This document shows positions 1-64,000 of a stretch of 64,000 bases of DNA, in pieces. This stretch comes from Syntrophomonadaceae bacterium (GTDB lineage Bacteria > Bacillota > Syntrophomonadia > Syntrophomonadales > Syntrophomonadaceae), in the NCBI GenBank assembly GCA_012520725.1, contig JAAYNQ010000067.1:1-64000 (forward strand), written 5' to 3'. The translations under genes were made by a program, and so were the position numbers. The notes under the pieces are model-generated. The model saw nothing but the letters and a program-made list of their open reading frames with translations. It was not told where the DNA came from and did not search any database. Within the stretch, counting starts at the first letter, position 1. Each line of letters begins with the position of its first letter.

Positions 1-312
1 AAGCCGGTTTCAGCTCAATCCTTTAAATCCTAATTAAAATAGTTTCTTAATAAATGATAAAGATAAATGATAAAGCTTTTTTGCTGGATGTAGCGAAGGT
101 TTCCTGATATTATGAAAAAGTTAATAATAAGGATTTTAAGTAAGATATTTTACCAAATTGAGAAATATAATGCTAAGCTCTTTCTTGGTTTAGCCGGGTC
201 CTGGGGATTTTTAACCCCATAAGCTAATGAAAAAATTTTATGTGCAGGACTTTTATTGGAATATGTCGAATTTCTCAAAAGCCTATGAGAAAGAAGAGGA
301 GGTATACTGAAA
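1..312. other. Intergenic/leader region upstream of the BMP-family importer
   Basis: No gene is supported here. The region is AT-rich. It can form a nested hairpin: an outer TTAGC (190-194) with GCTAA (223-227), and an inner TGGGG (202-206) with CCCCA (215-219). No T-run follows, so it reads more as a leader structure or a weak end of an upstream transcript than as a terminator. I looked for the conserved loops of a purine riboswitch, because the operon encodes a nucleoside-type transporter, and did not find them. A Shine-Dalgarno AGGAGG at 296-301 serves the next gene. Confidence 0.4.
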
Positions 313-1419
313 TTGAAATTTAAAAGAGCGCTAATTTTATTGGTGATAGCCATGCTGCTAAGCACTTTGGCGGCAGGCTGCGGGGGTAATGCCCAAAGCG
401 AAGGTGAAGATCCCAATGATCAAAGTGAAAGCATAAAGGTAGGATGGGTCTATATCGGGGTCCCCGGTGACCATGGCTGGACCTATGCCCATGATCAGGG
501 ACGTCAGTATTTGGAAGCTGAGATTCCCGGAGTAGAATCCATAATTTTGGAGAATGTACCTGAAGGTGCAGATGCCGCGCGTAGCTTTGAGCAGCTGGCA
601 CAGGAAGGCTGTTCCATTATTTTTGGTAACACCTTCGGTTATGCTGATGCTATGCTGGCAGTGGCCAAGAAATACCCGGAGGTAAAATTTATGCACGCCA
701 CTGGTTTGGAGACCGCTGATAACCTGGGTACATATTTTGGTCGTATTTACCAGGCTCGTTACTTGAGCGGTATGATAGCCGGAGCTATGACTGAGAATAA
801 GCAGTTGGGCTATGTAGCAGCATTTCCAATTCCTGAAGTGGTACGGGGAATAAATGCTTTTACCCTGGGAGTGCAGGCGGTCAATCCAGAGGCCACCGTG
901 AAAGTGGTTTGGACCAATACCTGGTTTGATCCCACTAAAGAAAAGGAAGCCGCCAAGAGCCTATTGGAAGCCGGTTGTGATGTAATTGCCCAGCACCAGG
1001 ATACTGCAGAACCCCAGGTAGCAGCAGAAGATGCAGGCAAGTACAGTATAGGATATAATAGTGATATGCGGGAGTTTGCTCCTAATGCCAATCTTACTTC
1101 ACCCATCTGGAATTGGGGTCCTTTCTATGTTGACACCGTTAAATCAGTTTTGGATGGCACCTGGACTCCCGACGCCTATTGGGGGGGAATGGATGAAGGT
1201 ATAGTGGATCTGGCTCCTATTAGTGACCAAGTGCCCGCTGAAATAGTGCAAGAGGTAGAGGCTAAAAAACAAGCTATTATAAACAAGGAATGGGATGTAT
1301 TTACCGGTCCCATCAAAGCCCAAGACGGAAGTGAAAAGGTTGCCGAAGGACAGGTCATGACTGATGCAGAAATGTTAAGCATGGATTGGTTTGTGGCTGG
1401 AGTTCAAGGCACTCTGTAG
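313..1419 (+). CDS. BMP family ABC transporter substrate-binding lipoprotein
   Basis: Extracytoplasmic ligand-binding lipoprotein of the Bmp/PnrA family (basic membrane protein), whose characterised members bind purine or other nucleosides for import. The 368-residue product has a Lys/Arg N-terminus, a hydrophobic stretch and a lipobox LAAGC, so Cys23 should be lipidated and anchored to the membrane. The mature part keeps the family pattern of two Rossmann-like lobes, including VGWVYIGVPGDHGW near the N-terminus. Translation starts at TTG, 11 nt after AGGAGG. It is the first gene of a four-gene importer followed by an ATPase and two permeases. Family is secure; the substrate is inferred. Confidence 0.88.
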   Translation: MKFKRALILLVIAMLLSTLAAGCGGNAQSEGEDPNDQSESIKVGWVYIGVPGDHGWTYAHDQGRQYLEAEIPGVESIILENVPEGADAARSFEQLAQEGCSIIFGNTFGYADAMLAVAKKYPEVKFMHATGLETADNLGTYFGRIYQARYLSGMIAGAMTENKQLGYVAAFPIPEVVRGINAFTLGVQAVNPEATVKVVWTNTWFDPTKEKEAAKSLLEAGCDVIAQHQDTAEPQVAAEDAGKYSIGYNSDMREFAPNANLTSPIWNWGPFYVDTVKSVLDGTWTPDAYWGGMDEGIVDLAPISDQVPAEIVQEVEAKKQAIINKEWDVFTGPIKAQDGSEKVAEGQVMTDAEMLSMDWFVAGVQGTL

Positions 1420-1438
1420 TGAGCTGTAAAGGTGGAGG

Positions 1439-1458
1439 GGGCGGCTTAAAGGCCGCCC
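1439..1458 (+). promoter_or_regulatory. Intercistronic hairpin between binding-protein and ATPase genes
   Basis: A perfect 7-bp GC stem (GGGCGGC 1439-1445, GCCGCCC 1452-1458) with a 6-nt loop lies in the 62-nt gap. Only a short T-run follows. In binding-protein-dependent importers such structures often protect the upstream mRNA or cause partial termination so the binding protein is made in excess; here that role is inferred. Confidence 0.55.
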
Positions 1459-1481
1459 TTTACCTTGGAGGGATTTAACAG

Positions 1482-3008
1482 TTGAAAAGAACTCCTGTAA
1501 TAGAAATGAAAGGAATAAGCAAGCGTTTTCCTGGAGTAGTGGCTAATGACAATATCAGCTTCCGGGTTTATCCTGGGGAAATTCATGCCCTCTTAGGGGA
1601 AAACGGAGCCGGCAAATCCACTTTGATGAGTATCCTAGCCGGCTTATACCGGCCGGATAATGGGATCATTAAGGTGAAAGGGAAGGTAGTTCGGCTGGAT
1701 TCTCCTCGCAAAGCTCTGGAGGCAGGCATCGGTATGATCTACCAGCATTTTAGGTTGATAGAGAAGTTTACCGTAGCAGAAAATATTGTATTGGGAGCTC
1801 CCCATAGCCCGGCTAAAATAAAGCGGGAACTGATAGAAAGGGAGACGGAAAAAATATCCCAAAACTATGGTTTGACTATTAATCCGGGAGCCCGGGTACA
1901 TCAACTCTCCCTGGGTGAACAGCAGCGGGTGGAGATCATAAAGATGCTGTACCGGGGCTGTGAGGTACTGATAATGGATGAGCCTACCACGGTCCTTACT
2001 CCTGGTGAGGTCAAGGAATTATTCCAGATATTACGAGCTATGAGCAGACAGGGTAAATGTATTGTATTGATTACCCATAAATTGAACGAGGTTATGGAAA
2101 TAGCTGATTATGTTACGGTATTGCGGCGGGGCCGGGTGGTGGGTGAAGATAGAATTGAGAACCTGGATGAAAGCCGCTTAACCCGGATGATGGTGGCCCG
2201 GGAGGTGGAGTATTCCCAGGTGCAAAGAGATAAAGCTCCAGGTCAGGTGATATTGAATGTAGACCGACTTAAGGTTCGGGGAGATTTGGGACATCTGGCG
2301 GTGAAAGAGGCCAGCTTTGATTTGCGCCAGGGAGAAATTATGGCCATTGCAGGGGTAGCAGGTAACGGACAAAAGGAATTAGTGGAAGCTTTGGCCGGAA
2401 TTCGTCCTTCCTCCGGCAGTATAGAATACCAGGGAGAAGAAATAGCTCATCTTAAGGTAAGACAGAGAATAAGCCTAGGCATTAATATGGTTCCCGAGGA
2501 TCGTATAGGTACTGGTTTGGTGCCTAACCTGAGCCTTATCGACAACAGCATTTTGCGCAATTATTATAAGGAAGAGTTCCTCAGCAGCTTTTTTATTGAT
2601 TATAAGAAGGTAAGACGTTATACGGAAGGAATAGTAGATAAATACAATGTTTATTTTTCTGATTTAAAGCATCCGGTTAATTACCTGTCCGGGGGCAATT
2701 TGCAGAAACTGCTGTTGGGGCGGGAAATCGAACAGACGCCCAGAGTGCTATTGGCCTCTTATCCGGTCAGGGGGTTGGATGTGGCAGCGGCGGAGGATAT
2801 TTATGGCTTGTTACTGAAAGAAAGGGAAAAGGGAACTGCTATTTTACTGGTCCTGGAGGACCTGGAGGATATATTTAGGATTGCGGATAGAGTAGCGGTA
2901 ATGTATCAGGGCAGTATATCGGGGATATTGGAGGTTAATAAAACCTCCATAGAGGAGATTGGATCACTTATGGTAGGAGCCCAGTTGACAGGAGTAGAAA
3001 ATGGCTAA
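1482..3008 (+). CDS. Nucleoside/sugar-type ABC transporter ATP-binding protein (two ABC domains)
   Basis: Energising subunit of the importer, of the YufO/NupO and RbsA-like class, with two fused ABC domains in 508 residues. The first domain has a full Walker A (GENGAGKST), the signature LSLGEQQR and Walker B MDEPT. The second has a degenerate Walker A (GVAGNGQKE) and signature LSGGNLQK, and Walker B is reduced to LLASYP, typical of the catalytically weak second half in this class. TTG start at 1482 after GGAGGG. The last 8 bases overlap the next gene, indicating translational coupling. Confidence 0.92.
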   Translation: MKRTPVIEMKGISKRFPGVVANDNISFRVYPGEIHALLGENGAGKSTLMSILAGLYRPDNGIIKVKGKVVRLDSPRKALEAGIGMIYQHFRLIEKFTVAENIVLGAPHSPAKIKRELIERETEKISQNYGLTINPGARVHQLSLGEQQRVEIIKMLYRGCEVLIMDEPTTVLTPGEVKELFQILRAMSRQGKCIVLITHKLNEVMEIADYVTVLRRGRVVGEDRIENLDESRLTRMMVAREVEYSQVQRDKAPGQVILNVDRLKVRGDLGHLAVKEASFDLRQGEIMAIAGVAGNGQKELVEALAGIRPSSGSIEYQGEEIAHLKVRQRISLGINMVPEDRIGTGLVPNLSLIDNSILRNYYKEEFLSSFFIDYKKVRRYTEGIVDKYNVYFSDLKHPVNYLSGGNLQKLLLGREIEQTPRVLLASYPVRGLDVAAAEDIYGLLLKEREKGTAILLVLEDLEDIFRIADRVAVMYQGSISGILEVNKTSIEEIGSLMVGAQLTGVENG

Positions 3009-4071
3009 GATTAAATTGATCCGAAGAGAAAAAGAATCGCCCCTAGCGCGGGTATTGGTACCAGTGGCATCTGTGTTAATGGCTTTTGCCGTAGGCTGGA
3101 TTATACTGGCCCTGGCCGGGCATAACCCGGTGCTGGTTTATCAGAAATTATATAATGGTGCTTTAGGCAGTCCCTATGCCATATCGGAAACCATAGTTAA
3201 AGCAATTCCCCTTATGATTGCTGGTCTGGCAGTATCCCTGGCCTTTAGGATGAAATTATGGAATATTGGAGCGGAAGGACAGATATATATAGGAGCCCTG
3301 GCAGCCAGTTGGATTGCCTTGAACCTGGGGCAGAGCAGCGGCCCTTTAGTTATCCTTCCACTTATGATGATAGCGGCTTTTGCTGCCGGGGCATCTTGGG
3401 GCTTGATACCCGGGGTATTGAGAGCCTACTGGCAGGTTAATGAGACCATAATCACATTGATGCTTAATTATGTGGCTATTTACTGGGTGGATTACCTGAT
3501 CTTTGGTCCCTGGAAAGATCCCAACAGTATGGGATTCCCTCTAACCCCCATTTTCTCTGCTGCCGCTCAGCTCCCCACCTGGGGAGATAGCAGGGTCCAC
3601 TTGGGTCTCTTGCTGGCAATTATCATAGCTATCTTATTTTACCTGGGTATTCAATATACTCGCTGGGGTTACGAGGTCCGGGTTATGGGACAAAGCCCTT
3701 CGGCGGCCAGATATGCCGGTATGAATGTTACAAAAAATATAATGCTGGTAATGCTCATTAGTGGGGGAATCGCTGGAATAGCAGGGATGATAGAAGTATC
3801 CGGTATTACCCATCGCTTACAGCAGGGAATATCGCCTGGTTATGGTTATACCGCTATTATAGTAGCCTGGCTGTCCCGGCTGAATCCTCTGGCCATCATT
3901 ATGGTAGCTTTTCTGTTCGGAGCCCTTCTGGTAGGTGGCTTTGCGGTGCAGTTGGTGGGGGTATCATTCTCCATCACCCAGGTGCTACAAGGTACGGTAT
4001 TATTCTTTCTCCTGGCAGGAGAGATATTTATCAATTATAAAATAGTTTTGTCACACAAGGAGGTCCTGTAA
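3001..4071 (+). CDS. ABC transporter permease, nucleoside type (first)
   Basis: Integral membrane permease of the BPD_transp_2 family (YufP/NupP-like), 356 residues with multiple hydrophobic segments. The family motif NIGAEGQIYIGA lies near residue 82, and TLMLNYVA follows in the middle. It pairs with the permease encoded directly downstream to form the channel. Its ATG lies inside the end of the ATPase gene, and its stop TAA shares one base with the next start (TAATG), so all three are probably translated as one coupled unit. Confidence 0.9.
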   Translation: MAKIKLIRREKESPLARVLVPVASVLMAFAVGWIILALAGHNPVLVYQKLYNGALGSPYAISETIVKAIPLMIAGLAVSLAFRMKLWNIGAEGQIYIGALAASWIALNLGQSSGPLVILPLMMIAAFAAGASWGLIPGVLRAYWQVNETIITLMLNYVAIYWVDYLIFGPWKDPNSMGFPLTPIFSAAAQLPTWGDSRVHLGLLLAIIIAILFYLGIQYTRWGYEVRVMGQSPSAARYAGMNVTKNIMLVMLISGGIAGIAGMIEVSGITHRLQQGISPGYGYTAIIVAWLSRLNPLAIIMVAFLFGALLVGGFAVQLVGVSFSITQVLQGTVLFFLLAGEIFINYKIVLSHKEVL

Positions 4072-5000
4072 TGGATATTAATGCCTGGACGGCCTTGCTG
4101 GCCGCCACCATAGTGGCAGGTACCCCCATTTTGTTCGCGGCCGCTGGAGAACTGCTGGCGGAAAGGTCAGGGATACTTAACCTGGGAGTAGAGGGTATGA
4201 TGCTGGTAGGTGCAGCCCTGGGTTTTATCGTCACCGTTAATACGGGTAATCATTGCTTAGGCCTGCTGGCAGCTCTGGCCGGGGGAGGTAGTATGGCTGC
4301 CATACATGCCCTGGTCACGGTTAGTCTGAGGGGCAATCAAGTGGTAAGCGGTTTGGCATTGACTATTTTCGGCAGTGGTTTTAGCGGTTTCCTGGGAAAA
4401 AGTTATCAGGGTATACCAATGAACTATGGCTTTAAATCCTTAAATATACCGTTTTTGTCTGATCTGCCCTATGTAGGTCCAGTGTTTTTTCGTCATGATA
4501 TACTGGTATACTTGTCGGTACTACTGGCTATTTTAATGTGGTATCTGCTTTTCCAAACCAAGTGGGGGCTGGCTATTCGCTCGGTAGGAGAAAACCCCCA
4601 GGCAGCAGATGCCGTGGGTATTGATGTCTCCCGGATTCGATATCTGTGTACAATAGTTGGAGGAATGATGGCGGGATTGGGAGGAGCTTATATATCCCTG
4701 GTTTATGCTCCCACCTGGCAGGAAAATATGACTGCCGGAAGGGGATGGATTGCTGTTGCCTTAGTCATCTTTGCTCTCTGGAACCCTACCCGGGCTATTT
4801 TGGGCGCTTATCTTTTTGGAGGGGTGGAAGCCCTAACCTTCCGTTTGCAGACCATAGGTATTAACCTCTCTTCTTTTTTCCTGGTTATGTTCCCCTATCT
4901 GGTAACCATATTGGTGCTGGTACTGGTAACCATTAGGCGGCGTCAAGATGCAGGTGCTCCCCAGGCTCTCAGTATGGCCTATGACCGGGAAGAACGATGA
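4071..5000 (+). CDS. ABC transporter permease, nucleoside type (second)
   Basis: Second membrane subunit (YufQ/NupQ-like), 309 residues, mostly hydrophobic. The signature LNLGVEGMMLVGA is seen near residue 38, and SVGENPQAADAVGID is a family-typical cytoplasmic loop that contacts the ATPase. It overlaps the previous gene by one base. The short hydrophilic tail is rich in Arg and Glu. It closes the importer operon; the following 109 bp carry no clear terminator. Confidence 0.9.
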   Translation: MDINAWTALLAATIVAGTPILFAAAGELLAERSGILNLGVEGMMLVGAALGFIVTVNTGNHCLGLLAALAGGGSMAAIHALVTVSLRGNQVVSGLALTIFGSGFSGFLGKSYQGIPMNYGFKSLNIPFLSDLPYVGPVFFRHDILVYLSVLLAILMWYLLFQTKWGLAIRSVGENPQAADAVGIDVSRIRYLCTIVGGMMAGLGGAYISLVYAPTWQENMTAGRGWIAVALVIFALWNPTRAILGAYLFGGVEALTFRLQTIGINLSSFFLVMFPYLVTILVLVLVTIRRRQDAGAPQALSMAYDREER

Positions 5001-5109
5001 GTTGGGGAAGATAATGCCCCCAAATAGACTTCTATGAAAGTATGGGAGCTATGAATTATTTATCCGGGATAACGGAGAATATACTTAGATCTTGTCTTGG
5101 AGGTTTGAA

Positions 5110-6486
5110 ATGATAGAAAAATCCCTGCTGACTGAAGTAATTGGATTGGCTTACGGAAAAGGACTTGATTTGGCTGAAATATATGTAGAGGAGAAACAGT
5201 CCAGCAATATATTGATGGAAGATAATCGGATTGAAAAAATCCATAGTGGCAGAGAAAAGGGAGCCGGAATAAGAGTAGTAAAAGATTATAATACGGCTTA
5301 TGTTTATACCAATGACCTAAGCCGCCAGGGATTGATAAAGGCAGCTACCCTGGCCCGAGATGCCATTGGAGGTCGGGCTGACCCCCAGCAGGCAGTAATC
5401 ATGGGACCGGAACAGAAAGCCCCGGTCAGAGCTGATTGCCGCTTCCTGGATTGGGAAGACCGGATACAGCTTATTGTGGAGGCAAACCAGGCTGCGCGAG
5501 GGGTTTCCGGGCTAATCCGCCAGGTTATGATAGCAGCGGCTGATGTTCAAAAGCATATACAAATAGTCAACAGCCGTGGGGAATACATAGAAGAACAGCG
5601 AAGCCGGGTTAGATTACTGGTTAATACCGTAGCCGGGAATAAAGGAAGAATCCAAACTGGATATGAGTCCATTGGAGGAGTCGGGGGTTGGGAATTGCTG
5701 GAGCAGATCTCTTTAGCCTCAATGGCTCTTAAAGCAGCAGAATTGTCGGTCCGTATGCTTTCGGCACCCCCCGCCCCGGCCGGGAAAATGCCAGTGGTAA
5801 TGTCTTCAGAAGCAGGAGGAACCATGGTCCATGAAGCATGTGGGCATGGTTTGGAAGCTGATTTGGTTCAAAAGGGGCTATCGGTTTATAAGAATAAACT
5901 GGGGCAAAAGGTAGCTGCTGATTGTGTAAGTGTGATTGATGACGCTACTCTGGCCGACAAGTATGGGTCATATTATTTTGATGATGAGGGCAGCAGGGGG
6001 CAGAGAACGGTATTAATTGAAAACGGGATATTGAAGACTTACCTCTATGATTGGCTCAGCGCCAGGAAAGATGGAGTTGCCTCAAGCGGAAACGGACGCC
6101 GGGAGTCCTATCAGCATAAGCCGGTGGTGCGTATGAGCAATACCTTAATAGCTCCGGGCCAGGATGATCCAGAAGAGATTATTTCTTCAACCCCTCACGG
6201 TTTATTGGTTAAGAAGATGGGGGGAGGCCAGGTTAATACTACCAATGGGGATTTCGTTTTTGATGTGCAGGAAGGATATTTGATTCAAGACGGACGAATA
6301 AAACATCCGGTGCGTGGAGCTACTTTGATTGGTAACGGCCCCTGGGTATTATCAAATATAGATCGAGTAGGTCATGATTTGGGTTTTAGTTTGGGAGTAT
6401 GCGGCAAGGATGGACAGGGAGTACCGGTAGCCGATGCCCAGCCTACCATCCGCATCAAGGAACTGACGGTGGGGGGTACCGCTTAA
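5110..6486 (+). CDS. tldD: TldD family metalloprotease
   Basis: Zinc-dependent protease subunit of the TldD/TldE pair, which in characterised bacteria processes modified peptides and the CcdA antitoxin. The 458-residue protein has the metal-binding motif HEACGHGLEAD (HExxxH) in its middle, as expected for the catalytic TldD partner. An in-frame TTG at 5092 exists, but the Shine-Dalgarno TTGGAGG (5097-5103) points to ATG 5110. The partner gene follows 49 bp downstream. The peptide substrate here is unknown, since no RiPP precursor is visible nearby. Confidence 0.92.
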   Translation: MIEKSLLTEVIGLAYGKGLDLAEIYVEEKQSSNILMEDNRIEKIHSGREKGAGIRVVKDYNTAYVYTNDLSRQGLIKAATLARDAIGGRADPQQAVIMGPEQKAPVRADCRFLDWEDRIQLIVEANQAARGVSGLIRQVMIAAADVQKHIQIVNSRGEYIEEQRSRVRLLVNTVAGNKGRIQTGYESIGGVGGWELLEQISLASMALKAAELSVRMLSAPPAPAGKMPVVMSSEAGGTMVHEACGHGLEADLVQKGLSVYKNKLGQKVAADCVSVIDDATLADKYGSYYFDDEGSRGQRTVLIENGILKTYLYDWLSARKDGVASSGNGRRESYQHKPVVRMSNTLIAPGQDDPEEIISSTPHGLLVKKMGGGQVNTTNGDFVFDVQEGYLIQDGRIKHPVRGATLIGNGPWVLSNIDRVGHDLGFSLGVCGKDGQGVPVADAQPTIRIKELTVGGTA

Positions 6487-6535
6487 ACCCGGAAAGCTTA
6501 GTGGCCTAATAAACATAATTACTGGGAGGCTTAGT

Positions 6536-7873
6536 ATGAAAGAGATTCTTAGCCAGGTGGGAGAAAAAGCTTTGGATGAAGCATTGCAGAGTGGAGCGGA
6601 AGCCGAGGTTTTTCTGATGCAAGCTAAAGAACTGGAGATAGAGGTGGTTAAAGGCCAGGTAGAGACCCTAAAACAAGCGGAGGAAATCGGACTGGGTATC
6701 AGGGTATTAAAACAAGGCCGAACTGGATTTGCTTTTAGCAGTGATCTAAGTCCGGTGGCCGTTAAACAAGCGGTAGAGGATGCTATCAAGATTTCTTTTC
6801 TGGCTGCTCCGGATGAGTACCAGGTTTTGCCCCCAAAGGCTGAATACCCGGTTCTGAATTTATACGATCAGGCTACAGTTGATATGAGTATAGAGGAGAA
6901 AATAGAAATAGCCCGTTCGGTAGAACACTCAGCCTTGAGTGTGGACAGACGAATTTCCATTATTGAAAGAGCTGGTTATGCAGATGTGGAATACTGTAAT
7001 TTAATAATGAATAGCAAAGGCCTGTATGCATATGAAACCGGTAATTATTGCGGCATATATATATTTCTGGTAGCGGAAGACGAGAATGATGCTCAGAACG
7101 GGTTTTCCTCCATGTCAGTTAGAAAGGCATGGGATCTATCCCCAGCCCGAATTGGGAAAGAGGCGGCGAGAAATGCTATTCGAGCTTTGCACGCTAAAAG
7201 AGTGGGGTCAGGGCATATGCCGGTAGTATTGGATCCCTATGTTGCCACCAGGTTTTGCGGGATAATTGCTTCCATGGTGAACGCGGAAGCAGTCCAAAAA
7301 GGGAAATCCCTCTTGGCTGGAAAAGTGGGGGAACAGGTAGCTTCCAGCTGCCTCAGTATAGTTGATCAGGCCTTGTTGCCGGATGGGATAGGCAGCTATC
7401 GTTTTGATAGCGAAGGGGTACCGGCCCAGAACAAAACCATAATAGAAAATGGTGTACTTAATACTTATTTACATAATACTTATACTGCTGGCAAAGAAGG
7501 AGGAAAATCTACCGGAAATGCCCAGCGTGGATCTTTTAGGGGACTGCCCGGGGTAGGAAGCAGCAATTTTTCTGTGGTGCCAGGCTTTATGGAGCAGGAA
7601 TACCTATTGGATGGTATAGAACAAGGGTTGTATGTTACTGAAGTAATGGGCATGCATACGGCCAACCCCATATCAGGGGATTTTTCCATCGGAGCAGCTG
7701 GTTTGGTGATCGAAAACGGGGTTTTAAGCTATCCTTTTAGGGGGGTAACCATAGCCGGTAATATGGCAGAATTCCTCATGAATATTGATGCCCTGGCTTC
7801 TGATCTCAGGTTTTATGGAGGAAAAGGAGCTCCCAGCCTGCGCCTTAAAGAATTAAGCATTGCTGGGGATTAG
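6536..7873 (+). CDS. tldE: TldE/PmbA family protein
   Basis: Non-catalytic or regulatory partner of TldD, 445 residues. It shares the overall TldD fold (GIRVLKQGRTGFAFSSDLS near the N-terminus) but lacks the HExxxH zinc motif, as is normal for TldE/PmbA. Known pairs form heterodimers that open a sealed proteolytic chamber. ATG at 6536 is preceded by GGGAGGC. The gene's last bases include the Shine-Dalgarno region of aroQ, suggesting one transcript. Confidence 0.9.
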   Translation: MKEILSQVGEKALDEALQSGAEAEVFLMQAKELEIEVVKGQVETLKQAEEIGLGIRVLKQGRTGFAFSSDLSPVAVKQAVEDAIKISFLAAPDEYQVLPPKAEYPVLNLYDQATVDMSIEEKIEIARSVEHSALSVDRRISIIERAGYADVEYCNLIMNSKGLYAYETGNYCGIYIFLVAEDENDAQNGFSSMSVRKAWDLSPARIGKEAARNAIRALHAKRVGSGHMPVVLDPYVATRFCGIIASMVNAEAVQKGKSLLAGKVGEQVASSCLSIVDQALLPDGIGSYRFDSEGVPAQNKTIIENGVLNTYLHNTYTAGKEGGKSTGNAQRGSFRGLPGVGSSNFSVVPGFMEQEYLLDGIEQGLYVTEVMGMHTANPISGDFSIGAAGLVIENGVLSYPFRGVTIAGNMAEFLMNIDALASDLRFYGGKGAPSLRLKELSIAGD

Positions 7874-7889
7874 TAGGGAGGAATTGCTT

Positions 7890-8348
7890 TTGAGATATAA
7901 AATTCTGATTATCAATGGACCCAATTTAAATCTCCTGGGAAGCAGAGAACAGGAGATATATGGGACTGCTACCCTGGAAGAAATCAACCAGGAGCTGGAA
8001 GTGATAGCCCGCAAGCAGGGAGTAGAGATAGAGTTCTTCCAATCTAATCATGAGGGAGAATTGATTGATAAAATTCATTCAGCTCCAGGCCGGTTTCACT
8101 ACCTGATAATAAATGCCGGAGCTTATACTCATTACAGCATAGCTCTTTATGATGCCCTGAAAGCCGTATCCATACCTTTTATAGAGGTACATATGTCCAA
8201 TTTGGCAGCCCGGGAACCTTTTCGCCAGAAATCCCTCTTATCACCTCTGGCTACCGGAAAGATATGCGGCCTGGGCCCATTGAGCTACAAAATGGCATTA
8301 ATGGCAGCTTGTGAAATCCTCCTGGGTGAAGGGGAGGATTCCCTATGA
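7890..8348 (+). CDS. aroQ: 3-dehydroquinate dehydratase, type II
   Basis: Third step of the shikimate pathway: trans-dehydration of 3-dehydroquinate to 3-dehydroshikimate. The N-terminal INGPNLNLLGSRE motif and the later FFQSNHEGELID and HVHMSN-like segment (here EVHMSNLAARE) are type II hallmarks, with the catalytic Tyr in the flexible loop (REQEIYG). An in-frame ATG at 7860 lies inside tldE, but AGGGAGG at 7875-7881 places the start at TTG 7890, giving 152 residues, the family's usual length. The stop overlaps the next start (ATGA). Confidence 0.93.
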   Translation: MRYKILIINGPNLNLLGSREQEIYGTATLEEINQELEVIARKQGVEIEFFQSNHEGELIDKIHSAPGRFHYLIINAGAYTHYSIALYDALKAVSIPFIEVHMSNLAAREPFRQKSLLSPLATGKICGLGPLSYKMALMAACEILLGEGEDSL

Positions 8349-9424
8349 GTCAGCAACGTTTGGAGAAACTGCGCCATAAAATGGAAGCCCAGGGAATGGA
8401 GGCTATGCTGGTAAGCAAAAGGGAAAACATCAGGTATTTGTCGGGGTTTACCGCAGGAAGCGATGCCCTGCTACTGATAAGCCTGCAAGATCAATATATT
8501 CTCACGGACAGTCGTTATACCGAGCAAGCCGGAAGGGAGTGTCCCAACTGGGAACTTATCCTGGAGAAGCCTCCCGATCGTAAAGCTTTGCAGCATTTAA
8601 GCAAAAAATATAAAGGGATTGCTTTTGAGAGCCAGGACCTTTCCTATTATGAATATCTTAAGCTGGAAGATGAAATTCCCAGCCGGCTCATACCAACTCT
8701 GGGCATGGTTGAAGAGCTAAGGCTGATTAAAGAGGAGGGGGAATTGGAACTCTTAAGAAAAGCGGCTGTAATCGGAGATAAGGTATTTGAAAAAATAAGC
8801 AGCCTTATTCAGGTCGGTATCAGCGAAAGCCATATAGCCAACCAGGTTCTTTATTATCTGAAAGACTATGGCTGTGAAAAAGAATCTTTTGATATTATCA
8901 GTGTGTCAGGTCCCAATGCGGCTTTGCCCCACGGAAGCCCTGGAAGCAGGCTGCTTCAGGCCGGAGATATGCTGACTCTGGATTATGGAGGTTTTTACCA
9001 GGGGTATGCTGGTGATATGACCCGAACCGTAGCCATAGGGAAAGCAGATCCCGAGTTTCGGGACAAGTACCAGGCAGTATTAGAAGCTCAAATCAATGGG
9101 ATCAATATGGTGAAGGCCGGGGAGTCTTGCTCCAATATCGATAAGTCAGTTAGAAATACTCTGAAAAAATATGGACTGGAACCATTCTTTATTCATGGAA
9201 CGGGTCACGGTCTGGGTTTGGAGATACATGAAAGTCCTCGGGTATCCTCTCAGAGCAGTGAAATTCTTGAGAAGAATATGCTGATCACAATAGAACCAGG
9301 TATATATATTCCTGGCTGGGGAGGAATTCGTATAGAGGATACCGTAATTGTTAAGGATGGAGGTTGTGAAATAATAACCCATTCCGATAAGAATCTATTA
9401 ATTATTGATGGAGGGATAAAATGA
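8345..9424 (+). CDS. M24 family Xaa-Pro aminopeptidase
   Basis: Cytosolic aminopeptidase of the pita-bread fold that releases N-terminal residues preceding proline. The 359-residue protein has an N-terminal creatinase-like domain ([13 protein letters not shown]) and a C-terminal catalytic domain. Metal ligands are visible as LDYGG and AGDMTRT (Asp), HGTGHGLGL (His), TIEPGIY (Glu) and IRIEDT (Glu). It overlaps aroQ and efp by four bases each (ATGA), so aroQ, this gene and efp are translationally coupled. An aroQ-pepP-efp order is common in Firmicutes. Confidence 0.93.
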
Positions 9425-9978
9425 TATCAGTCAATGATTTTAAAACCGGGGTAACGGTGGAATTGGACGGAGCAGCATACCAGGTGGTTGATTTTCAGCA
9501 TGTTAAGCCCGGAAAAGGAGCCGCTTTTGTCAGAGCCAAATTGAAAAATCTCCAAACTGGGGCCACGGTAGAAAGAACCTTTCGAGGTGGTGAGAAAATA
9601 AGCAAAGCCCATGTGGACCGCCGGGAAATGCAATATCTGTACAATGACGGGCAGGACTATATATGCATGGATAATGAAAACTATGAACAGATAAGCATCA
9701 GCAAGAGTCAAATCGGAGATGGGGTAAAATGGCTGCTGGAAAACATGAATATATATGTATTGATTTTCCAGGGCAATATAATCGGATTGGAGTTGCCTAA
9801 TTTTGTGGAATTACGGGTAACAGAAACCGAACCCGGAATAAAAGGAGACACTGCTACCGGAGCTACCAAGAATGCTACTTTGGAGACCGGAGCAGTGGTA
9901 CAAGTGCCACTCTTTGTTGAAGAAGGAGATGTCTTGCGCATCGATACCCGTACCGGGCAATACATGGAAAGGGCTTAA
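9421..9978 (+). CDS. efp: Translation elongation factor P
   Basis: Relieves ribosome stalling at polyproline stretches by binding next to the P site. The 185-residue product matches the normal EF-P length with KOW-like domain I, OB domains II and III, and a C-terminal domain ending in [13 protein letters not shown]. The loop [12 protein letters not shown] carries the lysine that is post-translationally modified in several bacteria. ATG overlaps the upstream peptidase stop. No terminator is obvious; an 815-bp gene-poor region follows. Confidence 0.96.
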
Positions 9979-10010
9979 TAAGAGAATAGCCTTTATGGTA
10001 AGATGCTGAT

Positions 10011-10036
10011 CTGCAGGGGCGGTCTTTGACCGCCCG
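10011..10036 (+). repeat. REP-like palindromic repeat, copy 1
   Basis: GGGCGGTC (10017-10024), loop TTT, GACCGCCC (10028-10035), preceded by CTGCAG. It differs from copies 3 and 4 by TTT instead of TTC in the loop. Confidence 0.85.
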
Positions 10037-10082
10037 CTCGGTATAAAGCCCGATTATACGGTATTTATTGCTGGCCCAAGGC

Positions 10083-10108
10083 GGGCGAGCGCAGCTCGCC
10101 CCTACAGG
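10083..10108 (-). repeat. REP-like palindromic repeat, variant copy 2 (inverted)
   Basis: GGGCGAGC (10083-10090), loop GCA, GCTCGCCC (10094-10101), followed by CTACAGG, the reverse complement of the CTGTAGG flank of the other copies. The paired bases differ from the other copies but pair perfectly, so the stem appears conserved by compensatory change. Confidence 0.75.
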
Positions 10109-10175
10109 TTTGCAGTGGTGTTGGGTCAGATACCCGCAGGGTACGCACCATTATTTTGTAGGCATATCGAGCGTT

Positions 10176-10199
10176 GTAGGGGCGGTCTTCGACCGCCCG
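10176..10199 (+). repeat. REP-like palindromic repeat, copy 3
   Basis: GTAGG flank followed by GGGCGGTC (10180-10187), TTC, GACCGCCC (10191-10198). Confidence 0.85.
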
Positions 10200-10354
10200 T
10201 TAGTGTTTGCCAGGATATTCCCGGGAAGCAGCAAGGGGAGCACCACAGTTTGCCACTAAGGGTTGCCTCGATGATTTGTTGGTCTCTCGCCGGCTAACCA
10301 CCGCAGGTCGCCCTACAGATCCTCACCGTAAATATGAGCCTCAGACGGCCATAT

Positions 10355-10378
10355 GTAGGGGCGGTCTTCGACCGCCCG
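10355..10378 (+). repeat. REP-like palindromic repeat, copy 4
   Basis: GTAGG flank followed by GGGCGGTC (10359-10366), TTC, GACCGCCC (10370-10377). It is identical to copy 3 over about 23 nt including the flank. Confidence 0.85.
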
Positions 10379-10793
10379 CCTTGGCCTAGCCATAAATTAT
10401 CATACCGGGTTACCCTGCCAAAAACCTGGAATCATTTTCCCATATTGTATTTTAATATGCCTTTTGGATTCTCCATTGAGGTTTCTTTTTCATGTTTATT
10501 TGTAGCAGCTATGGCTAATAATAAGTGCAATCAATTAAGATCAGTGCTATGGGCATGAGTTCAATATTTTAGCAAACATATTCAGACTTAGACCAATCAG
10601 CTGCCAGTGATGGGGTCTTACCTCCCTAAAAGCCCTCTTGGCCCTGATCCGGAGTGTATTAGAATTATTGATTAAGATATATAAGTGATACATTTTGCTC
10701 CGGGGACCTGCTTCGAGTTTGGCGACAAAACAGTGGGGATAAGATCCTCGTTTATAGTTTACGAAAAGGGCAAAATGATGAAGGAGGATAAGA

Positions 10794-11228
10794 ATGAAAG
10801 GGATATCAGAAAAGGTAAGTTATCTGCAAGGCTTGTATGAGGGACTTAATGTCAGTGATACTGGTTCCAATGGGAAAATCTTATCCGGATTGCTGCAAGT
10901 AATGGAAGAAGTGGCTGAAAACATCGAAGATATGCAGCAGGAAATTCATAATATGCAGGAATATCTAGAAGACCTGGACGAAGAAATTATGGATTTGGAA
11001 GAAAAAATATGGGGAGTCCAACCCTGGGATGATGAGGATATATTGGACATCAGATGTCATAATTGTGGGGAACAGCTCTTTGTAGATACGGGCATCTTGG
11101 ATGATGATGTATTGGAGATAACCTGTCCCAACTGCAACACGCTAGTCTATATAAATGATGCTTCTTTCGATTTTGAGACCTATGATGAAGAGGACAATGC
11201 CAGTGGTGATAAAGTGCAACCTTCTTAG
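10794..11228 (+). CDS. Conserved clostridial zinc-ribbon protein (CD1247 N-terminal-domain type)
   Basis: Predicted cytoplasmic protein of 144 residues. The N-terminal half (about residues 1-75) is an acidic helical/coiled-coil region (VMEEVAENIEDMQQEI and following). The C-terminal half has two Cys pairs, CHNC and CPNC, spaced as in a zinc ribbon. I relate it to a small family found next to efp and spoIIIAA in Clostridia; its biochemical role is unknown to me. ATG 10794 has a strong AAGGAGG. It is monocistronic, with a terminator 56 bp after its stop. Confidence 0.6.
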   Translation: MKGISEKVSYLQGLYEGLNVSDTGSNGKILSGLLQVMEEVAENIEDMQQEIHNMQEYLEDLDEEIMDLEEKIWGVQPWDDEDILDIRCHNCGEQLFVDTGILDDDVLEITCPNCNTLVYINDASFDFETYDEEDNASGDKVQPS

Positions 11229-11283
11229 AAGGTTTATTAAGCCACAGGATAAATAATACTATAGCAATATTCATTTACAAAAG

Positions 11284-11310
11284 GCCAGAGATCTTATTCT
11301 CTGGCTTTTT
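11284..11310 (+). terminator. Rho-independent terminator
   Basis: Perfect 8-bp stem GCCAGAGA/TCTCTGGC with loop TCTTAT, followed by TTTTT at 11306-11310. It ends the zinc-ribbon gene and separates it from the spoIIIA operon. Confidence 0.9.
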
Positions 11311-11438
11311 GCTTGCCTTGAACCTACCCGGGTCTCTTTGATACTTATTAAAAGCATTGGGCTAAAATAGCCTGCTTAATTTAATGACATATTTTACTGC
11401 CAATACCAATATCTATTTAAAACAGAGGTGATTGCAGT

Positions 11439-12395
11439 ATGTCACAAGGAGAAGTCAGGAATTTATTTAAGCATGAAATAATGCCCCTTTTAGCTCCGGC
11501 GGTCCGGAGACTCTTTTCCAGGGTGGAACCCCAGCACTTGCTGAAGGTGGAAGAAATAAGAATGCGAAGCGGGCAACCTCTTATTATTCGGGGTTGGGAT
11601 GGAGAATACGGATTGGATGCCAATAACGGATTAACCCATGATATCAATCGCTCCTACCGGGTAAGCGGCGAAGATATAATTAGGACTATTGCTGCCATCA
11701 GTGACAATTCATTGTATGCCTTTGAAGAAGATATAAAGAAAGGATTTATTACCATAGCCGGGGGGCATCGGGTGGGACTGGCCGGGCAGGTGATAATGCA
11801 GCAAGGCCAGGTAAAAGCCATCAAAGAATTCTCCAGTATCTGTCTTCGCATAGCCCGGGAAATAAAAGGCTGTGCAGTTCCTCTTATGGGGTCTATATAT
11901 GCCCCAGGGGGAAAAGTAAATAACACTCTCCTGATATCACCTCCCCGTTGCGGTAAGACTACCCTGCTGCGGGACATAGCCCGTTTATTATCCACAGGTA
12001 GTAGGCAGCACCAGCCATACCATGTGGTGATCGTAGATGAAAGATCAGAACTGGCTGGATGCTATTTAGGTTTACCTCAACTTGAAGTGGGGCCCCGTAC
12101 CGATGTATTGGATGCCTGCTCTAAAGCTGCCGGAATAATGATGGCTATTAGAGCCCTGTCCCCTGAGGTTATCATCACTGATGAATTAGGGCGCCGGGAA
12201 GATGCAGAAGCCATCCGGGAGTGCATTAATGCCGGGGTGAGCATTGTTAGCAGTGTACACGCAAGCAGTGTAGATGAGCTGGCCGCTCGTCCCATTATGA
12301 GTGAATTGGTGGAGTCTAAAATATTTAAGAATATAATTATACTTTCCCGGAGTAAGGGTCCGGGCAGTATAGAAAAAGTGATCAGGTGGGATTGA
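11439..12395 (+). CDS. spoIIIAA: Stage III sporulation protein AA, ATPase
   Basis: Mother-cell ATPase of the SpoIIIA-SpoIIQ channel that connects mother cell and forespore; it resembles secretion ATPases. The 318-residue product has Walker A PPRCGKTTLL near residue 170 and Walker B-like VVIVDERSEL, with a second acidic strand VIITDELG. ATG 11439 follows AGAGGTGAT. A short palindrome GGCTA-AAA-TAGCC lies 70 bp upstream. It is first of eight genes in the canonical order; sigma-E control is expected from the family, but I could not find a convincing sigma-E promoter by eye. Confidence 0.95.
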   Translation: MSQGEVRNLFKHEIMPLLAPAVRRLFSRVEPQHLLKVEEIRMRSGQPLIIRGWDGEYGLDANNGLTHDINRSYRVSGEDIIRTIAAISDNSLYAFEEDIKKGFITIAGGHRVGLAGQVIMQQGQVKAIKEFSSICLRIAREIKGCAVPLMGSIYAPGGKVNNTLLISPPRCGKTTLLRDIARLLSTGSRQHQPYHVVIVDERSELAGCYLGLPQLEVGPRTDVLDACSKAAGIMMAIRALSPEVIITDELGRREDAEAIRECINAGVSIVSSVHASSVDELAARPIMSELVESKIFKNIIILSRSKGPGSIEKVIRWD

Positions 12396-12397
12396 AT

Positions 12398-12922
12398 ATG
12401 CTTTGGATAAAAATTATGGGCAGTGTTATGCTGGTTTCCGCTCTGGGATTCTGGGGATTAGCCGGTGCCCATGGAATTGGAAGGCGAAGCGAAGAATTAA
12501 AGGAATTGAGATTTGCTCTGGCCTTCCTGGAAAAAGAAATCACTTATATGCATACCCCCTTAACTTTAGCTCTGGAAAGGACTGCGGCAGTATGTCACCA
12601 TCCCATAGCCGGATTCTTTTTGGAAAGTGCCGTAAAGCTCAAGGCCAGGGAAGGATTAACTGCGGGTGAAGCCTGGGGACAGGGAATCGCTTGGTTAAAG
12701 ACTCAGTCCCATCTCAAGTCCGCTGATTTGGAGGTATTGAATACTGCTGCCCAGCAATTGGGAATGAGTGATAGTTCAGATCAACGCAAGTTTCTTATGA
12801 TGATTCAGGAGGAAATCAAGGTACAGGAAGAAAAAGCTCGACAGGAACAAAGGGCTAATCAAAAACTGTGGTCCTACGGCGGATTTATCATGGGTATAGT
12901 CATTGTCCTGCTCTTAATCTAA
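12398..12922 (+). CDS. spoIIIAB: Stage III sporulation protein AB
   Basis: Membrane-anchored component of the SpoIIIA complex, resembling GspF-type platform proteins of secretion systems. The 174-residue protein has an N-terminal hydrophobic segment (VMLVSALGFWGLAGA), a soluble helical middle part and a C-terminal hydrophobic segment (GGFIMGIVIVLLLI). An in-frame GTG at 12386 overlaps spoIIIAA, but AGGTGGG supports ATG 12398, two bases after the spoIIIAA stop. Confidence 0.92.
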   Translation: MLWIKIMGSVMLVSALGFWGLAGAHGIGRRSEELKELRFALAFLEKEITYMHTPLTLALERTAAVCHHPIAGFFLESAVKLKAREGLTAGEAWGQGIAWLKTQSHLKSADLEVLNTAAQQLGMSDSSDQRKFLMMIQEEIKVQEEKARQEQRANQKLWSYGGFIMGIVIVLLLI

Positions 12923-12976
12923 TCCATTTTGCTAAAAAGAGTGAGAAAGCAAGCCAAGTGAACAGGAGGTTCTTGC

Positions 12977-13171
12977 ATGGATATCGATATTATTTTCCGT
13001 ATCGCTGGGATTGGGATACTTATAGCCATCCTATCCATTGTACTCAAACAAGCCAAGAAGGAGGAACAAGCGGAAATGTTGACTCTAGCCGGGGTGGTGG
13101 TGGTACTAATACTGGTGGTACAACTGATGAATCAGCTATTCACCGTAGTCAGGTCGGTGTTTAATCTTTAG
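12977..13171 (+). CDS. spoIIIAC: Stage III sporulation protein AC
   Basis: Small 64-residue integral membrane protein of the SpoIIIA channel. Two hydrophobic helices are visible (IIFRIAGIGILIAILSIVL and a second from about residue 36), separated by a short charged loop KQAKKEEQAE. Start ATG has AGGAGGT 6 nt upstream. Size and position between AB and AD match the family exactly. Confidence 0.93.
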   Translation: MDIDIIFRIAGIGILIAILSIVLKQAKKEEQAEMLTLAGVVVVLILVVQLMNQLFTVVRSVFNL

Positions 13172-13209
13172 CCATTCTGATTCCTTAATAATTAAGAGGG
13201 GAGATTATA

Positions 13210-13599
13210 TTGGAAATAGCTCAGATTGTGGGATTAGCTTTGGTAACCACTATCATGCTCCTCATCCTCAGGCAGGAAAAGCCGGTTATGGCAATAATCC
13301 TGAGCATAGTATTTAGTATAGTAATTTTTACCTTTTTAATGGGAAAAATGACTTCCATCATAGGTGTTATGAGTGAATTGACCCGCCGTGCTGGGATCAA
13401 CTATTTCTTTCTGAGTACCCTGTTGAAGATACTGGGAGTTGCTTATCTAGCTGAATTTGCCGCCGCTATTTGTCAGGATGCTGGCGAACAGGCAGTAGCG
13501 AAAAAAGTGGAATTTGCCGCCAAAATCATTATAGCCGTATTAGCTCTGCCCATAATGGTAGCAATATTGGAATCGCTAATGGAACTTATGCCGGTTTAA
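13210..13599 (+). CDS. spoIIIAD: Stage III sporulation protein AD
   Basis: Integral membrane component of the SpoIIIA complex, 129 residues, with about four hydrophobic segments and the family pattern of conserved charged residues between them (RQEKPV, AEFAAAICQDAGE). It starts at TTG 13210 after AGGGGAG. It sits between AC and AE with 38- and 40-bp gaps. Confidence 0.92.
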   Translation: MEIAQIVGLALVTTIMLLILRQEKPVMAIILSIVFSIVIFTFLMGKMTSIIGVMSELTRRAGINYFFLSTLLKILGVAYLAEFAAAICQDAGEQAVAKKVEFAAKIIIAVLALPIMVAILESLMELMPV

Positions 13600-13639
13600 G
13601 CCGGGCAGTCTATTCGATTGCAGGGAGGTAGAGATAGCC

Positions 13640-14824
13640 ATGCATCCCAAAACGATCTTCATTATAATAATAAGCTGTCTGATATGTTTGCTGGGAGTTG
13701 GCGTAGTCCAGGCTGCTGATGATGGAAGCGATGAAGCAGTATTTTCCCTGCAGAACAGCATAGAGAGTCTGGATATGGAATTTTTGGACGGCTACAAAAA
13801 GCAATTGGACAGTGAGATGGCCAGCTATCTGGAGGGTAATACGGTACAGGAATGGATAAGCAATTTCATCAAGGGGGAGTGGGATTTTGACCTTAAGAAC
13901 CTGGGTGGAGATCTGCTGCGTCTCTTGTTTAGAGAAGTAGTAGCCAATACCGGCCTCTTGGCTAAATTACTAATTCTAGCTGTTATTTCAGCTCTTTTGA
14001 TAAACCTGCAAAGCGCTTTTTCTTCTGATGTGGCGCGTATTTCTTATCTGGCTTGTTTCCTGGCTCTATGTGCTATAGCTATAAGCAGCTTTAAACTGGT
14101 ACTGGGAGTTGGACAACAGACCATAGAGAATATGCTTACATTTATGATAGGGATGCTTCCCCAAATGCTGGTTTTGACTGCTGGTTTGGGCAATATCAAT
14201 GCCTCGGTTATGCTGTTTCCTTTATTGATGACCGCCTCCACCGCCTTTGCCAATGCTATCAACATAATAGTATTCCCCCTGATTATTATGTCTGCCATCC
14301 TTTCTATTGTTAACCATATGTCGGAAACCATCAAAGTGGATAAAATGGCCAAGTTCTTTTATGAAATGGCTCGAATTACCCTGGGATTTTTCTTAACTCT
14401 TTTTGTAGGCATCATGACCTTGAGGGCCCTGTATGCATCGGTTTTGGATAAAGTTGCTCTAAGAACTACCCGGTATCTTAGCGATAATGCCATTCCGGTT
14501 ATTGGCAAAATGTTTTCCGATACCATTGAAGTAGCAGCCGGATATGTAGTGATGTTGAAACAGGCCTTGAGTATATTTGGGGTTCTGATAATTTTAGGCT
14601 TGATTCTTATGCCTTTAATCAAAATAGCTGCCATAGCCCTTATATACAAGGCAGCTTCAGCTATCGCCGAACCCTTGGGAGATTCCCGTACCGCATCCAT
14701 ATTGGAAAGTATGAGTACCCATCTTTTCTTTATGCTGGCGGCAGTAATAGCAGTAGCCTTGATGTTTTTTATTATGATTGCCATTGTAGCCGGTATGTAT
14801 AATGGCTGGGCTATGTTGAAGTGA
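13640..14824 (+). CDS. spoIIIAE: Stage III sporulation protein AE
   Basis: Large polytopic membrane subunit of the SpoIIIA complex. The 394-residue protein begins with a signal-like segment (IFIIIISCLICLLGVGVVQA), then an extracytoplasmic region of about 80 residues, then a run of transmembrane helices to the C-terminus. ATG 13640 follows GGGAGGT. It ends 16 bp before the chosen spoIIIAF start. Confidence 0.94.
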   Translation: MHPKTIFIIIISCLICLLGVGVVQAADDGSDEAVFSLQNSIESLDMEFLDGYKKQLDSEMASYLEGNTVQEWISNFIKGEWDFDLKNLGGDLLRLLFREVVANTGLLAKLLILAVISALLINLQSAFSSDVARISYLACFLALCAIAISSFKLVLGVGQQTIENMLTFMIGMLPQMLVLTAGLGNINASVMLFPLLMTASTAFANAINIIVFPLIIMSAILSIVNHMSETIKVDKMAKFFYEMARITLGFFLTLFVGIMTLRALYASVLDKVALRTTRYLSDNAIPVIGKMFSDTIEVAAGYVVMLKQALSIFGVLIILGLILMPLIKIAAIALIYKAASAIAEPLGDSRTASILESMSTHLFFMLAAVIAVALMFFIMIAIVAGMYNGWAMLK

Positions 14825-14840
14825 AGAAAGAGTGGTGCTT

Positions 14841-15413
14841 ATGAGCGTTTTAACCGAAATAGTAAGAAATATTCTAGTCATTATAATAATGGCCAGTTTT
14901 TTGGAATTATTGTTACCGGAAGGGGCCATACGCCCTTTTGTGCGCTTTGCCATCGGGCTTTTTGTACTGATTGCAGTTTTGAACCCGGTACTAGGGTATT
15001 TTTTTGATGACAGCAATTTTCAAATTACCTGGTGGGACTACCAGATGGAAGCCGTAGAAGAGGAAAGCCTGCTCAGGCGAGGACAAGAAATAAACCAGAA
15101 CATAATGAATCATAACCAATCACTGCTAAAGGAAAAACTGGAGGGACAGATCAATGCAGTGGTGCTCCTGGTTCCGGGAGTTGAAACAGTAGAAACGGAA
15201 GCTTTTATCAGCGGGGGAGGTATTGAAAAACTCAGCTTTAGAATATCTGAAGAGCAGGCTGATATAGGTGAAGATGAGCCAGGAGTTTGGCTTGGGGAAT
15301 CAGGAGATGAACAGCTAAAGGAGCAGATAGAGAAGAAAGTTAGGGCGGTGGTAATTAATATGTATGGTCTGAGGGAGGAGCAAATAGAGATTAGTTTTGA
15401 AGGAGGAAAGTAA
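14841..15413 (+). CDS. spoIIIAF: Stage III sporulation protein AF
   Basis: Membrane-anchored protein with two N-terminal hydrophobic helices (about residues 8-50) and a soluble C-terminal domain resembling the ring-building domains of secretion systems. The chosen start is ATG 14841; an in-frame GTG at 14832 is possible but has a poorer Shine-Dalgarno spacing. Length 190 residues, close to the family norm. It overlaps the longest reading of spoIIIAG, whose true start lies just after this stop. Confidence 0.9.
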   Translation: MSVLTEIVRNILVIIIMASFLELLLPEGAIRPFVRFAIGLFVLIAVLNPVLGYFFDDSNFQITWWDYQMEAVEEESLLRRGQEINQNIMNHNQSLLKEKLEGQINAVVLLVPGVETVETEAFISGGGIEKLSFRISEEQADIGEDEPGVWLGESGDEQLKEQIEKKVRAVVINMYGLREEQIEISFEGGK

Positions 15414-15414
15414 G

Positions 15415-15990
15415 ATGCTGGAAGAATGGATTCGGGAAAAAAGCAAAGAAGGGGGAGCTAATTCATGGCTGCGCAGCAAGCCGGTACAGTACCTGGTGCT
15501 AATTCTGGTCTGCTTGGGTCTTTTGGCCTTAATCTGGCCCACTGGCTCGGAGCAGAAGCTTGCAGAGCGGCCTGGGACCGGGTTGGAGTCACTGGATCCC
15601 ACCCAGGGTAGCAAACAGATAAGCCAGGAGGTAGCTTCCATTCTGGCTAAAATTGAAGGTGCAGGAAAGGTAGATGTAAGTATAACCCTGGCCTCCAGTG
15701 GACAGAAAAGCTATGCTACCAATATTCGACATGATGCTCGGGAAAGTAAAGAAAGCAATGGTCAAGGAAGTAAAAGCAGTTTGGAAGAGAGCAACACTCA
15801 AGATATTGCAGTGTCTTCAGGCAACCCCCTTTTAATAGAGGAAAAGACTCCGGAAATTCTAGGTGTTCTGGTAGTGGCAGATGGCGCCCGGTGGCCGGTA
15901 TTGAGGGAGAAGATTGCCAATGCTACTGCTACTTTGTTAAATGTTCCGGCTTATAAGGTGCAAGTAATGCCAAGAGAAGGAGGGATATGA
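15415..15990 (+). CDS. spoIIIAG: Stage III sporulation protein AG
   Basis: Ring-forming component that builds a large channel in the intermembrane space between mother cell and forespore. The 191-residue protein has a short cytoplasmic N-terminus, one transmembrane helix (YLVLILVCLGLLALIW), a low-complexity Ser-rich stretch and a C-terminal ring-building domain (TPEILGVLVVADGA). AAGGAGG at 15400-15406 fixes ATG 15415, one base after the spoIIIAF stop. The stop overlaps the next start. Confidence 0.93.
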   Translation: MLEEWIREKSKEGGANSWLRSKPVQYLVLILVCLGLLALIWPTGSEQKLAERPGTGLESLDPTQGSKQISQEVASILAKIEGAGKVDVSITLASSGQKSYATNIRHDARESKESNGQGSKSSLEESNTQDIAVSSGNPLLIEEKTPEILGVLVVADGARWPVLREKIANATATLLNVPAYKVQVMPREGGI

Positions 15991-16523
15991 TGATAATAAG
16001 CTGGAAAGGCCGGGAGAAAATCTTCCTGTCTGTGACCGCGGTAATTATTCTATGTATCTTGGCAGGATATGCCGGGAAGGAAGCAGACCCCAACCCCGCC
16101 AACAGCAGTACCATGCCGGTACAGGAGGTTGGGAATATTGAATCAGACCAGATAATTTCCGAACAGGAAGGATTTGATTTTTTTGCCGAATACCGTATGG
16201 AAAGGGAGAGGATGAGAAGTAGGGAGGTTGAAACCCTGAAAGAAGTAATCAATAAAGAGGACTGCAGTCAAGATGCTAAAGATGCAGCAGCTTTGAGGTT
16301 GGTAAAAATAAGTGAAAACGTAGAAAAAGAAGTCAAAACCGAAAGCTTGATCAAGTCTCAGGGGTTTAAGGATTGTGTGGTAATTATTCAAAACGAGACT
16401 ACCACCGTTGTAGTGCTGGCGTCTTCCTTAAGATTGGATCAGGAAGAAGAGATTAAGAAGATAGTGAGCAGGTCCATACCTTGTCCCCAGGATAGTATAA
16501 GCGTAATAGCCAGGGCCCAGTGA
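15987..16523 (+). CDS. spoIIIAH: Stage III sporulation protein AH
   Basis: Mother-cell partner of the forespore protein SpoIIQ; together they zip the two membranes and form the channel. The 178-residue protein has an N-terminal transmembrane helix (residues about 12-28) followed by a linker and a YscJ/FliF-like domain rich in charged helices (ERERMRSREVETLKEVI). ATG overlaps the spoIIIAG stop. No spoIIQ gene is seen in this window. It closes the eight-gene operon. Confidence 0.92.
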   Translation: MMIISWKGREKIFLSVTAVIILCILAGYAGKEADPNPANSSTMPVQEVGNIESDQIISEQEGFDFFAEYRMERERMRSREVETLKEVINKEDCSQDAKDAAALRLVKISENVEKEVKTESLIKSQGFKDCVVIIQNETTTVVVLASSLRLDQEEEIKKIVSRSIPCPQDSISVIARAQ

Positions 16524-16585
16524 GATCCAAGCTGCCATATGCAGCCCTGAAAAGGGCGGAAAGAAGGCGATTAACAGCTATTGGA

Positions 16586-16614
16586 TTGCATTCTGCCATT
16601 TTTATTCATATAAT
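16586..16614 (+). promoter_or_regulatory. Candidate sigma-A promoter for accBC
   Basis: TTGCAT (16586-16591), a 17-nt spacer and a perfect TATAAT (16609-16614). Only three of six -35 positions match consensus, but the -10 and the spacing are ideal. Confidence 0.5.
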
Positions 16615-16638
16615 GGTATAAGCTAAAACCGCATGTAT

Positions 16639-16659
16639 GCTCAGGTCTGAGACCTGGGC
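16639..16659. promoter_or_regulatory. 9-bp inverted repeat downstream of the accBC promoter
   Basis: GCTCAGGTC, TGA, GACCTGGGC pair over nine positions with one G-T wobble. It starts 25 nt after the -10, inside the presumed leader, so it could be an operator or an RNA hairpin. No T-run follows. Confidence 0.45.
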
Positions 16660-16822
16660 CTATTTATCTGAAGAGCAAAAAGCGCCGGTTCCTTATTGGG
16701 GAAGGATAAGGGATTAAAGGTACAGAATATCCTTTCCCAGGACTTTCTTAATTCAATGCCCAAGTGGGCAGGGCGCTTTAGATTGAAATGAGTTGGGAAA
16801 AACTATTGGGAGCGATGATTAG

Positions 16823-17260
16823 ATGCATATTGATGAAATAAAGGAACTTATCCTGCTACTGGATAAGAGCAGTGTTTCGGATTTGGAGATAGTGATGAAG
16901 GACTTTAGGCTTTGCCTGCGGAAAGGACCTGCTGCTGCTAACCCGGTAATTGAACCAGCCCCTATTGATAGCAATCATTCAACTATGCTTGATCAAGAAG
17001 CCCAGCCTGATCTAAATAATGCCGTAGAGGTCTTGTCACCCATGGTGGGCACCTTTTATTCAGCACCTTCTCCTGATGCCGAACCCTATGTGAAATTAGG
17101 CGATAAGGTAGAGGCCGGACAGACTTTGTGCATAATTGAAGCCATGAAGCTATTCAATGAAATTAAATCAGAATTTGCGGGAACTATAGTGGATATACGG
17201 GCAGAAAATGCTGAACCGGTAGAATATGGACAAACCCTGTTCATAATCGCCAGGGGGTGA
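16823..17260 (+). CDS. accB: Acetyl-CoA carboxylase biotin carboxyl carrier protein
   Basis: Carries the biotin that shuttles carboxyl groups between AccC and the carboxyltransferase in the first step of fatty-acid synthesis. The 145-residue protein has a helical N-terminus, a Pro/Ala-type linker (about 40-65) and a C-terminal biotinyl domain with VLSPMVGTFY and the biotin-lysine motif EAMKLFNEI. Start ATG 16823 follows GGGAGCGATG. It is paired with accC four bases downstream; accA and accD are not in the window. Confidence 0.95.
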   Translation: MHIDEIKELILLLDKSSVSDLEIVMKDFRLCLRKGPAAANPVIEPAPIDSNHSTMLDQEAQPDLNNAVEVLSPMVGTFYSAPSPDAEPYVKLGDKVEAGQTLCIIEAMKLFNEIKSEFAGTIVDIRAENAEPVEYGQTLFIIARG

Positions 17261-17264
17261 TAGA

Positions 17265-18614
17265 TTGTTTTCCAGTGTTTTGATTGCCAACCGGGGAGAA
17301 ATTGCGGTTCGGGTAATAAGGGCCTGCAAGGAATTAGGGATTGAAACCATTGCCGTATACTCCACCGCTGATCGGGATAGCTTACATGTCAAAATGGCTG
17401 ATCGGGCTGTATGCATTGGGGGACCTGCGGCCCGGGACAGCTATCTGAATATGTCCAACCTGATTGCAGCAGCCAGGAACCTGGGGGCAGAAGCAATTCA
17501 CCCCGGCTATGGATTTTTGGCCGAAAACCCACATTTTGCTAATTTATGCCAAACCCATGGAATAAAATTTATTGGACCTCAGGCTGATGTGATAGAAGCC
17601 CTGGGAGATAAAGCCAAAGCCCGGGAAATTGCACGGGCTGCTGGAGTACCTCTGGTACCCGGCAGTGATGGAGTGGTACATAATTATGAAGAAGCTGAGG
17701 AGATAGCTGAGAATATCGGTTATCCGGTTATAATAAAAGCATCTGCCGGAGGGGGAGGTAAGGGTATGCGTTTAGCCCATAGCCCCAAGGGACTAAAAGA
17801 GGCTCTCATCACAGCCAGACTGGAGGCCGGGGCCGCTTTCGGCAATGAAGATCTTTACATTGAAAAATATATTGAGGAACCCAGGCATATTGAAATACAG
17901 ATCCTGGGTGATGAGACTGGTAATTTGATACACTTGGGTGAGAGAGATTGCTCCATTCAACGTCGTAATCAAAAACTCTTGGAGGAATCTCCTTCTTCTG
18001 GCCTGGACCCCAGCACTCGGGAAAAAATGGGGCAGTTAGCCTTGGATACCGCCCAGGCTGCAGGTTACTTCAGTGCTGGGACGGTAGAATTTCTGGTGGA
18101 TAAATATGGGCAGTTCTTTTTCATTGAGATGAATACCCGTATTCAGGTGGAGCACCCGGTAAGTGAGATGGTTACCGGCGTTGATATAGTAAAAGAACAG
18201 ATCCGGATCGCAGCCGGGTATCCCTTGAGTTACGCTCAGGAGGATATAAAAATCGAAGGTTGGGCTATCGAGTGCCGGGTGAATGCAGAAGACCCCAGGC
18301 GCAATTTTCAGCCCAGCCCCGGAACCATAGGTCAATATATAGTTCCCGGCGGGCCTGGAGTAAGGGTGGATTCCTCTGTTTATGCCAATTATACTATTAC
18401 CCCTTATTATGATTCCATGCTGGCCAAGGTAATTGTATGGGGGAAGGACCGGCCGGAAGCCATCCAAAGGATGAAGAGGGCTTTAAATGAATATGTGATT
18501 GAAAATATACCCACCACCATCCCTTTCCATCTTATGGTCTTGGACAATGCCTTCTTCCAGCGAGGAGAAGTATATACCAACTTTATCCAGCGTAGGATTA
18601 GTGATGAAAGGTAA
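17265..18614 (+). CDS. accC: Acetyl-CoA carboxylase, biotin carboxylase subunit
   Basis: ATP-dependent carboxylation of biotin on AccB. The 449-residue ATP-grasp enzyme shows the N-terminal LIANRGEIAVRVIRA, the glycine-rich loop GGGGKGMR, and the active-site strand MNTRIQVEHPVSEMVTG, all hallmarks of AccC. Length matches stand-alone AccC rather than pyruvate or propionyl carboxylases. TTG start at 17265, four bases after accB, so the two are a transcriptional and probably translational unit. Confidence 0.95.
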   Translation: MFSSVLIANRGEIAVRVIRACKELGIETIAVYSTADRDSLHVKMADRAVCIGGPAARDSYLNMSNLIAAARNLGAEAIHPGYGFLAENPHFANLCQTHGIKFIGPQADVIEALGDKAKAREIARAAGVPLVPGSDGVVHNYEEAEEIAENIGYPVIIKASAGGGGKGMRLAHSPKGLKEALITARLEAGAAFGNEDLYIEKYIEEPRHIEIQILGDETGNLIHLGERDCSIQRRNQKLLEESPSSGLDPSTREKMGQLALDTAQAAGYFSAGTVEFLVDKYGQFFFIEMNTRIQVEHPVSEMVTGVDIVKEQIRIAAGYPLSYAQEDIKIEGWAIECRVNAEDPRRNFQPSPGTIGQYIVPGGPGVRVDSSVYANYTITPYYDSMLAKVIVWGKDRPEAIQRMKRALNEYVIENIPTTIPFHLMVLDNAFFQRGEVYTNFIQRRISDER

Positions 18615-18698
18615 AATATATTAATATTAAGCTATAATTGATAATCGCCAGCAATTTCTGGTAAAATGCTACTTAAGTATAAATAGGAGGTGTTGGAA

Positions 18699-19106
18699 GT
18701 GGATGCACAGAAACCTGAGATAAATACCGAAATGGGTACCATCAGAATAGCTGATGAAGTGGTTTCAACTGTGGCCGGGATTGCTGCAGCAGAGGTTGAA
18801 GGTGTTGCGTCTTTAAGTGGGGGCTGGGGGACTGACTTGGTAGAAAAACTGGGTAGAAAGAACCTGGGCAAAGGTATCAAAGTGGAAGTACTTGATGGAT
18901 CAACCAGTATTGATATATCGATAGTGGTAAAATATGGACATCCCATTCCTGATGTGGCAGAAACTGTGCAGCAAGAGGTTAAGCAATCAGTGGAAACCAT
19001 GACCGGGTTGAATGTAAAAGCAGTAAATGTAAATGTCATAGCGGTAGATATAAAGAAAGAAGAGACGGCGGAAGAAAGCGCAGATGAAGATAGCGTGCTG
19101 GCTTAG
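18699..19106 (+). CDS. Asp23/Gls24 family envelope stress protein
   Basis: Member of the Asp23 (alkaline shock protein 23, DUF322) family; in Staphylococcus Asp23 is tethered to the membrane by AmaP. The 135-residue protein contains the domain from TIRIADEVVSTVAGIAA to the C-terminal VNVIAVDIKKEE, with an acidic tail. TAGGAGG (18684-18690) supports GTG 18699 rather than in-frame upstream codons. The next two genes encode an AmaP-like anchor and a DUF2273 protein, the conserved group in front of nusB. Confidence 0.88.
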   Translation: MDAQKPEINTEMGTIRIADEVVSTVAGIAAAEVEGVASLSGGWGTDLVEKLGRKNLGKGIKVEVLDGSTSIDISIVVKYGHPIPDVAETVQQEVKQSVETMTGLNVKAVNVNVIAVDIKKEETAEESADEDSVLA

Positions 19107-19126
19107 CGGCAGGCTGCGTGAGTTTT

Positions 19127-19154
19127 ATAACCCCCTGTTGCTACAGGGGGTTAT
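19127..19154. promoter_or_regulatory. 12-bp perfect hairpin between asp23-like and amaP-like genes
   Basis: ATAACCCCCTGT (19127-19138) pairs perfectly with ACAGGGGGTTAT (19143-19154) around a 4-nt loop. No T-run follows on the plus strand, so it may be a processing site, mRNA stabiliser or partial attenuator. Its stability is unusual for an 74-bp gap within an operon. Confidence 0.6.
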
Positions 19155-19180
19155 CTGTATTCTGAAAGGAGTGAACATCT

Positions 19181-19729
19181 ATGTCAGGCTTATTAAGGGC
19201 TATACTATTCCTGTACAATCTAATTATTTTGGCTTTGGGAGCTATTCTGGCAGCAGCTGCCCTGGGCCTCATATCATTGACGGCTTACTGGGAAGGCCTG
19301 TTTGCTGCGGTTCAAAACCGCTTAATATTAGGCAGTGCTGGAATAATAATAGTTGTGCTGGCCTTAGTAGTATTCGTAGCTTTTTTCAAACCAGCTCCCC
19401 GGGAAGACGCTATAATAATTGAAAACGTATTAGCAGGACAAATTGCCATGACTGAGGCGGCGGCCAAAGTAATTATTCAAAAAGCGGTTCAGAAAGTGGA
19501 GGGAGTTAAAGAGACCAAGACTTACATAGAAAACCAGTCCCAGGGTCTGATTGTTAATATACATATGATGATTAACCCTGACTTGAGCGTACCCAACTTG
19601 AGTAAGCAGATCCAGGAGGTTATAAAAGAGGATATGCTTAATATTGGAGGGCTGAAAGTAGAGGCGGTGAAGGTTTTAATCGACGACCTGAACAGCAGCA
19701 GAAAGACTGCCGCAGCTATTGCCAAGTAA
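19181..19729 (+). CDS. amaP: Alkaline shock response membrane anchor protein AmaP-like
   Basis: Membrane protein of 182 residues with two N-terminal transmembrane helices (about residues 8-35 and 50-70) and a cytoplasmic C-terminal domain that resembles the Asp23 fold. In characterised Gram-positives this protein recruits Asp23 to the membrane. The start ATG has AAAGGAGTG upstream. It stands between the Asp23-like and the DUF2273-like genes, which supports the assignment. Confidence 0.82.
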   Translation: MSGLLRAILFLYNLIILALGAILAAAALGLISLTAYWEGLFAAVQNRLILGSAGIIIVVLALVVFVAFFKPAPREDAIIIENVLAGQIAMTEAAAKVIIQKAVQKVEGVKETKTYIENQSQGLIVNIHMMINPDLSVPNLSKQIQEVIKEDMLNIGGLKVEAVKVLIDDLNSSRKTAAAIAK

Positions 19730-19742
19730 GGGGGACATTTAT

Positions 19743-19961
19743 ATGTGGGAAAAAATATTATCCGAACTACTGGTAAAACATCGGGGTAAAACAATTGGGG
19801 TTGGCTTGGGTTTGATAGCCAGCATTCTATTAGTAAGCTTCGGTTTTTGGAAAACCCTGTTAATTGTTTTATGTATTGCTCTAGGCTATCTTCTGGGTAA
19901 AAGTGTTGATGATGAGAAAAACATCGAAGAATGGCTCAAAAAATTGTTTAAGGAAAAATAG
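19743..19961 (+). CDS. DUF2273 family small membrane protein
   Basis: A 72-residue protein with two hydrophobic helices (GVGLGLIASILLVSFGFW and LLIVLCIALGYLLG) separated by a short turn, and a charged C-terminus ending in KKLFKEK. It matches the small DUF2273 membrane proteins that accompany Asp23/AmaP genes; function unknown. ATG 19743 follows AAGGGGGAC, which rules out the in-frame upstream TTG. Confidence 0.8.
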   Translation: MWEKILSELLVKHRGKTIGVGLGLIASILLVSFGFWKTLLIVLCIALGYLLGKSVDDEKNIEEWLKKLFKEK

Positions 19962-19981
19962 ATTTTTGGAGAGACAGCAAT

Positions 19982-20389
19982 ATGAGTAGAAGAAAAGCAC
20001 GGGAATATGCCTTTAAAGTATTATTCCAAGTGGATCAGGTAACCGCCAGACCGGTGGATGCTTTAAACTATCTATTGCAGGAATCTGATCTGGCTGAAAA
20101 GGATGTAATTTTTTCGCGGGAATTGATAGCATCAGCGGTAAAAAACCAAAAGGAAATAGATGAAATTATCACCGCCTATGCCAGTGACTGGCCCCTGGAT
20201 AGAATGCCGGCAGTAGATAGGAGTATTATGCGCCTGGCCGTAGGGGAAATGTTGTTCATGAGCAGTGTTGATCCTATTGTGGTTATTGATGAAGCGGTGG
20301 AAATAGCGAAAAGATATGGGGGAGATTCTTCTCCTGCCTACATTAATGCCATCTTGGACCGTTTAGCGGGCCAATCTAAAAGGAGCTAG
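19982..20389 (+). CDS. nusB: Transcription antitermination protein NusB
   Basis: All-helical RNA-binding factor that joins the antitermination complex on rRNA operons by binding boxA with NusE (S10). The 135-residue protein begins with the typical SRRKAREYAFKVLFQ and contains LDRMPAVDRSIMRLAVGEM and GDSSPAYINAILDRL, conserved NusB elements. ATG 19982 follows TTGGAGAG. It begins the widespread nusB-folD-xseA-xseB-ispA order. Confidence 0.96.
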   Translation: MSRRKAREYAFKVLFQVDQVTARPVDALNYLLQESDLAEKDVIFSRELIASAVKNQKEIDEIITAYASDWPLDRMPAVDRSIMRLAVGEMLFMSSVDPIVVIDEAVEIAKRYGGDSSPAYINAILDRLAGQSKRS

Positions 20390-20394
20390 ATATA

Positions 20395-21225
20395 ATGGAA
20401 TTAATAAGCGGAAGCCAGATAGCTGAAGAAATAAAGTCAGCCCTCAGGGTAAAAAACCAAGAGGCCGGGATTATACCCCAGCTGGAGGTGGTTCTAGTGG
20501 GGGAAAATGAAGAAAGCAAGGTCTACGTGAACTTAAAAGAGAAAGCTGCCCTGAGCATATCAGCCAGGACCAGTATCAGGCAGCTTCCTGCCAGTATAAG
20601 CAAAGAAGGACTCCTGGCGGTAATTGCTGAAGCCAATAATGATCCGGCTATTGACGGTATTATAATTCAACTACCCCTGCCCCAGGATCTTAGTCCCTAT
20701 CAGGATGAGTTTCTGGAGGCCATAAAGACCGAAAAAGATGTAGATGGGTTTAATCCTATTAATAGAGGGACATTAATAGCTGGCCAGGCTGAGTTTGTCA
20801 GCTGTGCTGCTCTGGCCTGCATGGAGATCATTAACCGTTACCCACCCCCAGGGAAAAATGCGGTTTTAGTAGGGGATTCATTTGATTTAATACTACCTTT
20901 GGCCATAAGCTTGGTTAGGGAAGATTTTAATGTGTCAGTGATAAAGGAATACCAAGCAGGATTAGTCCAAACGGCTGATTTATTAGTAGTTGAAAAAGGC
21001 CAGGCCGGTATAGTTAAAGGACAAGACCTGCGGGAGGGGATGCTGGTCATAGATGCCGGCTTCCACTGGGAAAAGGGAAAGACCCTGGGCAATGTTGACA
21101 AGGATTCCTGCTCGGACCTAAACGGCTATCTGCTGCCGGTACCCGGAGGTTTAGGGCCCATGCTTATAGCCAAGCTGATGGAGAATCTGAGTCAAGCCGC
21201 GTTTAAGAATAGGAGCAGTTCATGA
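20395..21225 (+). CDS. folD: Divergent FolD (methylene-THF dehydrogenase/methenyl-THF cyclohydrolase)
   Basis: FolD interconverts 5,10-methylene-THF, 5,10-methenyl-THF and 10-formyl-THF. In this 276-residue copy the folate/cyclohydrolase residues are present: Tyr44 and Lys48 (VYVNLKEK), Gln92 (IIIQLPLP) and Asp117 (EKDVDGFNP). The C-terminal LPVPGGLGPM also fits. The dinucleotide side is unusual: the normal GRSxxVGxP is replaced by GDSFDLILP, the HSxT strand by VIKEYQ, and the PCTPxG motif by SCAALA. It sits in the standard place between nusB and xseA. Family is secure; NADP-dependent dehydrogenase activity is doubtful. Confidence 0.85.
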   Translation: MELISGSQIAEEIKSALRVKNQEAGIIPQLEVVLVGENEESKVYVNLKEKAALSISARTSIRQLPASISKEGLLAVIAEANNDPAIDGIIIQLPLPQDLSPYQDEFLEAIKTEKDVDGFNPINRGTLIAGQAEFVSCAALACMEIINRYPPPGKNAVLVGDSFDLILPLAISLVREDFNVSVIKEYQAGLVQTADLLVVEKGQAGIVKGQDLREGMLVIDAGFHWEKGKTLGNVDKDSCSDLNGYLLPVPGGLGPMLIAKLMENLSQAAFKNRSSS

Positions 21226-22445
21226 AGGCTTTTATCACGGTCAGTGAGTTGAATGAGTATATTGGCAATCTTCTGGCCCGGGACGATTTTTTATCCGACT
21301 TTTGGATAAAGGGTGAGATCTCAGGCTTCAAGTATTATCGTCAATCAGGCCATATGTACTTTAATTTGAAAGACCGGCAGGCTGCAGTCAGCTGTGTAAT
21401 GTTTAGGAGTCGCAACCAGGGGCTAAAATTCCAATTGGAGGATGGCCTGGAAGTGCTGGCCCGGGTATATGTCTCAGTTTACCCCCGGCAGGGAAAATAC
21501 CAGGTCTATGTGCAGGAAATGCAGCCCTATGGCAAAGGCGGCTGGTATCTGCAATTGGAGCAATTGAAAAAAAAGCTGGAAGCAGCAGGTTATTTTCTCA
21601 GCGAAAAGAAAAAAGCCATACCACCCTGGGTGAATTGTGTGGGTATAGTCACTTCCCAGGATGGGGCTGCCTTAAAGGATATATTACGGGTAATCAGGCA
21701 AAGGCACCCGGGCTGTGAAGTGATTCTGGTTCACAGTTCTGTACAGGGGGAAACTGCTCCATCGGAATTGGCTGAAGGAATTCGATTGATTAATGCCTAT
21801 GGACGAGCTCAGGTTATAATTATTGGCCGAGGGGGAGGTTCCCTGGAGGACCTGATGGCTTTTAACAGCGAAACGGTGGTGAAAGCAATTTTTGAGTCTG
21901 CTATACCAGTGATTTCTGCAGTAGGCCATGAAATAGATTTTAGTCTGGCCGATCTGGCCGCTGACCTGCGGGCAGCTACCCCTACCCAGGCAGCCAGCCT
22001 GGCGGTGCCTGACATCAGGCAGCTAAACCATGAACTGATGAAACATACTCAAAGAATGAAGCGGCTGATGGAACAAAAACTGGGACAATACAGTGAAACT
22101 CTGGACCGGCTTATGCTGGAGAGGGTATGGAAAGAACCTGATCTTATAATTAAGGAAAAGAAAAGGAAAGTAGCCGAACAGCAAGAGCGGATGAACCGCC
22201 AGATGGCTGATTGCCTGCAACTCAGCTACCACAGGTATTCCATGGCGGTAGAAGCCCTGGATAAGTTGAGTCCCTTAAAGGTCTTGAAGAGAGGATATGC
22301 AGTAGCTTATAAAAAGGGCAGCTTAATGACTGGAGTGGGTGGAACAGAAATAGGCGACTACCTGGACTTGGTATTTAACGACGGTAAATTAGGGGTTGTG
22401 GTAGGAAGCAAGGAGATGGTGGCAGATGAAAAAAATAAAATTTGA
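21222..22445 (+). CDS. xseA: Exodeoxyribonuclease VII large subunit
   Basis: Catalytic subunit of exonuclease VII, which degrades single-stranded DNA to oligonucleotides. The 407-residue protein starts with an OB-fold (TVSELNEYIGNLL, WIKGEISGFKYYRQSGHMYFNLKD), followed by the nuclease core with IIIGRGGGSLEDLMAFN and VISAVGHEIDFSLADLAADLRAATPTQAA-type segment, then a long coiled coil. Its start overlaps the folD stop (ATGA) and its end overlaps xseB by 20 bases. Confidence 0.95.
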   Translation: MKAFITVSELNEYIGNLLARDDFLSDFWIKGEISGFKYYRQSGHMYFNLKDRQAAVSCVMFRSRNQGLKFQLEDGLEVLARVYVSVYPRQGKYQVYVQEMQPYGKGGWYLQLEQLKKKLEAAGYFLSEKKKAIPPWVNCVGIVTSQDGAALKDILRVIRQRHPGCEVILVHSSVQGETAPSELAEGIRLINAYGRAQVIIIGRGGGSLEDLMAFNSETVVKAIFESAIPVISAVGHEIDFSLADLAADLRAATPTQAASLAVPDIRQLNHELMKHTQRMKRLMEQKLGQYSETLDRLMLERVWKEPDLIIKEKKRKVAEQQERMNRQMADCLQLSYHRYSMAVEALDKLSPLKVLKRGYAVAYKKGSLMTGVGGTEIGDYLDLVFNDGKLGVVVGSKEMVADEKNKI

Positions 22446-22650
22446 AGATGCCCTGAAGAGATTGGAAGCCATTGTAGATAAGCTGGAATCGGGAGCCCTG
22501 GATCTGGAAGATTCTATAAAATTATACGAAGAAGGAATTGATTTATCCGTATATTGCCAGAAACAACTGAATCAGGCCGAAGGTAAAATACAAAGGTTGA
22601 TGAAAAAGCTGGATGGAGATTTGGAGGCTATGGAATTAGAAGATTTATAG
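22426..22650 (+). CDS. xseB: Exodeoxyribonuclease VII small subunit
   Basis: Small helical subunit of exonuclease VII that binds along the XseA coiled coil. The 74-residue product has the family signature KFEDALKRLEAIVDKLESG and LEDSIKLYEEGIDL. The start lies inside the xseA 3' end, giving the usual coupled translation. Confidence 0.94.
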   Translation: MKKIKFEDALKRLEAIVDKLESGALDLEDSIKLYEEGIDLSVYCQKQLNQAEGKIQRLMKKLDGDLEAMELEDL

Positions 22651-22684
22651 GGACAGGAATTATATTTAATGGGGTTATGTAAAT

Positions 22685-23587
22685 ATGATAAATACTGGAA
22701 GTTTCCTAAATCAACTCAAGGTTCGAAAAGAATATGTGGAAAGATGTTTGATGGAGTTTTTGCCTCCAGCCAGCACTTATCCCCCCCTAATTCATGAAGC
22801 TATGCATTATGCCGTATTTAATGGGGGGAAAAGGCTCAGGCCCATTATGGTTTTTGAAGGAGCCGTTTTGGGGGGAGCGGATAAGGAGCAGGTGATTCCT
22901 GCGGCTTGTGCCCTGGAGTTGATTCATAGCTATTCATTGGTTCACGATGATCTGCCGGCTATGGATAATGATGAAATGCGCCGGGGGAAGCCCACCTGTC
23001 ATATAGTATACGGAGAGGCCAATGCCATTTTGACCGGGGATGCTCTTTTGACCGCCGCTTTTGAGTTGCTGGCAGAAAACGCCAGGGTAGCTAGGGTTAA
23101 GGCCGAAAATCTACTTCGAGCTATTCAAACCGTGGCTATGGCAGCCGGGAGCAGGGGAATGATTGGGGGGCAGGTACTGGATCTCCAGTCAGAAGGGGTT
23201 GAATTGGATTTTTCAACCCTGGAAAAACTGCATAGTCTAAAGACCGGGCAGCTATTTCGAGCCGCTTTAACTACCGGAGCTATTCTAAGTGGTATGGAGG
23301 AAGCAGGAATTGCAGCTTTGGATGAATATGCCAAGAGTTTTGGTATGGCTTTTCAGATTACCGATGACATACTTGATGTAACAGGCAATCAGGATTTGAT
23401 TGGGAAACCACTGGGAAGCGATGAAAAAAACCACAAAAGCACCTATGTTAGTCTCTTGGGAATGGACCAATCTTGCAGGTTGGCCCAGGATGCGGTGGAA
23501 TCCTGCCTGAAGGCCTTGAATTATTTTGGTCCTGAGGCTGACTTTTTAAGAGAATTGGCTTCTTATACCTTAAATAGACAAAATTAG
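22685..23587 (+). CDS. ispA: Polyprenyl (farnesyl) diphosphate synthase
   Basis: Trans-prenyltransferase that condenses isopentenyl diphosphate with allylic diphosphates to C15 or longer products. The 300-residue protein has the first Asp-rich motif DDLPAMDNDEMRRG and the second DDILD near residue 220, and GGKRLRP near the N-terminus. The two residues between the Asp pairs are LP, as in bacterial FPP synthases. It lies just upstream of the OLE RNA and one gene before dxs, a conserved isoprenoid cluster. Confidence 0.94.
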   Translation: MINTGSFLNQLKVRKEYVERCLMEFLPPASTYPPLIHEAMHYAVFNGGKRLRPIMVFEGAVLGGADKEQVIPAACALELIHSYSLVHDDLPAMDNDEMRRGKPTCHIVYGEANAILTGDALLTAAFELLAENARVARVKAENLLRAIQTVAMAAGSRGMIGGQVLDLQSEGVELDFSTLEKLHSLKTGQLFRAALTTGAILSGMEEAGIAALDEYAKSFGMAFQITDDILDVTGNQDLIGKPLGSDEKNHKSTYVSLLGMDQSCRLAQDAVESCLKALNYFGPEADFLRELASYTLNRQN

Positions 23588-23698
23588 TTTACCCGCCTTG
23601 CCCCCAAGTTCATAAAAATGGCTTATGGCTCTTGGATTTATATAAAAGATCCCCTTTTCAATGACTGGCATGGAGGCCCTATGCTATGTTATAATCAT

Positions 23699-24300
23699 GG
23701 ATGAATAGGAAACTGGCAAAAGGTTGCAGTATTCTAGTCAGCCCTATTGGTTTTGAAGACGGGGCTAAAAATCCGTTAAGGGCACATCGATGAAGCTTCT
23801 GGTGTTGGCTTTTGACGCCCAGTCGGGGGTCATCGCTGGGAGTTAAGGGTCTGGGGGCTATCCGCAAAGGCATGCGGTGATGACCCTCAAATCCGTGGAG
23901 GCTCATTTCTTAGCTTAAGGAATGAGAAAACCTGCATTCCGGTAGAAGCTGGGTGCAGTGTAGCCTGCCTTGAGTGGAGGCGGCGAATGAACGTAAGAAG
24001 GGCGATTTTTCCTCGGCCAAGGAACCGTCGTCTGTTCTGAAACCGTCGGCTGCAAAAGAGGCTAGAAGCTGGTGTGGGCTGTTGAGGAAAACTCCTAGAC
24101 TGAATGCAACTTGCGCATGGTTTATCGAGGATTAAAGTGTGTACTTAGTGGTAATCCAGTTCTATTTTCGGTGACGAAATAGGGTGGACGTAAAGGGAAA
24201 CCGCCCTTTTGGCAACAAAAGGGAGATCTGCCGGGAAAACCTGCTGGACCTATGTCGCAGCGTTTACTCGATGAACAACCTTTTGCCAGGCCCGTTTTAC
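23699..24300 (+). ncRNA. ole: OLE RNA (ornate large extremophilic RNA)
   Basis: About 600 nt of structured, non-coding sequence between ispA and a membrane protein gene, the exact setting of OLE RNA in other Firmicutes. The ends form a perfect 14-bp closing helix: CTGGCAAAAGGTTG (23713-23726) with CAACCTTTTGCCAG (24276-24289). Inside are GNRA-capped hairpins, for example CCCTTTTG-GCAA-CAAAAGGG (24204-24223) and one capped by GTGA near 24170. TATAAT at 23690-23695 may be its own -10. The downstream gene encodes the OLE-associated protein OapA, and dxs follows. The identification rests on context, length and structure; the exact ends are estimates. Confidence 0.85.
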
Positions 24301-24317
24301 TGGGGGATATTTAAGAG

Positions 24318-24890
24318 TTGAGTGGCCAGACTAAAAAAAACATATTGATATCTGGATTTCTAGTAGCTTTTATCACATTCTTTATGGCTCTTTTGGTCAG
24401 CCTGGGGTCAGAGGCTCTGGTAAGAGCTGTAAACAATGTGCTGGTGGCATTAATATTGCTGCTGGCTATTATTTTTCTGGGGATATTTTTTGATATAATA
24501 GGAACTGCAGCGACTGCTGCTGAATTGCCGCCTTTTAATGCCAGGGCGGCTAAAAAAATATTTGGAGCCAAACAAGGGGTAAGACTGATTCATAATGCAG
24601 ATATAGTTGCCAACTTCTGCAATGATGTTGTTGGTGATATAGCAGGAACCCTAAGTGGAGCTATTGGAGCCGGCATAGTAATTACTTTAATCCAGCAGAT
24701 TCCTGCTGCCGATGTGGTTTTGGCGGGAGCGGTGATGACCAGCATGATTGCTGCCCTAACCGTGGGTGGAAAAGCCATAGGAAAAAAAATCGCGGTGAGA
24801 AATGCCGATAGTATAATATTTAAAGCCGCTAAAATAGTAGCCTGGGGAGAAGAGCTTAGCGGCCTGGAATTATTTAAGAGTAGAAAGTGA
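24318..24890 (+). CDS. oapA: OLE-associated membrane protein OapA
   Basis: Membrane protein of 190 residues with about four hydrophobic segments (around 8-30, 40-60, 115-132 and 140-155). Between them lies a loop with DIIGTAATAAELPPFNARA and HNADIVANFCNDVVGDIAG, rich in conserved polar residues. In Bacillus halodurans OapA binds OLE RNA and places the complex at the membrane; loss affects cold, alcohol and Mg2+-related stress. It starts at TTG 24318, 28 bases after the OLE closing helix, with GGGGGA upstream. The stop overlaps an alternative dxs start. Confidence 0.85.
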   Translation: MSGQTKKNILISGFLVAFITFFMALLVSLGSEALVRAVNNVLVALILLLAIIFLGIFFDIIGTAATAAELPPFNARAAKKIFGAKQGVRLIHNADIVANFCNDVVGDIAGTLSGAIGAGIVITLIQQIPAADVVLAGAVMTSMIAALTVGGKAIGKKIAVRNADSIIFKAAKIVAWGEELSGLELFKSRK

Positions 24891-24898
24891 GTCTTATT

Positions 24899-26815
24899 AT
24901 GCCAGGAATACTTGAAAGGGTTAAATGCTCCGAGGACTTAAAAAAATTAACTATCAAGGAAATGAACGTCTTGGCAGCTGAAATAAGAGAGTTGCTGATA
25001 ACCAGCGTATCCCGCTGTGGAGGGCACCTGGCTCCTAATTTAGGGGTAGTTGAATTGAGCATAGCCTTACACTATGTTTTCAATACCGCCCAGGACCGGG
25101 TAATTTGGGATGTAGGTCACCAGAGTTATGTACATAAAATCCTTACCGGGCGTAAAGACCTTATGTCCACTTTAAGACAATACGGAGGTTTAAGCGGATT
25201 TCCCAAAAGCGAAGAATCAATCCACGATGCCTTTAACACTGGTCACAGTAGCACCTCCATTTCTGCCGCTCTAGGCATGGCTGTGGCTCGGGATTTGCAA
25301 GAAGAGGATTACTCAGTGGTAGCTGTAATAGGCGACGGAGCCTTAACCGGTGGTATGGCCTTCGAGGCCTTAAACCATGCCGGAATTGAGGGGCGCGATC
25401 TGATAGTGGTTCTAAATGACAATGAAATGTCCATTTCAAAAAATGTTGGAGCCATGTCCGGCTACTTGAACCGACTACGTACAGATCCATCCTATTCCCG
25501 CACCAAGGAGGAAATCGAGCACCATCTAATGCGGATTCCCGGTATCGGTCCCAACATTGCCCGGGCGGCCGGAAAATTCAAAGATTTGATAAAGTATTTG
25601 ATGGTGCCCGGGATCTGGTTTGAAGAACTGGGTTTTACTTATATAGGACCGGTGAACGGTCACGATTTGGATGAGCTTTTGCCAGTGCTGAAAAATGCCA
25701 GAAGAATGAAGGGGCCCATTTTTATACACGTGATAACCGAAAAAGGACGAGGATATGAGCCTGCTCGCCAGGATCCAGGAACCTTTCATGGGGTAGGGCC
25801 TTTTGATATTAGCACTGGTAAGACTTTTAAGAAAGCCATTAAAACCTATACTGAGATATTTGGAGAATATATGGTAGAGCGGGCCCGGACTGACAGCAAG
25901 CTGGTAACCATCACGGCGGCTATGGCTAATGGCACTGGATTAAGCGAATTTGCCTGCTGTTATCCGGAGCGCTTTTTCGATACCGGTATATGTGAGCAGC
26001 ATGCGGTTACCCTGGCCGCAGGTATGGCTAAAGCTGGGCTTAGGCCGGTAGTAGCTATCTATTCCACCTTTTTGCAGCGAGCCTATGACCAGATAATCCA
26101 CGATGTAGCCCTGCAAAGACTACCGGTGATTTTTGCTATTGACCGGGCTGGCCTGGTAGGGGAAGATGGACCAACTCACCACGGGGTTTTCGATTTGGCC
26201 TATTTGAGAAGCATTCCGGAGTTAACTTTAATGGCTCCGTCTAATGAAAACGAACTACTGGACATGCTCCATACTGCATTCACCATCAATGGACCAGTTG
26301 CCATACGTTACCCACGCGGTGCCGGGGAAGGGGTAGAGATAAGCCGGACCAGGCAGCTCTTGCCGGTGGGGGAAGCCCATCTAATGAAAAAGGGCCAGGA
26401 TTTAGCTATTATGGCCATTGGCCGGGGGGTAAGCATAGCCTGCCAAGTAGCCCGCCTATTAGAACAAAAAGGAATCAGCACTCTCCTGGTGGATGCCAGA
26501 TTTGTTAAACCCCTGGATATTTCTATGATTACTGATATTGGGGCTAAATACCAGAGATTGGTCACCATTGAAGACAATTGTATAAAGGGAGGCTTTGGTA
26601 GCGCCGTTTTGGAAGCTTTGGCCGAAACCAAGCAGCAGCTTGATGTATTGCGTATAGGGATACCGGATGAATTTATTGAACATGGAAAAGTGGAACTATT
26701 GTTTAACTACTTGGATATGGATGAGGTATCCATAGTGGAAAGCATTATAAATAAATGGCCAGAACTATTGAGTTATAGCAGGGAATTGGGGTTGTTGAAT
26801 TTTGGGCAAAATTAG
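24899..26815 (+). CDS. dxs: 1-deoxy-D-xylulose-5-phosphate synthase
   Basis: Thiamine-diphosphate enzyme for the first step of the MEP isoprenoid pathway: pyruvate plus glyceraldehyde-3-phosphate to DXP. The 638-residue protein shows the cofactor motif GDGALTGGMAFEALNHAG, the N-terminal GGHLAPNLGVVELSIALH, and the central DRAGLVGEDGPTHHG. ATG 24899 is chosen by family alignment; GTG 24887, overlapping oapA, is an alternative because neither has a strong Shine-Dalgarno. The gene overlaps the next by 14 bases. Confidence 0.94.
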   Translation: MPGILERVKCSEDLKKLTIKEMNVLAAEIRELLITSVSRCGGHLAPNLGVVELSIALHYVFNTAQDRVIWDVGHQSYVHKILTGRKDLMSTLRQYGGLSGFPKSEESIHDAFNTGHSSTSISAALGMAVARDLQEEDYSVVAVIGDGALTGGMAFEALNHAGIEGRDLIVVLNDNEMSISKNVGAMSGYLNRLRTDPSYSRTKEEIEHHLMRIPGIGPNIARAAGKFKDLIKYLMVPGIWFEELGFTYIGPVNGHDLDELLPVLKNARRMKGPIFIHVITEKGRGYEPARQDPGTFHGVGPFDISTGKTFKKAIKTYTEIFGEYMVERARTDSKLVTITAAMANGTGLSEFACCYPERFFDTGICEQHAVTLAAGMAKAGLRPVVAIYSTFLQRAYDQIIHDVALQRLPVIFAIDRAGLVGEDGPTHHGVFDLAYLRSIPELTLMAPSNENELLDMLHTAFTINGPVAIRYPRGAGEGVEISRTRQLLPVGEAHLMKKGQDLAIMAIGRGVSIACQVARLLEQKGISTLLVDARFVKPLDISMITDIGAKYQRLVTIEDNCIKGGFGSAVLEALAETKQQLDVLRIGIPDEFIEHGKVELLFNYLDMDEVSIVESIINKWPELLSYSRELGLLNFGQN

Positions 26816-27608
26816 ACTGGATACCCTGATACATCAAAAAGGCCTGACCAGTAGCAGGGAACGGGCCAGAGCCCTTATCATGTCCGGGGAAGTACGAGTT
26901 AATGGACAGCGGGTTGACAAGCCCGGCACTAATGTAAATGTTGATGTCCAAATAGAAATAAACAATTCCTCTCCCCGTTATGTGAGTCGGGGAGGGTTGA
27001 AACTGGAAAAGGCCATTCAGGAATTCCAGATTGATTTTAGCTCTACCGTGGTTCTGGATGTAGGAGCTTCAACCGGTGGTTATACTGACTGTGCCCTGCA
27101 AAATGGAGCCCGAAAGGTCTTTGCGGTTGACGTGGGTTATGGACAACTGGACTGGAAGCTACGCAATGATAAAAGGGTTATTAATCTGGAGAAAACCAAT
27201 ATAAGATACCTTAATCTGGATACCCTGGGTGAAAAGGTAGATATTATCACGGTAGACGTTTCATTTATTTCCACCCGTTTGGTATTTCCGGTTCTCAGCC
27301 CCTTGCTTAAAGAGGGAGGACTGATCATAGCCTTAATCAAACCTCAGTTTGAAGCTGGTAAAAAACAGGTGGGAAAAAAAGGCGTGGTTAGAGATGCTGC
27401 CGTACACCGGGAGGTCTTGAAAGCTTGTATTAAGTATGCTGAGGATGCAGCCTTATCATGTACTGGTATTACCTTTTCTCCTATAACCGGGCCTCGTGGT
27501 AATATTGAGTTTTTTATCAAATTGGAGAAAAGTGCCGGATCTCAATTGGAATTGGAGGAAATCATAGATATGGTGGTCAATGAAGCTCATAAGCAGCTGG
27601 GAGGGTAA
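26802..27608 (+). CDS. TlyA family rRNA methyltransferase (S4 domain + FtsJ-like)
   Basis: Probable 2'-O-methyltransferase of rRNA, once annotated as hemolysin A. The 268-residue protein has an N-terminal S4 RNA-binding domain (RLDTLIHQKGLTSSRERARALIMSGEVRVNG) split by typical conserved residues, then a Rossmann SAM domain with VLDVGASTGGYTDCAL and IKPQFEAG. Position after dxs and before nadK is the standard Firmicutes order. It starts at TTG inside the dxs 3' end. Haemolytic activity is not implied. Confidence 0.9.
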   Translation: MGKIRLDTLIHQKGLTSSRERARALIMSGEVRVNGQRVDKPGTNVNVDVQIEINNSSPRYVSRGGLKLEKAIQEFQIDFSSTVVLDVGASTGGYTDCALQNGARKVFAVDVGYGQLDWKLRNDKRVINLEKTNIRYLNLDTLGEKVDIITVDVSFISTRLVFPVLSPLLKEGGLIIALIKPQFEAGKKQVGKKGVVRDAAVHREVLKACIKYAEDAALSCTGITFSPITGPRGNIEFFIKLEKSAGSQLELEEIIDMVVNEAHKQLGG

Positions 27609-27611
27609 AAT

Positions 27612-28439
27612 TTGAAAACATTGCTGGTTAACAACAAGAAATATCGCCAAAGTACCCAATATATGACCGAGGAAATCATCGAAAAATTACAGTCACGAGG
27701 AATAGAAGTTTTAGTGGATGATGGGAGTCAGACTATTTCAGATCAGGAACTGGATAACATTATTGTGCTGGGTGGAGACGGCACCATGTTAAGGGCCGCC
27801 CGTACTTATGGTCAGGGTGATCTGCCTATTCTGGGTATTAATATGGGCACGGTAGGATTTTTAAGCAATATTGAAATAAATGAGGTGGATGGGTATTTAG
27901 ATCAATTTTTACAGGGTGATTATACCATAGACACCATGATGATGCTGGAAGTCAATATATACGAACAGGGTGTTTTAGCCAGTACCTCTTACTGCCTCAA
28001 CGAAGTAGTTATTAAAGCCAGGATACCCAACATGATAACACTGAACTATCGTATTAATGAACAGCCTTGTGTGCCCTACAAAGGTGATGGTCTGATCTTT
28101 GCTACCCCGGCCGGATCCACTGCCTACTCCTTGTCCGCCGGAGGCCCCATCGTAGATCCGGAGCTGGAAGCCATAATAATTACCCCAGTAGCCCCTTATA
28201 CCTTTTCCGCCTTCGGGCAAAAACCAGCGGTGATAGCAGCCAGCAAAGTGATCAGGGTAACACCTCCCCGGTTTAGAGAGGCCCTTATCAGCCTGGATGG
28301 TCACGTAACAATGGATTTCAGTTATAATAATTCCATAGAGATAAAAAAAGCCCATCGGGGATTGAAGTTGGCCAATGTAAAGAAAGTGCCTTTTTTTTCT
28401 ACCATCAATAAAAGATTAAAGCGGAGTGCAGGCAAGTAG
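27612..28439 (+). CDS. nadK: NAD kinase
   Basis: Phosphorylates NAD to NADP. The 275-residue protein has the GGDGTMLRAAR catalytic motif near residue 55, the FLSNIE segment and the late GDGLIFATPAGSTAYSLSAGGP, which are diagnostic. TTG start at 27612 follows GGGAGGG with three bases between genes. It is two bases from the next gene, part of the dxs-tlyA-nadK-argR-recN cluster. Confidence 0.95.
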   Translation: MKTLLVNNKKYRQSTQYMTEEIIEKLQSRGIEVLVDDGSQTISDQELDNIIVLGGDGTMLRAARTYGQGDLPILGINMGTVGFLSNIEINEVDGYLDQFLQGDYTIDTMMMLEVNIYEQGVLASTSYCLNEVVIKARIPNMITLNYRINEQPCVPYKGDGLIFATPAGSTAYSLSAGGPIVDPELEAIIITPVAPYTFSAFGQKPAVIAASKVIRVTPPRFREALISLDGHVTMDFSYNNSIEIKKAHRGLKLANVKKVPFFSTINKRLKRSAGK

Positions 28440-28441
28440 TT

Positions 28442-29020
28442 ATGCTGGATATAAGTAAAAACTCAGTATCAATGGCCAAGCACATTTTTCACCAGCATAT
28501 TCAGAGCGGAGATGTGGTGCTTGATGCTACTTGCGGACGGGGGAAGGATACACTGTTTTTGGCTGGCCTGGTAGGAAAATATGGGCAAGTATATGCTATG
28601 GATATACAGGTGGCAGCTATTAACAGCACCTATGGTCTGTTAAAGGATAAAGGGCTGATGGATCGTGTTATCCTGATCAAGGACAACCATGTTAATTTGC
28701 TGGAACATCTGCATGGGGTAAGCCCCCGGGCCGCCTTATTCAATTTAGGCTACCTGCCGGGAGGCGATAAGAAGATAATTACCCGGCCCGATACTACCAT
28801 AGAGGCTCTGAACCAAACCATCACCTTTCTAGCCGTCGGGGGATGGATATCGATTGTTTTCTATACCGGCCATGAGGGGGGGCGGGAAGAATATGAGGCA
28901 GTCAGCCGGTATTTGGCCGGCTTGCCCCAATCTCTGGTAACGGTAATGGAGTGGAAATACCTCAATCAGCTTAATCATCCTCCGGGACTATTACTCATAC
29001 ACAAGGTAGGTGAGCTTTAG
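28442..29020 (+). CDS. Putative rRNA methylase, YtqB-like
   Basis: Class I SAM-dependent methyltransferase of 192 residues. Motif I is VLDATCGRGKDTLFLAGL, and the core includes LFNLGYLPGGDK, a family-typical NPPY-like segment, and TGHEGGREEYEAV. It is related to YtqB/MnmM, which acts on a modified tRNA wobble base in some bacteria; the substrate here is inferred. It lies between nadK and argR. Confidence 0.82.
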   Translation: MLDISKNSVSMAKHIFHQHIQSGDVVLDATCGRGKDTLFLAGLVGKYGQVYAMDIQVAAINSTYGLLKDKGLMDRVILIKDNHVNLLEHLHGVSPRAALFNLGYLPGGDKKIITRPDTTIEALNQTITFLAVGGWISIVFYTGHEGGREEYEAVSRYLAGLPQSLVTVMEWKYLNQLNHPPGLLLIHKVGEL

Positions 29021-29023
29021 AAG

Positions 29024-29473
29024 ATGAAATCACAGAGACATTTTGCGATTATGGATATTATATCCAAAGAGCGCATAGTCACCCAGGAAGAGCTTTGTGA
29101 AGCCTTAAAACTTCGAGGCTTTGACGTTACCCAGGCTACTGTTTCCCGGGATATCAAGGAGCTGCAATTGATTAAGATTCCCGACCTGGAGGGATATCGA
29201 TATTCCTTGCCCGATAATACGGCATTAAAAAATTCTTATGAAAGAATGAAGCGTATTTTTCAGGATTCAGTGGTCAATATCGACCATAGTGAAAATATCG
29301 TGGTAATAAAGACTCTGCCCGGAGCGGCCCAATCAGTAGCCTCCATGATAGATACTTCCGGACTGAATCGTATAATCGGAACCGTAGCCGGAGATGACAC
29401 TATATTGGTGGTGGTAAAGCCGGTAGAGGCAGTTCAGGAAGTAATGGCGGAATTCCTTCGCCTGATTAGATAA
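29024..29473 (+). CDS. argR: Arginine repressor
   Basis: Hexameric transcription regulator of arginine metabolism. The 149-residue protein has an N-terminal winged helix (ISKERIVTQEELCEAL, VTQATVSRDIKELQLIK) and a C-terminal arginine-binding domain with LPGAAQSVASMID and GTVAGDDTILVV. It is in its conserved Firmicutes position in front of recN. No arginine biosynthesis gene is present in the window, so its targets lie elsewhere. Confidence 0.95.
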   Translation: MKSQRHFAIMDIISKERIVTQEELCEALKLRGFDVTQATVSRDIKELQLIKIPDLEGYRYSLPDNTALKNSYERMKRIFQDSVVNIDHSENIVVIKTLPGAAQSVASMIDTSGLNRIIGTVAGDDTILVVVKPVEAVQEVMAEFLRLIR

Positions 29474-29531
29474 GGAAAACAGTTCACTTCCGGGGTCACC
29501 TTGATAAGCTAAGCGGATAGAAGGGATTTAT

Positions 29532-31223
29532 ATGCTACAGGAAATATATATCAATAACTTTGTGCTTATAGATGAATTGCGCCTGGAGCTGCAGCCTGGT
29601 TTAAACGTGCTTACCGGAGAGACTGGAGCCGGCAAATCAATTATTATTGATGCTTTGGGTCTGCTTATTGGCGGCCGGATAAGCAGTGACTATATAAGGA
29701 TTAAGGAGCAAAAGGCCTTGGTAGAGGCTGTGTTTGACATTAAGCACAATGAGGAAGCTCGATCTTTTCTGGAGCAGAACGCTCTGCTGGATGAAGATGA
29801 ACTATTAATAGTGAGCCGGGAAATAAGTCCTGGGGGCAGAAACCTGGCCCGGATCAATGGGCGCACGGTAAATATATCCCTATTGAAAAACCTGGCCGTA
29901 CACCTCTTGGACCTGCATGTGCAACATGAGCAGCTTAGCATTCTAAGGCCAGAAATGTATTTGCATTATGTGGATAGCTTTGCTCCGGATAGTGAAGATG
30001 TCTTGGTGCAGGTACAGGATTGCTATCAACACATCAGCATCCTGAAAAAGGAACTGGAGGAACTACAGGCGGATGAAATAAGTAAAGCTGAGAAGCTGGA
30101 CTTTCTGAGCTATCAGATAGAAGAAATTGAAAAAGCCAGCTTGCGTAAAGGAGAAGAAGAGGAACTAAGCAGCCTGGCCCAGCGGATTAGAAATGCCCGT
30201 AAACTATGGCAAGGGTCACAGCGTATGCTTGATTATCTATATAATGGTCCCCAGGGGCATAATGCTTATGATTTAATAGCCATATCCCTGGACCTCTGTT
30301 CTGAACTAAGTGAAGAGCCATTTTTTGCAGAACTGCAGCAAAAGCTGGAGGAAGTCTACTATTTGCTTCAGGATCAGTCAGCCCAAATAGCCGCTTATCG
30401 TGATAGCCTGGAATTTGATCCTGGGCGGCTGGAAGAGATAGAAGAGAGATTATTCCTTATCAATAAAGTGAAAAGCAAGTATGGCGGCAGTGTAGAGGCA
30501 GCTTTGGATTATCTGGAACAAGCCCGGGAGCAAAAAGCCAGATTGGAAAAGCAGCAATTCCTCCGGGAGTCCCTGCAAAAGGAATTGGATGACTGGCAAG
30601 AGCAGTATTATGCAGCAGCCTCCGAATTAAGTGCCAGGCGCAGGGAAGGGGCTAAAACCCTGCAGGAATTGGTTAAAAAAGAACTGGTAGAATTGAATCT
30701 GCCTCATATTCGTTTTCAGGTCAAGCTGCAAGAGGAAAAAGAGCCAGGCGATTCGGGCTTGGATAAAGCCCAATTCCTGTTTTCGGCTAACCCGGGCGAA
30801 GAATTAAAGCCTTTATCCCGGATTGCTTCGGGAGGGGAAATATCACGCTTTGTTTTAGCTTTAAAAAAGGCTCTGGCCCAGGTATATCAGGTTCCCACCC
30901 TGATTTTTGATGAAATCGATATAGGAGTAAGTGGCAGTTCCCTGACCGCTATGGCTTTAAAGCTCAGCCAGTTGGCTGCCAGCCACCAGCTAATACTGGT
31001 TACTCATTCCCCCCAGGTGGCCAGTTATGCCAGCCAGCATTGTCTGATAGAAAAACAGGTTGTTAAAGGAAAAACCTCTACTTCGATAAAGGTCTTGAAT
31101 GAGTCAGAAAAGATAGCTGAAATAGCCAGAATGCTGGGAGGAGATAATTACTCCCAGCTGACTCTGGAGCATGCTCAGGAAATGTACACCCAGGCTCAGA
31201 ACAAGTTGGGCAGGACTCAATAA
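29532..31223 (+). CDS. recN: DNA repair protein RecN
   Basis: SMC-like ATPase involved in double-strand break repair. The 563-residue protein has an N-terminal Walker A (TGETGAGKSIIID), a central coiled coil (about residues 150-380, rich in Glu, Leu, Lys) and a C-terminal half with IASGGEISRFVLALK signature and Walker B LIFDEIDIGVSG. ATG 29532. A 318-bp gap follows before spoIVB. Confidence 0.95.
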   Translation: MLQEIYINNFVLIDELRLELQPGLNVLTGETGAGKSIIIDALGLLIGGRISSDYIRIKEQKALVEAVFDIKHNEEARSFLEQNALLDEDELLIVSREISPGGRNLARINGRTVNISLLKNLAVHLLDLHVQHEQLSILRPEMYLHYVDSFAPDSEDVLVQVQDCYQHISILKKELEELQADEISKAEKLDFLSYQIEEIEKASLRKGEEEELSSLAQRIRNARKLWQGSQRMLDYLYNGPQGHNAYDLIAISLDLCSELSEEPFFAELQQKLEEVYYLLQDQSAQIAAYRDSLEFDPGRLEEIEERLFLINKVKSKYGGSVEAALDYLEQAREQKARLEKQQFLRESLQKELDDWQEQYYAAASELSARRREGAKTLQELVKKELVELNLPHIRFQVKLQEEKEPGDSGLDKAQFLFSANPGEELKPLSRIASGGEISRFVLALKKALAQVYQVPTLIFDEIDIGVSGSSLTAMALKLSQLAASHQLILVTHSPQVASYASQHCLIEKQVVKGKTSTSIKVLNESEKIAEIARMLGGDNYSQLTLEHAQEMYTQAQNKLGRTQ

Positions 31224-31541
31224 ACCTGAAAAGATACCCGTCCAGCCTAAAGGCACATACTTCCAACTTAAGCCCCATCTTAAACCTATCCAGGCTATCT
31301 TGGGAACCCTCCCATCAATCCACCCTTAACTCCACCCTTAACTGGGGGATGCCTTTCCAGTCTCAATCACCACCTTGTGAACTGATAATATTTCGTGATA
31401 ACTCAGGACTCCCCAAAAGCATCTTATTTTTTTGGAAATTTGATGAAAGATGCCTGTTTATTGGTCTTACTATCCTTCCAGTATAGTTTTCTCCCATCAA
31501 GGCAAAAATATATTCTAGCAATCTGCAGGGGAGTGAATCGC
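31224..31541. other. recN-spoIVB intergenic region
   Basis: 318 bp. An open frame continues upstream of spoIVB here, but it lacks a ribosome-binding site and family similarity. A short direct repeat, CCACCCTTAACT, occurs twice in tandem near 31320-31343. I looked for sigma-F/sigma-G promoter boxes for spoIVB and found none I would defend. No terminator for recN is visible. Confidence 0.5.
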
Positions 31542-32861
31542 TTGAATAAGTATAGAACATATATTGGAATTATTATTTCGCTTATATTTTTATTATTGTG
31601 TTTTTCATCTCAGGGGCGATTAATTCTGAGTTTGCCCGACAAGCATAGGATGGTGGTGGGAGAACGCAACACCATAGATATCAATCTTCCCCGGCAGCTG
31701 AAAACCCAATTTGAAATTCAAATTCCCGGGACTTCCCAGAGCGTTTTGGCTTCTCCCCAGAATGCACCGGTTAGTATTACAAAAAACGATAAAGGTTATG
31801 AAATAGCTGCTCTTAAGCCGGGCAAGGTAGAGCTGCAGTTAAAGTTATTGGGTTATATTCCCCTAAAATCAATAGCTATCGAAACTATGGCTCCCAAAAG
31901 GGTAATTCCAGGAGGCCATTCCATAGGGGTTCTTTTGCAATCCAAAGGCATAATGGTTGTAGGTTTCGCTCCCGTAGTAAGGGAAAACGGGGACAAGGTA
32001 TATCCAGCCCGGGACAAGGGGGTTCAGATCGGAGATTTGATTCTGGCTGTAAACGGGCAGGAAGTTAAGGATGAAACTGATTTGGCTCAAATCGTAGACG
32101 CCAGCCGGAATAGTGAGCTGGAATTAAGAATTAAAAGGAAAGATAAATATTTAACGGTGCCGGTTAATGCCCAATTATGCCCGGAAACCCAGAGATATAG
32201 AATTGGCCTCTATGTAAGAGATGGAGTGGTGGGGGTTGGGACTCTTACCTTTTGGGACCCGGAAACCTGGAATTATGCAGCCCTGGGCCATATTATCCTG
32301 GATGCTGATACCCGCCAGGGCATAGATGTATTAAAAGGGAAGATCGTAAGTGCTTCCATACAAACTATCAAGGCTGGCAAGCCGGGCAAACCGGGAGAAA
32401 AGATAGGGGTTTTCGATAATTCAGGGAAGATTGAAGGTAGCATAGATAAAAATGGCGCTTTTGGTATTTATGGAAAAACCTTCAAACAAATGAGTAATCA
32501 TTTAAGCCATTACCCGGTGGAAGTCGGCTATGCTCATCAGGTTAGAACCGGAGCAGCAGAGATTTATACTGTAGTCAATGGTACTGACATAGAGAAATTC
32601 AGCATAGAAATCGAAAAAGTATATCCAGAACGTAAAAATGGAAAGGGAATGGTTATCAAGGTTACCGATCCCCGTCTTTTAAGCCTTACCGGAGGTATCA
32701 TTCAAGGCATGAGCGGAAGTCCTATTATTCAAGATTCCAAAATAATAGGGGCAGTAACTCATGTGTTCCTAAATGATCCTCAACATGGCTATGGAATATT
32801 TATGGATCAGATTTTATCCGATCTGCCCACAGCAAATAGCCAGGCAGCCAAAGCCAGTTAA
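31542..32861 (+). CDS. spoIVB: SpoIVB peptidase (family S55)
   Basis: Forespore serine protease that crosses to the intermembrane space and triggers pro-sigma-K processing. The 439-residue product starts with a membrane anchor (IGIIISLIFLLLCF), followed by a PDZ domain with VIPGGHSIGVLLQSKGIMVVG-type binding loop, then the S55 domain with the putative His in AALGHII and the catalytic Ser in GMSGSP near residue 392. AGGGGAG at 31527-31532 supports TTG 31542; the open frame extends upstream without a site. It precedes spo0A as in Bacillus. Confidence 0.93.
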   Translation: MNKYRTYIGIIISLIFLLLCFSSQGRLILSLPDKHRMVVGERNTIDINLPRQLKTQFEIQIPGTSQSVLASPQNAPVSITKNDKGYEIAALKPGKVELQLKLLGYIPLKSIAIETMAPKRVIPGGHSIGVLLQSKGIMVVGFAPVVRENGDKVYPARDKGVQIGDLILAVNGQEVKDETDLAQIVDASRNSELELRIKRKDKYLTVPVNAQLCPETQRYRIGLYVRDGVVGVGTLTFWDPETWNYAALGHIILDADTRQGIDVLKGKIVSASIQTIKAGKPGKPGEKIGVFDNSGKIEGSIDKNGAFGIYGKTFKQMSNHLSHYPVEVGYAHQVRTGAAEIYTVVNGTDIEKFSIEIEKVYPERKNGKGMVIKVTDPRLLSLTGGIIQGMSGSPIIQDSKIIGAVTHVFLNDPQHGYGIFMDQILSDLPTANSQAAKAS

Positions 32862-32901
32862 AGGGCTTAGAATTACCCCATACAGCCCAAAGAGAAAGAT
32901 T

Positions 32902-32908
32902 TTCGACA
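32902..32908 (-). promoter_or_regulatory. 0A box (Spo0A binding site) upstream of spo0A
   Basis: TTCGACA on the plus strand is the exact complement of the 0A-box consensus TGTCGAA. It lies about 150 bp upstream of the candidate sigma-H promoter, consistent with autoregulation by Spo0A~P as in Bacillus subtilis. Confidence 0.55.
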
Positions 32909-33052
32909 AAGCTGCAGAAATTAGCTAAGGACTATACAAACCCTTGCTATTCCTTGCTTTTCTGCCAATGAACCCATATATAAAGGCTATATTTATATGT
33001 ATCATTATGGCAGGGGTTGCTATAATATAGGGTAATTTGGTAGAAAAAAAAA

Positions 33053-33082
33053 AGAGGAAATGATTAGGGTATAATAGAAAAA
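33053..33082 (+). promoter_or_regulatory. Candidate sigma-H promoter of spo0A
   Basis: AGAGGAAAT (33053-33061) matches the sigma-H -35 consensus RNAGGAWWW at every position. After 12 nt, ATAGAAAAA (33074-33082) matches RNNGAATWW except for one base. In B. subtilis the sporulation promoter of spo0A is sigma-H dependent. Confidence 0.6.
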
Positions 33083-33136
33083 GGATCTTAATTAATAATA
33101 ATGAGATTTATAAAGGGATGAGGAGGATTCATTTGT

Positions 33137-33937
33137 ATGTTTAGTGAATCAAATCAAATTAAAGTTTTAGTGGCTGATGACAACAGAGAATTTTGTGGAA
33201 TATTAAAAAGCTATTTTACCAATGATCCGGATTTTCAATTGATAGATGTCTGTACCAATGGCATGGAAGTAATCAATGTATTGCAGAAAGAGGAAGTAGA
33301 AGTATTGATATTGGATTTAATCATGCCTTATATGGACGGCATAGGCGTATTAGAAAAGATAAACAGCATGAATCTGGAAAAACGACCCCGGGTTATTATA
33401 TTAACCGCTTTTGGACAGGAAAATATTACTCAGAAAGCCGTTCAATTGGGAGTAGATTATTATATTCTAAAACCTTTTGATCTTGATGTTTTAGGGGATC
33501 GGGTCAGACAGGTGGTAAGAGATAATAAAGGGGAAGATAGTCCGGTTTCCATACCCCCTACCGCGATGCCGGCCCGCAATTCTCGTAACCTGGAAGTAGA
33601 GGTAACCCGAGTGATTCATGAGATCGGAGTACCAGCTCATGTTAAAGGTTATCAATATTTGCGGGATGCCATTATGCTAGTGGTTGATGAAATTAATTAT
33701 CTGGGTGCAGTAACCAAGGAACTATATCCTACTATTGCTCAAAAATATGACACCACTCCCAGTCGGGTGGAACGTGCCATCCGCCATGCTATAGAACTGG
33801 CTTGGGATCGGGGAGACGTAGATAAGATCAACAAGGTTTTTGGTTACACTATCAGTGGCGAAAAGGGTAAACCGACCAACTCAGAATTTATAGCTATCAT
33901 AGCGGATCGTTTAAGACTGGAAAATAAGGTTAGTTAG
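33137..33937 (+). CDS. spo0A: Sporulation master regulator Spo0A
   Basis: Response regulator that commits the cell to sporulation when phosphorylated. The 266-residue protein has a receiver domain with acidic pair DD (VLVADDN), phosphoacceptor Asp in [13 protein letters not shown] and Lys in YILKPFD. After a linker comes the Spo0A C-terminal DNA-binding domain ([21 protein letters not shown]; the recognition helix region [14 protein letters not shown]). Length is standard. It is preceded by spoIVB and followed by two terminator-like structures. Confidence 0.97.
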
Positions 33938-33980
33938 ATATTGTGCTGACTTATGACGGAGCAAATTAAAGCAATCCAAG

Positions 33981-34029
33981 AACCCGTGATTGATACGTAT
34001 TTGAGAGTACGTTGATTGAGCGGGTTTTT
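33981..34029 (+). terminator. Terminator-like hairpin after spo0A (proximal)
   Basis: AACCCG (33981-33986) pairs with CGGGTT (34021-34026), with an inner ACGTA/TACGT stem, and TTTTTA follows. Weaker than the next one because the stem is interrupted. Confidence 0.5.
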
Positions 34030-34099
34030 AACTGTAGCCAGGTCCTTGACCGGCTTTATTTGTCATATAGAGTGAAAGAATAAATGCTGGCCTACAATA

Positions 34100-34147
34100 C
34101 AGGGCTGGAATTTATTAAATCCCAGCCAGCCCTGGTTTTTATTTTAT
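34100..34147 (+). terminator. Rho-independent terminator after spo0A (distal)
   Basis: Perfect 9-bp stem CAGGGCTGG (34100-34108) with CCAGCCCTG (34126-34134), followed by a T-rich run to 34147. It isolates spo0A from the steA operon. Confidence 0.85.
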
Positions 34148-34225
34148 TAATACGATGTGTTAATATTAATTGATGGTTGTAGAATACTATACTATTTCAG
34201 GAAAAGATTATAGCTGAGGTGGAAA

Positions 34226-35347
34226 ATGGTATTAAAGGGCAAGGCCAGGATGGATCGCAGAACCAAAAACCTGGTCAAAAGGTTAAAAAGAAGCGATATT
34301 GCCATAATTGATCACGATGATATTGACGAAGTGGCTGCCAACTCTCTGATTGATATAAGGCCCCAGGCTATTATCAACGCTGCGCCTTCCATAACCGGAC
34401 GTTATCCGGCTCGGGGAGTATATAAACTGCTAAAAGCCGGGATCCCGGTTCTGGATGAAGTGGGAGAAGGAATATTTGAGAAAGTCCGGGAGGGCATGTT
34501 TATTGAGATAAAAGGGAATGGAGTCTATTGGGGCAAGACTCTTATTGCTGAGGGAAATCTCATCACTATGGAAGACGTGGAAATCAAGCTAAAACAGGCC
34601 AGCCAAAATATAAAGCAGGAGCTGGATCGCTTTGTAGAAAATACTTTGGAGTATGCCAAAAAGGAAAAGGACATATTATTAGGAACCATGGAAATACCGG
34701 CTATAGAGACTCATATGTTGAACCGCCATGTGTTAATTGTGGTTAGAGGTAGCAGCTACAAAGAGGATTTAAAGACCATAAGTTCTTATATTCTGGAAGA
34801 ACAGCCGGTTTTGATAGGGGTGGACGGAGGAGCTGATGCCCTACTGGAATTTGGGCTGAAGCCTGATATTATAGTAGGAGATATGGACAGTGTTTCCGAT
34901 GAAGCTCTAGCCTGTGGGGCGGAGATTATTGTTCATGCTTATGCCGATGGGTCAGCTCCAGGCTTGCAGCGAGTTGAATCCATGGGGATAAAAGCCAAGA
35001 CTTTATCTATGCCCGGTACCAGCGAAGATGTGGCTATGATCATAGCCTGGGAAGAGGGAGCCAGTTTGATTGTAGCAGTAGGAACTCATTCCAATATGGT
35101 TGATTTTCTGGAGAAGGGACGCAAAGGCATGGCCAGCACCTTTTTGATCCGCTTGAAAGTAGGGTCTATACTGGTAGATGCCCGGGGCGTCAGCCAGCTT
35201 TACCAGCATAGTCTGCACAGAAGATATCTGCTGCAACTATTCGCCGGAGCCTTGGTGCCGATACTCATTATTTTATGGGTATCCCCGGCTACCAAACCTC
35301 TATTTCATATATTGCTGTTACAGCTCAAATTGTTATTTAACATTTAA
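34226..35347 (+). CDS. steA: SteA-like protein (thiamine-pyrophosphokinase-fold, C-terminal membrane helix)
   Basis: Homologue of SteA, described in Corynebacterium as a cytokinetic-ring protein working with SteB. The 373-residue protein has an N-terminal domain (DIAIIDHDDIDEVAANSLID), a middle TPK-like domain with GVDGGADALLEFG and IVGDMDSVSDEAL, and a C-terminal transmembrane helix (residues about 340-360, ALVPILIILWV). The next gene encodes the usual partner-type membrane protein. Role in division is inferred from actinobacterial work. Confidence 0.8.
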   Translation: MVLKGKARMDRRTKNLVKRLKRSDIAIIDHDDIDEVAANSLIDIRPQAIINAAPSITGRYPARGVYKLLKAGIPVLDEVGEGIFEKVREGMFIEIKGNGVYWGKTLIAEGNLITMEDVEIKLKQASQNIKQELDRFVENTLEYAKKEKDILLGTMEIPAIETHMLNRHVLIVVRGSSYKEDLKTISSYILEEQPVLIGVDGGADALLEFGLKPDIIVGDMDSVSDEALACGAEIIVHAYADGSAPGLQRVESMGIKAKTLSMPGTSEDVAMIIAWEEGASLIVAVGTHSNMVDFLEKGRKGMASTFLIRLKVGSILVDARGVSQLYQHSLHRRYLLQLFAGALVPILIILWVSPATKPLFHILLLQLKLLFNI

Positions 35348-35522
35348 TCAGGGGATTCCCCTCAGCGCAAGTGCTGGGGATGCATTAACGGGCAAGGCCT
35401 TTTGATCTGGCATGCTCTTAACCATACTAAGATCCGGCGCAAGATATTAATGTATTCCAAGCCGCCAAATACGATTGTTTCGTCAAGGAATTATCATGTA
35501 TAAAAATAGAGGTGGGTTAAAG

Positions 35523-36413
35523 ATGATCGATCTTAAGTATCATATTGCTTCCATTGTAGCAGTTTTCCTGGCCTTAGGCCTAGGTGTTATTATCGGAAGC
35601 ACTATTGTAGGAGATGATCTGCTGGTAGATCAACAACAAAAATTGATAGAGAGATTGGAAGAGCAGTTTTATACTTTGAAAGATCGGGAAAATGAACTGC
35701 TGGAAGATAACAATTATAAAGAGCAACTGCTATACAATTATGAAAACTATAGCCAGGCATTGTTGCCGGCAGTGGTAAATGGCAGGCTAAAAGACTATAA
35801 GGTGGCGGTAATTGTAACCGGTGATAGTGAGATTCCGGCAGGTATGATTAATGCTATCTCCATGGCCGGAGCTCAGGTGGTATCCAAAACGGTACTGCTT
35901 TCCAATATGAAGCTGGAAGATGAAGAGAGCCTCAGTGGTATTAGGTCCTATTACGGACTGGGGGAAGACGAAAGTAAGGCCACCATCAGACAGCATATTG
36001 CAGATACTGTAGCCCGGATCGTTATGAATAAGCCTGAAGCAGGTGCGGTGGCTTTTCTGCAGCAATATAATCTGGTGAAATTCAATGGGGGCAATGATAT
36101 CCCTATTGATGGGGTTATAATAGTGGGGGGAGCTAACAACTTCAGCAATTGTTTTGTGGACGATTTTGACAGTGGCTTGATAGAGAGCTTTATTCGATCC
36201 AATGTTAAGGTGTTTGGAGTGGAAGCAGTACAGGTAAACTATTCTTACATAGGAATATTTCAGCAATATAATATTACTACGGTAGACAACATAGATAAAA
36301 GCCCGGGCCAGGTATCTTTGATCCTGGCTATGGAAGGCGAAGCAGGCAATTATGGGATTAAGGCTACAGCCCAAAAATTTATGCCTACCATACCGGTTGA
36401 TTATAAACTATAA
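35523..36413 (+). CDS. MctB/SteB-like 'copper transporter' family membrane protein
   Basis: A 296-residue protein with one N-terminal transmembrane helix (ASIVAVFLALGLGVIIGSTIVG), a coiled coil (about residues 35-70, QQQKLIERLEEQFYTLKDRE) and a soluble domain outside the membrane. It matches the family named after mycobacterial MctB, which also includes SteB, the partner of SteA. The open frame begins at 35475, but GAGGTGGG supports ATG 35523 and yields the family start MIDLKYHI. Copper transport should not be assumed. Confidence 0.78.
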   Translation: MIDLKYHIASIVAVFLALGLGVIIGSTIVGDDLLVDQQQKLIERLEEQFYTLKDRENELLEDNNYKEQLLYNYENYSQALLPAVVNGRLKDYKVAVIVTGDSEIPAGMINAISMAGAQVVSKTVLLSNMKLEDEESLSGIRSYYGLGEDESKATIRQHIADTVARIVMNKPEAGAVAFLQQYNLVKFNGGNDIPIDGVIIVGGANNFSNCFVDDFDSGLIESFIRSNVKVFGVEAVQVNYSYIGIFQQYNITTVDNIDKSPGQVSLILAMEGEAGNYGIKATAQKFMPTIPVDYKL

Positions 36414-36424
36414 GGGGTAATGAG

Positions 36425-37102
36425 ATGAAGTCGGTTATGGCAGTAATACCTGCATTTAATGAAGAAGATACTATAGCTAGTACCGTGGCAGCAGTACAAG
36501 GGGTACCACAAATCAGCAGGATACTGGTAGTAGATGACGGGTCCCGGGACCAAACTGCCGAAAGAGCTGGAAAGGCAGGAGCTGAAGTGCTGGTACTGCC
36601 CAGCAATCTTGGAAAAGGCGGAGCCATGAATTGCTCGGTGGAATTGGTGGACCGGGATGTGGTGGTGTTTTTGGATGCCGATTTAGGAGAAACTGCATCT
36701 CAGGCCGGCTTGATTATTGATCCTATTCTGGAAGGAAAAACTGATTTATGTATCGCTGCTTTTCCAGCTCCCGTCAAAAAGGGGGGCTTTGGTCTGGTAA
36801 AAGGGACTGCCCGCCGCGCCATCAGAAAACTATCGGATATGGAAGTGAACTCTCCCTTAAGCGGGCAGCGGGCTATGAGTAAAGAGGTATTATTGGCCTT
36901 AACCCCTTTTGAGGAGGCTTATGGCGTTGAACTGGGTATGACCCTAAAGGCATTATCCCTGGGTTTTAGGGTCCAGGAAGTTATGACCACCATGAAGCAT
37001 AATGAAACCGGAAGGGATCTAAAAGGTTTCATACATCGAGGCCAACAGTTTCTTGATGTTATAAAAGTCATTAGAATGATGGAAAAGGAAGGTGTTTTAT
37101 AA
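36425..37102 (+). CDS. Family 2 glycosyltransferase
   Basis: Cytosolic GT-A fold transferase of 225 residues. Visible motifs are AVIPAFNEEDTIASTV at the N-terminus, VVDDGSRDQT, the metal-binding region VVFLDADLGE, and SGQRAMSKEVL in the acceptor region. Such short GT2 enzymes often use polyprenol or phosphoglycerate acceptors; the donor and acceptor are unknown. It is followed after one base by a MraY/WecA-like gene, suggesting they act on the same lipid-linked intermediate. Confidence 0.8.
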   Translation: MKSVMAVIPAFNEEDTIASTVAAVQGVPQISRILVVDDGSRDQTAERAGKAGAEVLVLPSNLGKGGAMNCSVELVDRDVVVFLDADLGETASQAGLIIDPILEGKTDLCIAAFPAPVKKGGFGLVKGTARRAIRKLSDMEVNSPLSGQRAMSKEVLLALTPFEEAYGVELGMTLKALSLGFRVQEVMTTMKHNETGRDLKGFIHRGQQFLDVIKVIRMMEKEGVL

Positions 37103-37103
37103 C

Positions 37104-37931
37104 ATGCTCCTTGCTATTCTGGGCTTATTGGCCGGCCTGGGATTGGAGGCCCTGGTTTTATATTTTTTGCTGAACCTCTTGCAGGAGTCCGGAGCCGTTA
37201 AGGAAAATTATTTAGGCCGGGAAATACCGGTTAGTGCCGGCATCAGCTTTCCTCTGGTGACCCTGGGTGCATATCTTATATACGGCATAGCAGGCAGCTA
37301 TGATTGGGGTTTTCATATATTTTTAATGGGGATAATGAGTATTTCTTTTTTAGGATTTATTGATGATATGCTGGGAAAACGTGATGTTACAGGATTTAAG
37401 GGACATTTTAAAGCCCTTTTTAAAGGCCGTTTAACCACCGGAGGCTTAAAGGCTCTGGCGGGGGGATTAATAGCCTTCTATCTGGCCCTAAACAATCCCA
37501 GCGCCATCAATAACATCAGTGTAGGGGAAATTATACTGGATACCTTGATCATAGCTCTGTTTACCAATTTGCTGAATTTGCTGGATTTAAGACCAGGACG
37601 GGCTATTAAAGGTTTTTTGTTTTTCCTTTTATTAATAGCCATATTAGGGCTGGGAGATATAGACTGGCTGTTACTGGCACCATTGTTAGGTGCGGTACTG
37701 TATTATTTGCTCATCGATCTTAGGGCTGGGGCCATGATGGGTGATGCCGGCTCCAATGTACTTGGTCTCACCCTGGGATATTTATGTGTAATAAGCCTGG
37801 GCTTGCTGCCCCGGCTATTTATATTATTGGGTCTCTTGACTATGCATTGGTATACGGAAAAGTATTCACTGTCCCAGACTATAGAAAAAGTAAAAGTATT
37901 AAAGTTGTTGGATGAGCTAGGAAGGGGTTAA
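37104..37931 (+). CDS. MraY/WecA-like phospho-sugar transferase (GT4 family)
   Basis: Polytopic membrane enzyme of 275 residues related to UDP-sugar:undecaprenyl-phosphate sugar-1-phosphate transferases. Conserved elements are FLGFIDDMLGK, NLLNLLDLRPGRA and GDAGSNVLG, with catalytic Asp residues. It is shorter than MraY (about 320), so the peptidoglycan role is unlikely. ATG 37104 is preferred over an in-frame GTG 37092 because AAGGAAGG fits the spacing. Neighbours steA, MctB-like and GT2 suggest an envelope or division-linked glycan. Confidence 0.78.
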   Translation: MLLAILGLLAGLGLEALVLYFLLNLLQESGAVKENYLGREIPVSAGISFPLVTLGAYLIYGIAGSYDWGFHIFLMGIMSISFLGFIDDMLGKRDVTGFKGHFKALFKGRLTTGGLKALAGGLIAFYLALNNPSAINNISVGEIILDTLIIALFTNLLNLLDLRPGRAIKGFLFFLLLIAILGLGDIDWLLLAPLLGAVLYYLLIDLRAGAMMGDAGSNVLGLTLGYLCVISLGLLPRLFILLGLLTMHWYTEKYSLSQTIEKVKVLKLLDELGRG

Positions 37932-37934
37932 AAA

Positions 37935-39056
37935 ATGATAAATGAATCCAGGTTGATAAATAGTTTCATCACTATGGCTCAAATTCCTTCAATATCCGGG
38001 CGAGAAGGCAAGATGAGAGATTACCTGCGGGCTCAATTGCAGGAACGGGGATTGGAGGTTAATGAGGACGAGGCCGGACTTGCACTGCAGGGAGAAGCCG
38101 GCAACCTATGGGTAAAAATACCTGCTTCGGTGGAAGCTGAAACCATATTATTCGCAGCCCACATGGATACGGTGGGACCAGGGGAGGGGATCCAGGCTAT
38201 AATAGAGGATGGGGTCATAAAGAGCAAGGGTAATACCATACTGGGTTCCGATGATAAAGCAGCTATTGCCGCCCTATTGGAAGCCTTGGATGTAATTCGG
38301 GAAAAGCGCTTGCCCCATGGCCCACTGGAATTGCTTTTTACCGTTGGGGAAGAGCAGGGTTTACAGGGGGCCAAGCAATTTGATTTCACTTCCTTGAAGG
38401 CTACTATGGCCTATGTACTGGATGCCGGAGGGGATCCCGGGGTTATTGTAATACAATCACCCTGCCAAAATGAGATAGAATACAAGGTTTACGGAAAACC
38501 CGCCCATGCCGGAATTAATCCGGAAAAGGGTATTAATGCCATACAGGCAGCAGCCCTGGCTTTGTCCAGAATGCCCTGCGGACGTATTGATGAGGAGACT
38601 ACCTGTAACCTGGGAATTATTCAGGGAGGGACAGCCCGCAATATTGTAGCCGATTATTGCCAGATCAAAGGTGAGGCCAGGAGTTTAAACCGCTCCCGGC
38701 TGGACCAGATTACGCAAACCCTAAAAAACACCTTTATGGAAGAAGTACAGAGACAAGGAGCCCGGGCCGAAGTAGAGGTTAAATTCCTTTATCCCGAAAT
38801 ACGACTGGACCCGGAGGATAGGGTGGTGAAAACTGCCGTAAAAGCCATCGAGTCAACAGGCCTGCAGCCCCGGCTGGAAAGCACCGGTGGGGGCAGTGAT
38901 GCCAGTATTATACACGGGAACGGTATACCCTGTGTTAATTTAGGGATTGGGATGAGCAATGTACATAGCTGTGATGAATATATTAAAATATCCCATCTGA
39001 TAAAAGATACCAAAATAATATTGGCCATAATCAATGAAATCATAAAGGAGAAATAA
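37935..39056 (+). CDS. M20 family peptidase (PepT-like)
   Basis: Zinc-dependent exopeptidase of 373 residues. Metal ligands are recognisable: AAHMDTV (His/Asp), GSDDKAAIAALL (Asp), and VGEEQGLQGA (Glu). The dimerisation domain runs from about residue 175 to 285 and the catalytic domain resumes at STGGGSDASI. It resembles PepT-type tripeptidases, but the length and context do not fix the substrate. Confidence 0.85.
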   Translation: MINESRLINSFITMAQIPSISGREGKMRDYLRAQLQERGLEVNEDEAGLALQGEAGNLWVKIPASVEAETILFAAHMDTVGPGEGIQAIIEDGVIKSKGNTILGSDDKAAIAALLEALDVIREKRLPHGPLELLFTVGEEQGLQGAKQFDFTSLKATMAYVLDAGGDPGVIVIQSPCQNEIEYKVYGKPAHAGINPEKGINAIQAAALALSRMPCGRIDEETTCNLGIIQGGTARNIVADYCQIKGEARSLNRSRLDQITQTLKNTFMEEVQRQGARAEVEVKFLYPEIRLDPEDRVVKTAVKAIESTGLQPRLESTGGGSDASIIHGNGIPCVNLGIGMSNVHSCDEYIKISHLIKDTKIILAIINEIIKEK

Positions 39057-39067
39057 GGGAGGCAGGG

Positions 39068-40165
39068 ATGCTGGAATTTAAACGGGGAATACTAGGGCAG
39101 GAATTGTTCTACCGTAAGGGGATACAAGGATTTGAGGTCAAAATAGATGAGCGTCTGGAAAAATGCATAGTTTATCCTCCCCTAAGTGGAGAGGCCAGAA
39201 GCGGTGACGAAGTAATATTGAATACCACGGCCATGAGTCTGGGTCTTGGAACCGGAGGTTATCACTATGTAATAGCCAATTTAAGGCATGGTGATAAAGA
39301 GCTCACTCCAGGGGGACATATAATGAAAATGCGTTATACTCCATTGCAGCTTAAAGTAATGAGCGTGGAAGAGGAGGCTAGCCCTCATCGCCAGGCTATG
39401 ATGGAGGCGGATTCCCTGGACCACACTCCAGTTTTAGTCGGCACCCTGCATTCCATTTTGGCTCCAATGGCTCTCTATTTGCATAGGCAGGGTTACCGAA
39501 GCGCGTATTTAATGACTGATGGAGCAGCTCTGCCCCTGGCCTTCAGTAATACCGTAGCTATTTTAAAAGAACGTAATATTATCTGTGGCAGTGTTACTGC
39601 CGGACATGCTTTTGGAGGCGATTTGGAGGCGGTAAATGTATATTCCGGACTGCTGGCGGCCAAAAAGGTCCTGGCCGCCGATGTGATAATTTGTGCTATG
39701 GGTCCGGGTATAGTAGGGACTGGCAGCAAATGGGGCTTTACCGGGGTTGAACAAGGAGATATCTTAAATGCGGTGGAATCCCTGCAGGGAATTCCCATAG
39801 CCGTACCCAGGATAGGATTCGCCGATACCCGGGAAAGGCACCGGGGGATAAGCCACCATACCCTGACTGTGTTGAAAAGGGTATGCAGGGTAGAAGCCAT
39901 ACTGCCTCTTCCAGAGTTGGAAGACCAAAAAATGAGCTTCATACTGGAACAGCTCAGGAAAGAGGAGTTATTGGAGTCCTATCTTTGCTGTCTGGAAAGA
40001 GTAGAAGGCTTCCATGATATACTGGATAACAGCCCGCTAAAGCTTAGCACTATGGGACGCGGGCTGGAAGAAGAGCCCGATTTTTTTAAAACCCTATTGG
40101 CAGCAGCCCGGGTGACGGAGCGAATTTTAAGAGGAGAGAAGCTAAACCGGATCCGTTTAAGCTAA
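39068..40165 (+). CDS. DUF3866 family protein
   Basis: Conserved 365-residue Firmicutes/Actinobacteria protein of unknown function. Distinct features are an N-terminal beta-rich part (about 1-95, including NTTAMSLGLGTGGYHYV), a central segment HTPVLVGTLHSILAPMALYL, and Gly-rich loops AMGPGIVGTGSKWGFTG and GHAFGGDLEAVNVYSG. No catalytic motif is recognised. ATG follows GGGAGGCAGGG, 11 bases after the peptidase stop. Confidence 0.75.
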   Translation: MLEFKRGILGQELFYRKGIQGFEVKIDERLEKCIVYPPLSGEARSGDEVILNTTAMSLGLGTGGYHYVIANLRHGDKELTPGGHIMKMRYTPLQLKVMSVEEEASPHRQAMMEADSLDHTPVLVGTLHSILAPMALYLHRQGYRSAYLMTDGAALPLAFSNTVAILKERNIICGSVTAGHAFGGDLEAVNVYSGLLAAKKVLAADVIICAMGPGIVGTGSKWGFTGVEQGDILNAVESLQGIPIAVPRIGFADTRERHRGISHHTLTVLKRVCRVEAILPLPELEDQKMSFILEQLRKEELLESYLCCLERVEGFHDILDNSPLKLSTMGRGLEEEPDFFKTLLAAARVTERILRGEKLNRIRLS

Positions 40166-40362
40166 AGCCTGTATCAATGCAAATACAATCGCAGGTATTC
40201 CTTTAAGGAAAGGTGCAAAGGCAGCTTTTCAAATATAAGGGGTAAATGCTTGACCTGGCCTAAGGCCGTAAATCCATTAGCTTTTAACAATACTAACACT
40301 TTATCATCACCTCGATGGCAGTATATGCGGAAAGTGGCAAAAATATGCAGGAGGTTGGGACT

Positions 40363-40917
40363 ATGGACTGGGAAGAAAAAACGATATCATCCACTCCCAT
40401 ATTTAGCGGACGCATTGTTCGTCTGCGGGTAGATCAGGTTAGCCTGCCTGATGGTAGGCAGAGCCAAAGAGAAATTGTGGAGCATCCTGGTGCAGTAGCT
40501 ATTTTACCCCTGGATGTGGATAATATGATTTGGATGGTAAGTCAATATCGCAAAGCGGTGGAACAGGTACTACTGGAGATACCAGCTGGCACCCTGGAGG
40601 AGAATGAAGACCCTCTTGATTGTGCTAAAAGAGAACTAGCCGAGGAAACCGGACTGAAGGCCGGAGAATGGCAGGAGATAATACAGTATTATTGTGCTCC
40701 AGGTTTCTGTGATGAAAAAACCATTATTTATTTAGCCCGGAATCTAGAGCCGGAAAGCAGTTTGAGTCCAGATGGGGATGAATTTTTGGAACTGGTAAAG
40801 ATACCCCTGAAAGAGGCTTACCAACGGGTAATGGATGGACAAATTGTAGACGGCAAGAGTATAATAGCCATCCAATATGCGGCACATAAATACTTGAGTT
40901 CACAGCAGAATGGGTAA
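40363..40917 (+). CDS. nudF: ADP-ribose pyrophosphatase-type Nudix hydrolase
   Basis: Hydrolyses ADP-ribose to AMP and ribose-5-phosphate. The 184-residue protein has the complete Nudix box, starting G in AGTLEE and ending RELAEETGLKAGE, with the preceding VLLEIPAGTLE and following APGFCDEKTIIYLA typical of NudF/YqkG. The frame is open from 40315, but AGGAGG at 40349-40354 fixes ATG 40363. Confidence 0.88.
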   Translation: MDWEEKTISSTPIFSGRIVRLRVDQVSLPDGRQSQREIVEHPGAVAILPLDVDNMIWMVSQYRKAVEQVLLEIPAGTLEENEDPLDCAKRELAEETGLKAGEWQEIIQYYCAPGFCDEKTIIYLARNLEPESSLSPDGDEFLELVKIPLKEAYQRVMDGQIVDGKSIIAIQYAAHKYLSSQQNG

Positions 40918-40961
40918 TATCGATTTAGAACGCATATTTGGTATCAGGCCCGGCGGGCCAC

Positions 40962-41116
40962 ACTGTCCGAAAACTCTCGGAAAGCAAGAACTCTACCTCC
41001 AAAGTGGATGATGATGTGCTATTTCAGGGCCAAAAAGCAAGCTCCAGCCCTAAAAACGACAAATAATTGGTATAAAGTGGGGCGATTACAAGCCTAATCC
41101 ATAGTTTTCGGACAGT
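40962..41116. mobile_element. MITE-like element with 14-bp terminal inverted repeats
   Basis: ACTGTCCGAAAACT (40962-40975) is the perfect reverse complement of AGTTTTCGGACAGT (41103-41116). The 155-bp segment has no gene. The ends resemble insertion-sequence termini, but no transposase or clear target duplication is seen, so a non-autonomous remnant is only a proposal. Its right end adjoins a palindromic repeat. Confidence 0.45.
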
Positions 41117-41119
41117 CTC

Positions 41120-41144
41120 GGGCGGTCGAAGACCGCCCCTACAG
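41120..41144 (-). repeat. REP-like palindromic repeat, copy 5 (next to endoQ)
   Basis: GGGCGGTC (41120-41127), GAA, GACCGCCC (41131-41138), followed by CTACAG: the inverted form of copies 3 and 4, 31 kb away. It ends 5 bases before the first usable ATG of endoQ. Confidence 0.85.
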
Positions 41145-41148
41145 TCTC

Positions 41149-42336
41149 ATGGGGGTTGATAATATCTTAAATATATATGGTGATATGCATATACATATTG
41201 GGCGGGCTGCCGGTAAGGCAGTCAAGATTACCGCTTCCAGCCAGCTGCAATTAAAAAGCATAATATACCGGGATGCCCCTCGCAAAGGCTTGGAAATGGT
41301 GGGAGTGGTGGATGCCGGTACCCTGCCGGTAGCTCAGGAACTGGAAGAGATGCTCCAGACTGGAGAACTAAGGGAACTCAGGGCAGGAGGCTTTTTAGCC
41401 CGCAACGGAGTATTATTGATAGCAGCCTGTGAGTTGGAGAGTATAGAAGGAGTACACTGGATCATTTATCTGCCCGCTTGGGAAAAGCTAAGGGAGTACC
41501 AGCGCTTTATCCGTAGTCGGGTAAGCAATATGCAGCTATCCACTCAAAAGGTTCGTATTAGCGCGAAAGAGCTGGTAAATATGACTTGTATTTTGGAGGG
41601 TATTCTATGTCCGGCCCATGCTTTTACCCCCCATAAGGGAATTTATGGCTTCTGGACTGATAGCCTGAAAAAGGCTTTGGGCAGTGACTATAGACAGATA
41701 CGGGTTATAGAGCTGGGTTTAAGCTCGGACAGTGATATGGCTGCTACTATTGATGAAACCCGGGCTTTTACCTTTTTGACCAATTCGGATGCCCATTCAC
41801 CAGATAATATAGGACGGGAATTTAACCGCTTTCGCCTGAAAAACAAGAATTTTTTGGAATTCAAATACTGTTTGGAAAACGCCCAGGGACGGCGTATAAT
41901 GGCCAACTTTGGATTAGATCCCCGTTTGGGCAAGTACCACCGCAGCTATTGTATATCCTGTTCTACCATAAGTACTGAGGCTCCTCCGGTCAGCCATTGC
42001 TATAAATGCGGCAGTGATAAAATGGTGATGGGGGTTTATGATCGTATTGCTGCCATTCAAGACCGGAAAGAGCCGGGCCATATGATAGGCAGGCCCCCTT
42101 ATTATTACCGGGTTCCCATCAAACAATTGCCCGGTGTTGGTCCTAAGACTTACGAAAAAATGCTAAATTATTTTGGCAGTGAGATTAATATAATGGAAGA
42201 GGCGGCCCAATCAGACCTAGCCCGTATAGCCGGAGAGCAAATCGCAGACATGATAGTAAAGATGAGAACGGGAAGACTGCCTATTATTCCTGGAGGTGGA
42301 GGACATTATGGAAAAGTTCAAAAGAATAGTGGTTAG
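41149..42336 (+). CDS. endoQ: Endonuclease Q family protein (PHP domain, TIGR00375)
   Basis: Repair endonuclease family that nicks DNA 5' of deaminated bases. The 395-residue protein has an N-terminal PHP metal site (GDMHIHIGRAAGKAV; ILCPAHAFTPHKG; FLTNSDAHSPDNIGREF), a Cys-rich zinc motif (YCISCST, CYKCGS) and a C-terminal helix-hairpin-helix (LPGVGPKTYEKML). The DMHIHIG motif begins only 12 residues from ATG 41149, so no later start is possible. No Shine-Dalgarno precedes it; the palindromic repeat lies there instead. Expression level is therefore uncertain. Confidence 0.85.
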   Translation: MGVDNILNIYGDMHIHIGRAAGKAVKITASSQLQLKSIIYRDAPRKGLEMVGVVDAGTLPVAQELEEMLQTGELRELRAGGFLARNGVLLIAACELESIEGVHWIIYLPAWEKLREYQRFIRSRVSNMQLSTQKVRISAKELVNMTCILEGILCPAHAFTPHKGIYGFWTDSLKKALGSDYRQIRVIELGLSSDSDMAATIDETRAFTFLTNSDAHSPDNIGREFNRFRLKNKNFLEFKYCLENAQGRRIMANFGLDPRLGKYHRSYCISCSTISTEAPPVSHCYKCGSDKMVMGVYDRIAAIQDRKEPGHMIGRPPYYYRVPIKQLPGVGPKTYEKMLNYFGSEINIMEEAAQSDLARIAGEQIADMIVKMRTGRLPIIPGGGGHYGKVQKNSG

Positions 42337-42967
42337 TTCTGATGCCAGCGGAGCTTTTCAGGCAGCCAGAGAGGGTTTGCTGGTAATGATTGTGGATGTC
42401 ATCGACATGTCCACCACTCTGGAAAGTGCATTGGATGCCGGGGCACTGGCGGTTCTGGGCTGCAGTCCCGATTTTACCAGGGCGCCGGTCTTGGTTAACC
42501 CAGAGCAGATTGGACAAAAGGCGGCCCGGCTATCCCGAGATAGAGAGACTGGAATTATACTGGTTGCTGAACCCAGAGCCGGTACCGAGGTGGAAAGAAT
42601 GTCCCGTTGCCAAAAAGTTTTAAAAGGCATTGAAAAAGAAAAAGGCCTGGTGGAAGCTATATTACCCAATATAGGAGCTGAAACCCCACGTATGGCAGAT
42701 ATGAAGAACCGGGTGGTAGTAGCCGTGACTGATACCGGTGGTGTGGCCTTTGATGCTGCTTATACAGTTAGCGATAGAGTGATAACCGGAACCATAGCTC
42801 GCACCTTAGCCCAGAAAGGTATTGAGCCAGCTCTAAGCGCGGTGAAAAGAGCCCAGCAAATGATACGGGAGGGTGACCCGGGAATAGCTATCATTGCCGC
42901 CAGCCGAAATTCCATGGAGGATATGCTGGCAGCCCAGTTTATCGCCAATCTCATCAGCACCATGTAA
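42308..42967 (+). CDS. Conserved hypothetical protein, weakly ComB-like
   Basis: A 219-residue cytosolic protein that I do not recognise firmly. The N-terminal IVDVIDMSTTLESALDAGALAVLG recalls the start of 2-phosphosulfolactate phosphatase (ComB) family proteins, but catalytic residues cannot be confirmed by eye. Other features: GIILVAEPRAGTEVERM, VVVAVTDTGGVAFDAAYTVSDR and a C-terminal IIAASRNSMEDMLAAQF. It overlaps the end of endoQ by 29 bases with GGAGG in that overlap, so the two are coupled. Confidence 0.5.
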   Translation: MEKFKRIVVSSDASGAFQAAREGLLVMIVDVIDMSTTLESALDAGALAVLGCSPDFTRAPVLVNPEQIGQKAARLSRDRETGIILVAEPRAGTEVERMSRCQKVLKGIEKEKGLVEAILPNIGAETPRMADMKNRVVVAVTDTGGVAFDAAYTVSDRVITGTIARTLAQKGIEPALSAVKRAQQMIREGDPGIAIIAASRNSMEDMLAAQFIANLISTM

Positions 42968-43187
42968 AGGTTAAGAACCATCCCCACCTTTGATGGGGGC
43001 CAGGGTTCAGACCATTTTCCTTTTCTTCCAGTCGAATTAAATCCCATCAATAATATCATTTCTCTAATCTTTTTCTTTAACTGCATTTCTTGGCTCAATT
43101 CTTTTTGCATAAACTCACTCTCATAAAAATATTAATGGTACAAAGTGCAAGAAAGATATCTATTTTCCAGAAAGCAGGTAGCGGTCT

Positions 43188-43799
43188 ATGGAGTTTAAAT
43201 ACAGGATCAGGCAGCATTTGAAAGATAATTCCCTTCAATATATGTTGGTTCTGGGAATCTTTATATTCGGTCTGATGCTGGGTTTTCTCAATGTAAAGGG
43301 CTTGGATAATGAGGTTCAACAATACCTGCTCAAGCTCTTGGATGATTACCTGCGGGGAGGCCTGGAAGGAGAATTATTGGGCAGGAATATCCTGGCTGCT
43401 GCTTTTATCAAGCAGGCAGAAACCCTTTTGAGTGTCTGGTTGCTTGGCCTTACTGTAATTGGACTTCCACTGATCATGGTAGTGATCTTTTTACGGGCTT
43501 TTTCCCTGGGATTTACCCTGGGCTTTCTCATTCAGCAAAAAGCCGGAACTGGAGTCCTAGTCTCTTTGGTATCGGTATTGCCGCAAAATCTATTCTATAT
43601 TCTTGGACTCCTTATAGCTGGAGTAGTGGCCATGAATTTTTCTCTTAATATTGTTAAGAACAGGAATCAAGGTACTAATAAACTGGGGTTAGCCTTACTG
43701 GCTTATACTACAGTAATGCTCTTGTTGTTGGTGGTTTTCGGGCTGGGGGCTTTGATTGAAGCCTACTTTTCACCCTGGCTCTTGGGTTGCTTGGGATAA
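43188..43799 (+). CDS. spoIIM: Stage II sporulation protein M
   Basis: Polytopic membrane protein of the SpoIIDMP engulfment complex that remodels septal peptidoglycan. The 203-residue product has about five hydrophobic segments; typical pieces are LVLGIFIFGLMLGFLN near the N-terminus and FSLGFTLGFLIQ in the middle. SpoIIM-XerD proximity is a known Firmicutes arrangement. It begins at ATG 43188; a 220-bp gap without recognisable signals precedes it. Confidence 0.9.
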   Translation: MEFKYRIRQHLKDNSLQYMLVLGIFIFGLMLGFLNVKGLDNEVQQYLLKLLDDYLRGGLEGELLGRNILAAAFIKQAETLLSVWLLGLTVIGLPLIMVVIFLRAFSLGFTLGFLIQQKAGTGVLVSLVSVLPQNLFYILGLLIAGVVAMNFSLNIVKNRNQGTNKLGLALLAYTTVMLLLLVVFGLGALIEAYFSPWLLGCLG

Positions 43800-43821
43800 A
43801 TTAATTTAAGGAGTGGTAAAC

Positions 43822-44082
43822 ATGATCGTAGTCATGGGCAGGTGGAAACAAAAATTAATTAAGTTTCTGGGTATACTGGTGCTGATTGCGGCATTCGTTG
43901 TAGCAGTACCTGCTATTACCGGATTGCTGGTAAAGCAGGTGCCGGCTTTAAGCGGGTGGTTGCAAGACGAACATCCCACCGGGAATCCTATGCGGGTAGA
44001 AGCGGATGAGAATGCCGGTAGCTTCAACCAAATACTGGATCAATTTGTTATCAAACTGCAGGATTTTTATTATGAACGTTAG
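43822..44082 (+). CDS. YqzK/DUF4227-like small membrane protein
   Basis: An 86-residue protein with a basic N-terminus (MGRWKQKLIKF), one transmembrane helix (LGILVLIAAFVVAVPAIT) and an extracytoplasmic tail of about 50 residues. It matches in size, topology and location the YqzK-type protein found just before xerD in Firmicutes. Function unknown. AAGGAGTGG supports ATG 43822. Confidence 0.6.
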   Translation: MIVVMGRWKQKLIKFLGILVLIAAFVVAVPAITGLLVKQVPALSGWLQDEHPTGNPMRVEADENAGSFNQILDQFVIKLQDFYYER

Positions 44083-44143
44083 CTGCAAGAAGGAAAAGGC
44101 TTATAATATGTCAAAGTAAGTAAGGAAAAACAGGAGCAAGCTA

Positions 44144-45037
44144 ATGGACGGCCATATAACAGCTTTTATAGAATATTTGGAATTTGAAAAGGGGCTGTCT
44201 TTAAACACCAGGGCTGCTTATCGGCGGGATCTGAGCAAGTTTATGGCCTTTGTCCGGGAAAAAATGGCTAATAATAAAGGCCCGGAGGAAATCACTAAGC
44301 AAGACATTGTGGCTTTTTTGGCCTGGCAGGTGAATTCCGGGGCAGAACACTCTACTATTGCCCGCAGTTTATCCAGTATCAAGACTTTCTATAAATACCT
44401 GGTCTTGGATGGATTGGTGGCGGCAAACCCGGCGGGGGATTTAGAGACCCCAAAAATAAGGAGAAAGCTGCCCCGGGTACTTTCCGTTGACGAGGTGGAC
44501 AGGCTGATGGAAGCACCCAAGGTGACTCTGCCTTTAGGAATTAGAGACCGGGCTATGTTGGAATTGATGTATGGCACCGGGGTGCGGGTATCGGAACTGC
44601 TATCATTGCAGCTGGATGATATAAATTTTACTGCGGGATTCCTTCGCTGTTTGGGCAAAGGCAGAAAGGAGAGAATCATACCGGTCAATCAGACCGCCAG
44701 TGATTGGGTACAAAGGTACCTGGCTCGCTCCCGTAACCTGCTCAGTAAGAGTTCCCAGGAAAGAGCACTTTTTCTGAATGCCCGGGGAAAGAGAATGAGT
44801 AGGCAGGGGTTTTTTAAGATCCTGAATGCTTATGCCAAGGCAGCGGAAATTGATAAAGAGGTTACACCCCACACTTTAAGACACTCTTTCGCCACCCACC
44901 TGCTGGAAAATGGGGCTGATCTGCGGGCAGTGCAGGAAATGCTGGGACATTCAGATATATCTACTACCCAGATATATACTCATTTAACCCGCTCCCGTTT
45001 GAGGGAGGTATATCAACAGTATCATCCCCGGGCCTGA
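44144..45037 (+). CDS. xerD: Tyrosine recombinase XerD
   Basis: Site-specific recombinase that with XerC resolves chromosome dimers at dif. The 297-residue protein has an N-terminal core-binding domain (FIEYLEFEKGLSLNTRAAYRRDL-type), then a catalytic domain with Arg in GTGVRVSELL, Lys in CLGKGRKERI, HTLRHSFATHLL, GHSDIST and Tyr in TQIYTH. It lies before deoB as in Bacillus. It is a housekeeping enzyme, not evidence of an integrated element. Confidence 0.93.
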   Translation: MDGHITAFIEYLEFEKGLSLNTRAAYRRDLSKFMAFVREKMANNKGPEEITKQDIVAFLAWQVNSGAEHSTIARSLSSIKTFYKYLVLDGLVAANPAGDLETPKIRRKLPRVLSVDEVDRLMEAPKVTLPLGIRDRAMLELMYGTGVRVSELLSLQLDDINFTAGFLRCLGKGRKERIIPVNQTASDWVQRYLARSRNLLSKSSQERALFLNARGKRMSRQGFFKILNAYAKAAEIDKEVTPHTLRHSFATHLLENGADLRAVQEMLGHSDISTTQIYTHLTRSRLREVYQQYHPRA

Positions 45038-45137
45038 TATGGAATAGACCATAAAGATCTTGATGATGGCAGATAATACTTATAAGTGTTTTAGCCCGGG
45101 GCCAGGTCATCCCCGTGTTTTTATGGGAGGAATGAAT

Positions 45138-46310
45138 TTGAGAAAAAGAGCTGTTTTAATAGTCTTGGATGGAGTAGGGGTAGGTGAGATGAGGGATAGC
45201 TATCAGTATGGCGATCAAGGCAGCCATTCACTTAAGAATACCGCTTTGGCGGTAGGGGGCTTGAAAATCCCCAACCTGCAAAAGCTGGGTCTGGGCAATA
45301 TAGATGCTATACCCGGGGTGGAACCCGCTATCAAGCCTGCTGCTGCCTATGGAAAAATGGAAGAAAGATCCTGCGGCAAAGACAGTACTGTAGGCCATTG
45401 GGAAATGATGGGCTTGATCAAGGAAAAAGCTTTTCCTACTTATCCTGAAGGCTTCCCCCAGCAGATCATTGATGAATTCGAAAGGGCGATAGGAAGAAAA
45501 ACCATTGGCAACAAGGTAGCTTCCGGTACCCAGATCATAAATGAATTGGGAGCAGAACATATAAAGACTGGCTATCCAATAGTGTATACTTCAGCCGACA
45601 GTGTATTTCAAATTGCCGCCCATGAAGAGGTGGTACCGGTGGAGCAATTATACCAGTGGTGCCAGATTGCCCGGGGGATCTTACTGGGCGAGCATGGGGT
45701 GGGCCGGGTGATAGCCAGGCCTTTTATAGGTAAACCCGGCACTTGTACCAGGACTAGTAATCGCCATGATTTCTCCCTGGAACCGGGGAGAAATGTGCTG
45801 GATATACTGCTGGATAACGGGATGACAGTTATTGGGGTAGGCAAAATAAAGGATCTATTCGCTGGTCGGGGATTAAGTGAATCGTATCCTACCAGCAGCA
45901 ACCAGGAAGGGATTCAGAAATTGCTGGAATTGGTGCAGGAGGGCAGGGGAGACCTGATATTCGCCAATCTGCTGGATTTTGATCAGACTTATGGCCATCG
46001 TAATGATGCCTCAGGCTATGCTGCCGCCCTGGAAGAATTTGACCAGGGTCTGGGAAAGCTGCTGGAATACCTGGGGCCGAAAGATTTACTGTTTATTACC
46101 GCTGATCACGGCAATGATCCCACCACCCCAAGTACTGACCATTCCCGGGAATATGTTCCCCTACTGGTATATGGTCGGCCCATCCGGGGGGGAATAGATT
46201 TGGGAGTCAGAGGATGTTTTGCGGATCTGGGCCGGACTATTGCTGATTATCTGGAAGTTGACGCATCAGGATTAGCTGGCGAGAGTTTCTGGGATTCGAT
46301 CAGAGCTTAA
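45138..46310 (+). CDS. deoB: Phosphopentomutase
   Basis: Interconverts ribose/deoxyribose 1- and 5-phosphates in nucleoside breakdown. The 390-residue alkaline-phosphatase-fold enzyme shows [13 protein letters not shown], the phosphoacceptor Thr region [11 protein letters not shown], and the metal-binding TADHGNDP and [11 protein letters not shown]. The frame is open from 45060, but GGGAGG at 45125-45130 and family length support TTG 45138. It is followed by a pyrimidine-nucleoside phosphorylase gene. Confidence 0.94.
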
Positions 46311-46404
46311 GGGATAAAGGCTTGAGCTGGGCTTGAAATTTATTAAGCAGATCAGTGTTGATGGCCAATAGGTCATGGGGCTTGCAGTGAATAAGGAGTC
46401 ATAA

Positions 46405-47709
46405 ATGAATTTTCAGGATATTATCAGAAAAAAAAGAGATGGTCACAGCTTGAGTAAGATAGAGATCGACTATTTGGTCAAGGGAATCAGCGATGGCTCG
46501 CTGCCGGACTACCAGATTGCCGCCTGGGCTATGGCCGTATACTTCCAGGGTATGGATGATAGAGAAACCCGGGACCTGGCTATAGCCATGGCTTACTCCG
46601 GAGAGGTAGTAGATTTATCCTTTATTCCCGGGGTCAAGGTAGATAAGCACAGTACTGGAGGGGTGGGAGACAAAACCACTCTGCTTCTTACTCCTCTGGT
46701 GGCTGCCGCCGGTATACCGGTGGCCAAGATGTCCGGGCGAGGTCTGGGTCACACCGGAGGAACAGTGGATAAGTATCTTTCCATATCCGGCTTTCAAGCG
46801 GAACGGAAATATTCTGACTTTATAAAACAGGTGCAAGAGGTGGGAGCAGCCGTGGTTTCTCAGAGCGGAAACCTGGTTCCAGCCGATAAGAGATTATATG
46901 CTATAAGGGATGTAACTGCAACCGTGGAAAGCATTCCCTTAATTGCTTCCAGTATAATGAGCAAAAAAATAGCCGCCGGAGCCAATAGTATCGTTCTGGA
47001 TGTTAAAGTAGGATCAGGTGCTTTTATGAAAGAGCAGGAGAAAGCTGAGGAACTGGCCCGGCTTATGGTGGAAATCGGGAAAAAGGCAGGCCGCCGGGTA
47101 ATTGCTATACTCAGCGATATGGAACAGCCCCTGGGACGAATGGTGGGTAATGCTTTAGAGGTAAGGGAAGTCATCGATACTCTTCAAGGCCGGGGTCCTG
47201 AGGATCTGCTGGACTTGTCCCTGGTTCTGGCTTCCTATATGTTGATACTGGGTGAGAAAACTTCCAGCCTGGAAGAAGCCAGGCAATGGATAAGTGAGAT
47301 CTTGGTCTCAGGCCGGGGATGGGAGAAATTTCAGGAGATGATTCGGGCCCAGGGAGGAGAGTTGAAGGATGAACTGGACAACTACGGACTTCCTAAAGCC
47401 CAATACCAAAAGGAGGTAATAGCAGAAAAGAGCGGGTATGTAAGTAATCTTAATGCCTTTTTAATAGGCCATTCCGCCATGCTCTTGGGGGCAGGCAGGG
47501 CCAGGCTGGAGGATGATATTGATTATGCAGTGGGGATAGAATTATTAAAAAAACCGGGAGATTTAGTACAGGCCGGGGAGGCCCTGGCCCTGTTGCATTT
47601 AAATGATGAGAAGCGTATGGAATCAGCCCTCCTGCAGGTTTCCCAGGCTTATCAAATTACTCCTAATAAGCCCCAAAAGCCAAAACTTATATTAGATATA
47701 ATCCAATAA
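46405..47709 (+). CDS. pdp: Pyrimidine-nucleoside phosphorylase
   Basis: Phosphorolysis of uridine/thymidine to base plus (deoxy)ribose-1-phosphate. The 434-residue protein carries the diagnostic VDKHSTGGVGDKTTL (phosphate binding), KMSGRGLGHTGGTVDK and a C-terminal domain (about 345-434). It could feed the deoB product path, and the upstream BMP-type importer may supply nucleosides. ATG after AAGGAGTC. Confidence 0.93.
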   Translation: MNFQDIIRKKRDGHSLSKIEIDYLVKGISDGSLPDYQIAAWAMAVYFQGMDDRETRDLAIAMAYSGEVVDLSFIPGVKVDKHSTGGVGDKTTLLLTPLVAAAGIPVAKMSGRGLGHTGGTVDKYLSISGFQAERKYSDFIKQVQEVGAAVVSQSGNLVPADKRLYAIRDVTATVESIPLIASSIMSKKIAAGANSIVLDVKVGSGAFMKEQEKAEELARLMVEIGKKAGRRVIAILSDMEQPLGRMVGNALEVREVIDTLQGRGPEDLLDLSLVLASYMLILGEKTSSLEEARQWISEILVSGRGWEKFQEMIRAQGGELKDELDNYGLPKAQYQKEVIAEKSGYVSNLNAFLIGHSAMLLGAGRARLEDDIDYAVGIELLKKPGDLVQAGEALALLHLNDEKRMESALLQVSQAYQITPNKPQKPKLILDIIQ

Positions 47710-47735
47710 AATGCTATACAACAAGGGGGAGTAGG

Positions 47736-47753
47736 AGACATACCTGTATGTCT
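47736..47753. promoter_or_regulatory. 18-bp palindrome upstream of the CoA-transferase gene
   Basis: AGACATACCTGTATGTCT is a perfect palindrome over 18 bases, 47 bp before the ATG. Its size and symmetry are typical of operators for dimeric repressors such as TetR-type regulators. No terminator T-run follows and the two-base centre makes an RNA hairpin unlikely. The regulator is not in the window. Confidence 0.6.
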
Positions 47754-47800
47754 TAATTGAAAAAGCTTTAACTCGTATATTAATCTTGAGGAGGAATAAT

Positions 47801-49141
47801 ATGCGGTTAATGAACAGAGCAGGAGACACAAACAGGGGAAATTGGCAGCAGGAGTATAATAAAAAAATTTGCACTCCTGAAGAGGCGCTATCAGTAATCC
47901 GGGACCATGATACCATTGCCATGGCAGGAGGAAACGTGGTGCCGGAAGCCTTGGTCAAGGCTTTGAGTCAAAAAGGCAATAGCTGGCAGCAGCTTTCGCT
48001 GCTGGTTAATTTTGCTTTGAAACGCTATGACTTTATGGATCCCAGCTATAAGGAGAACTTTAGCATCGAGACGGCCTTTGTGGGCCCCATGGAAAGAAAT
48101 TGCATTCAGGAAGGGATTAGCAGTTACGTCCCCATCCACCTTCAGCAATTGGGACATTGGCTGGATTATAGAAAACCCAATGTAGTAGCCTGTTCAGTTA
48201 CTCCACCCGATGCTGATGGTTATATGAACAGATCCTGTTATGCCGGCTTATGTCATCGGAGGGCCTTTGAAAAAGCCCGGACCGTAATTGTGGAAGTTAA
48301 TCAAAATCTGCCTTGGCTCTGTGGGGATGACTTTAAAATCCATGTTTCGGAAGTAGATTATATTATAGAAAATAATTATGAACCCGTGGAAACCCAGGAT
48401 ATTCCTATAACCCAAACCGAAAAATTAATTGCTGCCCATATTGCAGATATGATAGACAACGGTTCCACCATTCAACTGGGCCTGGGAGGATTGGCCAATG
48501 CAGTTGGATATTTTCTCAGAGACAAGAGGAACCTGGGAGTTCACGGGGAAGTAATTTCTAATTCCATAATGGACCTGCTTATTGCTGGTGCAGTTGATGG
48601 CTCAAGAAAGAGCCTGCACCGGGGTAAGGTTTTAGGATGTTACCTGGTGGGAAATCGCAAATTGTGGGATTTTGTTGACCGTAATGAGGATTTTTTGTTC
48701 TGTGAGGTTGAATATATAAATGATCCCAGGGTAATAGCCCAAAATGATAATCTGATTTCCATTAATAATACCTTGATGGTGGATTTGACCGGGCAGGCGG
48801 CTTCCGAATCCATTGGTACCTATCAATATAGTGGTACCGGCGGACAGGTGAATTTTGTTCAAGGAGCCACCCAATCCAGAGGCGGAAAAAGCATACTGGC
48901 TTTGAGTTCCACCTACCAGGATAAAGAGGGCCAGCTGAGGTCCAAAATAGTACCGGTTTTTCCTGAAGGGACCATAGTCAGTACTTCGCGCAATGATGTG
49001 GAATATATCGTGACTGAATATGGTGTAGCTTGTTTAAAGTGGAAGAGCCTGGCGGAAAGGGTTAAAGAATTGATCCGTATTGCCCACCCGGATTTTCGTT
49101 ACCAATTAAAATTTGCAGCCGCTAAGAACCATTGGATATAG
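47801..49141 (+). CDS. Acetyl-CoA hydrolase/transferase family CoA-transferase
   Basis: Likely moves CoA between an acyl-CoA and acetate; butyryl-CoA:acetate or 4-hydroxybutyrate CoA-transferases belong here. The 446-residue protein has two related domains; the catalytic Glu is expected in LGVHGEVISN, and the CoA-binding loop in IQLGLGGLANAVG. The AAGGG-type Shine-Dalgarno GAGGAGG precedes ATG 47801. A perfect 18-bp palindrome upstream suggests repression control. In a syntrophic fatty-acid oxidiser this enzyme would activate butyrate, but the substrate is inferred. Confidence 0.78.
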   Translation: MRLMNRAGDTNRGNWQQEYNKKICTPEEALSVIRDHDTIAMAGGNVVPEALVKALSQKGNSWQQLSLLVNFALKRYDFMDPSYKENFSIETAFVGPMERNCIQEGISSYVPIHLQQLGHWLDYRKPNVVACSVTPPDADGYMNRSCYAGLCHRRAFEKARTVIVEVNQNLPWLCGDDFKIHVSEVDYIIENNYEPVETQDIPITQTEKLIAAHIADMIDNGSTIQLGLGGLANAVGYFLRDKRNLGVHGEVISNSIMDLLIAGAVDGSRKSLHRGKVLGCYLVGNRKLWDFVDRNEDFLFCEVEYINDPRVIAQNDNLISINNTLMVDLTGQAASESIGTYQYSGTGGQVNFVQGATQSRGGKSILALSSTYQDKEGQLRSKIVPVFPEGTIVSTSRNDVEYIVTEYGVACLKWKSLAERVKELIRIAHPDFRYQLKFAAAKNHWI

Positions 49142-49573
49142 AGGTTTTTGAGGGGCTAACAGTTTACAGCATCATATAGTCATATAAGCTGGGAGATATA
49201 TCTGCCAGCTTCTTTTTATATCTTAGAAGGCTTATTTATACACCGCCAAAAGTGTTCCCCCCTTTTACACGCCCTGTAAAGAGGCTGTTACGGATGTTGG
49301 AACCGGGCTTACCAAAAGTACAGGAGAATACATAGCTACTGGGGGAATCCCCGAAAAGAGCTGGGAAATATTAAGCAAATAATCTGCTGCTCTTGGTCCT
49401 GCAGCGATCAATCGACTAGCTGGCGACTTTTGCTGACCTTATTTGGGGGTTCATTGTCTTCTAAGCCTAAGAACAGCAAGTCCAAGCTTTTTCAGGCTGC
49501 CAGGCAGTTGGAATAATAGCATCTTGCCTCCAATATAATTAATAAACTACTTTTTCAGGAGGTGCAGACCTGT
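49142..49573. other. CoA-transferase-dacF intergenic region
   Basis: 432 bp. It opens with a terminator (separate entry). The rest (49218-49556) has no open frame of note but contains short inverted repeats: TTTACA-CGCCC-TGTAAA near 49264-49280 and GGGGAATCCCC near 49345-49355. It may hold the dacF promoter or a small RNA; I see nothing I can name. AGGAGGTG at 49557-49564 belongs to dacF. Confidence 0.5.
49186..49217 (+). terminator. Rho-independent terminator after the CoA-transferase
   Basis: AAGCTGG (49186-49192) pairs with CCAGCTT (49205-49211), with an inner AGATA/TATCT extension, followed by CTTTTTATAT. Confidence 0.85.
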
Positions 49574-50719
49574 ATGCCGGGTAAAAGACGAACTGCTTTG
49601 GTGCTGCTTCTTGCATTTTGTTGCTGTTTTCTGCTGCCCGTGACAGTTAAAGCAGATGTCGTTGAAGTATCGGCTGAAAGTTATGTTTTAATGGATGCTG
49701 ATTCAGGCAAGATACTGTTAGCCAAGAACGAGGATAAAAGACTGCCACCGGCCAGCATGACTAAAATTATGACCCTGATCTTAGCCTTGGAGGACCTGCA
49801 GGAAGGAAAGGTTGGACTAAAAGATAAGGTGATAGCTAGTGAAAATGCATGGAAAATGGGGGGATCCCAGGTTTATCTGGAACCGGGGGAAGAAATGACC
49901 TTCGAGGATATGCTCATAGCTATTGCGGTAGGATCAGCCAATGATGCCTGTGTGGCAGTAGCTGAACATCTGGAAGGTACCCACCAAAACTTTGTTCAGC
50001 GTATGAACGAAAAAGCCAAGAGCATGGGCCTTAAGAATACCAATTTCATTAATGCCTATGGTCTTACTGCAGAAGGTCATTACAGCAGTGCCCTGGATAT
50101 GGCTATCATGGCCCGCTACGCTTTAGAGGTACCTAAAATGTTGGAATATACATCCATAAAAGAATACAATTTGCGGCAGGGTGAATTCAAGCTCTTTAAT
50201 ACCAACAAATTGTTATGGTGGTTCGAAGGGACTGATGGTTTTAAAACCGGGTGGACTGACGAAGCCAAGTATTGCTTAACCTCTACGGTAAAAAGAGACG
50301 ATTTGCGTTTAATTGCAGTGGTTATGGCTTCTCCGGTTGCTCAAAGCCATTTTCGGGATTCTATGCAGTTATTCAATTATGGTTTTGCCAAATACAGTTT
50401 TAAATCCTTTTTTGCCCCTGGTAGCACCTGTGGTACGGTTCGGGTAGGTAAAGGGGCTCAAGATCAGGTGGAGGTAGTAGCAGGGGAAAATGCGGGAGTT
50501 ATATGTGCCAAGGGAGAAGAAAAGAAGATAAGCTATAAGAAGAGCCTTAGTGATTATATTGATGCTCCGGTAAAAGCAGGACAAAAACTGGGTGAACTCA
50601 TGATCTACCAGGACCAGGAGCTGCTGAAAAAAGTAAATTTGAATGCTGCCCAGGATATTGAGCGAGGAGGCTTATTAAGGCAGTTTTTGAAAATGATTGC
50701 TGAAACCTATCTTTTATAA
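49574..50719 (+). CDS. dacF: D-alanyl-D-alanine carboxypeptidase, DacF type
   Basis: Penicillin-binding carboxypeptidase that trims peptidoglycan side chains, here probably in the forespore. The 381-residue protein has a signal peptide (LVLLLAFCCCFLLPVTVKA), the active-site SxxK as PASMTKIM, SxN as SANDAC and KTG as FKTGWTD, and a C-terminal PBP5-type domain with an amphipathic end. Its location before spoIIAA matches B. subtilis dacF. ATG 49574 is chosen from AGGAGGTG; a GTG at 49562 is too close. Confidence 0.92.
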   Translation: MPGKRRTALVLLLAFCCCFLLPVTVKADVVEVSAESYVLMDADSGKILLAKNEDKRLPPASMTKIMTLILALEDLQEGKVGLKDKVIASENAWKMGGSQVYLEPGEEMTFEDMLIAIAVGSANDACVAVAEHLEGTHQNFVQRMNEKAKSMGLKNTNFINAYGLTAEGHYSSALDMAIMARYALEVPKMLEYTSIKEYNLRQGEFKLFNTNKLLWWFEGTDGFKTGWTDEAKYCLTSTVKRDDLRLIAVVMASPVAQSHFRDSMQLFNYGFAKYSFKSFFAPGSTCGTVRVGKGAQDQVEVVAGENAGVICAKGEEKKISYKKSLSDYIDAPVKAGQKLGELMIYQDQELLKKVNLNAAQDIERGGLLRQFLKMIAETYLL

Positions 50720-50732
50720 TTGGAATTTTGTG

Positions 50733-50761
50733 GAAGGAATTTCCCCTCCCGGCTAGAATTG
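50733..50761 (+). promoter_or_regulatory. Candidate sigma-H promoter of the spoIIA operon
   Basis: GAAGGAATT (50733-50741) fits RNAGGAWWW perfectly; after 11 nt, CTAGAATTG (50753-50761) contains the core GAAT of the -10. The B. subtilis spoIIA operon is also sigma-H dependent. Expected transcript start about 50767. Confidence 0.6.
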
Positions 50762-50791
50762 ATAATATGTCAGGGTAAAAGCGGGAGGGGA
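50742..50791 (+). promoter_or_regulatory. Inverted repeat pairing promoter spacer with the spoIIAA Shine-Dalgarno
   Basis: TCCCCTCCCG (50742-50751) is the exact reverse complement of CGGGAGGGGA (50782-50791), which contains the spoIIAA ribosome-binding site. The left arm lies between the -35 and -10 boxes and so would be absent from mRNA started there but present in read-through from dacF. Confidence 0.6.
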
Positions 50792-50797
50792 TAAAAA

Positions 50798-51139
50798 ATG
50801 GAGCTTGAATTAAAGCAGGTAAGAAATACGCTGATAGTCAGAATTGAAGGCGAATTGGACATGCTGGCAGCAGATCAGATACGAGAAGATATTGATAAAA
50901 AGATAGACAATAGCGAAATAAAGAATTTAATATTAAATCTGGAAAAGGTCACTTTTATAGACAGCTCAGGCTTGGGTATGATAATAGGTCGTTATAAAAA
51001 GCTCAAGGGCAAGAATGGACGGATGTTTATTGCCGGAGCCAGGCCCCAGGTAGAGAAAATTTTGTATTTTTCCGGTATTAACAAGTTAATTAGCGTGTAC
51101 CGGAATGAACAGGATATAATTAATCTTCAAGGGAGGTGA
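50798..51139 (+). CDS. spoIIAA: Anti-anti-sigma factor SpoIIAA
   Basis: STAS-domain protein that releases sigma-F by binding SpoIIAB. The 113-residue product contains FIDSSGLGMIIGRYK, where Ser57 corresponds to the residue phosphorylated by SpoIIAB, and ends soon after the STAS helices. ATG 50798 with GGGAGGGG, a site that could be masked in read-through RNA (see inverted repeat). The stop lies within the spoIIAB Shine-Dalgarno region. Confidence 0.95.
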   Translation: MELELKQVRNTLIVRIEGELDMLAADQIREDIDKKIDNSEIKNLILNLEKVTFIDSSGLGMIIGRYKKLKGKNGRMFIAGARPQVEKILYFSGINKLISVYRNEQDIINLQGR

Positions 51140-51159
51140 ATTCCAGCACAGACTGGAAT
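51140..51159 (+). promoter_or_regulatory. Hairpin between the Shine-Dalgarno and start codon of spoIIAB
   Basis: AAGGGAGGTGA (51129-51139) is followed by ATTCCAG (51140-51146), loop CACAGA and CTGGAAT (51153-51159); ATG is at 51165. Linear spacing is 25 nt; folding the 7-bp hairpin leaves 5 nt, a workable spacing. Confidence 0.6.
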
Positions 51160-51164
51160 CTAAC

Positions 51165-51611
51165 ATGAATGTAAGAAATTATTGTAAACTGGAAATAATG
51201 AGTCTGCCGGAAAATGTCTCTTTTGCCCGGGCTTGTGTTGGTGCCTTCGCTTCTCAGCTGGGATGTACCCTGGAAGAAATCGATGAAATAAAGCTGGTGG
51301 TCTCAGAAGCTGTGTCCAACAGCATAATTCATGCCTATGAAAATCGAGGAACTGAGTTAATAACCATTGTTGTTAGCTTGCTGGATGGACGAACCCTGGA
51401 AATCATCGTAGAGGATTATGGCAAGGGTATAGAGGATGTAGCCCGGGTACTGCAGCCATCCTATTCCAGTGAGCCAAGCCGAATGGGTCTGGGTTTCTCT
51501 TTCATGAAGTCTTTTATGGATGAGTTGGAAGTGATCAGCCGTCCAGGTGAGGGCACCAGTGTACAGATGCGAAGAAGTTTTGTGAGCAAAGACAACGAAG
51601 CTTATGCTTAA
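51165..51611 (+). CDS. spoIIAB: Anti-sigma F factor / kinase SpoIIAB
   Basis: Holds sigma-F inactive and phosphorylates SpoIIAA. The 148-residue GHKL-fold protein has the N-box EAVSNSIIHAYEN, EDYGKGIEDV and the ATP-lid segment SRMGLGFSFMKSFMDEL. The N-terminus aligns with known SpoIIAB if translation begins at ATG 51165, even though the Shine-Dalgarno is 25 nt away with a hairpin between. Confidence 0.95.
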   Translation: MNVRNYCKLEIMSLPENVSFARACVGAFASQLGCTLEEIDEIKLVVSEAVSNSIIHAYENRGTELITIVVSLLDGRTLEIIVEDYGKGIEDVARVLQPSYSSEPSRMGLGFSFMKSFMDELEVISRPGEGTSVQMRRSFVSKDNEAYA

Positions 51612-51623
51612 GGGGGAGATAAA

Positions 51624-52355
51624 ATGTCCTCCTTGAATTCATTTCATGATAATGAGAACCTGATAGTCAAAGCCCAGGCAGGTGACGAAATAGCCCGGGC
51701 TCAGGTTCACGAAGCCAATATTGGCCTGGTATATATGGTTTTGGAAAAGTTTAAGAACACCTCCTATGAATATGAAGACCTGTTTCAGGTAGGATCTATT
51801 GGACTATTAAAAGCTATAGACAAATTTGACTTCAGCTATGGGGTTAGGTTTTCCACCTATGCGGTACCCATGATAATCGGAGAAATCAAAAAGTTTCTGC
51901 GGGATGATGGAATAGTAAAGGTTCAACGAGGCCTAAAAGAGACCTACAGCAAGATACGTTGGGCTCAGGACCATCTAAGAGGTGAGCTGGGGCGAGAACC
52001 AGGTGTGGATGAAATCGCCTGCTTGCTGGATATGGATAAAGAGGATATCGTCATATCCATTGAAGCCTGCCAGGCCCCAGCCTATATCAATGATGTTTTA
52101 CCCCGGGAGGAAAATGACAATCTCTCCCTCCTGGATCGATTAACCGCCAATGAAGGCAATGTGATGATGCTGGAAAAAATAGCCTTGCGAGAAGCATTGG
52201 CTGCCCTGGATGAGCGAGAAAGGGAGGTGATAATAAGGAGATATTTTAAGGATGAGACTCAATCTCTGATTGCAGCAGATATCGGTGTCTCACAGGTACA
52301 GGTTTCTCGAATAGAAAAAAGTGCCATTAAGAAACTAAAGAAACTTCTGGAATGA
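51624..52355 (+). CDS. sigF: RNA polymerase sigma-F factor
   Basis: First forespore-specific sigma factor. The 243-residue protein has region 2 (YEYEDLFQVGSIGLLKAIDKFD, FSTYAVPMIIGEIKKFLRDDG, each in family form), region 3 and a region 4 helix-turn-helix (QSLIAADIGVSQVQVSRIEKSA). The spoIIAA-spoIIAB-sigF order is universal in spore formers. A terminator follows 20 bp after the stop. Confidence 0.96.
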   Translation: MSSLNSFHDNENLIVKAQAGDEIARAQVHEANIGLVYMVLEKFKNTSYEYEDLFQVGSIGLLKAIDKFDFSYGVRFSTYAVPMIIGEIKKFLRDDGIVKVQRGLKETYSKIRWAQDHLRGELGREPGVDEIACLLDMDKEDIVISIEACQAPAYINDVLPREENDNLSLLDRLTANEGNVMMLEKIALREALAALDEREREVIIRRYFKDETQSLIAADIGVSQVQVSRIEKSAIKKLKKLLE

Positions 52356-52375
52356 TGAAAGGGAGTTTTCCAGCT

Positions 52376-52404
52376 AGAGCCGATAAGGCTCTTTTTTATT
52401 TTTT
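52376..52404 (+). terminator. Rho-independent terminator after sigF
   Basis: AGAGCC (52376-52381), loop GATAA, GGCTCT (52387-52392), followed by a long T-rich run. Confidence 0.92.
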
Positions 52405-52624
52405 ATATAGGGAATCAAGGATGGATTGGAATTAAAAAGCATAATCGGCCATTAAAGTAGAGAAAATATTGAAGAAGATCAGCCTGATTAAGGAACTAGC
52501 CCATAGTAAACCCCAGATGGCATAGGGATTAGCAGCTTATAGCCAAAAGCATAGATCTTAAGGGACTGCAAATGCATAAGAAAAGCTTGGAAAGTCAATA
52601 ATATCTTATCGGGAGGCGATGAGT

Positions 52625-53089
52625 TTGAATGTTGACGCCAAAAAAATGCATCAAATAGAGATACAGGAGTATCAGAATCTGGTGGACGGGATAAAGCCCA
52701 AACCCGATGTGCTTAAAAACTGTATATGGGCTTTCCTGGTAGGTGGGGCAATTTGTGCTTTGGGCCAGCTGATGCTTAATTATCTCCTGAGCTTGGGAAT
52801 GAGCAGGATTGATGCCAGTTCAACAGTTTCCTGTATAATGATTTTTCTGGCCGCTTTTTTTACTGGCATAGGGATTTATGACGAATTAGGTAAAAGGGCC
52901 GGGGCCGGGTCCATAGTGCCGATTACCGGCTTTGCCAATGCTATCGTTGCTTCGGCCATGGAATACAAGCGAGAGGGATATATTTTTGGAGTAGGGGCTA
53001 GAATATTCAGTGTAGCAGGACCTACTCTGGTATTCGGCTTTGCTGTAGCGGTATTGATAGGTTTAATCAAAGTCTTCTTGAGTTCTTAA
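52625..53089 (+). CDS. spoVAC: Stage V sporulation protein AC
   Basis: Membrane protein of the SpoVA channel for dipicolinic acid uptake into spores and release in germination. The 154-residue product has an N-terminal cytosolic part (HQIEIQEYQNLVDGIKPKPD) and about four hydrophobic segments. GGGAGG at 52611-52616 is too close to an in-frame ATG 52619, so TTG 52625 is preferred. It starts the spoVA operon; spoVAA and spoVAB are absent, as in many Clostridia. Confidence 0.92.
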   Translation: MNVDAKKMHQIEIQEYQNLVDGIKPKPDVLKNCIWAFLVGGAICALGQLMLNYLLSLGMSRIDASSTVSCIMIFLAAFFTGIGIYDELGKRAGAGSIVPITGFANAIVASAMEYKREGYIFGVGARIFSVAGPTLVFGFAVAVLIGLIKVFLSS

Positions 53090-53119
53090 TTCGGAAGATG
53101 TAAAAGGTGGAATGGATGA

Positions 53120-54130
53120 ATGCCGGCTTATAAAAAAAGAGGAAGTCAAACGGTAGTTTTTGAAGATCCTCCAGTTATTACTTCCTGGGCTTCCATAGTG
53201 GGGCCAAAAGAAGGACAAGGACCCTGGGGGGGAGATTTTGATCAGGTCCTTCCTGACTATCTGTTGGGAGAAAAAACCTGGGAAAAAGCCGAGAGAAAAA
53301 TGCTTCAGCAAGCTGTCAGCCTGGCTTTAAGTAAACGAGACTTACAGGTGGATGATGCAGAAGTAATTTTAGCGGGAGATTTATTAAACCAAACGGTTTC
53401 AGCCAACTATGCGGCTCGAGAACTGGCCCGTCCTTTTCTGGGCTTGTATGGAGCCTGTTCCACCATGGCTGAGGCTTTATTGTTAGGGGCCATGCTGGTG
53501 GACGGCAAATTCTTCAACCGTTTGGTATCGGCCACCTCCAGCCATCATTATGCAGCTTCCAGGCAGTATAGATTTCCTACTGAACAGGGAACCCAATCCA
53601 CTCCCAGTACTCAGTGGACCGCTACTGCTGCGGGGGCAGTGGTTCTGGAGTGGGAAGGGGTAGGCCCTCGGGTTACTGCAGCTACTATTGGCAAGGTAGT
53701 AGATTTAGGTCAGACCGATATAGCTGATATGGGTAGTGCTATGGCCCCGGCGGCTGCTCATACCCTAAAAACCCATCTGGAAGATTTAGAGCTCTTACCT
53801 GACTATTATGATCTGATTCTTACCGGGGATTTAGCCCGGGTAGGCATGGCTATTGCTGAACAGCTTTTCATCCGGGATGGCCTGGTACCCAGGCCTAATT
53901 ATAGTGATTGTGGGGTTTTGCTTTACGATGAAAAGCAGGATGTGGATGCAGGAGGATGTGGATGTGGTTGTGCAGCAGCTATGCTCTGCGGTCCCCTGTT
54001 AAAGAAAATGCTGGCCGGGGAGATTAACAAACTCCTGCTGGTAGCGACTGGAGCCCTTATGAGTCCTACCATGTCTTTTCAAGGTGAAAGTATACCAGGC
54101 ATTGCCCATGCGGTAGCTATAGAGAACTAG
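53120..54130 (+). CDS. spoVAD: Stage V sporulation protein AD
   Basis: Soluble thiolase-fold protein that binds dipicolinic acid at the inner spore membrane. The 336-residue product has GACSTMAEALLLGAMLVDG near residue 112 (replacing the thiolase active-site region), TEQGTQSTPSTQWTATAAG and a Cys-rich DAGGCGCGCAAAM near residue 275. ATG 53120 after AAGGTGG. It is placed between VAC and VAE as usual. Confidence 0.93.
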   Translation: MPAYKKRGSQTVVFEDPPVITSWASIVGPKEGQGPWGGDFDQVLPDYLLGEKTWEKAERKMLQQAVSLALSKRDLQVDDAEVILAGDLLNQTVSANYAARELARPFLGLYGACSTMAEALLLGAMLVDGKFFNRLVSATSSHHYAASRQYRFPTEQGTQSTPSTQWTATAAGAVVLEWEGVGPRVTAATIGKVVDLGQTDIADMGSAMAPAAAHTLKTHLEDLELLPDYYDLILTGDLARVGMAIAEQLFIRDGLVPRPNYSDCGVLLYDEKQDVDAGGCGCGCAAAMLCGPLLKKMLAGEINKLLLVATGALMSPTMSFQGESIPGIAHAVAIEN

Positions 54131-54186
54131 AGTGCCATGCTTTATGGATATGGTATAGAAAAAAGTGATTGGGAGGTTCCTTAATC

Positions 54187-54546
54187 ATGACACCATTGTA
54201 TATGGCCTTCTTAGGGGGAGGCCTACTATGCCTGATTGGTCAGTTGATAATGGATTTGACCAAGGCTAATATTACCCCGGGTCACATTTTGGTTGGTTAT
54301 ATTTCAACCGGAGCCATATTAAGCGGTTTGGGAGTGTATCAACCCCTGGTGGAGGCAGTAGGAGCCGGGGCTACCATTCCCCTCTCCGGCTTTGGACATT
54401 TGCTGGTCCAAGGGACCTTAAAAGCAGTGGAAAGGGATGGGCTATTAGGCGCTTTCAGCGGAGGAGTTGAAGCTGCTGCTGCCGGCATTACCTGCGCCAT
54501 AGTATTTGGTTATGTAGCTGCGGTATTGTTTAATCCCAAGGATTAA
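54187..54546 (+). CDS. spoVAE: Stage V sporulation protein AE (AEb type)
   Basis: Small membrane subunit of the SpoVA channel, 119 residues with about four hydrophobic segments and the family motif GAGATIPLSGFGHLLVQG. GGGAGG at 54171-54176 supports ATG 54187; an in-frame TTG overlaps the Shine-Dalgarno itself. Homologous in fold to SpoVAC. Confidence 0.93.
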   Translation: MTPLYMAFLGGGLLCLIGQLIMDLTKANITPGHILVGYISTGAILSGLGVYQPLVEAVGAGATIPLSGFGHLLVQGTLKAVERDGLLGAFSGGVEAAAAGITCAIVFGYVAAVLFNPKD

Positions 54547-54573
54547 AGACAGCTCACTAGAGGTGAATACTAT

Positions 54574-56064
54574 TTGTTTAAAAAGCAAGATATAGAGCTC
54601 AACTCCGATTATGATCGAACTTTAGATCTGATTAAAAAGGAACTGGGCGAAGGCGAAAGCTTTGATATAGTGGTCCGGGAATTTAAGATAGCAGGCCAAA
54701 AAAGTGCACTGATCGGTATAGATGGACTTATTAAAGATGATGTAATGACCTGGATAATGCAGTCTTTATTTCTCTTAAAGGACAGCCGTTCAGAGCATAT
54801 TAAATCCACCCTGCAAACAGCTATTCCTTACATTGAACTAAGCCGGGAAGACAATATTGATGAGCTGCTCTATTTGGTATTATCCGGCTCCGTTTTACTG
54901 GTGGTGGATGGCCTGAAAGAACTTTTGGTGATAGATGCCAGGACCTATCCTTCCCGTAATCCGGAAGAAGCGGAAATCGAGCGGGTAGTACGGGGCTCCC
55001 GGGATGGTTTTACCGAGACCATTGTCTTTAATACCGCTCTGCTCAGGAGAAGGGTAAGAGACCCGAAGTTGCGGATCAAGATGATGCGGGTAGGCAGAAG
55101 ATCTAAAAGCGATGTTTGCCTGTGCTATATCAAGGATATAGCGGATCCCGATCTGGTAGCCACTATAAGTTCGAAAATAGAAGCTATTGAAATAGATGCG
55201 GTACCCATGGCGGAGAAAGCGATAGAAGAATTAATAGTGCCTGGAAACTGGTGGAATCCATTTCCCCGGGTAAGGTATACTGAACGTCCTGATGTGGCGG
55301 CAGCACACCTCTTCGAAGGGCATGTGCTGGTGATGGTGGACACTTCTCCTAGTGTTATCATTGCTCCCGCTACCTATTTTCACCATATACAGCATGCTGA
55401 GGAGTACCGGCAGAATCCAGTAGTAGGTTCCTATATTCGTGGGGTAAGGTTTTTGGCGGTTATGGCTTCCATTATTATTACCCCCTTGTGGATGCTTTTT
55501 GCTCTATCACCGGAACTGCTGCCGGATTTTCTTGAGTTTATCGGACCTAAGAAGATTGGTCAGGTACCGGTTTTTATTCAATTCATTATAGCTGAGTTAA
55601 GCCTGGACCTTATTCGTATGGCAGCTATTCACACTCCTTCACCCCTGGCCACTGCCCTGGGAGTTATAGCGGCTTTATTAATAGGCGATATAGCGGTGAA
55701 CATCGGTCTCTTTGCTCCGGAGATAATTCTCTATACCGCAGTGGTGGCGGTAGGTTCCTATTGTACTCCCAGTTATGAAATGGCCATGGCTAATCGACTG
55801 GTACGCTTTTTCATCCTGCTGGCTACCGGATTCTTTAAATTGCCTGGATTAATTATAAGCAGCATTTTGTCCCTGCTGCTGGTAGCGTTCACCAGGTCCT
55901 TTGATGTTCCTTATTTGTGGCCTTTAATACCTTTTAATTACCGGGCTTTTAAAAGTATTATTATTCGTTCTCCGGTACCGATACAGAACCTGCGTCCCGA
56001 AGTTCTCCATCCCAGGGACCGGCGCAGGCAACCGGTACCGGCTCTAAAAAGGAGGAATAAGTAA
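54574..56064 (+). CDS. spoVAF: Stage V sporulation protein AF (GerA-like)
   Basis: Spore membrane protein of the GerAA family that aids germination. The 496-residue protein has a cytosolic N-terminal domain (DVVMTWIMQSLFLL-like region, about 1-280) and a C-terminal membrane domain with several helices ending in a basic tail (PRDRRRQPVPALKRRNK). It starts at TTG 54574 after AGAGGTGA. It ends two bases before the next gene, and the AAGGAGG for that gene is inside its own last codons. Confidence 0.92.
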   Translation: MFKKQDIELNSDYDRTLDLIKKELGEGESFDIVVREFKIAGQKSALIGIDGLIKDDVMTWIMQSLFLLKDSRSEHIKSTLQTAIPYIELSREDNIDELLYLVLSGSVLLVVDGLKELLVIDARTYPSRNPEEAEIERVVRGSRDGFTETIVFNTALLRRRVRDPKLRIKMMRVGRRSKSDVCLCYIKDIADPDLVATISSKIEAIEIDAVPMAEKAIEELIVPGNWWNPFPRVRYTERPDVAAAHLFEGHVLVMVDTSPSVIIAPATYFHHIQHAEEYRQNPVVGSYIRGVRFLAVMASIIITPLWMLFALSPELLPDFLEFIGPKKIGQVPVFIQFIIAELSLDLIRMAAIHTPSPLATALGVIAALLIGDIAVNIGLFAPEIILYTAVVAVGSYCTPSYEMAMANRLVRFFILLATGFFKLPGLIISSILSLLLVAFTRSFDVPYLWPLIPFNYRAFKSIIIRSPVPIQNLRPEVLHPRDRRRQPVPALKRRNK

Positions 56065-56066
56065 AG

Positions 56067-57059
56067 ATGAAAACCGTAGGAATGCCCAGAGGCTTGTTCT
56101 ATTACTATTATTACCCCTGGTATAAGACCTTTTTTAACGACCTGGGAGCCAGGGTGATTTTATCTTCACCTACCACCCGGATAACCGTCGACCAGGGTAT
56201 TAATATGGCAGTTGATGAAACCTGTTTTCCCATTAAGGTCTATTTTGGTCATGTACAGGAGCTATGTCAATACGATTTGGATTACCTCTTCGTGCCCCGG
56301 ATAGTAAGTGTTGAGGCCAGAAGCTATATTTGTCCTAAATTTATGGGGGTGCCGGATATGATACGGGCTTCTTTCAGCGATTTGCCCCCATTGATTGATA
56401 TCACTATTGATATCAGTCGTTCCCCCCGGGATTTTCAAGAGGAGCTATATAAAACCGGCCGCTTGTTCACTAAATCAAGGCGCAGGATTAAAGCTGCATA
56501 TGAGCATGGCCGGGAAGAGTTAAAATACTGCCAGGCTATAGCTGCCCAGGGATATACCATGGCTGAAGCCATAGATATCTGGGAAGGCCAGGAAGAAAAA
56601 GGTTCCTGGAATAGCGACCTGTGTATAGGAGTCCTGGGACATGGGTATTCTCTATATGATCAGACTATTAGCCTGGACATTATTGGCAGATTGAGAAAAA
56701 TGGGATGCCGGGTGCTCCTGCCGGAAGCTTTACCCGGGGAAAGAGTGGAAGAAGAGGCTTCTACCATGCCCAAACGGATATTCTGGACTTTGGGCCGGAA
56801 AATGGTAGGAAGTGCTTTTATCATGGAGAAGAAGCCGGAGATCGATGGGATTATTTACGTAGCCTGTTTTGCTTGCGGACCAGATTCCTTTATCGGCGAG
56901 ATAATCGAAAGAAAAATAGAGAATAAACCGTATATGCTGCTGGTAATCGATGAACATACTGGAGAAGGAGGACTTAATACCAGGTTGGAAGCCTTTTGTG
57001 ATATGTTGAGAAGAAAGAGGAGGCAGAAGATTGAAGATAACCTACCCGCATATGGGTAA
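56067..57059 (+). CDS. DUF2229 acyl-CoA dehydratase activase-related protein
   Basis: A 330-residue protein of the DUF2229 family, seen elsewhere as one module of large proteins also holding BadF/HgdC-type and HgdB-type parts. Conserved pieces include GMPRGLFYYYYYPW at the N-terminus, the Cys motifs DETCFPIK and YICPKFMG, and VACFACGPDS near the C-terminus, which could bind an iron-sulfur cluster. It starts two bases after spoVAF with its Shine-Dalgarno inside that gene. Function unknown. Confidence 0.78.
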   Translation: MKTVGMPRGLFYYYYYPWYKTFFNDLGARVILSSPTTRITVDQGINMAVDETCFPIKVYFGHVQELCQYDLDYLFVPRIVSVEARSYICPKFMGVPDMIRASFSDLPPLIDITIDISRSPRDFQEELYKTGRLFTKSRRRIKAAYEHGREELKYCQAIAAQGYTMAEAIDIWEGQEEKGSWNSDLCIGVLGHGYSLYDQTISLDIIGRLRKMGCRVLLPEALPGERVEEEASTMPKRIFWTLGRKMVGSAFIMEKKPEIDGIIYVACFACGPDSFIGEIIERKIENKPYMLLVIDEHTGEGGLNTRLEAFCDMLRRKRRQKIEDNLPAYG

Positions 57060-58122
57060 TGCCTGTATTGCCATTGAAGCCATGCTGCAGAAATTGAAGT
57101 TGGAAGTAATACCTCCCCCTCCCATAAGCAAGAAAACCTTGGAAATCGGAACCAAGCACTGTCCGGAATTTGCCTGTATGCCGCTGAAAATTACCATGGG
57201 TAACTTTATTGAAGCCCTGGACCTGGGAGCTGATACCATACTGATGGCCGGTGGCTGGGGTCCCTGCCGTTTTGGCTATTATGCCCAGGTGGAAAGGGAT
57301 ATACTGGCTGATTTAGGTTACAAATTCGATATGGTAATACTGGAGGCCCCTGATTCGCGAGTATCCGAATTATTCCGGCAATTGCAGGCTCTGGGTCAAA
57401 ATGTAAGTATTGTGGAAGCTTTTAAAGCCTTGAAATTTGCCTGGTACAAACTGCAGGTGGTGGAAGAACTGGAAAAGAAATTGGCCTATGTTCATCCCCG
57501 GGCTTTGGATAAAAGAAAGGCAGAAAACATATATGATCTGGCCTTAGAGAAAATCAAAGCAACTCAGGATAAAGAGGAAATCGATAAACTGTTCCATACT
57601 TGCCTGGCTAGCCTGGACCAAATAGCCTTAAGAGCAGAAGAACCCTTGAGAATAGGCCTGGTAGGGGAAATATATACGGTATTGGAACCCATGGCCAATT
57701 ATAACCTGATTCGCTCTTTGGGCCGCTTAAATGTAGAAGTGGATAATTCAATATACATAAGCGATTGGTTAAACGATCATCTTTTAGGGGGATTGGTTAA
57801 AAAATCTCATCGTCGACAACTGCTCAAATGCGCCGCTCCCTATCTAAACTATTTTGTGGGGGGGCATGGCCTGGAAACAGTAGGCTCTACCGTCATATAT
57901 GCCCGTCAAAGCTATGATGGGGTTATTCACCTGGGTCCTCTGACCTGTATGCCTGAGATAGTAGCCCAATCAGTACTTAAGCGGGTAAGCAGTGAGGAGG
58001 GAATCCCCTGCATGACGCTGTATTTTGATGAACATGCAGGGGTAGCCGGGATTCAGACCCGCTTGGAAGCCTTTACTGATATGTTAAAAAGGAAAAAAGC
58101 CCGAAGGGCTGCAATCCATTAA
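57031..58122 (+). CDS. HgdB/D-component-like CoA dehydratase-related protein
   Basis: A 363-residue protein related to the subunits of 2-hydroxyacyl-CoA dehydratases. Cys residues occur as KHCPEFACMPLK, GGWGPCRFGYY and GPLTCMPEIV, positions suitable for iron-sulfur ligands. Unlike true dehydratases it has no second subunit gene nearby. TTG 57031 follows AGGAGG and overlaps the previous gene by 29 bases. It completes with its neighbours a split version of a protein that is fused in many Firmicutes. Confidence 0.75.
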   Translation: MKITYPHMGNACIAIEAMLQKLKLEVIPPPPISKKTLEIGTKHCPEFACMPLKITMGNFIEALDLGADTILMAGGWGPCRFGYYAQVERDILADLGYKFDMVILEAPDSRVSELFRQLQALGQNVSIVEAFKALKFAWYKLQVVEELEKKLAYVHPRALDKRKAENIYDLALEKIKATQDKEEIDKLFHTCLASLDQIALRAEEPLRIGLVGEIYTVLEPMANYNLIRSLGRLNVEVDNSIYISDWLNDHLLGGLVKKSHRRQLLKCAAPYLNYFVGGHGLETVGSTVIYARQSYDGVIHLGPLTCMPEIVAQSVLKRVSSEEGIPCMTLYFDEHAGVAGIQTRLEAFTDMLKRKKARRAAIH

Positions 58123-58133
58123 GGAGGGATAAT

Positions 58134-59114
58134 GTGTCCTATTACCTGGGAGTTGATATTGGTTCAGTAAGCAGCAATTTTGTTTTAATAGATGAAAAGC
58201 AGCAACTGCAGGAAAAGCTATACCTGCGAACCGAGGGAAACCCGGTTAGAGCCATAAAAAACGGGTATAAAGAATTGCTGGAAAAGAGAAGGGAAAAATT
58301 GGATATCAAGGGTATAGGTGCTACTGGCAGTGGTCGCCATTTAGCCGATATTATCCTGGGGGCGGATGTGGTAAAAAACGAAATAACTGCTCATGCGGTG
58401 GCTGCTTCCTGGTTTTACCCTGAGGTGCGTACCATTATAGAGATCGGGGGACAGGATTCCAAAATTATTCTCCTCCAGGGTGGGGTAGTCAGCGATTTTG
58501 CCATGAATACAGTTTGCGCGGCCGGCACCGGATCCTTTTTGGATCAGCAGGCATCCCGCTTAAATATGTCCATATACGATTTTGGTCCCACCGCTCTGAA
58601 GTCAAAACAGGCAGTTAGGATTGCCGGGCGATGCGGAGTTTTTGCCGAATCAGACATGATTCACAAGCAGCAAATGGGTTATCCCATTGAGGACATATTG
58701 ATGGGATTATGTGAGGCCCTGGTTAGAAACTATTTAAACAATGTGGGTAAAGGTAAAAAGATAGAAGCACCTATAATATTCCAGGGGGGAGTAGCGGCCA
58801 ATGCCGGCTTGAAAAAAGCCTTTGAAAAGATACTGCAGACTCCCATTATGATTCCTCCTCATTATGATGTAATGGGAGCCATAGGTGCCGCTATACTAGC
58901 CCGGGAATATATTGAGGACCAAGGAGTTAATACTGCCTTTAAAGGAGATTCCTTTATAATCGAAGGCCAGTTCAAGAGCAGCAGTTTTGAATGCAAAGGC
59001 TGTCCCAACCTGTGTGAAGTGGTTTGCATAAAAAGAGAGCAGGAAATTCTGGCCTACTGGGGTGATCGTTGCCAGAAATGGGAAAGCTCCCTGGGCCATA
59101 AGGAAGTGGGGTAG
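58134..59114 (+). CDS. HgdC/BadF-type ATPase activase
   Basis: ASKHA-fold ATPase of 326 residues, homologous to the activators that inject an electron into 2-hydroxyacyl-CoA dehydratases. Motifs are GVDIGSVSSNFVLID, IGGQDSKIILL, and the two cluster-ligating Cys in TVCAAGTGSF and AGRCGVFAES. An additional C-terminal Cys cluster (CKGCPNLCEVVC, then GDRCQKW) is not in the simplest HgdC. It begins at GTG 58134 after AAGGAGGG. Target enzyme is unknown. Confidence 0.85.
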   Translation: MSYYLGVDIGSVSSNFVLIDEKQQLQEKLYLRTEGNPVRAIKNGYKELLEKRREKLDIKGIGATGSGRHLADIILGADVVKNEITAHAVAASWFYPEVRTIIEIGGQDSKIILLQGGVVSDFAMNTVCAAGTGSFLDQQASRLNMSIYDFGPTALKSKQAVRIAGRCGVFAESDMIHKQQMGYPIEDILMGLCEALVRNYLNNVGKGKKIEAPIIFQGGVAANAGLKKAFEKILQTPIMIPPHYDVMGAIGAAILAREYIEDQGVNTAFKGDSFIIEGQFKSSSFECKGCPNLCEVVCIKREQEILAYWGDRCQKWESSLGHKEVG

Positions 59115-59135
59115 TAAGATTGATTACCCCACTTC
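59103..59135. terminator. Bidirectional hairpin between convergent genes
   Basis: GAAGTGGGGTA (59103-59113) pairs perfectly over 11 bp with TACCCCACTTC (59125-59135). Both convergent reading frames end inside it, each with codons for Glu-Val-Gly-stop. No T-run follows on either strand, so termination may be partial. Confidence 0.55.
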
Positions 59136-59819
59136 TGACTTGGGTTTATCCCACACCAGAATGATAAAACCAGGTCTTTCCGTCCCGGCCCGGCGCCTTT
59201 CCTCTTCCCAAGTATAATTATCCCTTTCCAGGCCTGGAGGAATAAAAAGGCATCCCTGGCTCACAGACAAGTGGGCCGGATCTAAGTTAGCCAGGTCCTT
59301 CAAAGTATGAAAATGGGCTTTTCTAAAAATGGAATCCACATTTTCCCGAGCTTGCTGCCTGTATATTTCACCCCAGCTGCTGTCACCATTGATGGTGCCG
59401 ATAAGGAGTTTACCACCCGGTTTTAATACCCGGTATAATTCCTGGTATACTGGGAGTGGATCTGGTATAAACTCCAAAGCCGCCATGGATAGCACTCCAT
59501 CAAATACCTGGTCCGGAAAATTGAGCTTATGTAAATCCATCTGCAGGTACTCCAGGGATAAGTCGGCCGGGCTTTTGCTGCGAGCGATGTTTAACATTTC
59601 AGCTGATATATCAACACCGGTAACCGAGCATCCCATACGAGCTAACTTGAGACTGAAATTACCGGTACCGCAGCCCGCGTCCAGTACCCGCATACCCTTG
59701 CAGGGGGCGAAAAGGGCCAAGGCGGTATCGCTTTCCACCTGATCAATAAATCGACCGATGGGGCTAGTATACCAATCATCGTAATTACTTGCATGCTTCC
59801 CTTCAAAAATAACCTCCAT
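59124..59819 (-). CDS. Class I SAM-dependent methyltransferase
   Basis: Soluble methyltransferase of 231 residues (UbiE/BioC-like). Motif I is VLDAGCGTGNFSLKLA, motif II VTGVDISAEMLNIA, and FDGVLSMAALEFIPDP corresponds to motif IV. It is translated from ATG 59819, overlapping the ABC ATPase gene by 17 bases with GGAGGAAG in that gene, so it belongs to the thiamine-type importer operon. Its acceptor is unknown. Confidence 0.85.
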   Translation of the reverse strand: MEVIFEGKHASNYDDWYTSPIGRFIDQVESDTALALFAPCKGMRVLDAGCGTGNFSLKLARMGCSVTGVDISAEMLNIARSKSPADLSLEYLQMDLHKLNFPDQVFDGVLSMAALEFIPDPLPVYQELYRVLKPGGKLLIGTINGDSSWGEIYRQQARENVDSIFRKAHFHTLKDLANLDPAHLSVSQGCLFIPPGLERDNYTWEEERRRAGTERPGFIILVWDKPKSEVG

Positions 59820-60537
59820 TACTCTCTTCCTCCAAAATTTCCAATATTTCTTTTCTGATTTCGGGGTACCGGGAGCTGCCTCGATCCCAAAGAATTTCCC
59901 GTCTCACCACCGCCGGACGGCTGCCCAGTATATAGATACGATCTGCCAGGAGCAAGGCTTCTTCAATATCATGGGTTACGAAGAGAATGGATGACTTATA
60001 ACGCTGATATAAATCCAGCAACCACAGCTGCATCTTGCGCCGGGTTATGGCATCCAGGGCTGCGAAGGGCTCGTCCAGCAATAGTATATCACTGGCGAAG
60101 AGGTAAGTGCGCAACAGAGCGGCTCTCTGCCGCATACCTCCCGAGAGTTGCCGGGGATAATAATCCTCAAATCCTTGCAGGCCAAAGTCTTCAAAATAAT
60201 TTGCAGCATAGGCTCGGGCCTGCTTCCGGGGCATTCCCTTCAACAATAAAGGAATAGTCACATTATCCAGTATACTGCGCCAATCCAGTAAAAGATCTTT
60301 CTGTTGCATATAACTGACCCGGGTGCTTTTTCCGGTCCAGTCTTCTCCTTCGATTATGATCCGGCCCCTATCCGGATGCAGTAATCCGGCTATGATGTTT
60401 AACAAAGTGCTTTTGCCGCAGCCACTAGGACCCAGTACTACTACAATTTCATTTTCTCCCACCGTCAGGGATATATCGGCCAGGGTAGGCAGCTCATCCA
60501 GGGTTTTGCTTATATGCTTAACTTCGATTTTGTTCAT
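59803..60537 (-). CDS. ABC transporter ATP-binding protein, thiamine/precursor type
   Basis: Energises the riboswitch-controlled importer. The 244-residue SsuB/TauB/ThiZ-type ATPase has Walker A GPSGCGKSTLLN, Q-loop YMQQKDLLLDW, signature LSGGMRQRAAL and Walker B ILLLDEPFAALD. Two adjacent in-frame ATGs (60543 and 60537) exist; AGGAAG fits the second better. It lies 29 bp after the binding-protein gene. Confidence 0.9.
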   Translation of the reverse strand: MNKIEVKHISKTLDELPTLADISLTVGENEIVVVLGPSGCGKSTLLNIIAGLLHPDRGRIIIEGEDWTGKSTRVSYMQQKDLLLDWRSILDNVTIPLLLKGMPRKQARAYAANYFEDFGLQGFEDYYPRQLSGGMRQRAALLRTYLFASDILLLDEPFAALDAITRRKMQLWLLDLYQRYKSSILFVTHDIEEALLLADRIYILGSRPAVVRREILWDRGSSRYPEIRKEILEILEEESNGGYF

Positions 60538-60566
60538 ATTCATCTTCCTGCCTGGCTACCCCAGCA

Positions 60567-61553
60567 TTATTTGCGGGGTAGAAAATCATTGGTAAAAGCC
60601 TGGGAGGCATCGATATTTTTTTCAATCAGTTTATTCTCATACATGAAATCAACATAGTTTTTCCATACTTCCAAGTTCATTACCCCCCAAGCAGCCGCCT
60701 CAGCTTGATATTGTCCGGCTAGATACTGCTGGCTAGCCCGGACCAATTCCGGATCCAACTCTGGAACCCTTTGCAAGAGGATATCCGCAGCCTCCTTAGG
60801 GGATTCTATGGCATATTGATAACCCCTGGCCGTGGCCTTTAGGAAGCTACTGATCAAATCCGGGTCCCGGGCAATTTTATCCTCATTGGCAATCAAGACG
60901 GGAGTATAAAAATCCAGGGCTTTGATTTCATCAGCGATAGGAATAAAATTGAGATCAATATTTCTGATTTCTGCTTCTATACCAGTCCAACCCCAGTATA
61001 TCATGGAAAAATCAATGTCCTTCTGAATGCTGGTAAAGAAATCGGCGGAGCCAATATTAATAAAGTTTACTTTATTGATATCCCCCTGGTATTTATCCAA
61101 TAAAGCCTGGATAATAGCAGTTTCTGCCGGGGATCCCCATCCTCCGTAGGACTTTCCTTCAAAATCAAGGGGGCTTTTGATGTTTTTGTCGACAGGAGAA
61201 GCAAAGCCGGAAGTATTATGCTGTATAACCGCTGCTATGGCTACCACCGGAATATCTTGGGAGCGGGCAATGGTCACTTCTTCCTGATAGCTGACGCCAA
61301 AATCGCCTTGGCCGGAAGCAATTAACTGTGCGGTACCTCCTTCTGCCGGTTGAATTATTTCCACTTCCAAGCCTTCTTCTTCATAGTAACCCAGTTCCTG
61401 GGCTACATACAAACCAGTATGGTTGGTATTGGGAAACCAGTCCAGTAAAACCGTTATTTTTTCCTTGCTTTCATCTTGCCCATTTTGTCCTGGGCATCCA
61501 AGTGGGATTGCAAATAAGGCCAGAATTATTAAACATGATAATATCTTTTTCAT
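60567..61553 (-). CDS. ABC substrate-binding lipoprotein, ThiY/NMT1-like
   Basis: Extracellular binding protein of 328 residues. A lipoprotein signal ends at Cys20 (IPLGC). The mature part has the NMT1/THI5-like features TVLLDWFPNTNHTGLYVAQELG-type start and EVEIIQPAEGGTAQLIASGQ, typical of hydroxymethylpyrimidine or related pyrimidine-precursor binding proteins. Start ATG with GAGGAGG. Because the operon is under a TPP riboswitch, a thiamine precursor is the likely ligand. Confidence 0.87.
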   Translation of the reverse strand: MKKILSCLIILALFAIPLGCPGQNGQDESKEKITVLLDWFPNTNHTGLYVAQELGYYEEEGLEVEIIQPAEGGTAQLIASGQGDFGVSYQEEVTIARSQDIPVVAIAAVIQHNTSGFASPVDKNIKSPLDFEGKSYGGWGSPAETAIIQALLDKYQGDINKVNFINIGSADFFTSIQKDIDFSMIYWGWTGIEAEIRNIDLNFIPIADEIKALDFYTPVLIANEDKIARDPDLISSFLKATARGYQYAIESPKEAADILLQRVPELDPELVRASQQYLAGQYQAEAAAWGVMNLEVWKNYVDFMYENKLIEKNIDASQAFTNDFLPRK

Positions 61554-61885
61554 AATTATCCTCCTCTTTCATTAGTTGTCTCCTTGGTGCCGATCATGCG
61601 GAATATTACTTGTATTTTTTGTTGACTATATTAAATGATTTGAATGCATAAATATGTAGGAGCCATTTGTATCTACTTATTAGCAAGCCCCCAGTGGCAG
61701 TCCAAAGGGGAAAGGGGCGGCAGATTGAGTTGAGAATCTTCTACTTAACCCGCCTACATTCACTCTTAGTTAAACGCCAATAAATCGCTCAGTATTGCTA
61801 ATACCAGTAGATTGGCTTGAACCTTTATCAAACTCCTTTCCTCTCCAGCCTTAATGAGGTAATATTGTCCAAGGCCTCCTGCTTA
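61554..61885. other. Gap inside the thiamine importer operon
   Basis: 332 bp between the permease and binding-protein genes, both on the minus strand. No gene is visible. On the minus strand a TATAGT-type box near 61627-61632 could be a weak promoter of the binding-protein gene; no good -35 was found. A plus-strand TTGACT at 61622-61627 lacks a convincing -10. No second riboswitch is seen. Confidence 0.45.
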
Positions 61886-62665
61886 CTAGTGCTGAGTCTC
61901 CTCCAAGCTGCTTCTATTCCAGGGAATCAGCAGGTATTCTATTAGTTCCACCAGCTTAACCAGCAACAGGCTTAATATACAGATAATCAGGACTGCGGCC
62001 AGCACCTTGTCGATGGCAAAACTCTTTTGCTGGATGGTCATAAAAAATCCCAGGCCCCGCTGGGCTCCCACCCATTCAGAAATAACCGCTGCCATAATAC
62101 TGTAGGTAGCTGATATTTTTAAGCCGGCAAAAAAGCCAGGTAGTGCGGCAGGAAACTTCACCATCCGGAAGGTCTGCCAGGGGCTGGCTCCCATAGATTT
62201 AAAAAGCTTTAGCTGCTCTTCATCAATGGATGTCAAACCCTGTAAGAGATTAATGGTGATGGGGAAAAAGCATACCAGGGTTACTATCAGTATCTTGGGC
62301 AGCAAGCCCCAGCCAAACCACAGAGGCAAAAGGGCCGCCAGGACTATTAAGGGTATAGTCTGGGAAATAACCAAAATGGGGTAAATAGCCTTTTTGAGCC
62401 AAGATGAGCTATCCAGTACCAATCCCATAATAAGAGCCAGGCTTATAGACAGTCCAAAGCCGTAAATGGCCTCCACCAGGGTGCTGATCGAATGATAGCC
62501 AAGCATCTCTCTTACATCCAACATGGTAGCCAAGACCTGGGAAGGAGCGGGCAAAAGCCAGGGCGGAATACCATATAATGCCACGCCCAACTCCCACAAG
62601 GCCAGGAATAGGATCAGACCCCAAATAGGATGGAGGCTATTCTTGATATTTCTTGATTTTCTCAT
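61886..62665 (-). CDS. ABC transporter permease, thiamine/precursor type
   Basis: Membrane subunit of 259 residues, SsuC/TauC/ThiX-like, with about six hydrophobic segments and the EAA loop-type sequence LFKSMGASPWQTFRMVKFPAALP near residue 165. ATG 62665 is preferred over the adjacent TTG. The gene overlaps the small thiamine-binding protein gene by 29 bases, so the two are coupled. Confidence 0.9.
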   Translation of the reverse strand: MRKSRNIKNSLHPIWGLILFLALWELGVALYGIPPWLLPAPSQVLATMLDVREMLGYHSISTLVEAIYGFGLSISLALIMGLVLDSSSWLKKAIYPILVISQTIPLIVLAALLPLWFGWGLLPKILIVTLVCFFPITINLLQGLTSIDEEQLKLFKSMGASPWQTFRMVKFPAALPGFFAGLKISATYSIMAAVISEWVGAQRGLGFFMTIQQKSFAIDKVLAAVLIICILSLLLVKLVELIEYLLIPWNRSSLEETQH

Positions 62666-62927
62666 CAATACTTACCCCATCAACCTTGTAATCGATCTTA
62701 ACTATGGAAATCACTCGTTTGGAACCAGCTTCTGTACATACCCTTTGAGCTTCTATTACCAAGGCCATCAGTTCTTCCAGTTCCCCTTCCATGGTAGTCT
62801 CCATAGGACCTACCAGGTATTTTACCCCGGAGCGTTCAATCATTGCGATTACTTTATCTACTACCCCGTAAATTTCATCTTCCGGCACCACTGGCAGTAC
62901 CTGCAGGCTGACGTTGACTTGGGTCAT
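62637..62927 (-). CDS. MTH1187-family thiamine-binding protein
   Basis: A 96-residue protein of the MTH1187/YkoF-like family (DUF77), known to bind thiamine or HMP in related systems. Features are VNVSLQVLPVVPEDEIYGVVDK at the start in family form, and GPMETTMEGELEELM in the centre. It is first in the minus-strand operon, 14 bp after the riboswitch terminator region, with TAGGAGG as Shine-Dalgarno. It may act as cytoplasmic substrate receptor. Confidence 0.85.
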   Translation of the reverse strand: MTQVNVSLQVLPVVPEDEIYGVVDKVIAMIERSGVKYLVGPMETTMEGELEELMALVIEAQRVCTEAGSKRVISIVKIDYKVDGVSIDEKIKKYQE

Positions 62928-62940
62928 AATAAAAACCTCC

Positions 62941-62981
62941 TAAAATAATAAAACTGCTTAAAACCCGGGTAATAAGCAGTT
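62941..62981 (-). terminator. Terminator controlled by the TPP riboswitch
   Basis: On the minus strand AACTGCTTA and TAAGCAGTT form a perfect 9-bp stem (plus coordinates 62973-62981 and 62952-62960), followed by TTATTATTTT. It lies between the aptamer and the first gene, as expected for transcription attenuation. Confidence 0.85.
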
Positions 62982-62993
62982 AAGGTAAGAAAT

Positions 62994-63083
62994 ATGTTTC
63001 CTACGCTGGAATTACCCAGATCAGGTTCCAGGGTAAGGACACCTTTTTTGTCCACTCTCAGCCGGATTGGTCCAGCTCCCCCC
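62994..63083 (-). promoter_or_regulatory. TPP riboswitch (THI element)
   Basis: The minus strand reads the conserved TPP aptamer: GGGGAGCT at the 5' end, CTGAGAG in the P3 side, then ACCCTGGAACCTGATCTGG and TAATTCCAGCGTAGGAA. All highly conserved aptamer positions I can check are present. It controls the downstream importer operon by the adjoining terminator. Confidence 0.96.
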
Positions 63084-63099
63084 TTTTTATTTAATTGTA

Positions 63100-63128
63100 A
63101 TATTATCTCATTTATTAAATATGGTCAA
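63100..63128 (-). promoter_or_regulatory. Sigma-A promoter of the TPP-controlled operon
   Basis: On the minus strand TTGACC (63128-63123), a 17-nt spacer and TAATAT (63105-63100). The start point would lie just before the aptamer. Confidence 0.75.
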
Positions 63129-63132
63129 TTCC

Positions 63133-63161
63133 TTGTATTGTAGAAGCTCATATGCTAAAAT
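63133..63161 (+). promoter_or_regulatory. Sigma-A promoter of the trpB2-type gene
   Basis: TTGTAT (63133-63138), 17-nt spacer, TAAAAT (63156-63161). It stands back to back with the riboswitch promoter, with four bases between the two -35 boxes. Confidence 0.6.
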
Positions 63162-63206
63162 AACTGAGTATCAAAAAATTTTATAAGACGAGAGGAGATA
63201 GAAGAG

Positions 63207-64000
63207 ATGAGTAGAGACGAGCTCACCAAAATCATTCTGCCTGAGGATAAATTGCCTAAGTTTTGGTATAATGTCCAGGCAGATATGCCCAACCCTTTGT
63301 CCCCTGGTTTACATCCGGAAACCAAAGAAGTGTTAACCCCAGTTGATTTACAAGAGATATTTGCCGATGAGTTGATTGCCCAGGAAGTATCCACTGAGCG
63401 CTTTATTGAAATACCTAAAGAAGTTCGGGAAGAATATAAAAAATGGAGACCTTCTCCTTTGTTTAGAGCCCGCAGTTTAGAAAAAGCCCTGGATACACCC
63501 TGCCGTATTTATTATAAGTACGAAGGATTTAGTCCGGTAGGCAGCCATAAACTGAATTCTGCCATTCCCCAGGTATTCTTCAACAAGGTGCAGGGTATAA
63601 AGAGGATAACTACCGAAACCGGAGCCGGCCAGTGGGGGACCGCATTATCCCTGGCTTGCAAGATCTACGATATAGAAGCCATGGTATACATGGTTAGAGT
63701 CAGCTACCAACAAAAACCCTATCGCCGTATATTTATGGAGATGTATGGGGCCACTTGTGTCCCCAGTCCCAGTCCCCTTACTGCCAGCGGCCGTCAGGCA
63801 TTAGCTGAGAATCCTGATACTCCAGGGACCCTGGGCCTGGCTATCAGTGAGGCAGTTGAGGATGCAGTAGGCCGTGAAGATACCAAGTATTCTCTGGGGA
63901 GTGTGCTGAATCATGTTTGCCTGCATCAAAGCATTATCGGACAGGAAGTCAAATTGCAGATGGAAATGGTAGATGACTATCCTGACATAGTAATAGGGTG
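63207..64000 (+). CDS. TrpB2-type tryptophan synthase beta-like protein (partial)
   Basis: PLP-dependent enzyme of the TrpB2 class; the reading frame runs off the window end, leaving about 264 residues. The N-terminal extension (ILPEDKLPKFWYNVQADMP) distinguishes TrpB2 from TrpB1. The PLP lysine is in VGSHKLNSAIP, and ETGAGQWGTALS is the substrate-binding segment. Start ATG 63207 follows GAGAGGAG. TrpB2 proteins make tryptophan from indole and serine; no trpA or other trp gene is visible. Confidence 0.9.
   Translation, partial: MSRDELTKIILPEDKLPKFWYNVQADMPNPLSPGLHPETKEVLTPVDLQEIFADELIAQEVSTERFIEIPKEVREEYKKWRPSPLFRARSLEKALDTPCRIYYKYEGFSPVGSHKLNSAIPQVFFNKVQGIKRITTETGAGQWGTALSLACKIYDIEAMVYMVRVSYQQKPYRRIFMEMYGATCVPSPSPLTASGRQALAENPDTPGTLGLAISEAVEDAVGREDTKYSLGSVLNHVCLHQSIIGQEVKLQMEMVDDYPDIVIG

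Follow-up and report, generated by a model that had tools for sequence, protein, structure and literature searches.

A canonical full-length OLE RNA with its membrane partner OapA between ispA and dxs in a Syntrophomonadaceae genome

OLE RNA is among the largest structured bacterial RNAs, and isoprenoid, DNA-repair and sporulation genes are the setting reported around its gene, ole, in the literature. A characteristic expected of its partner OapA is that it attaches to P2/P4a of the RNA and recruits OLE to the membrane. That dxs adjoins ole and oapA (PMC10898510) and that OapA is related to MpfA (PMC11332333) have also been described. The locus analysed here lies in a 64,000-nt stretch of DNA from a Syntrophomonadaceae bacterium (the window; Table 1). 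It is real and of a known kind: the RNA class, the partner, the dxs adjacency and the anticorrelation with MpfA are all published. Since class, partner and dxs adjacency were already in the literature, the novelty of the locus is lower than the original prediction implied. Firm examples of OLE with all partner genes are useful because the biochemical function of this RNA is unproven. We have very little doubt that the locus represents a canonical full-length OLE RNA with its obligate membrane partner OapA and belongs to the OLE ribonucleoprotein (RNP) family.

Table 1. Features of the ole locus, in window coordinates unless stated otherwise
Feature	Position	Strand	Basis
ispA (farnesyl diphosphate synthase)	22685..23587	+	NF045485, 355.3 bits, over cut-off
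Putative ole promoter, extended -10 TGTTATAAT	23687..23695	+	Sequence; position conserved across loci
OLE RNA (RF01071), full length	23705..24298	+	cmscan, 474.7 bits, model 1-616/616
Closing helix P1, 5' arm, 14 bp, CTGGCAAAAGGTTG	23713..23726	+	Perfect complement of 24276-24289
P3/P3.1, 5' strand	23739..23754	+	Duplex with 24065-24081
A-rich P4 loop, AAAAA	23767..23771	+	Identical to Rfam consensus
GCCCA hairpin loop	23817..23821	+	Sequence, Rfam alignment
Palindromic GGCC, P9 hairpin loop	24015..24018	+	Sequence, Rfam alignment
P3/P3.1, 3' strand	24065..24081	+	Duplex with 23739-23754
GUGA hairpin cap (GNRA)	24171-24174	+	Sequence; hairpin paired in Rfam alignment
GCAA-capped 8-bp hairpin, P12.2/P13 region	24204..24223	+	Sequence; paired in Rfam alignment
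Closing helix P1, 3' arm, CAACCTTTTGCCAG	24276..24289	+	Pairs with 23713-23726
Shine-Dalgarno-like GGGGGA for oapA	24302..24307	+	10 nt ahead of TTG start
oapA, 190-aa OLE-associated protein A	24318..24890	+	Coding 24318-24887 plus stop; TTG start
DxxxD motif (DVVGD)	OapA residues 103-107		Sequence
dxs	24887..26815	+	TIGR00204, 852.5 bits; start overlaps oapA stop by 4 nt

Identity and architecture of the RNA

The OLE assignment, first made from the letters of the DNA, was borne out by the Rfam covariance model RF01071, which is covered in its entirety by the window RNA and matches it with 474.7 bits (E 3.4e-136) against a gathering score of 50 bits. The genome contains one copy. In a published survey, OLE RNAs with at least 390 bits in the survey's own model were counted as 'full-length' (PMC11332333); the window RNA is well above this value, but was scored with the Rfam model. 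The stretch of about 600 nt is also non-coding, as had been supposed: no sizeable plus-strand ORF was found between the end of ispA and the start of oapA (23587-24318). An ORF on the minus strand (23679-23906), which overlaps OLE, was judged to be a chance ORF. The fold energy of the 590-nt RNA lies 5.45 standard deviations below that of dinucleotide shuffles, and none of 100 shuffles was equally low.

The conservation of helices was assessed in 90 distinct OLE loci of Syntrophomonadaceae, other Clostridia, and Bacillaceae. The perfect 14-bp closing helix noticed at the outset is P1, which is included in the published OLE model (PMC12265935) and whose columns are unpaired in the Rfam structure line. 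According to a hand count from the listing, about 82 of the 90 loci have P1 in the same register, with 72 distinct 5' arms among them and arm pairs as different as CTGGCAAAAGGTTG/CAACCTTTTGCCAG, GGTGGGTGGTG/TACCACCCACC, and AAAGGCAAAGTGGTG/TACCACTTTGCCTTT. This register and the diversity of the arms are better evidence for P1 than partner swapping, a weak control here (912 of 1800 swapped pairs still reach at least 8 bp) because close relatives have identical arms. For P3/P3.1, which in the window RNA consists of 16 pairs with one bulged U, the mean duplex energy across the 90 loci is -19.3 with the own partner versus -12.1 with swapped partners. That P3/P3.1 crosses the membrane is a proposal from the literature and not settled; in the window RNA the duplex is long enough for such an element.

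Published dimer contacts of OLE comprise the A-rich P4 loop and a kissing-loop interaction of the P5 and P6 hairpins (PMC12286853, PMC12265935), and a symmetric kissing loop formed by the P9 loop, whose palindrome type in the window is listed in PMC12286853. The GCC of the GCCCA loop is complementary to GGC at 23869-23871. The window RNA has the published contacts at the expected model positions and would, by analogy, be able to dimerise. Both GNRA-capped hairpins of the original prediction are present, the second with its GCAA tetraloop at 24212-24215; the binding site of OapB has been mapped to P12.2/P13 (PMC9723947). The J4a/5 region, where the K-turn for OapC would lie, is conserved in the Rfam alignment.

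OapA, partner genes and transcription

The coding sequence of oapA begins 19 nt past the end of the Rfam OLE match. Its product had been proposed to be OapA, and a profile of 14 relatives, the window sequence included, agrees with this identification (E 2.0e-79). The closest named OapA is encoded by a Syntrophomonadaceae MAG (88%). Both aspartates of the DxxxD motif, D103 and D107, are invariant in 47 of 47 homologues. An AlphaFold2 model based on the alignment of these 47 sequences (pLDDT 84.0), which replaced a poor single-sequence prediction (pLDDT 60.8), is all-helical with long helices. In a Foldseek search, the top five PDB matches of the model are CNNM/CorB/CorC proteins (probability 0.95-1.00, best E only 8.8e-3), and these Mg2+ transporters are its sole high-probability matches in the PDB. 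The Pfam CNNM match is below the cut-off (E 0.0023) and the alignment profile found no match among PDB sequences, so that the relation is seen by fold search only. The predicted fold is CNNM-like, as published for OapA.

Other components of the particle are encoded elsewhere in the genome, and the idea of a complete RNA-protein unit thus holds further than the original prediction could foresee. A 107-aa OapB gene lies between adk and infA (C99:6798-7121); a search for the KOW family did not find it, and it was located by position and then by its best PDB match, 7k9b 'OLE-associated protein B' (E 1.4e-8, residues 16-67 only). OapC (94 aa, best PDB matches YbxF, E 2.3e-16) is encoded between rpoC and rpsL (C101, about 4284-4565), and a bS21 gene is present as well (C82:810-974). 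Judged by sequence, this is the full H. halodurans-type set of OLE partners: OapA, OapB, OapC/YbxF, and bS21. The genome also keeps one gene for an MpfA-type protein of 435 aa, separate from oapA, and OLE is therefore not the sole CNNM-type system of this organism.

The NF045485 and TIGR00204 assignments place OLE and oapA between ispA and dxs, where they had been predicted to lie. These genes are part of a plus-strand run of accC, nusB, folD, xseA, xseB, ispA, OLE, oapA, and dxs, followed by tlyA, nadK, argR, recN, spoIVB, and spo0A, a setting of the kind described around ole. The order ispA-OLE-oapA-dxs is common in the lineage, and oapA adjoins OLE in nearly all relatives fetched. A TPP riboswitch (RF00059, 62.6 bits) is located at 62980-63092 on the minus strand of the window.

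A conserved promoter ahead of OLE is expected, because ole of Halalkalibacterium halodurans has its own promoter (PMC9723947). From the putative extended -10 element, the transcript is predicted to start at about 23702-23704. Of the 90 OLE loci, 63 contain an exact TATAAT in the corresponding upstream slice of 48 nt, whereas each of four control slices contains it in 0-2 of about 90 loci. The extended form TGnTATAAT precedes OLE in 45 of 61 other loci having a -10-like hexamer and, among the close relatives, in 21 of 23. With six matches to TGNTATAAT in the window versus four expected, a single match means little; the evidence is the conserved position. The site is not among the matches of a sigma-70 scan, because the CTGGCA hexamer sits 19 nt from the -10 element and the scan covered spacings of 16-18 nt. 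CTGG[AC]A is found 24-25 nt before the -10 element in 11 of 23 close relatives and is possibly a lineage-specific upstream element. The recurrent ACTGG[AC]A (window about 23664-23670, roughly 18-19 nt ahead of the -10 element) differs from the usual TTGACA; the 5' arm of P1 contains the same letters again.

No terminator-like site was found on the plus strand between OLE and oapA. Given the conserved promoter-like site just upstream, OLE is probably equipped with a separate promoter, and both oapA and dxs lie further downstream. OLE need not depend on transcription of ispA, and read-through from ispA into OLE is possible. The suggested co-transcription with isoprenoid genes consequently has to be qualified: dxs is downstream of the putative OLE promoter together with oapA, and transcription from ispA is probably not required.

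Distribution, loss and the relation to MpfA

OLE was found in 51 of 61 related genomes. G011, G029, and G030 encode OapA at the very end of a contig or close to it, and OLE is probably unassembled rather than absent. Both OLE and OapA are missing in 7 of the 61 genomes, namely all four genomes of the sister family f3 (G038, G040, G042, G044) and G018, G033, and G051. The dxs gene comes directly after ispA in G033 and in those f3 genomes that were examined, and cmscan detected no OLE remnant in the f3 and G033 loci that were scanned. In the f3 loci L132, L134, L135, and L141, OLE and oapA are gone together and the surrounding operon is intact. Because family f3 keeps OapB (4/4) and OapC (3/4) without OLE, these two proteins necessarily serve further functions, in line with published work.

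An MpfA-type gene occurs in 7 of 7 genomes without OLE/OapA and in 29 of 53 carriers, a count that sets aside the decayed G059 (one-sided Fisher p 0.022, which ignores relatedness, with at most about four independent losses). MpfA is thus common among carriers, too, including the window genome. The pattern of losses agrees with the published anticorrelation of OLE and MpfA, on few independent events. All 61 genomes have at least one of the two, OLE-OapA or an MpfA-type transporter. One might speculate that, within this order and neighbouring ones, an MpfA-type transporter can stand in for the OLE-OapA particle and vice versa, an idea that we consider rather doubtful; if it is true, these syntrophs offer a natural test of the published proposal that OLE and MpfA replace each other.

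As a rival reading, OLE might chiefly serve the mRNA of oapA and dxs as a structured leader or as an element for its processing, which would regulate isoprenoid genes in cis and would not be part of a trans-acting RNP. The short distance to oapA, the lack of a detected plus-strand terminator-like site in between, and the overlap of oapA with dxs would fit such a leader, as would the two genomes of one genus (G021, G036) in which OLE directly precedes dxs and oapA is on a different contig. However, G048 and G057 have OLE on one contig and oapA, followed by dxs, on another (OapB was undetected in both), the upstream neighbour of OLE in family f2 is a different gene and not ispA, and conservation spans the whole 600 nt of the RNA. 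Moreover, genetics, localisation, and pull-down experiments in H. halodurans demonstrate an RNP function (PMC9723947). A mere leader role is hence very improbable, and OLE as part of an RNP remains the preferred reading.

The unlinked OLE of G048 (L146, G048:C1, 1947-2522, minus strand) is followed, at a distance of about 200 nt, by a c-di-AMP riboswitch (1606-1741, minus strand), which in turn precedes an NlpC/P60-like ORF. A relation between OLE and c-di-AMP has been speculated; the adjacency in G048 may be due to chance.

In G059 (L145, G059:C15), OLE (1543-2199) scores 169.9 bits, and the oapA fragments at about 2235-2529 are broken by stops. Both are apparently decaying, and a stretch of N in the sequence may explain part of the low score; OapB, OapC, and an MpfA-type gene are still present in this genome. 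Decay of the locus thus seems to occur, but that the window OLE is itself a non-functional remnant is hardly conceivable in view of its covariance score, the intact P1, P3, and dimer loops, and the intact 190-aa frame of oapA.

Proposed role and comparison with known systems

In the RNP model, transcription of OLE would most likely start at a separate promoter and continue into oapA and dxs, and the transcript would be processed to about 590 nt. The RNA may then dimerise like the published RNAs of H. halodurans and two Clostridium RNAs. Following work on H. halodurans and Clostridium, OapA, CNNM-like and devoid of CBS or CorC domains, would anchor it at the membrane, and OapB, OapC, and bS21 would fold or remodel it. 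According to published work, the particle might help the cell respond to stress related to Mg2+, cold, alcohols, or poor carbon sources. It could hence work in Mg2+/stress homeostasis and overlap in function with MpfA-type transporters. By analogy with the described systems, we lean towards such a Mg2+/stress role of the OLE particle in this organism.

The locus adds no new kind of system but is of value for comparison: the RNA retains the elements published for dimer formation and for the membrane helix, and the promoter-like site is conserved across diverse Bacillota. The clean losses, the apparently decaying copy, and the unlinked copies in close relatives could help to test the role of OLE.

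Compared with full-length OLE RNAs of the RF01071 type, the window RNA has the same P1, P3/P3.1, A-rich P4 loop, GCC/GGC loops, GGCC P9 loop, and GNRA hairpins; the hairpin near model positions 207-228 is shorter, which is no essential difference. The host is a Syntrophomonas-like syntroph and not a classical extremophile. OapA resembles its counterparts in H. halodurans and other Bacillota in size, DxxxD motif, CNNM-like predicted fold, and the position of its gene next to ole, but its gene uses a TTG start and the protein has diverged, with about 36-49% identity to homologues outside the order, Bacillaceae included. Its predicted fold is that of the membrane domain of MpfA/CorB/CorC proteins (7m1t, 7m1u, 7cff), whereas it differs from them in being without CBS and CorC_HlyC domains and in carrying the DxxxD motif.
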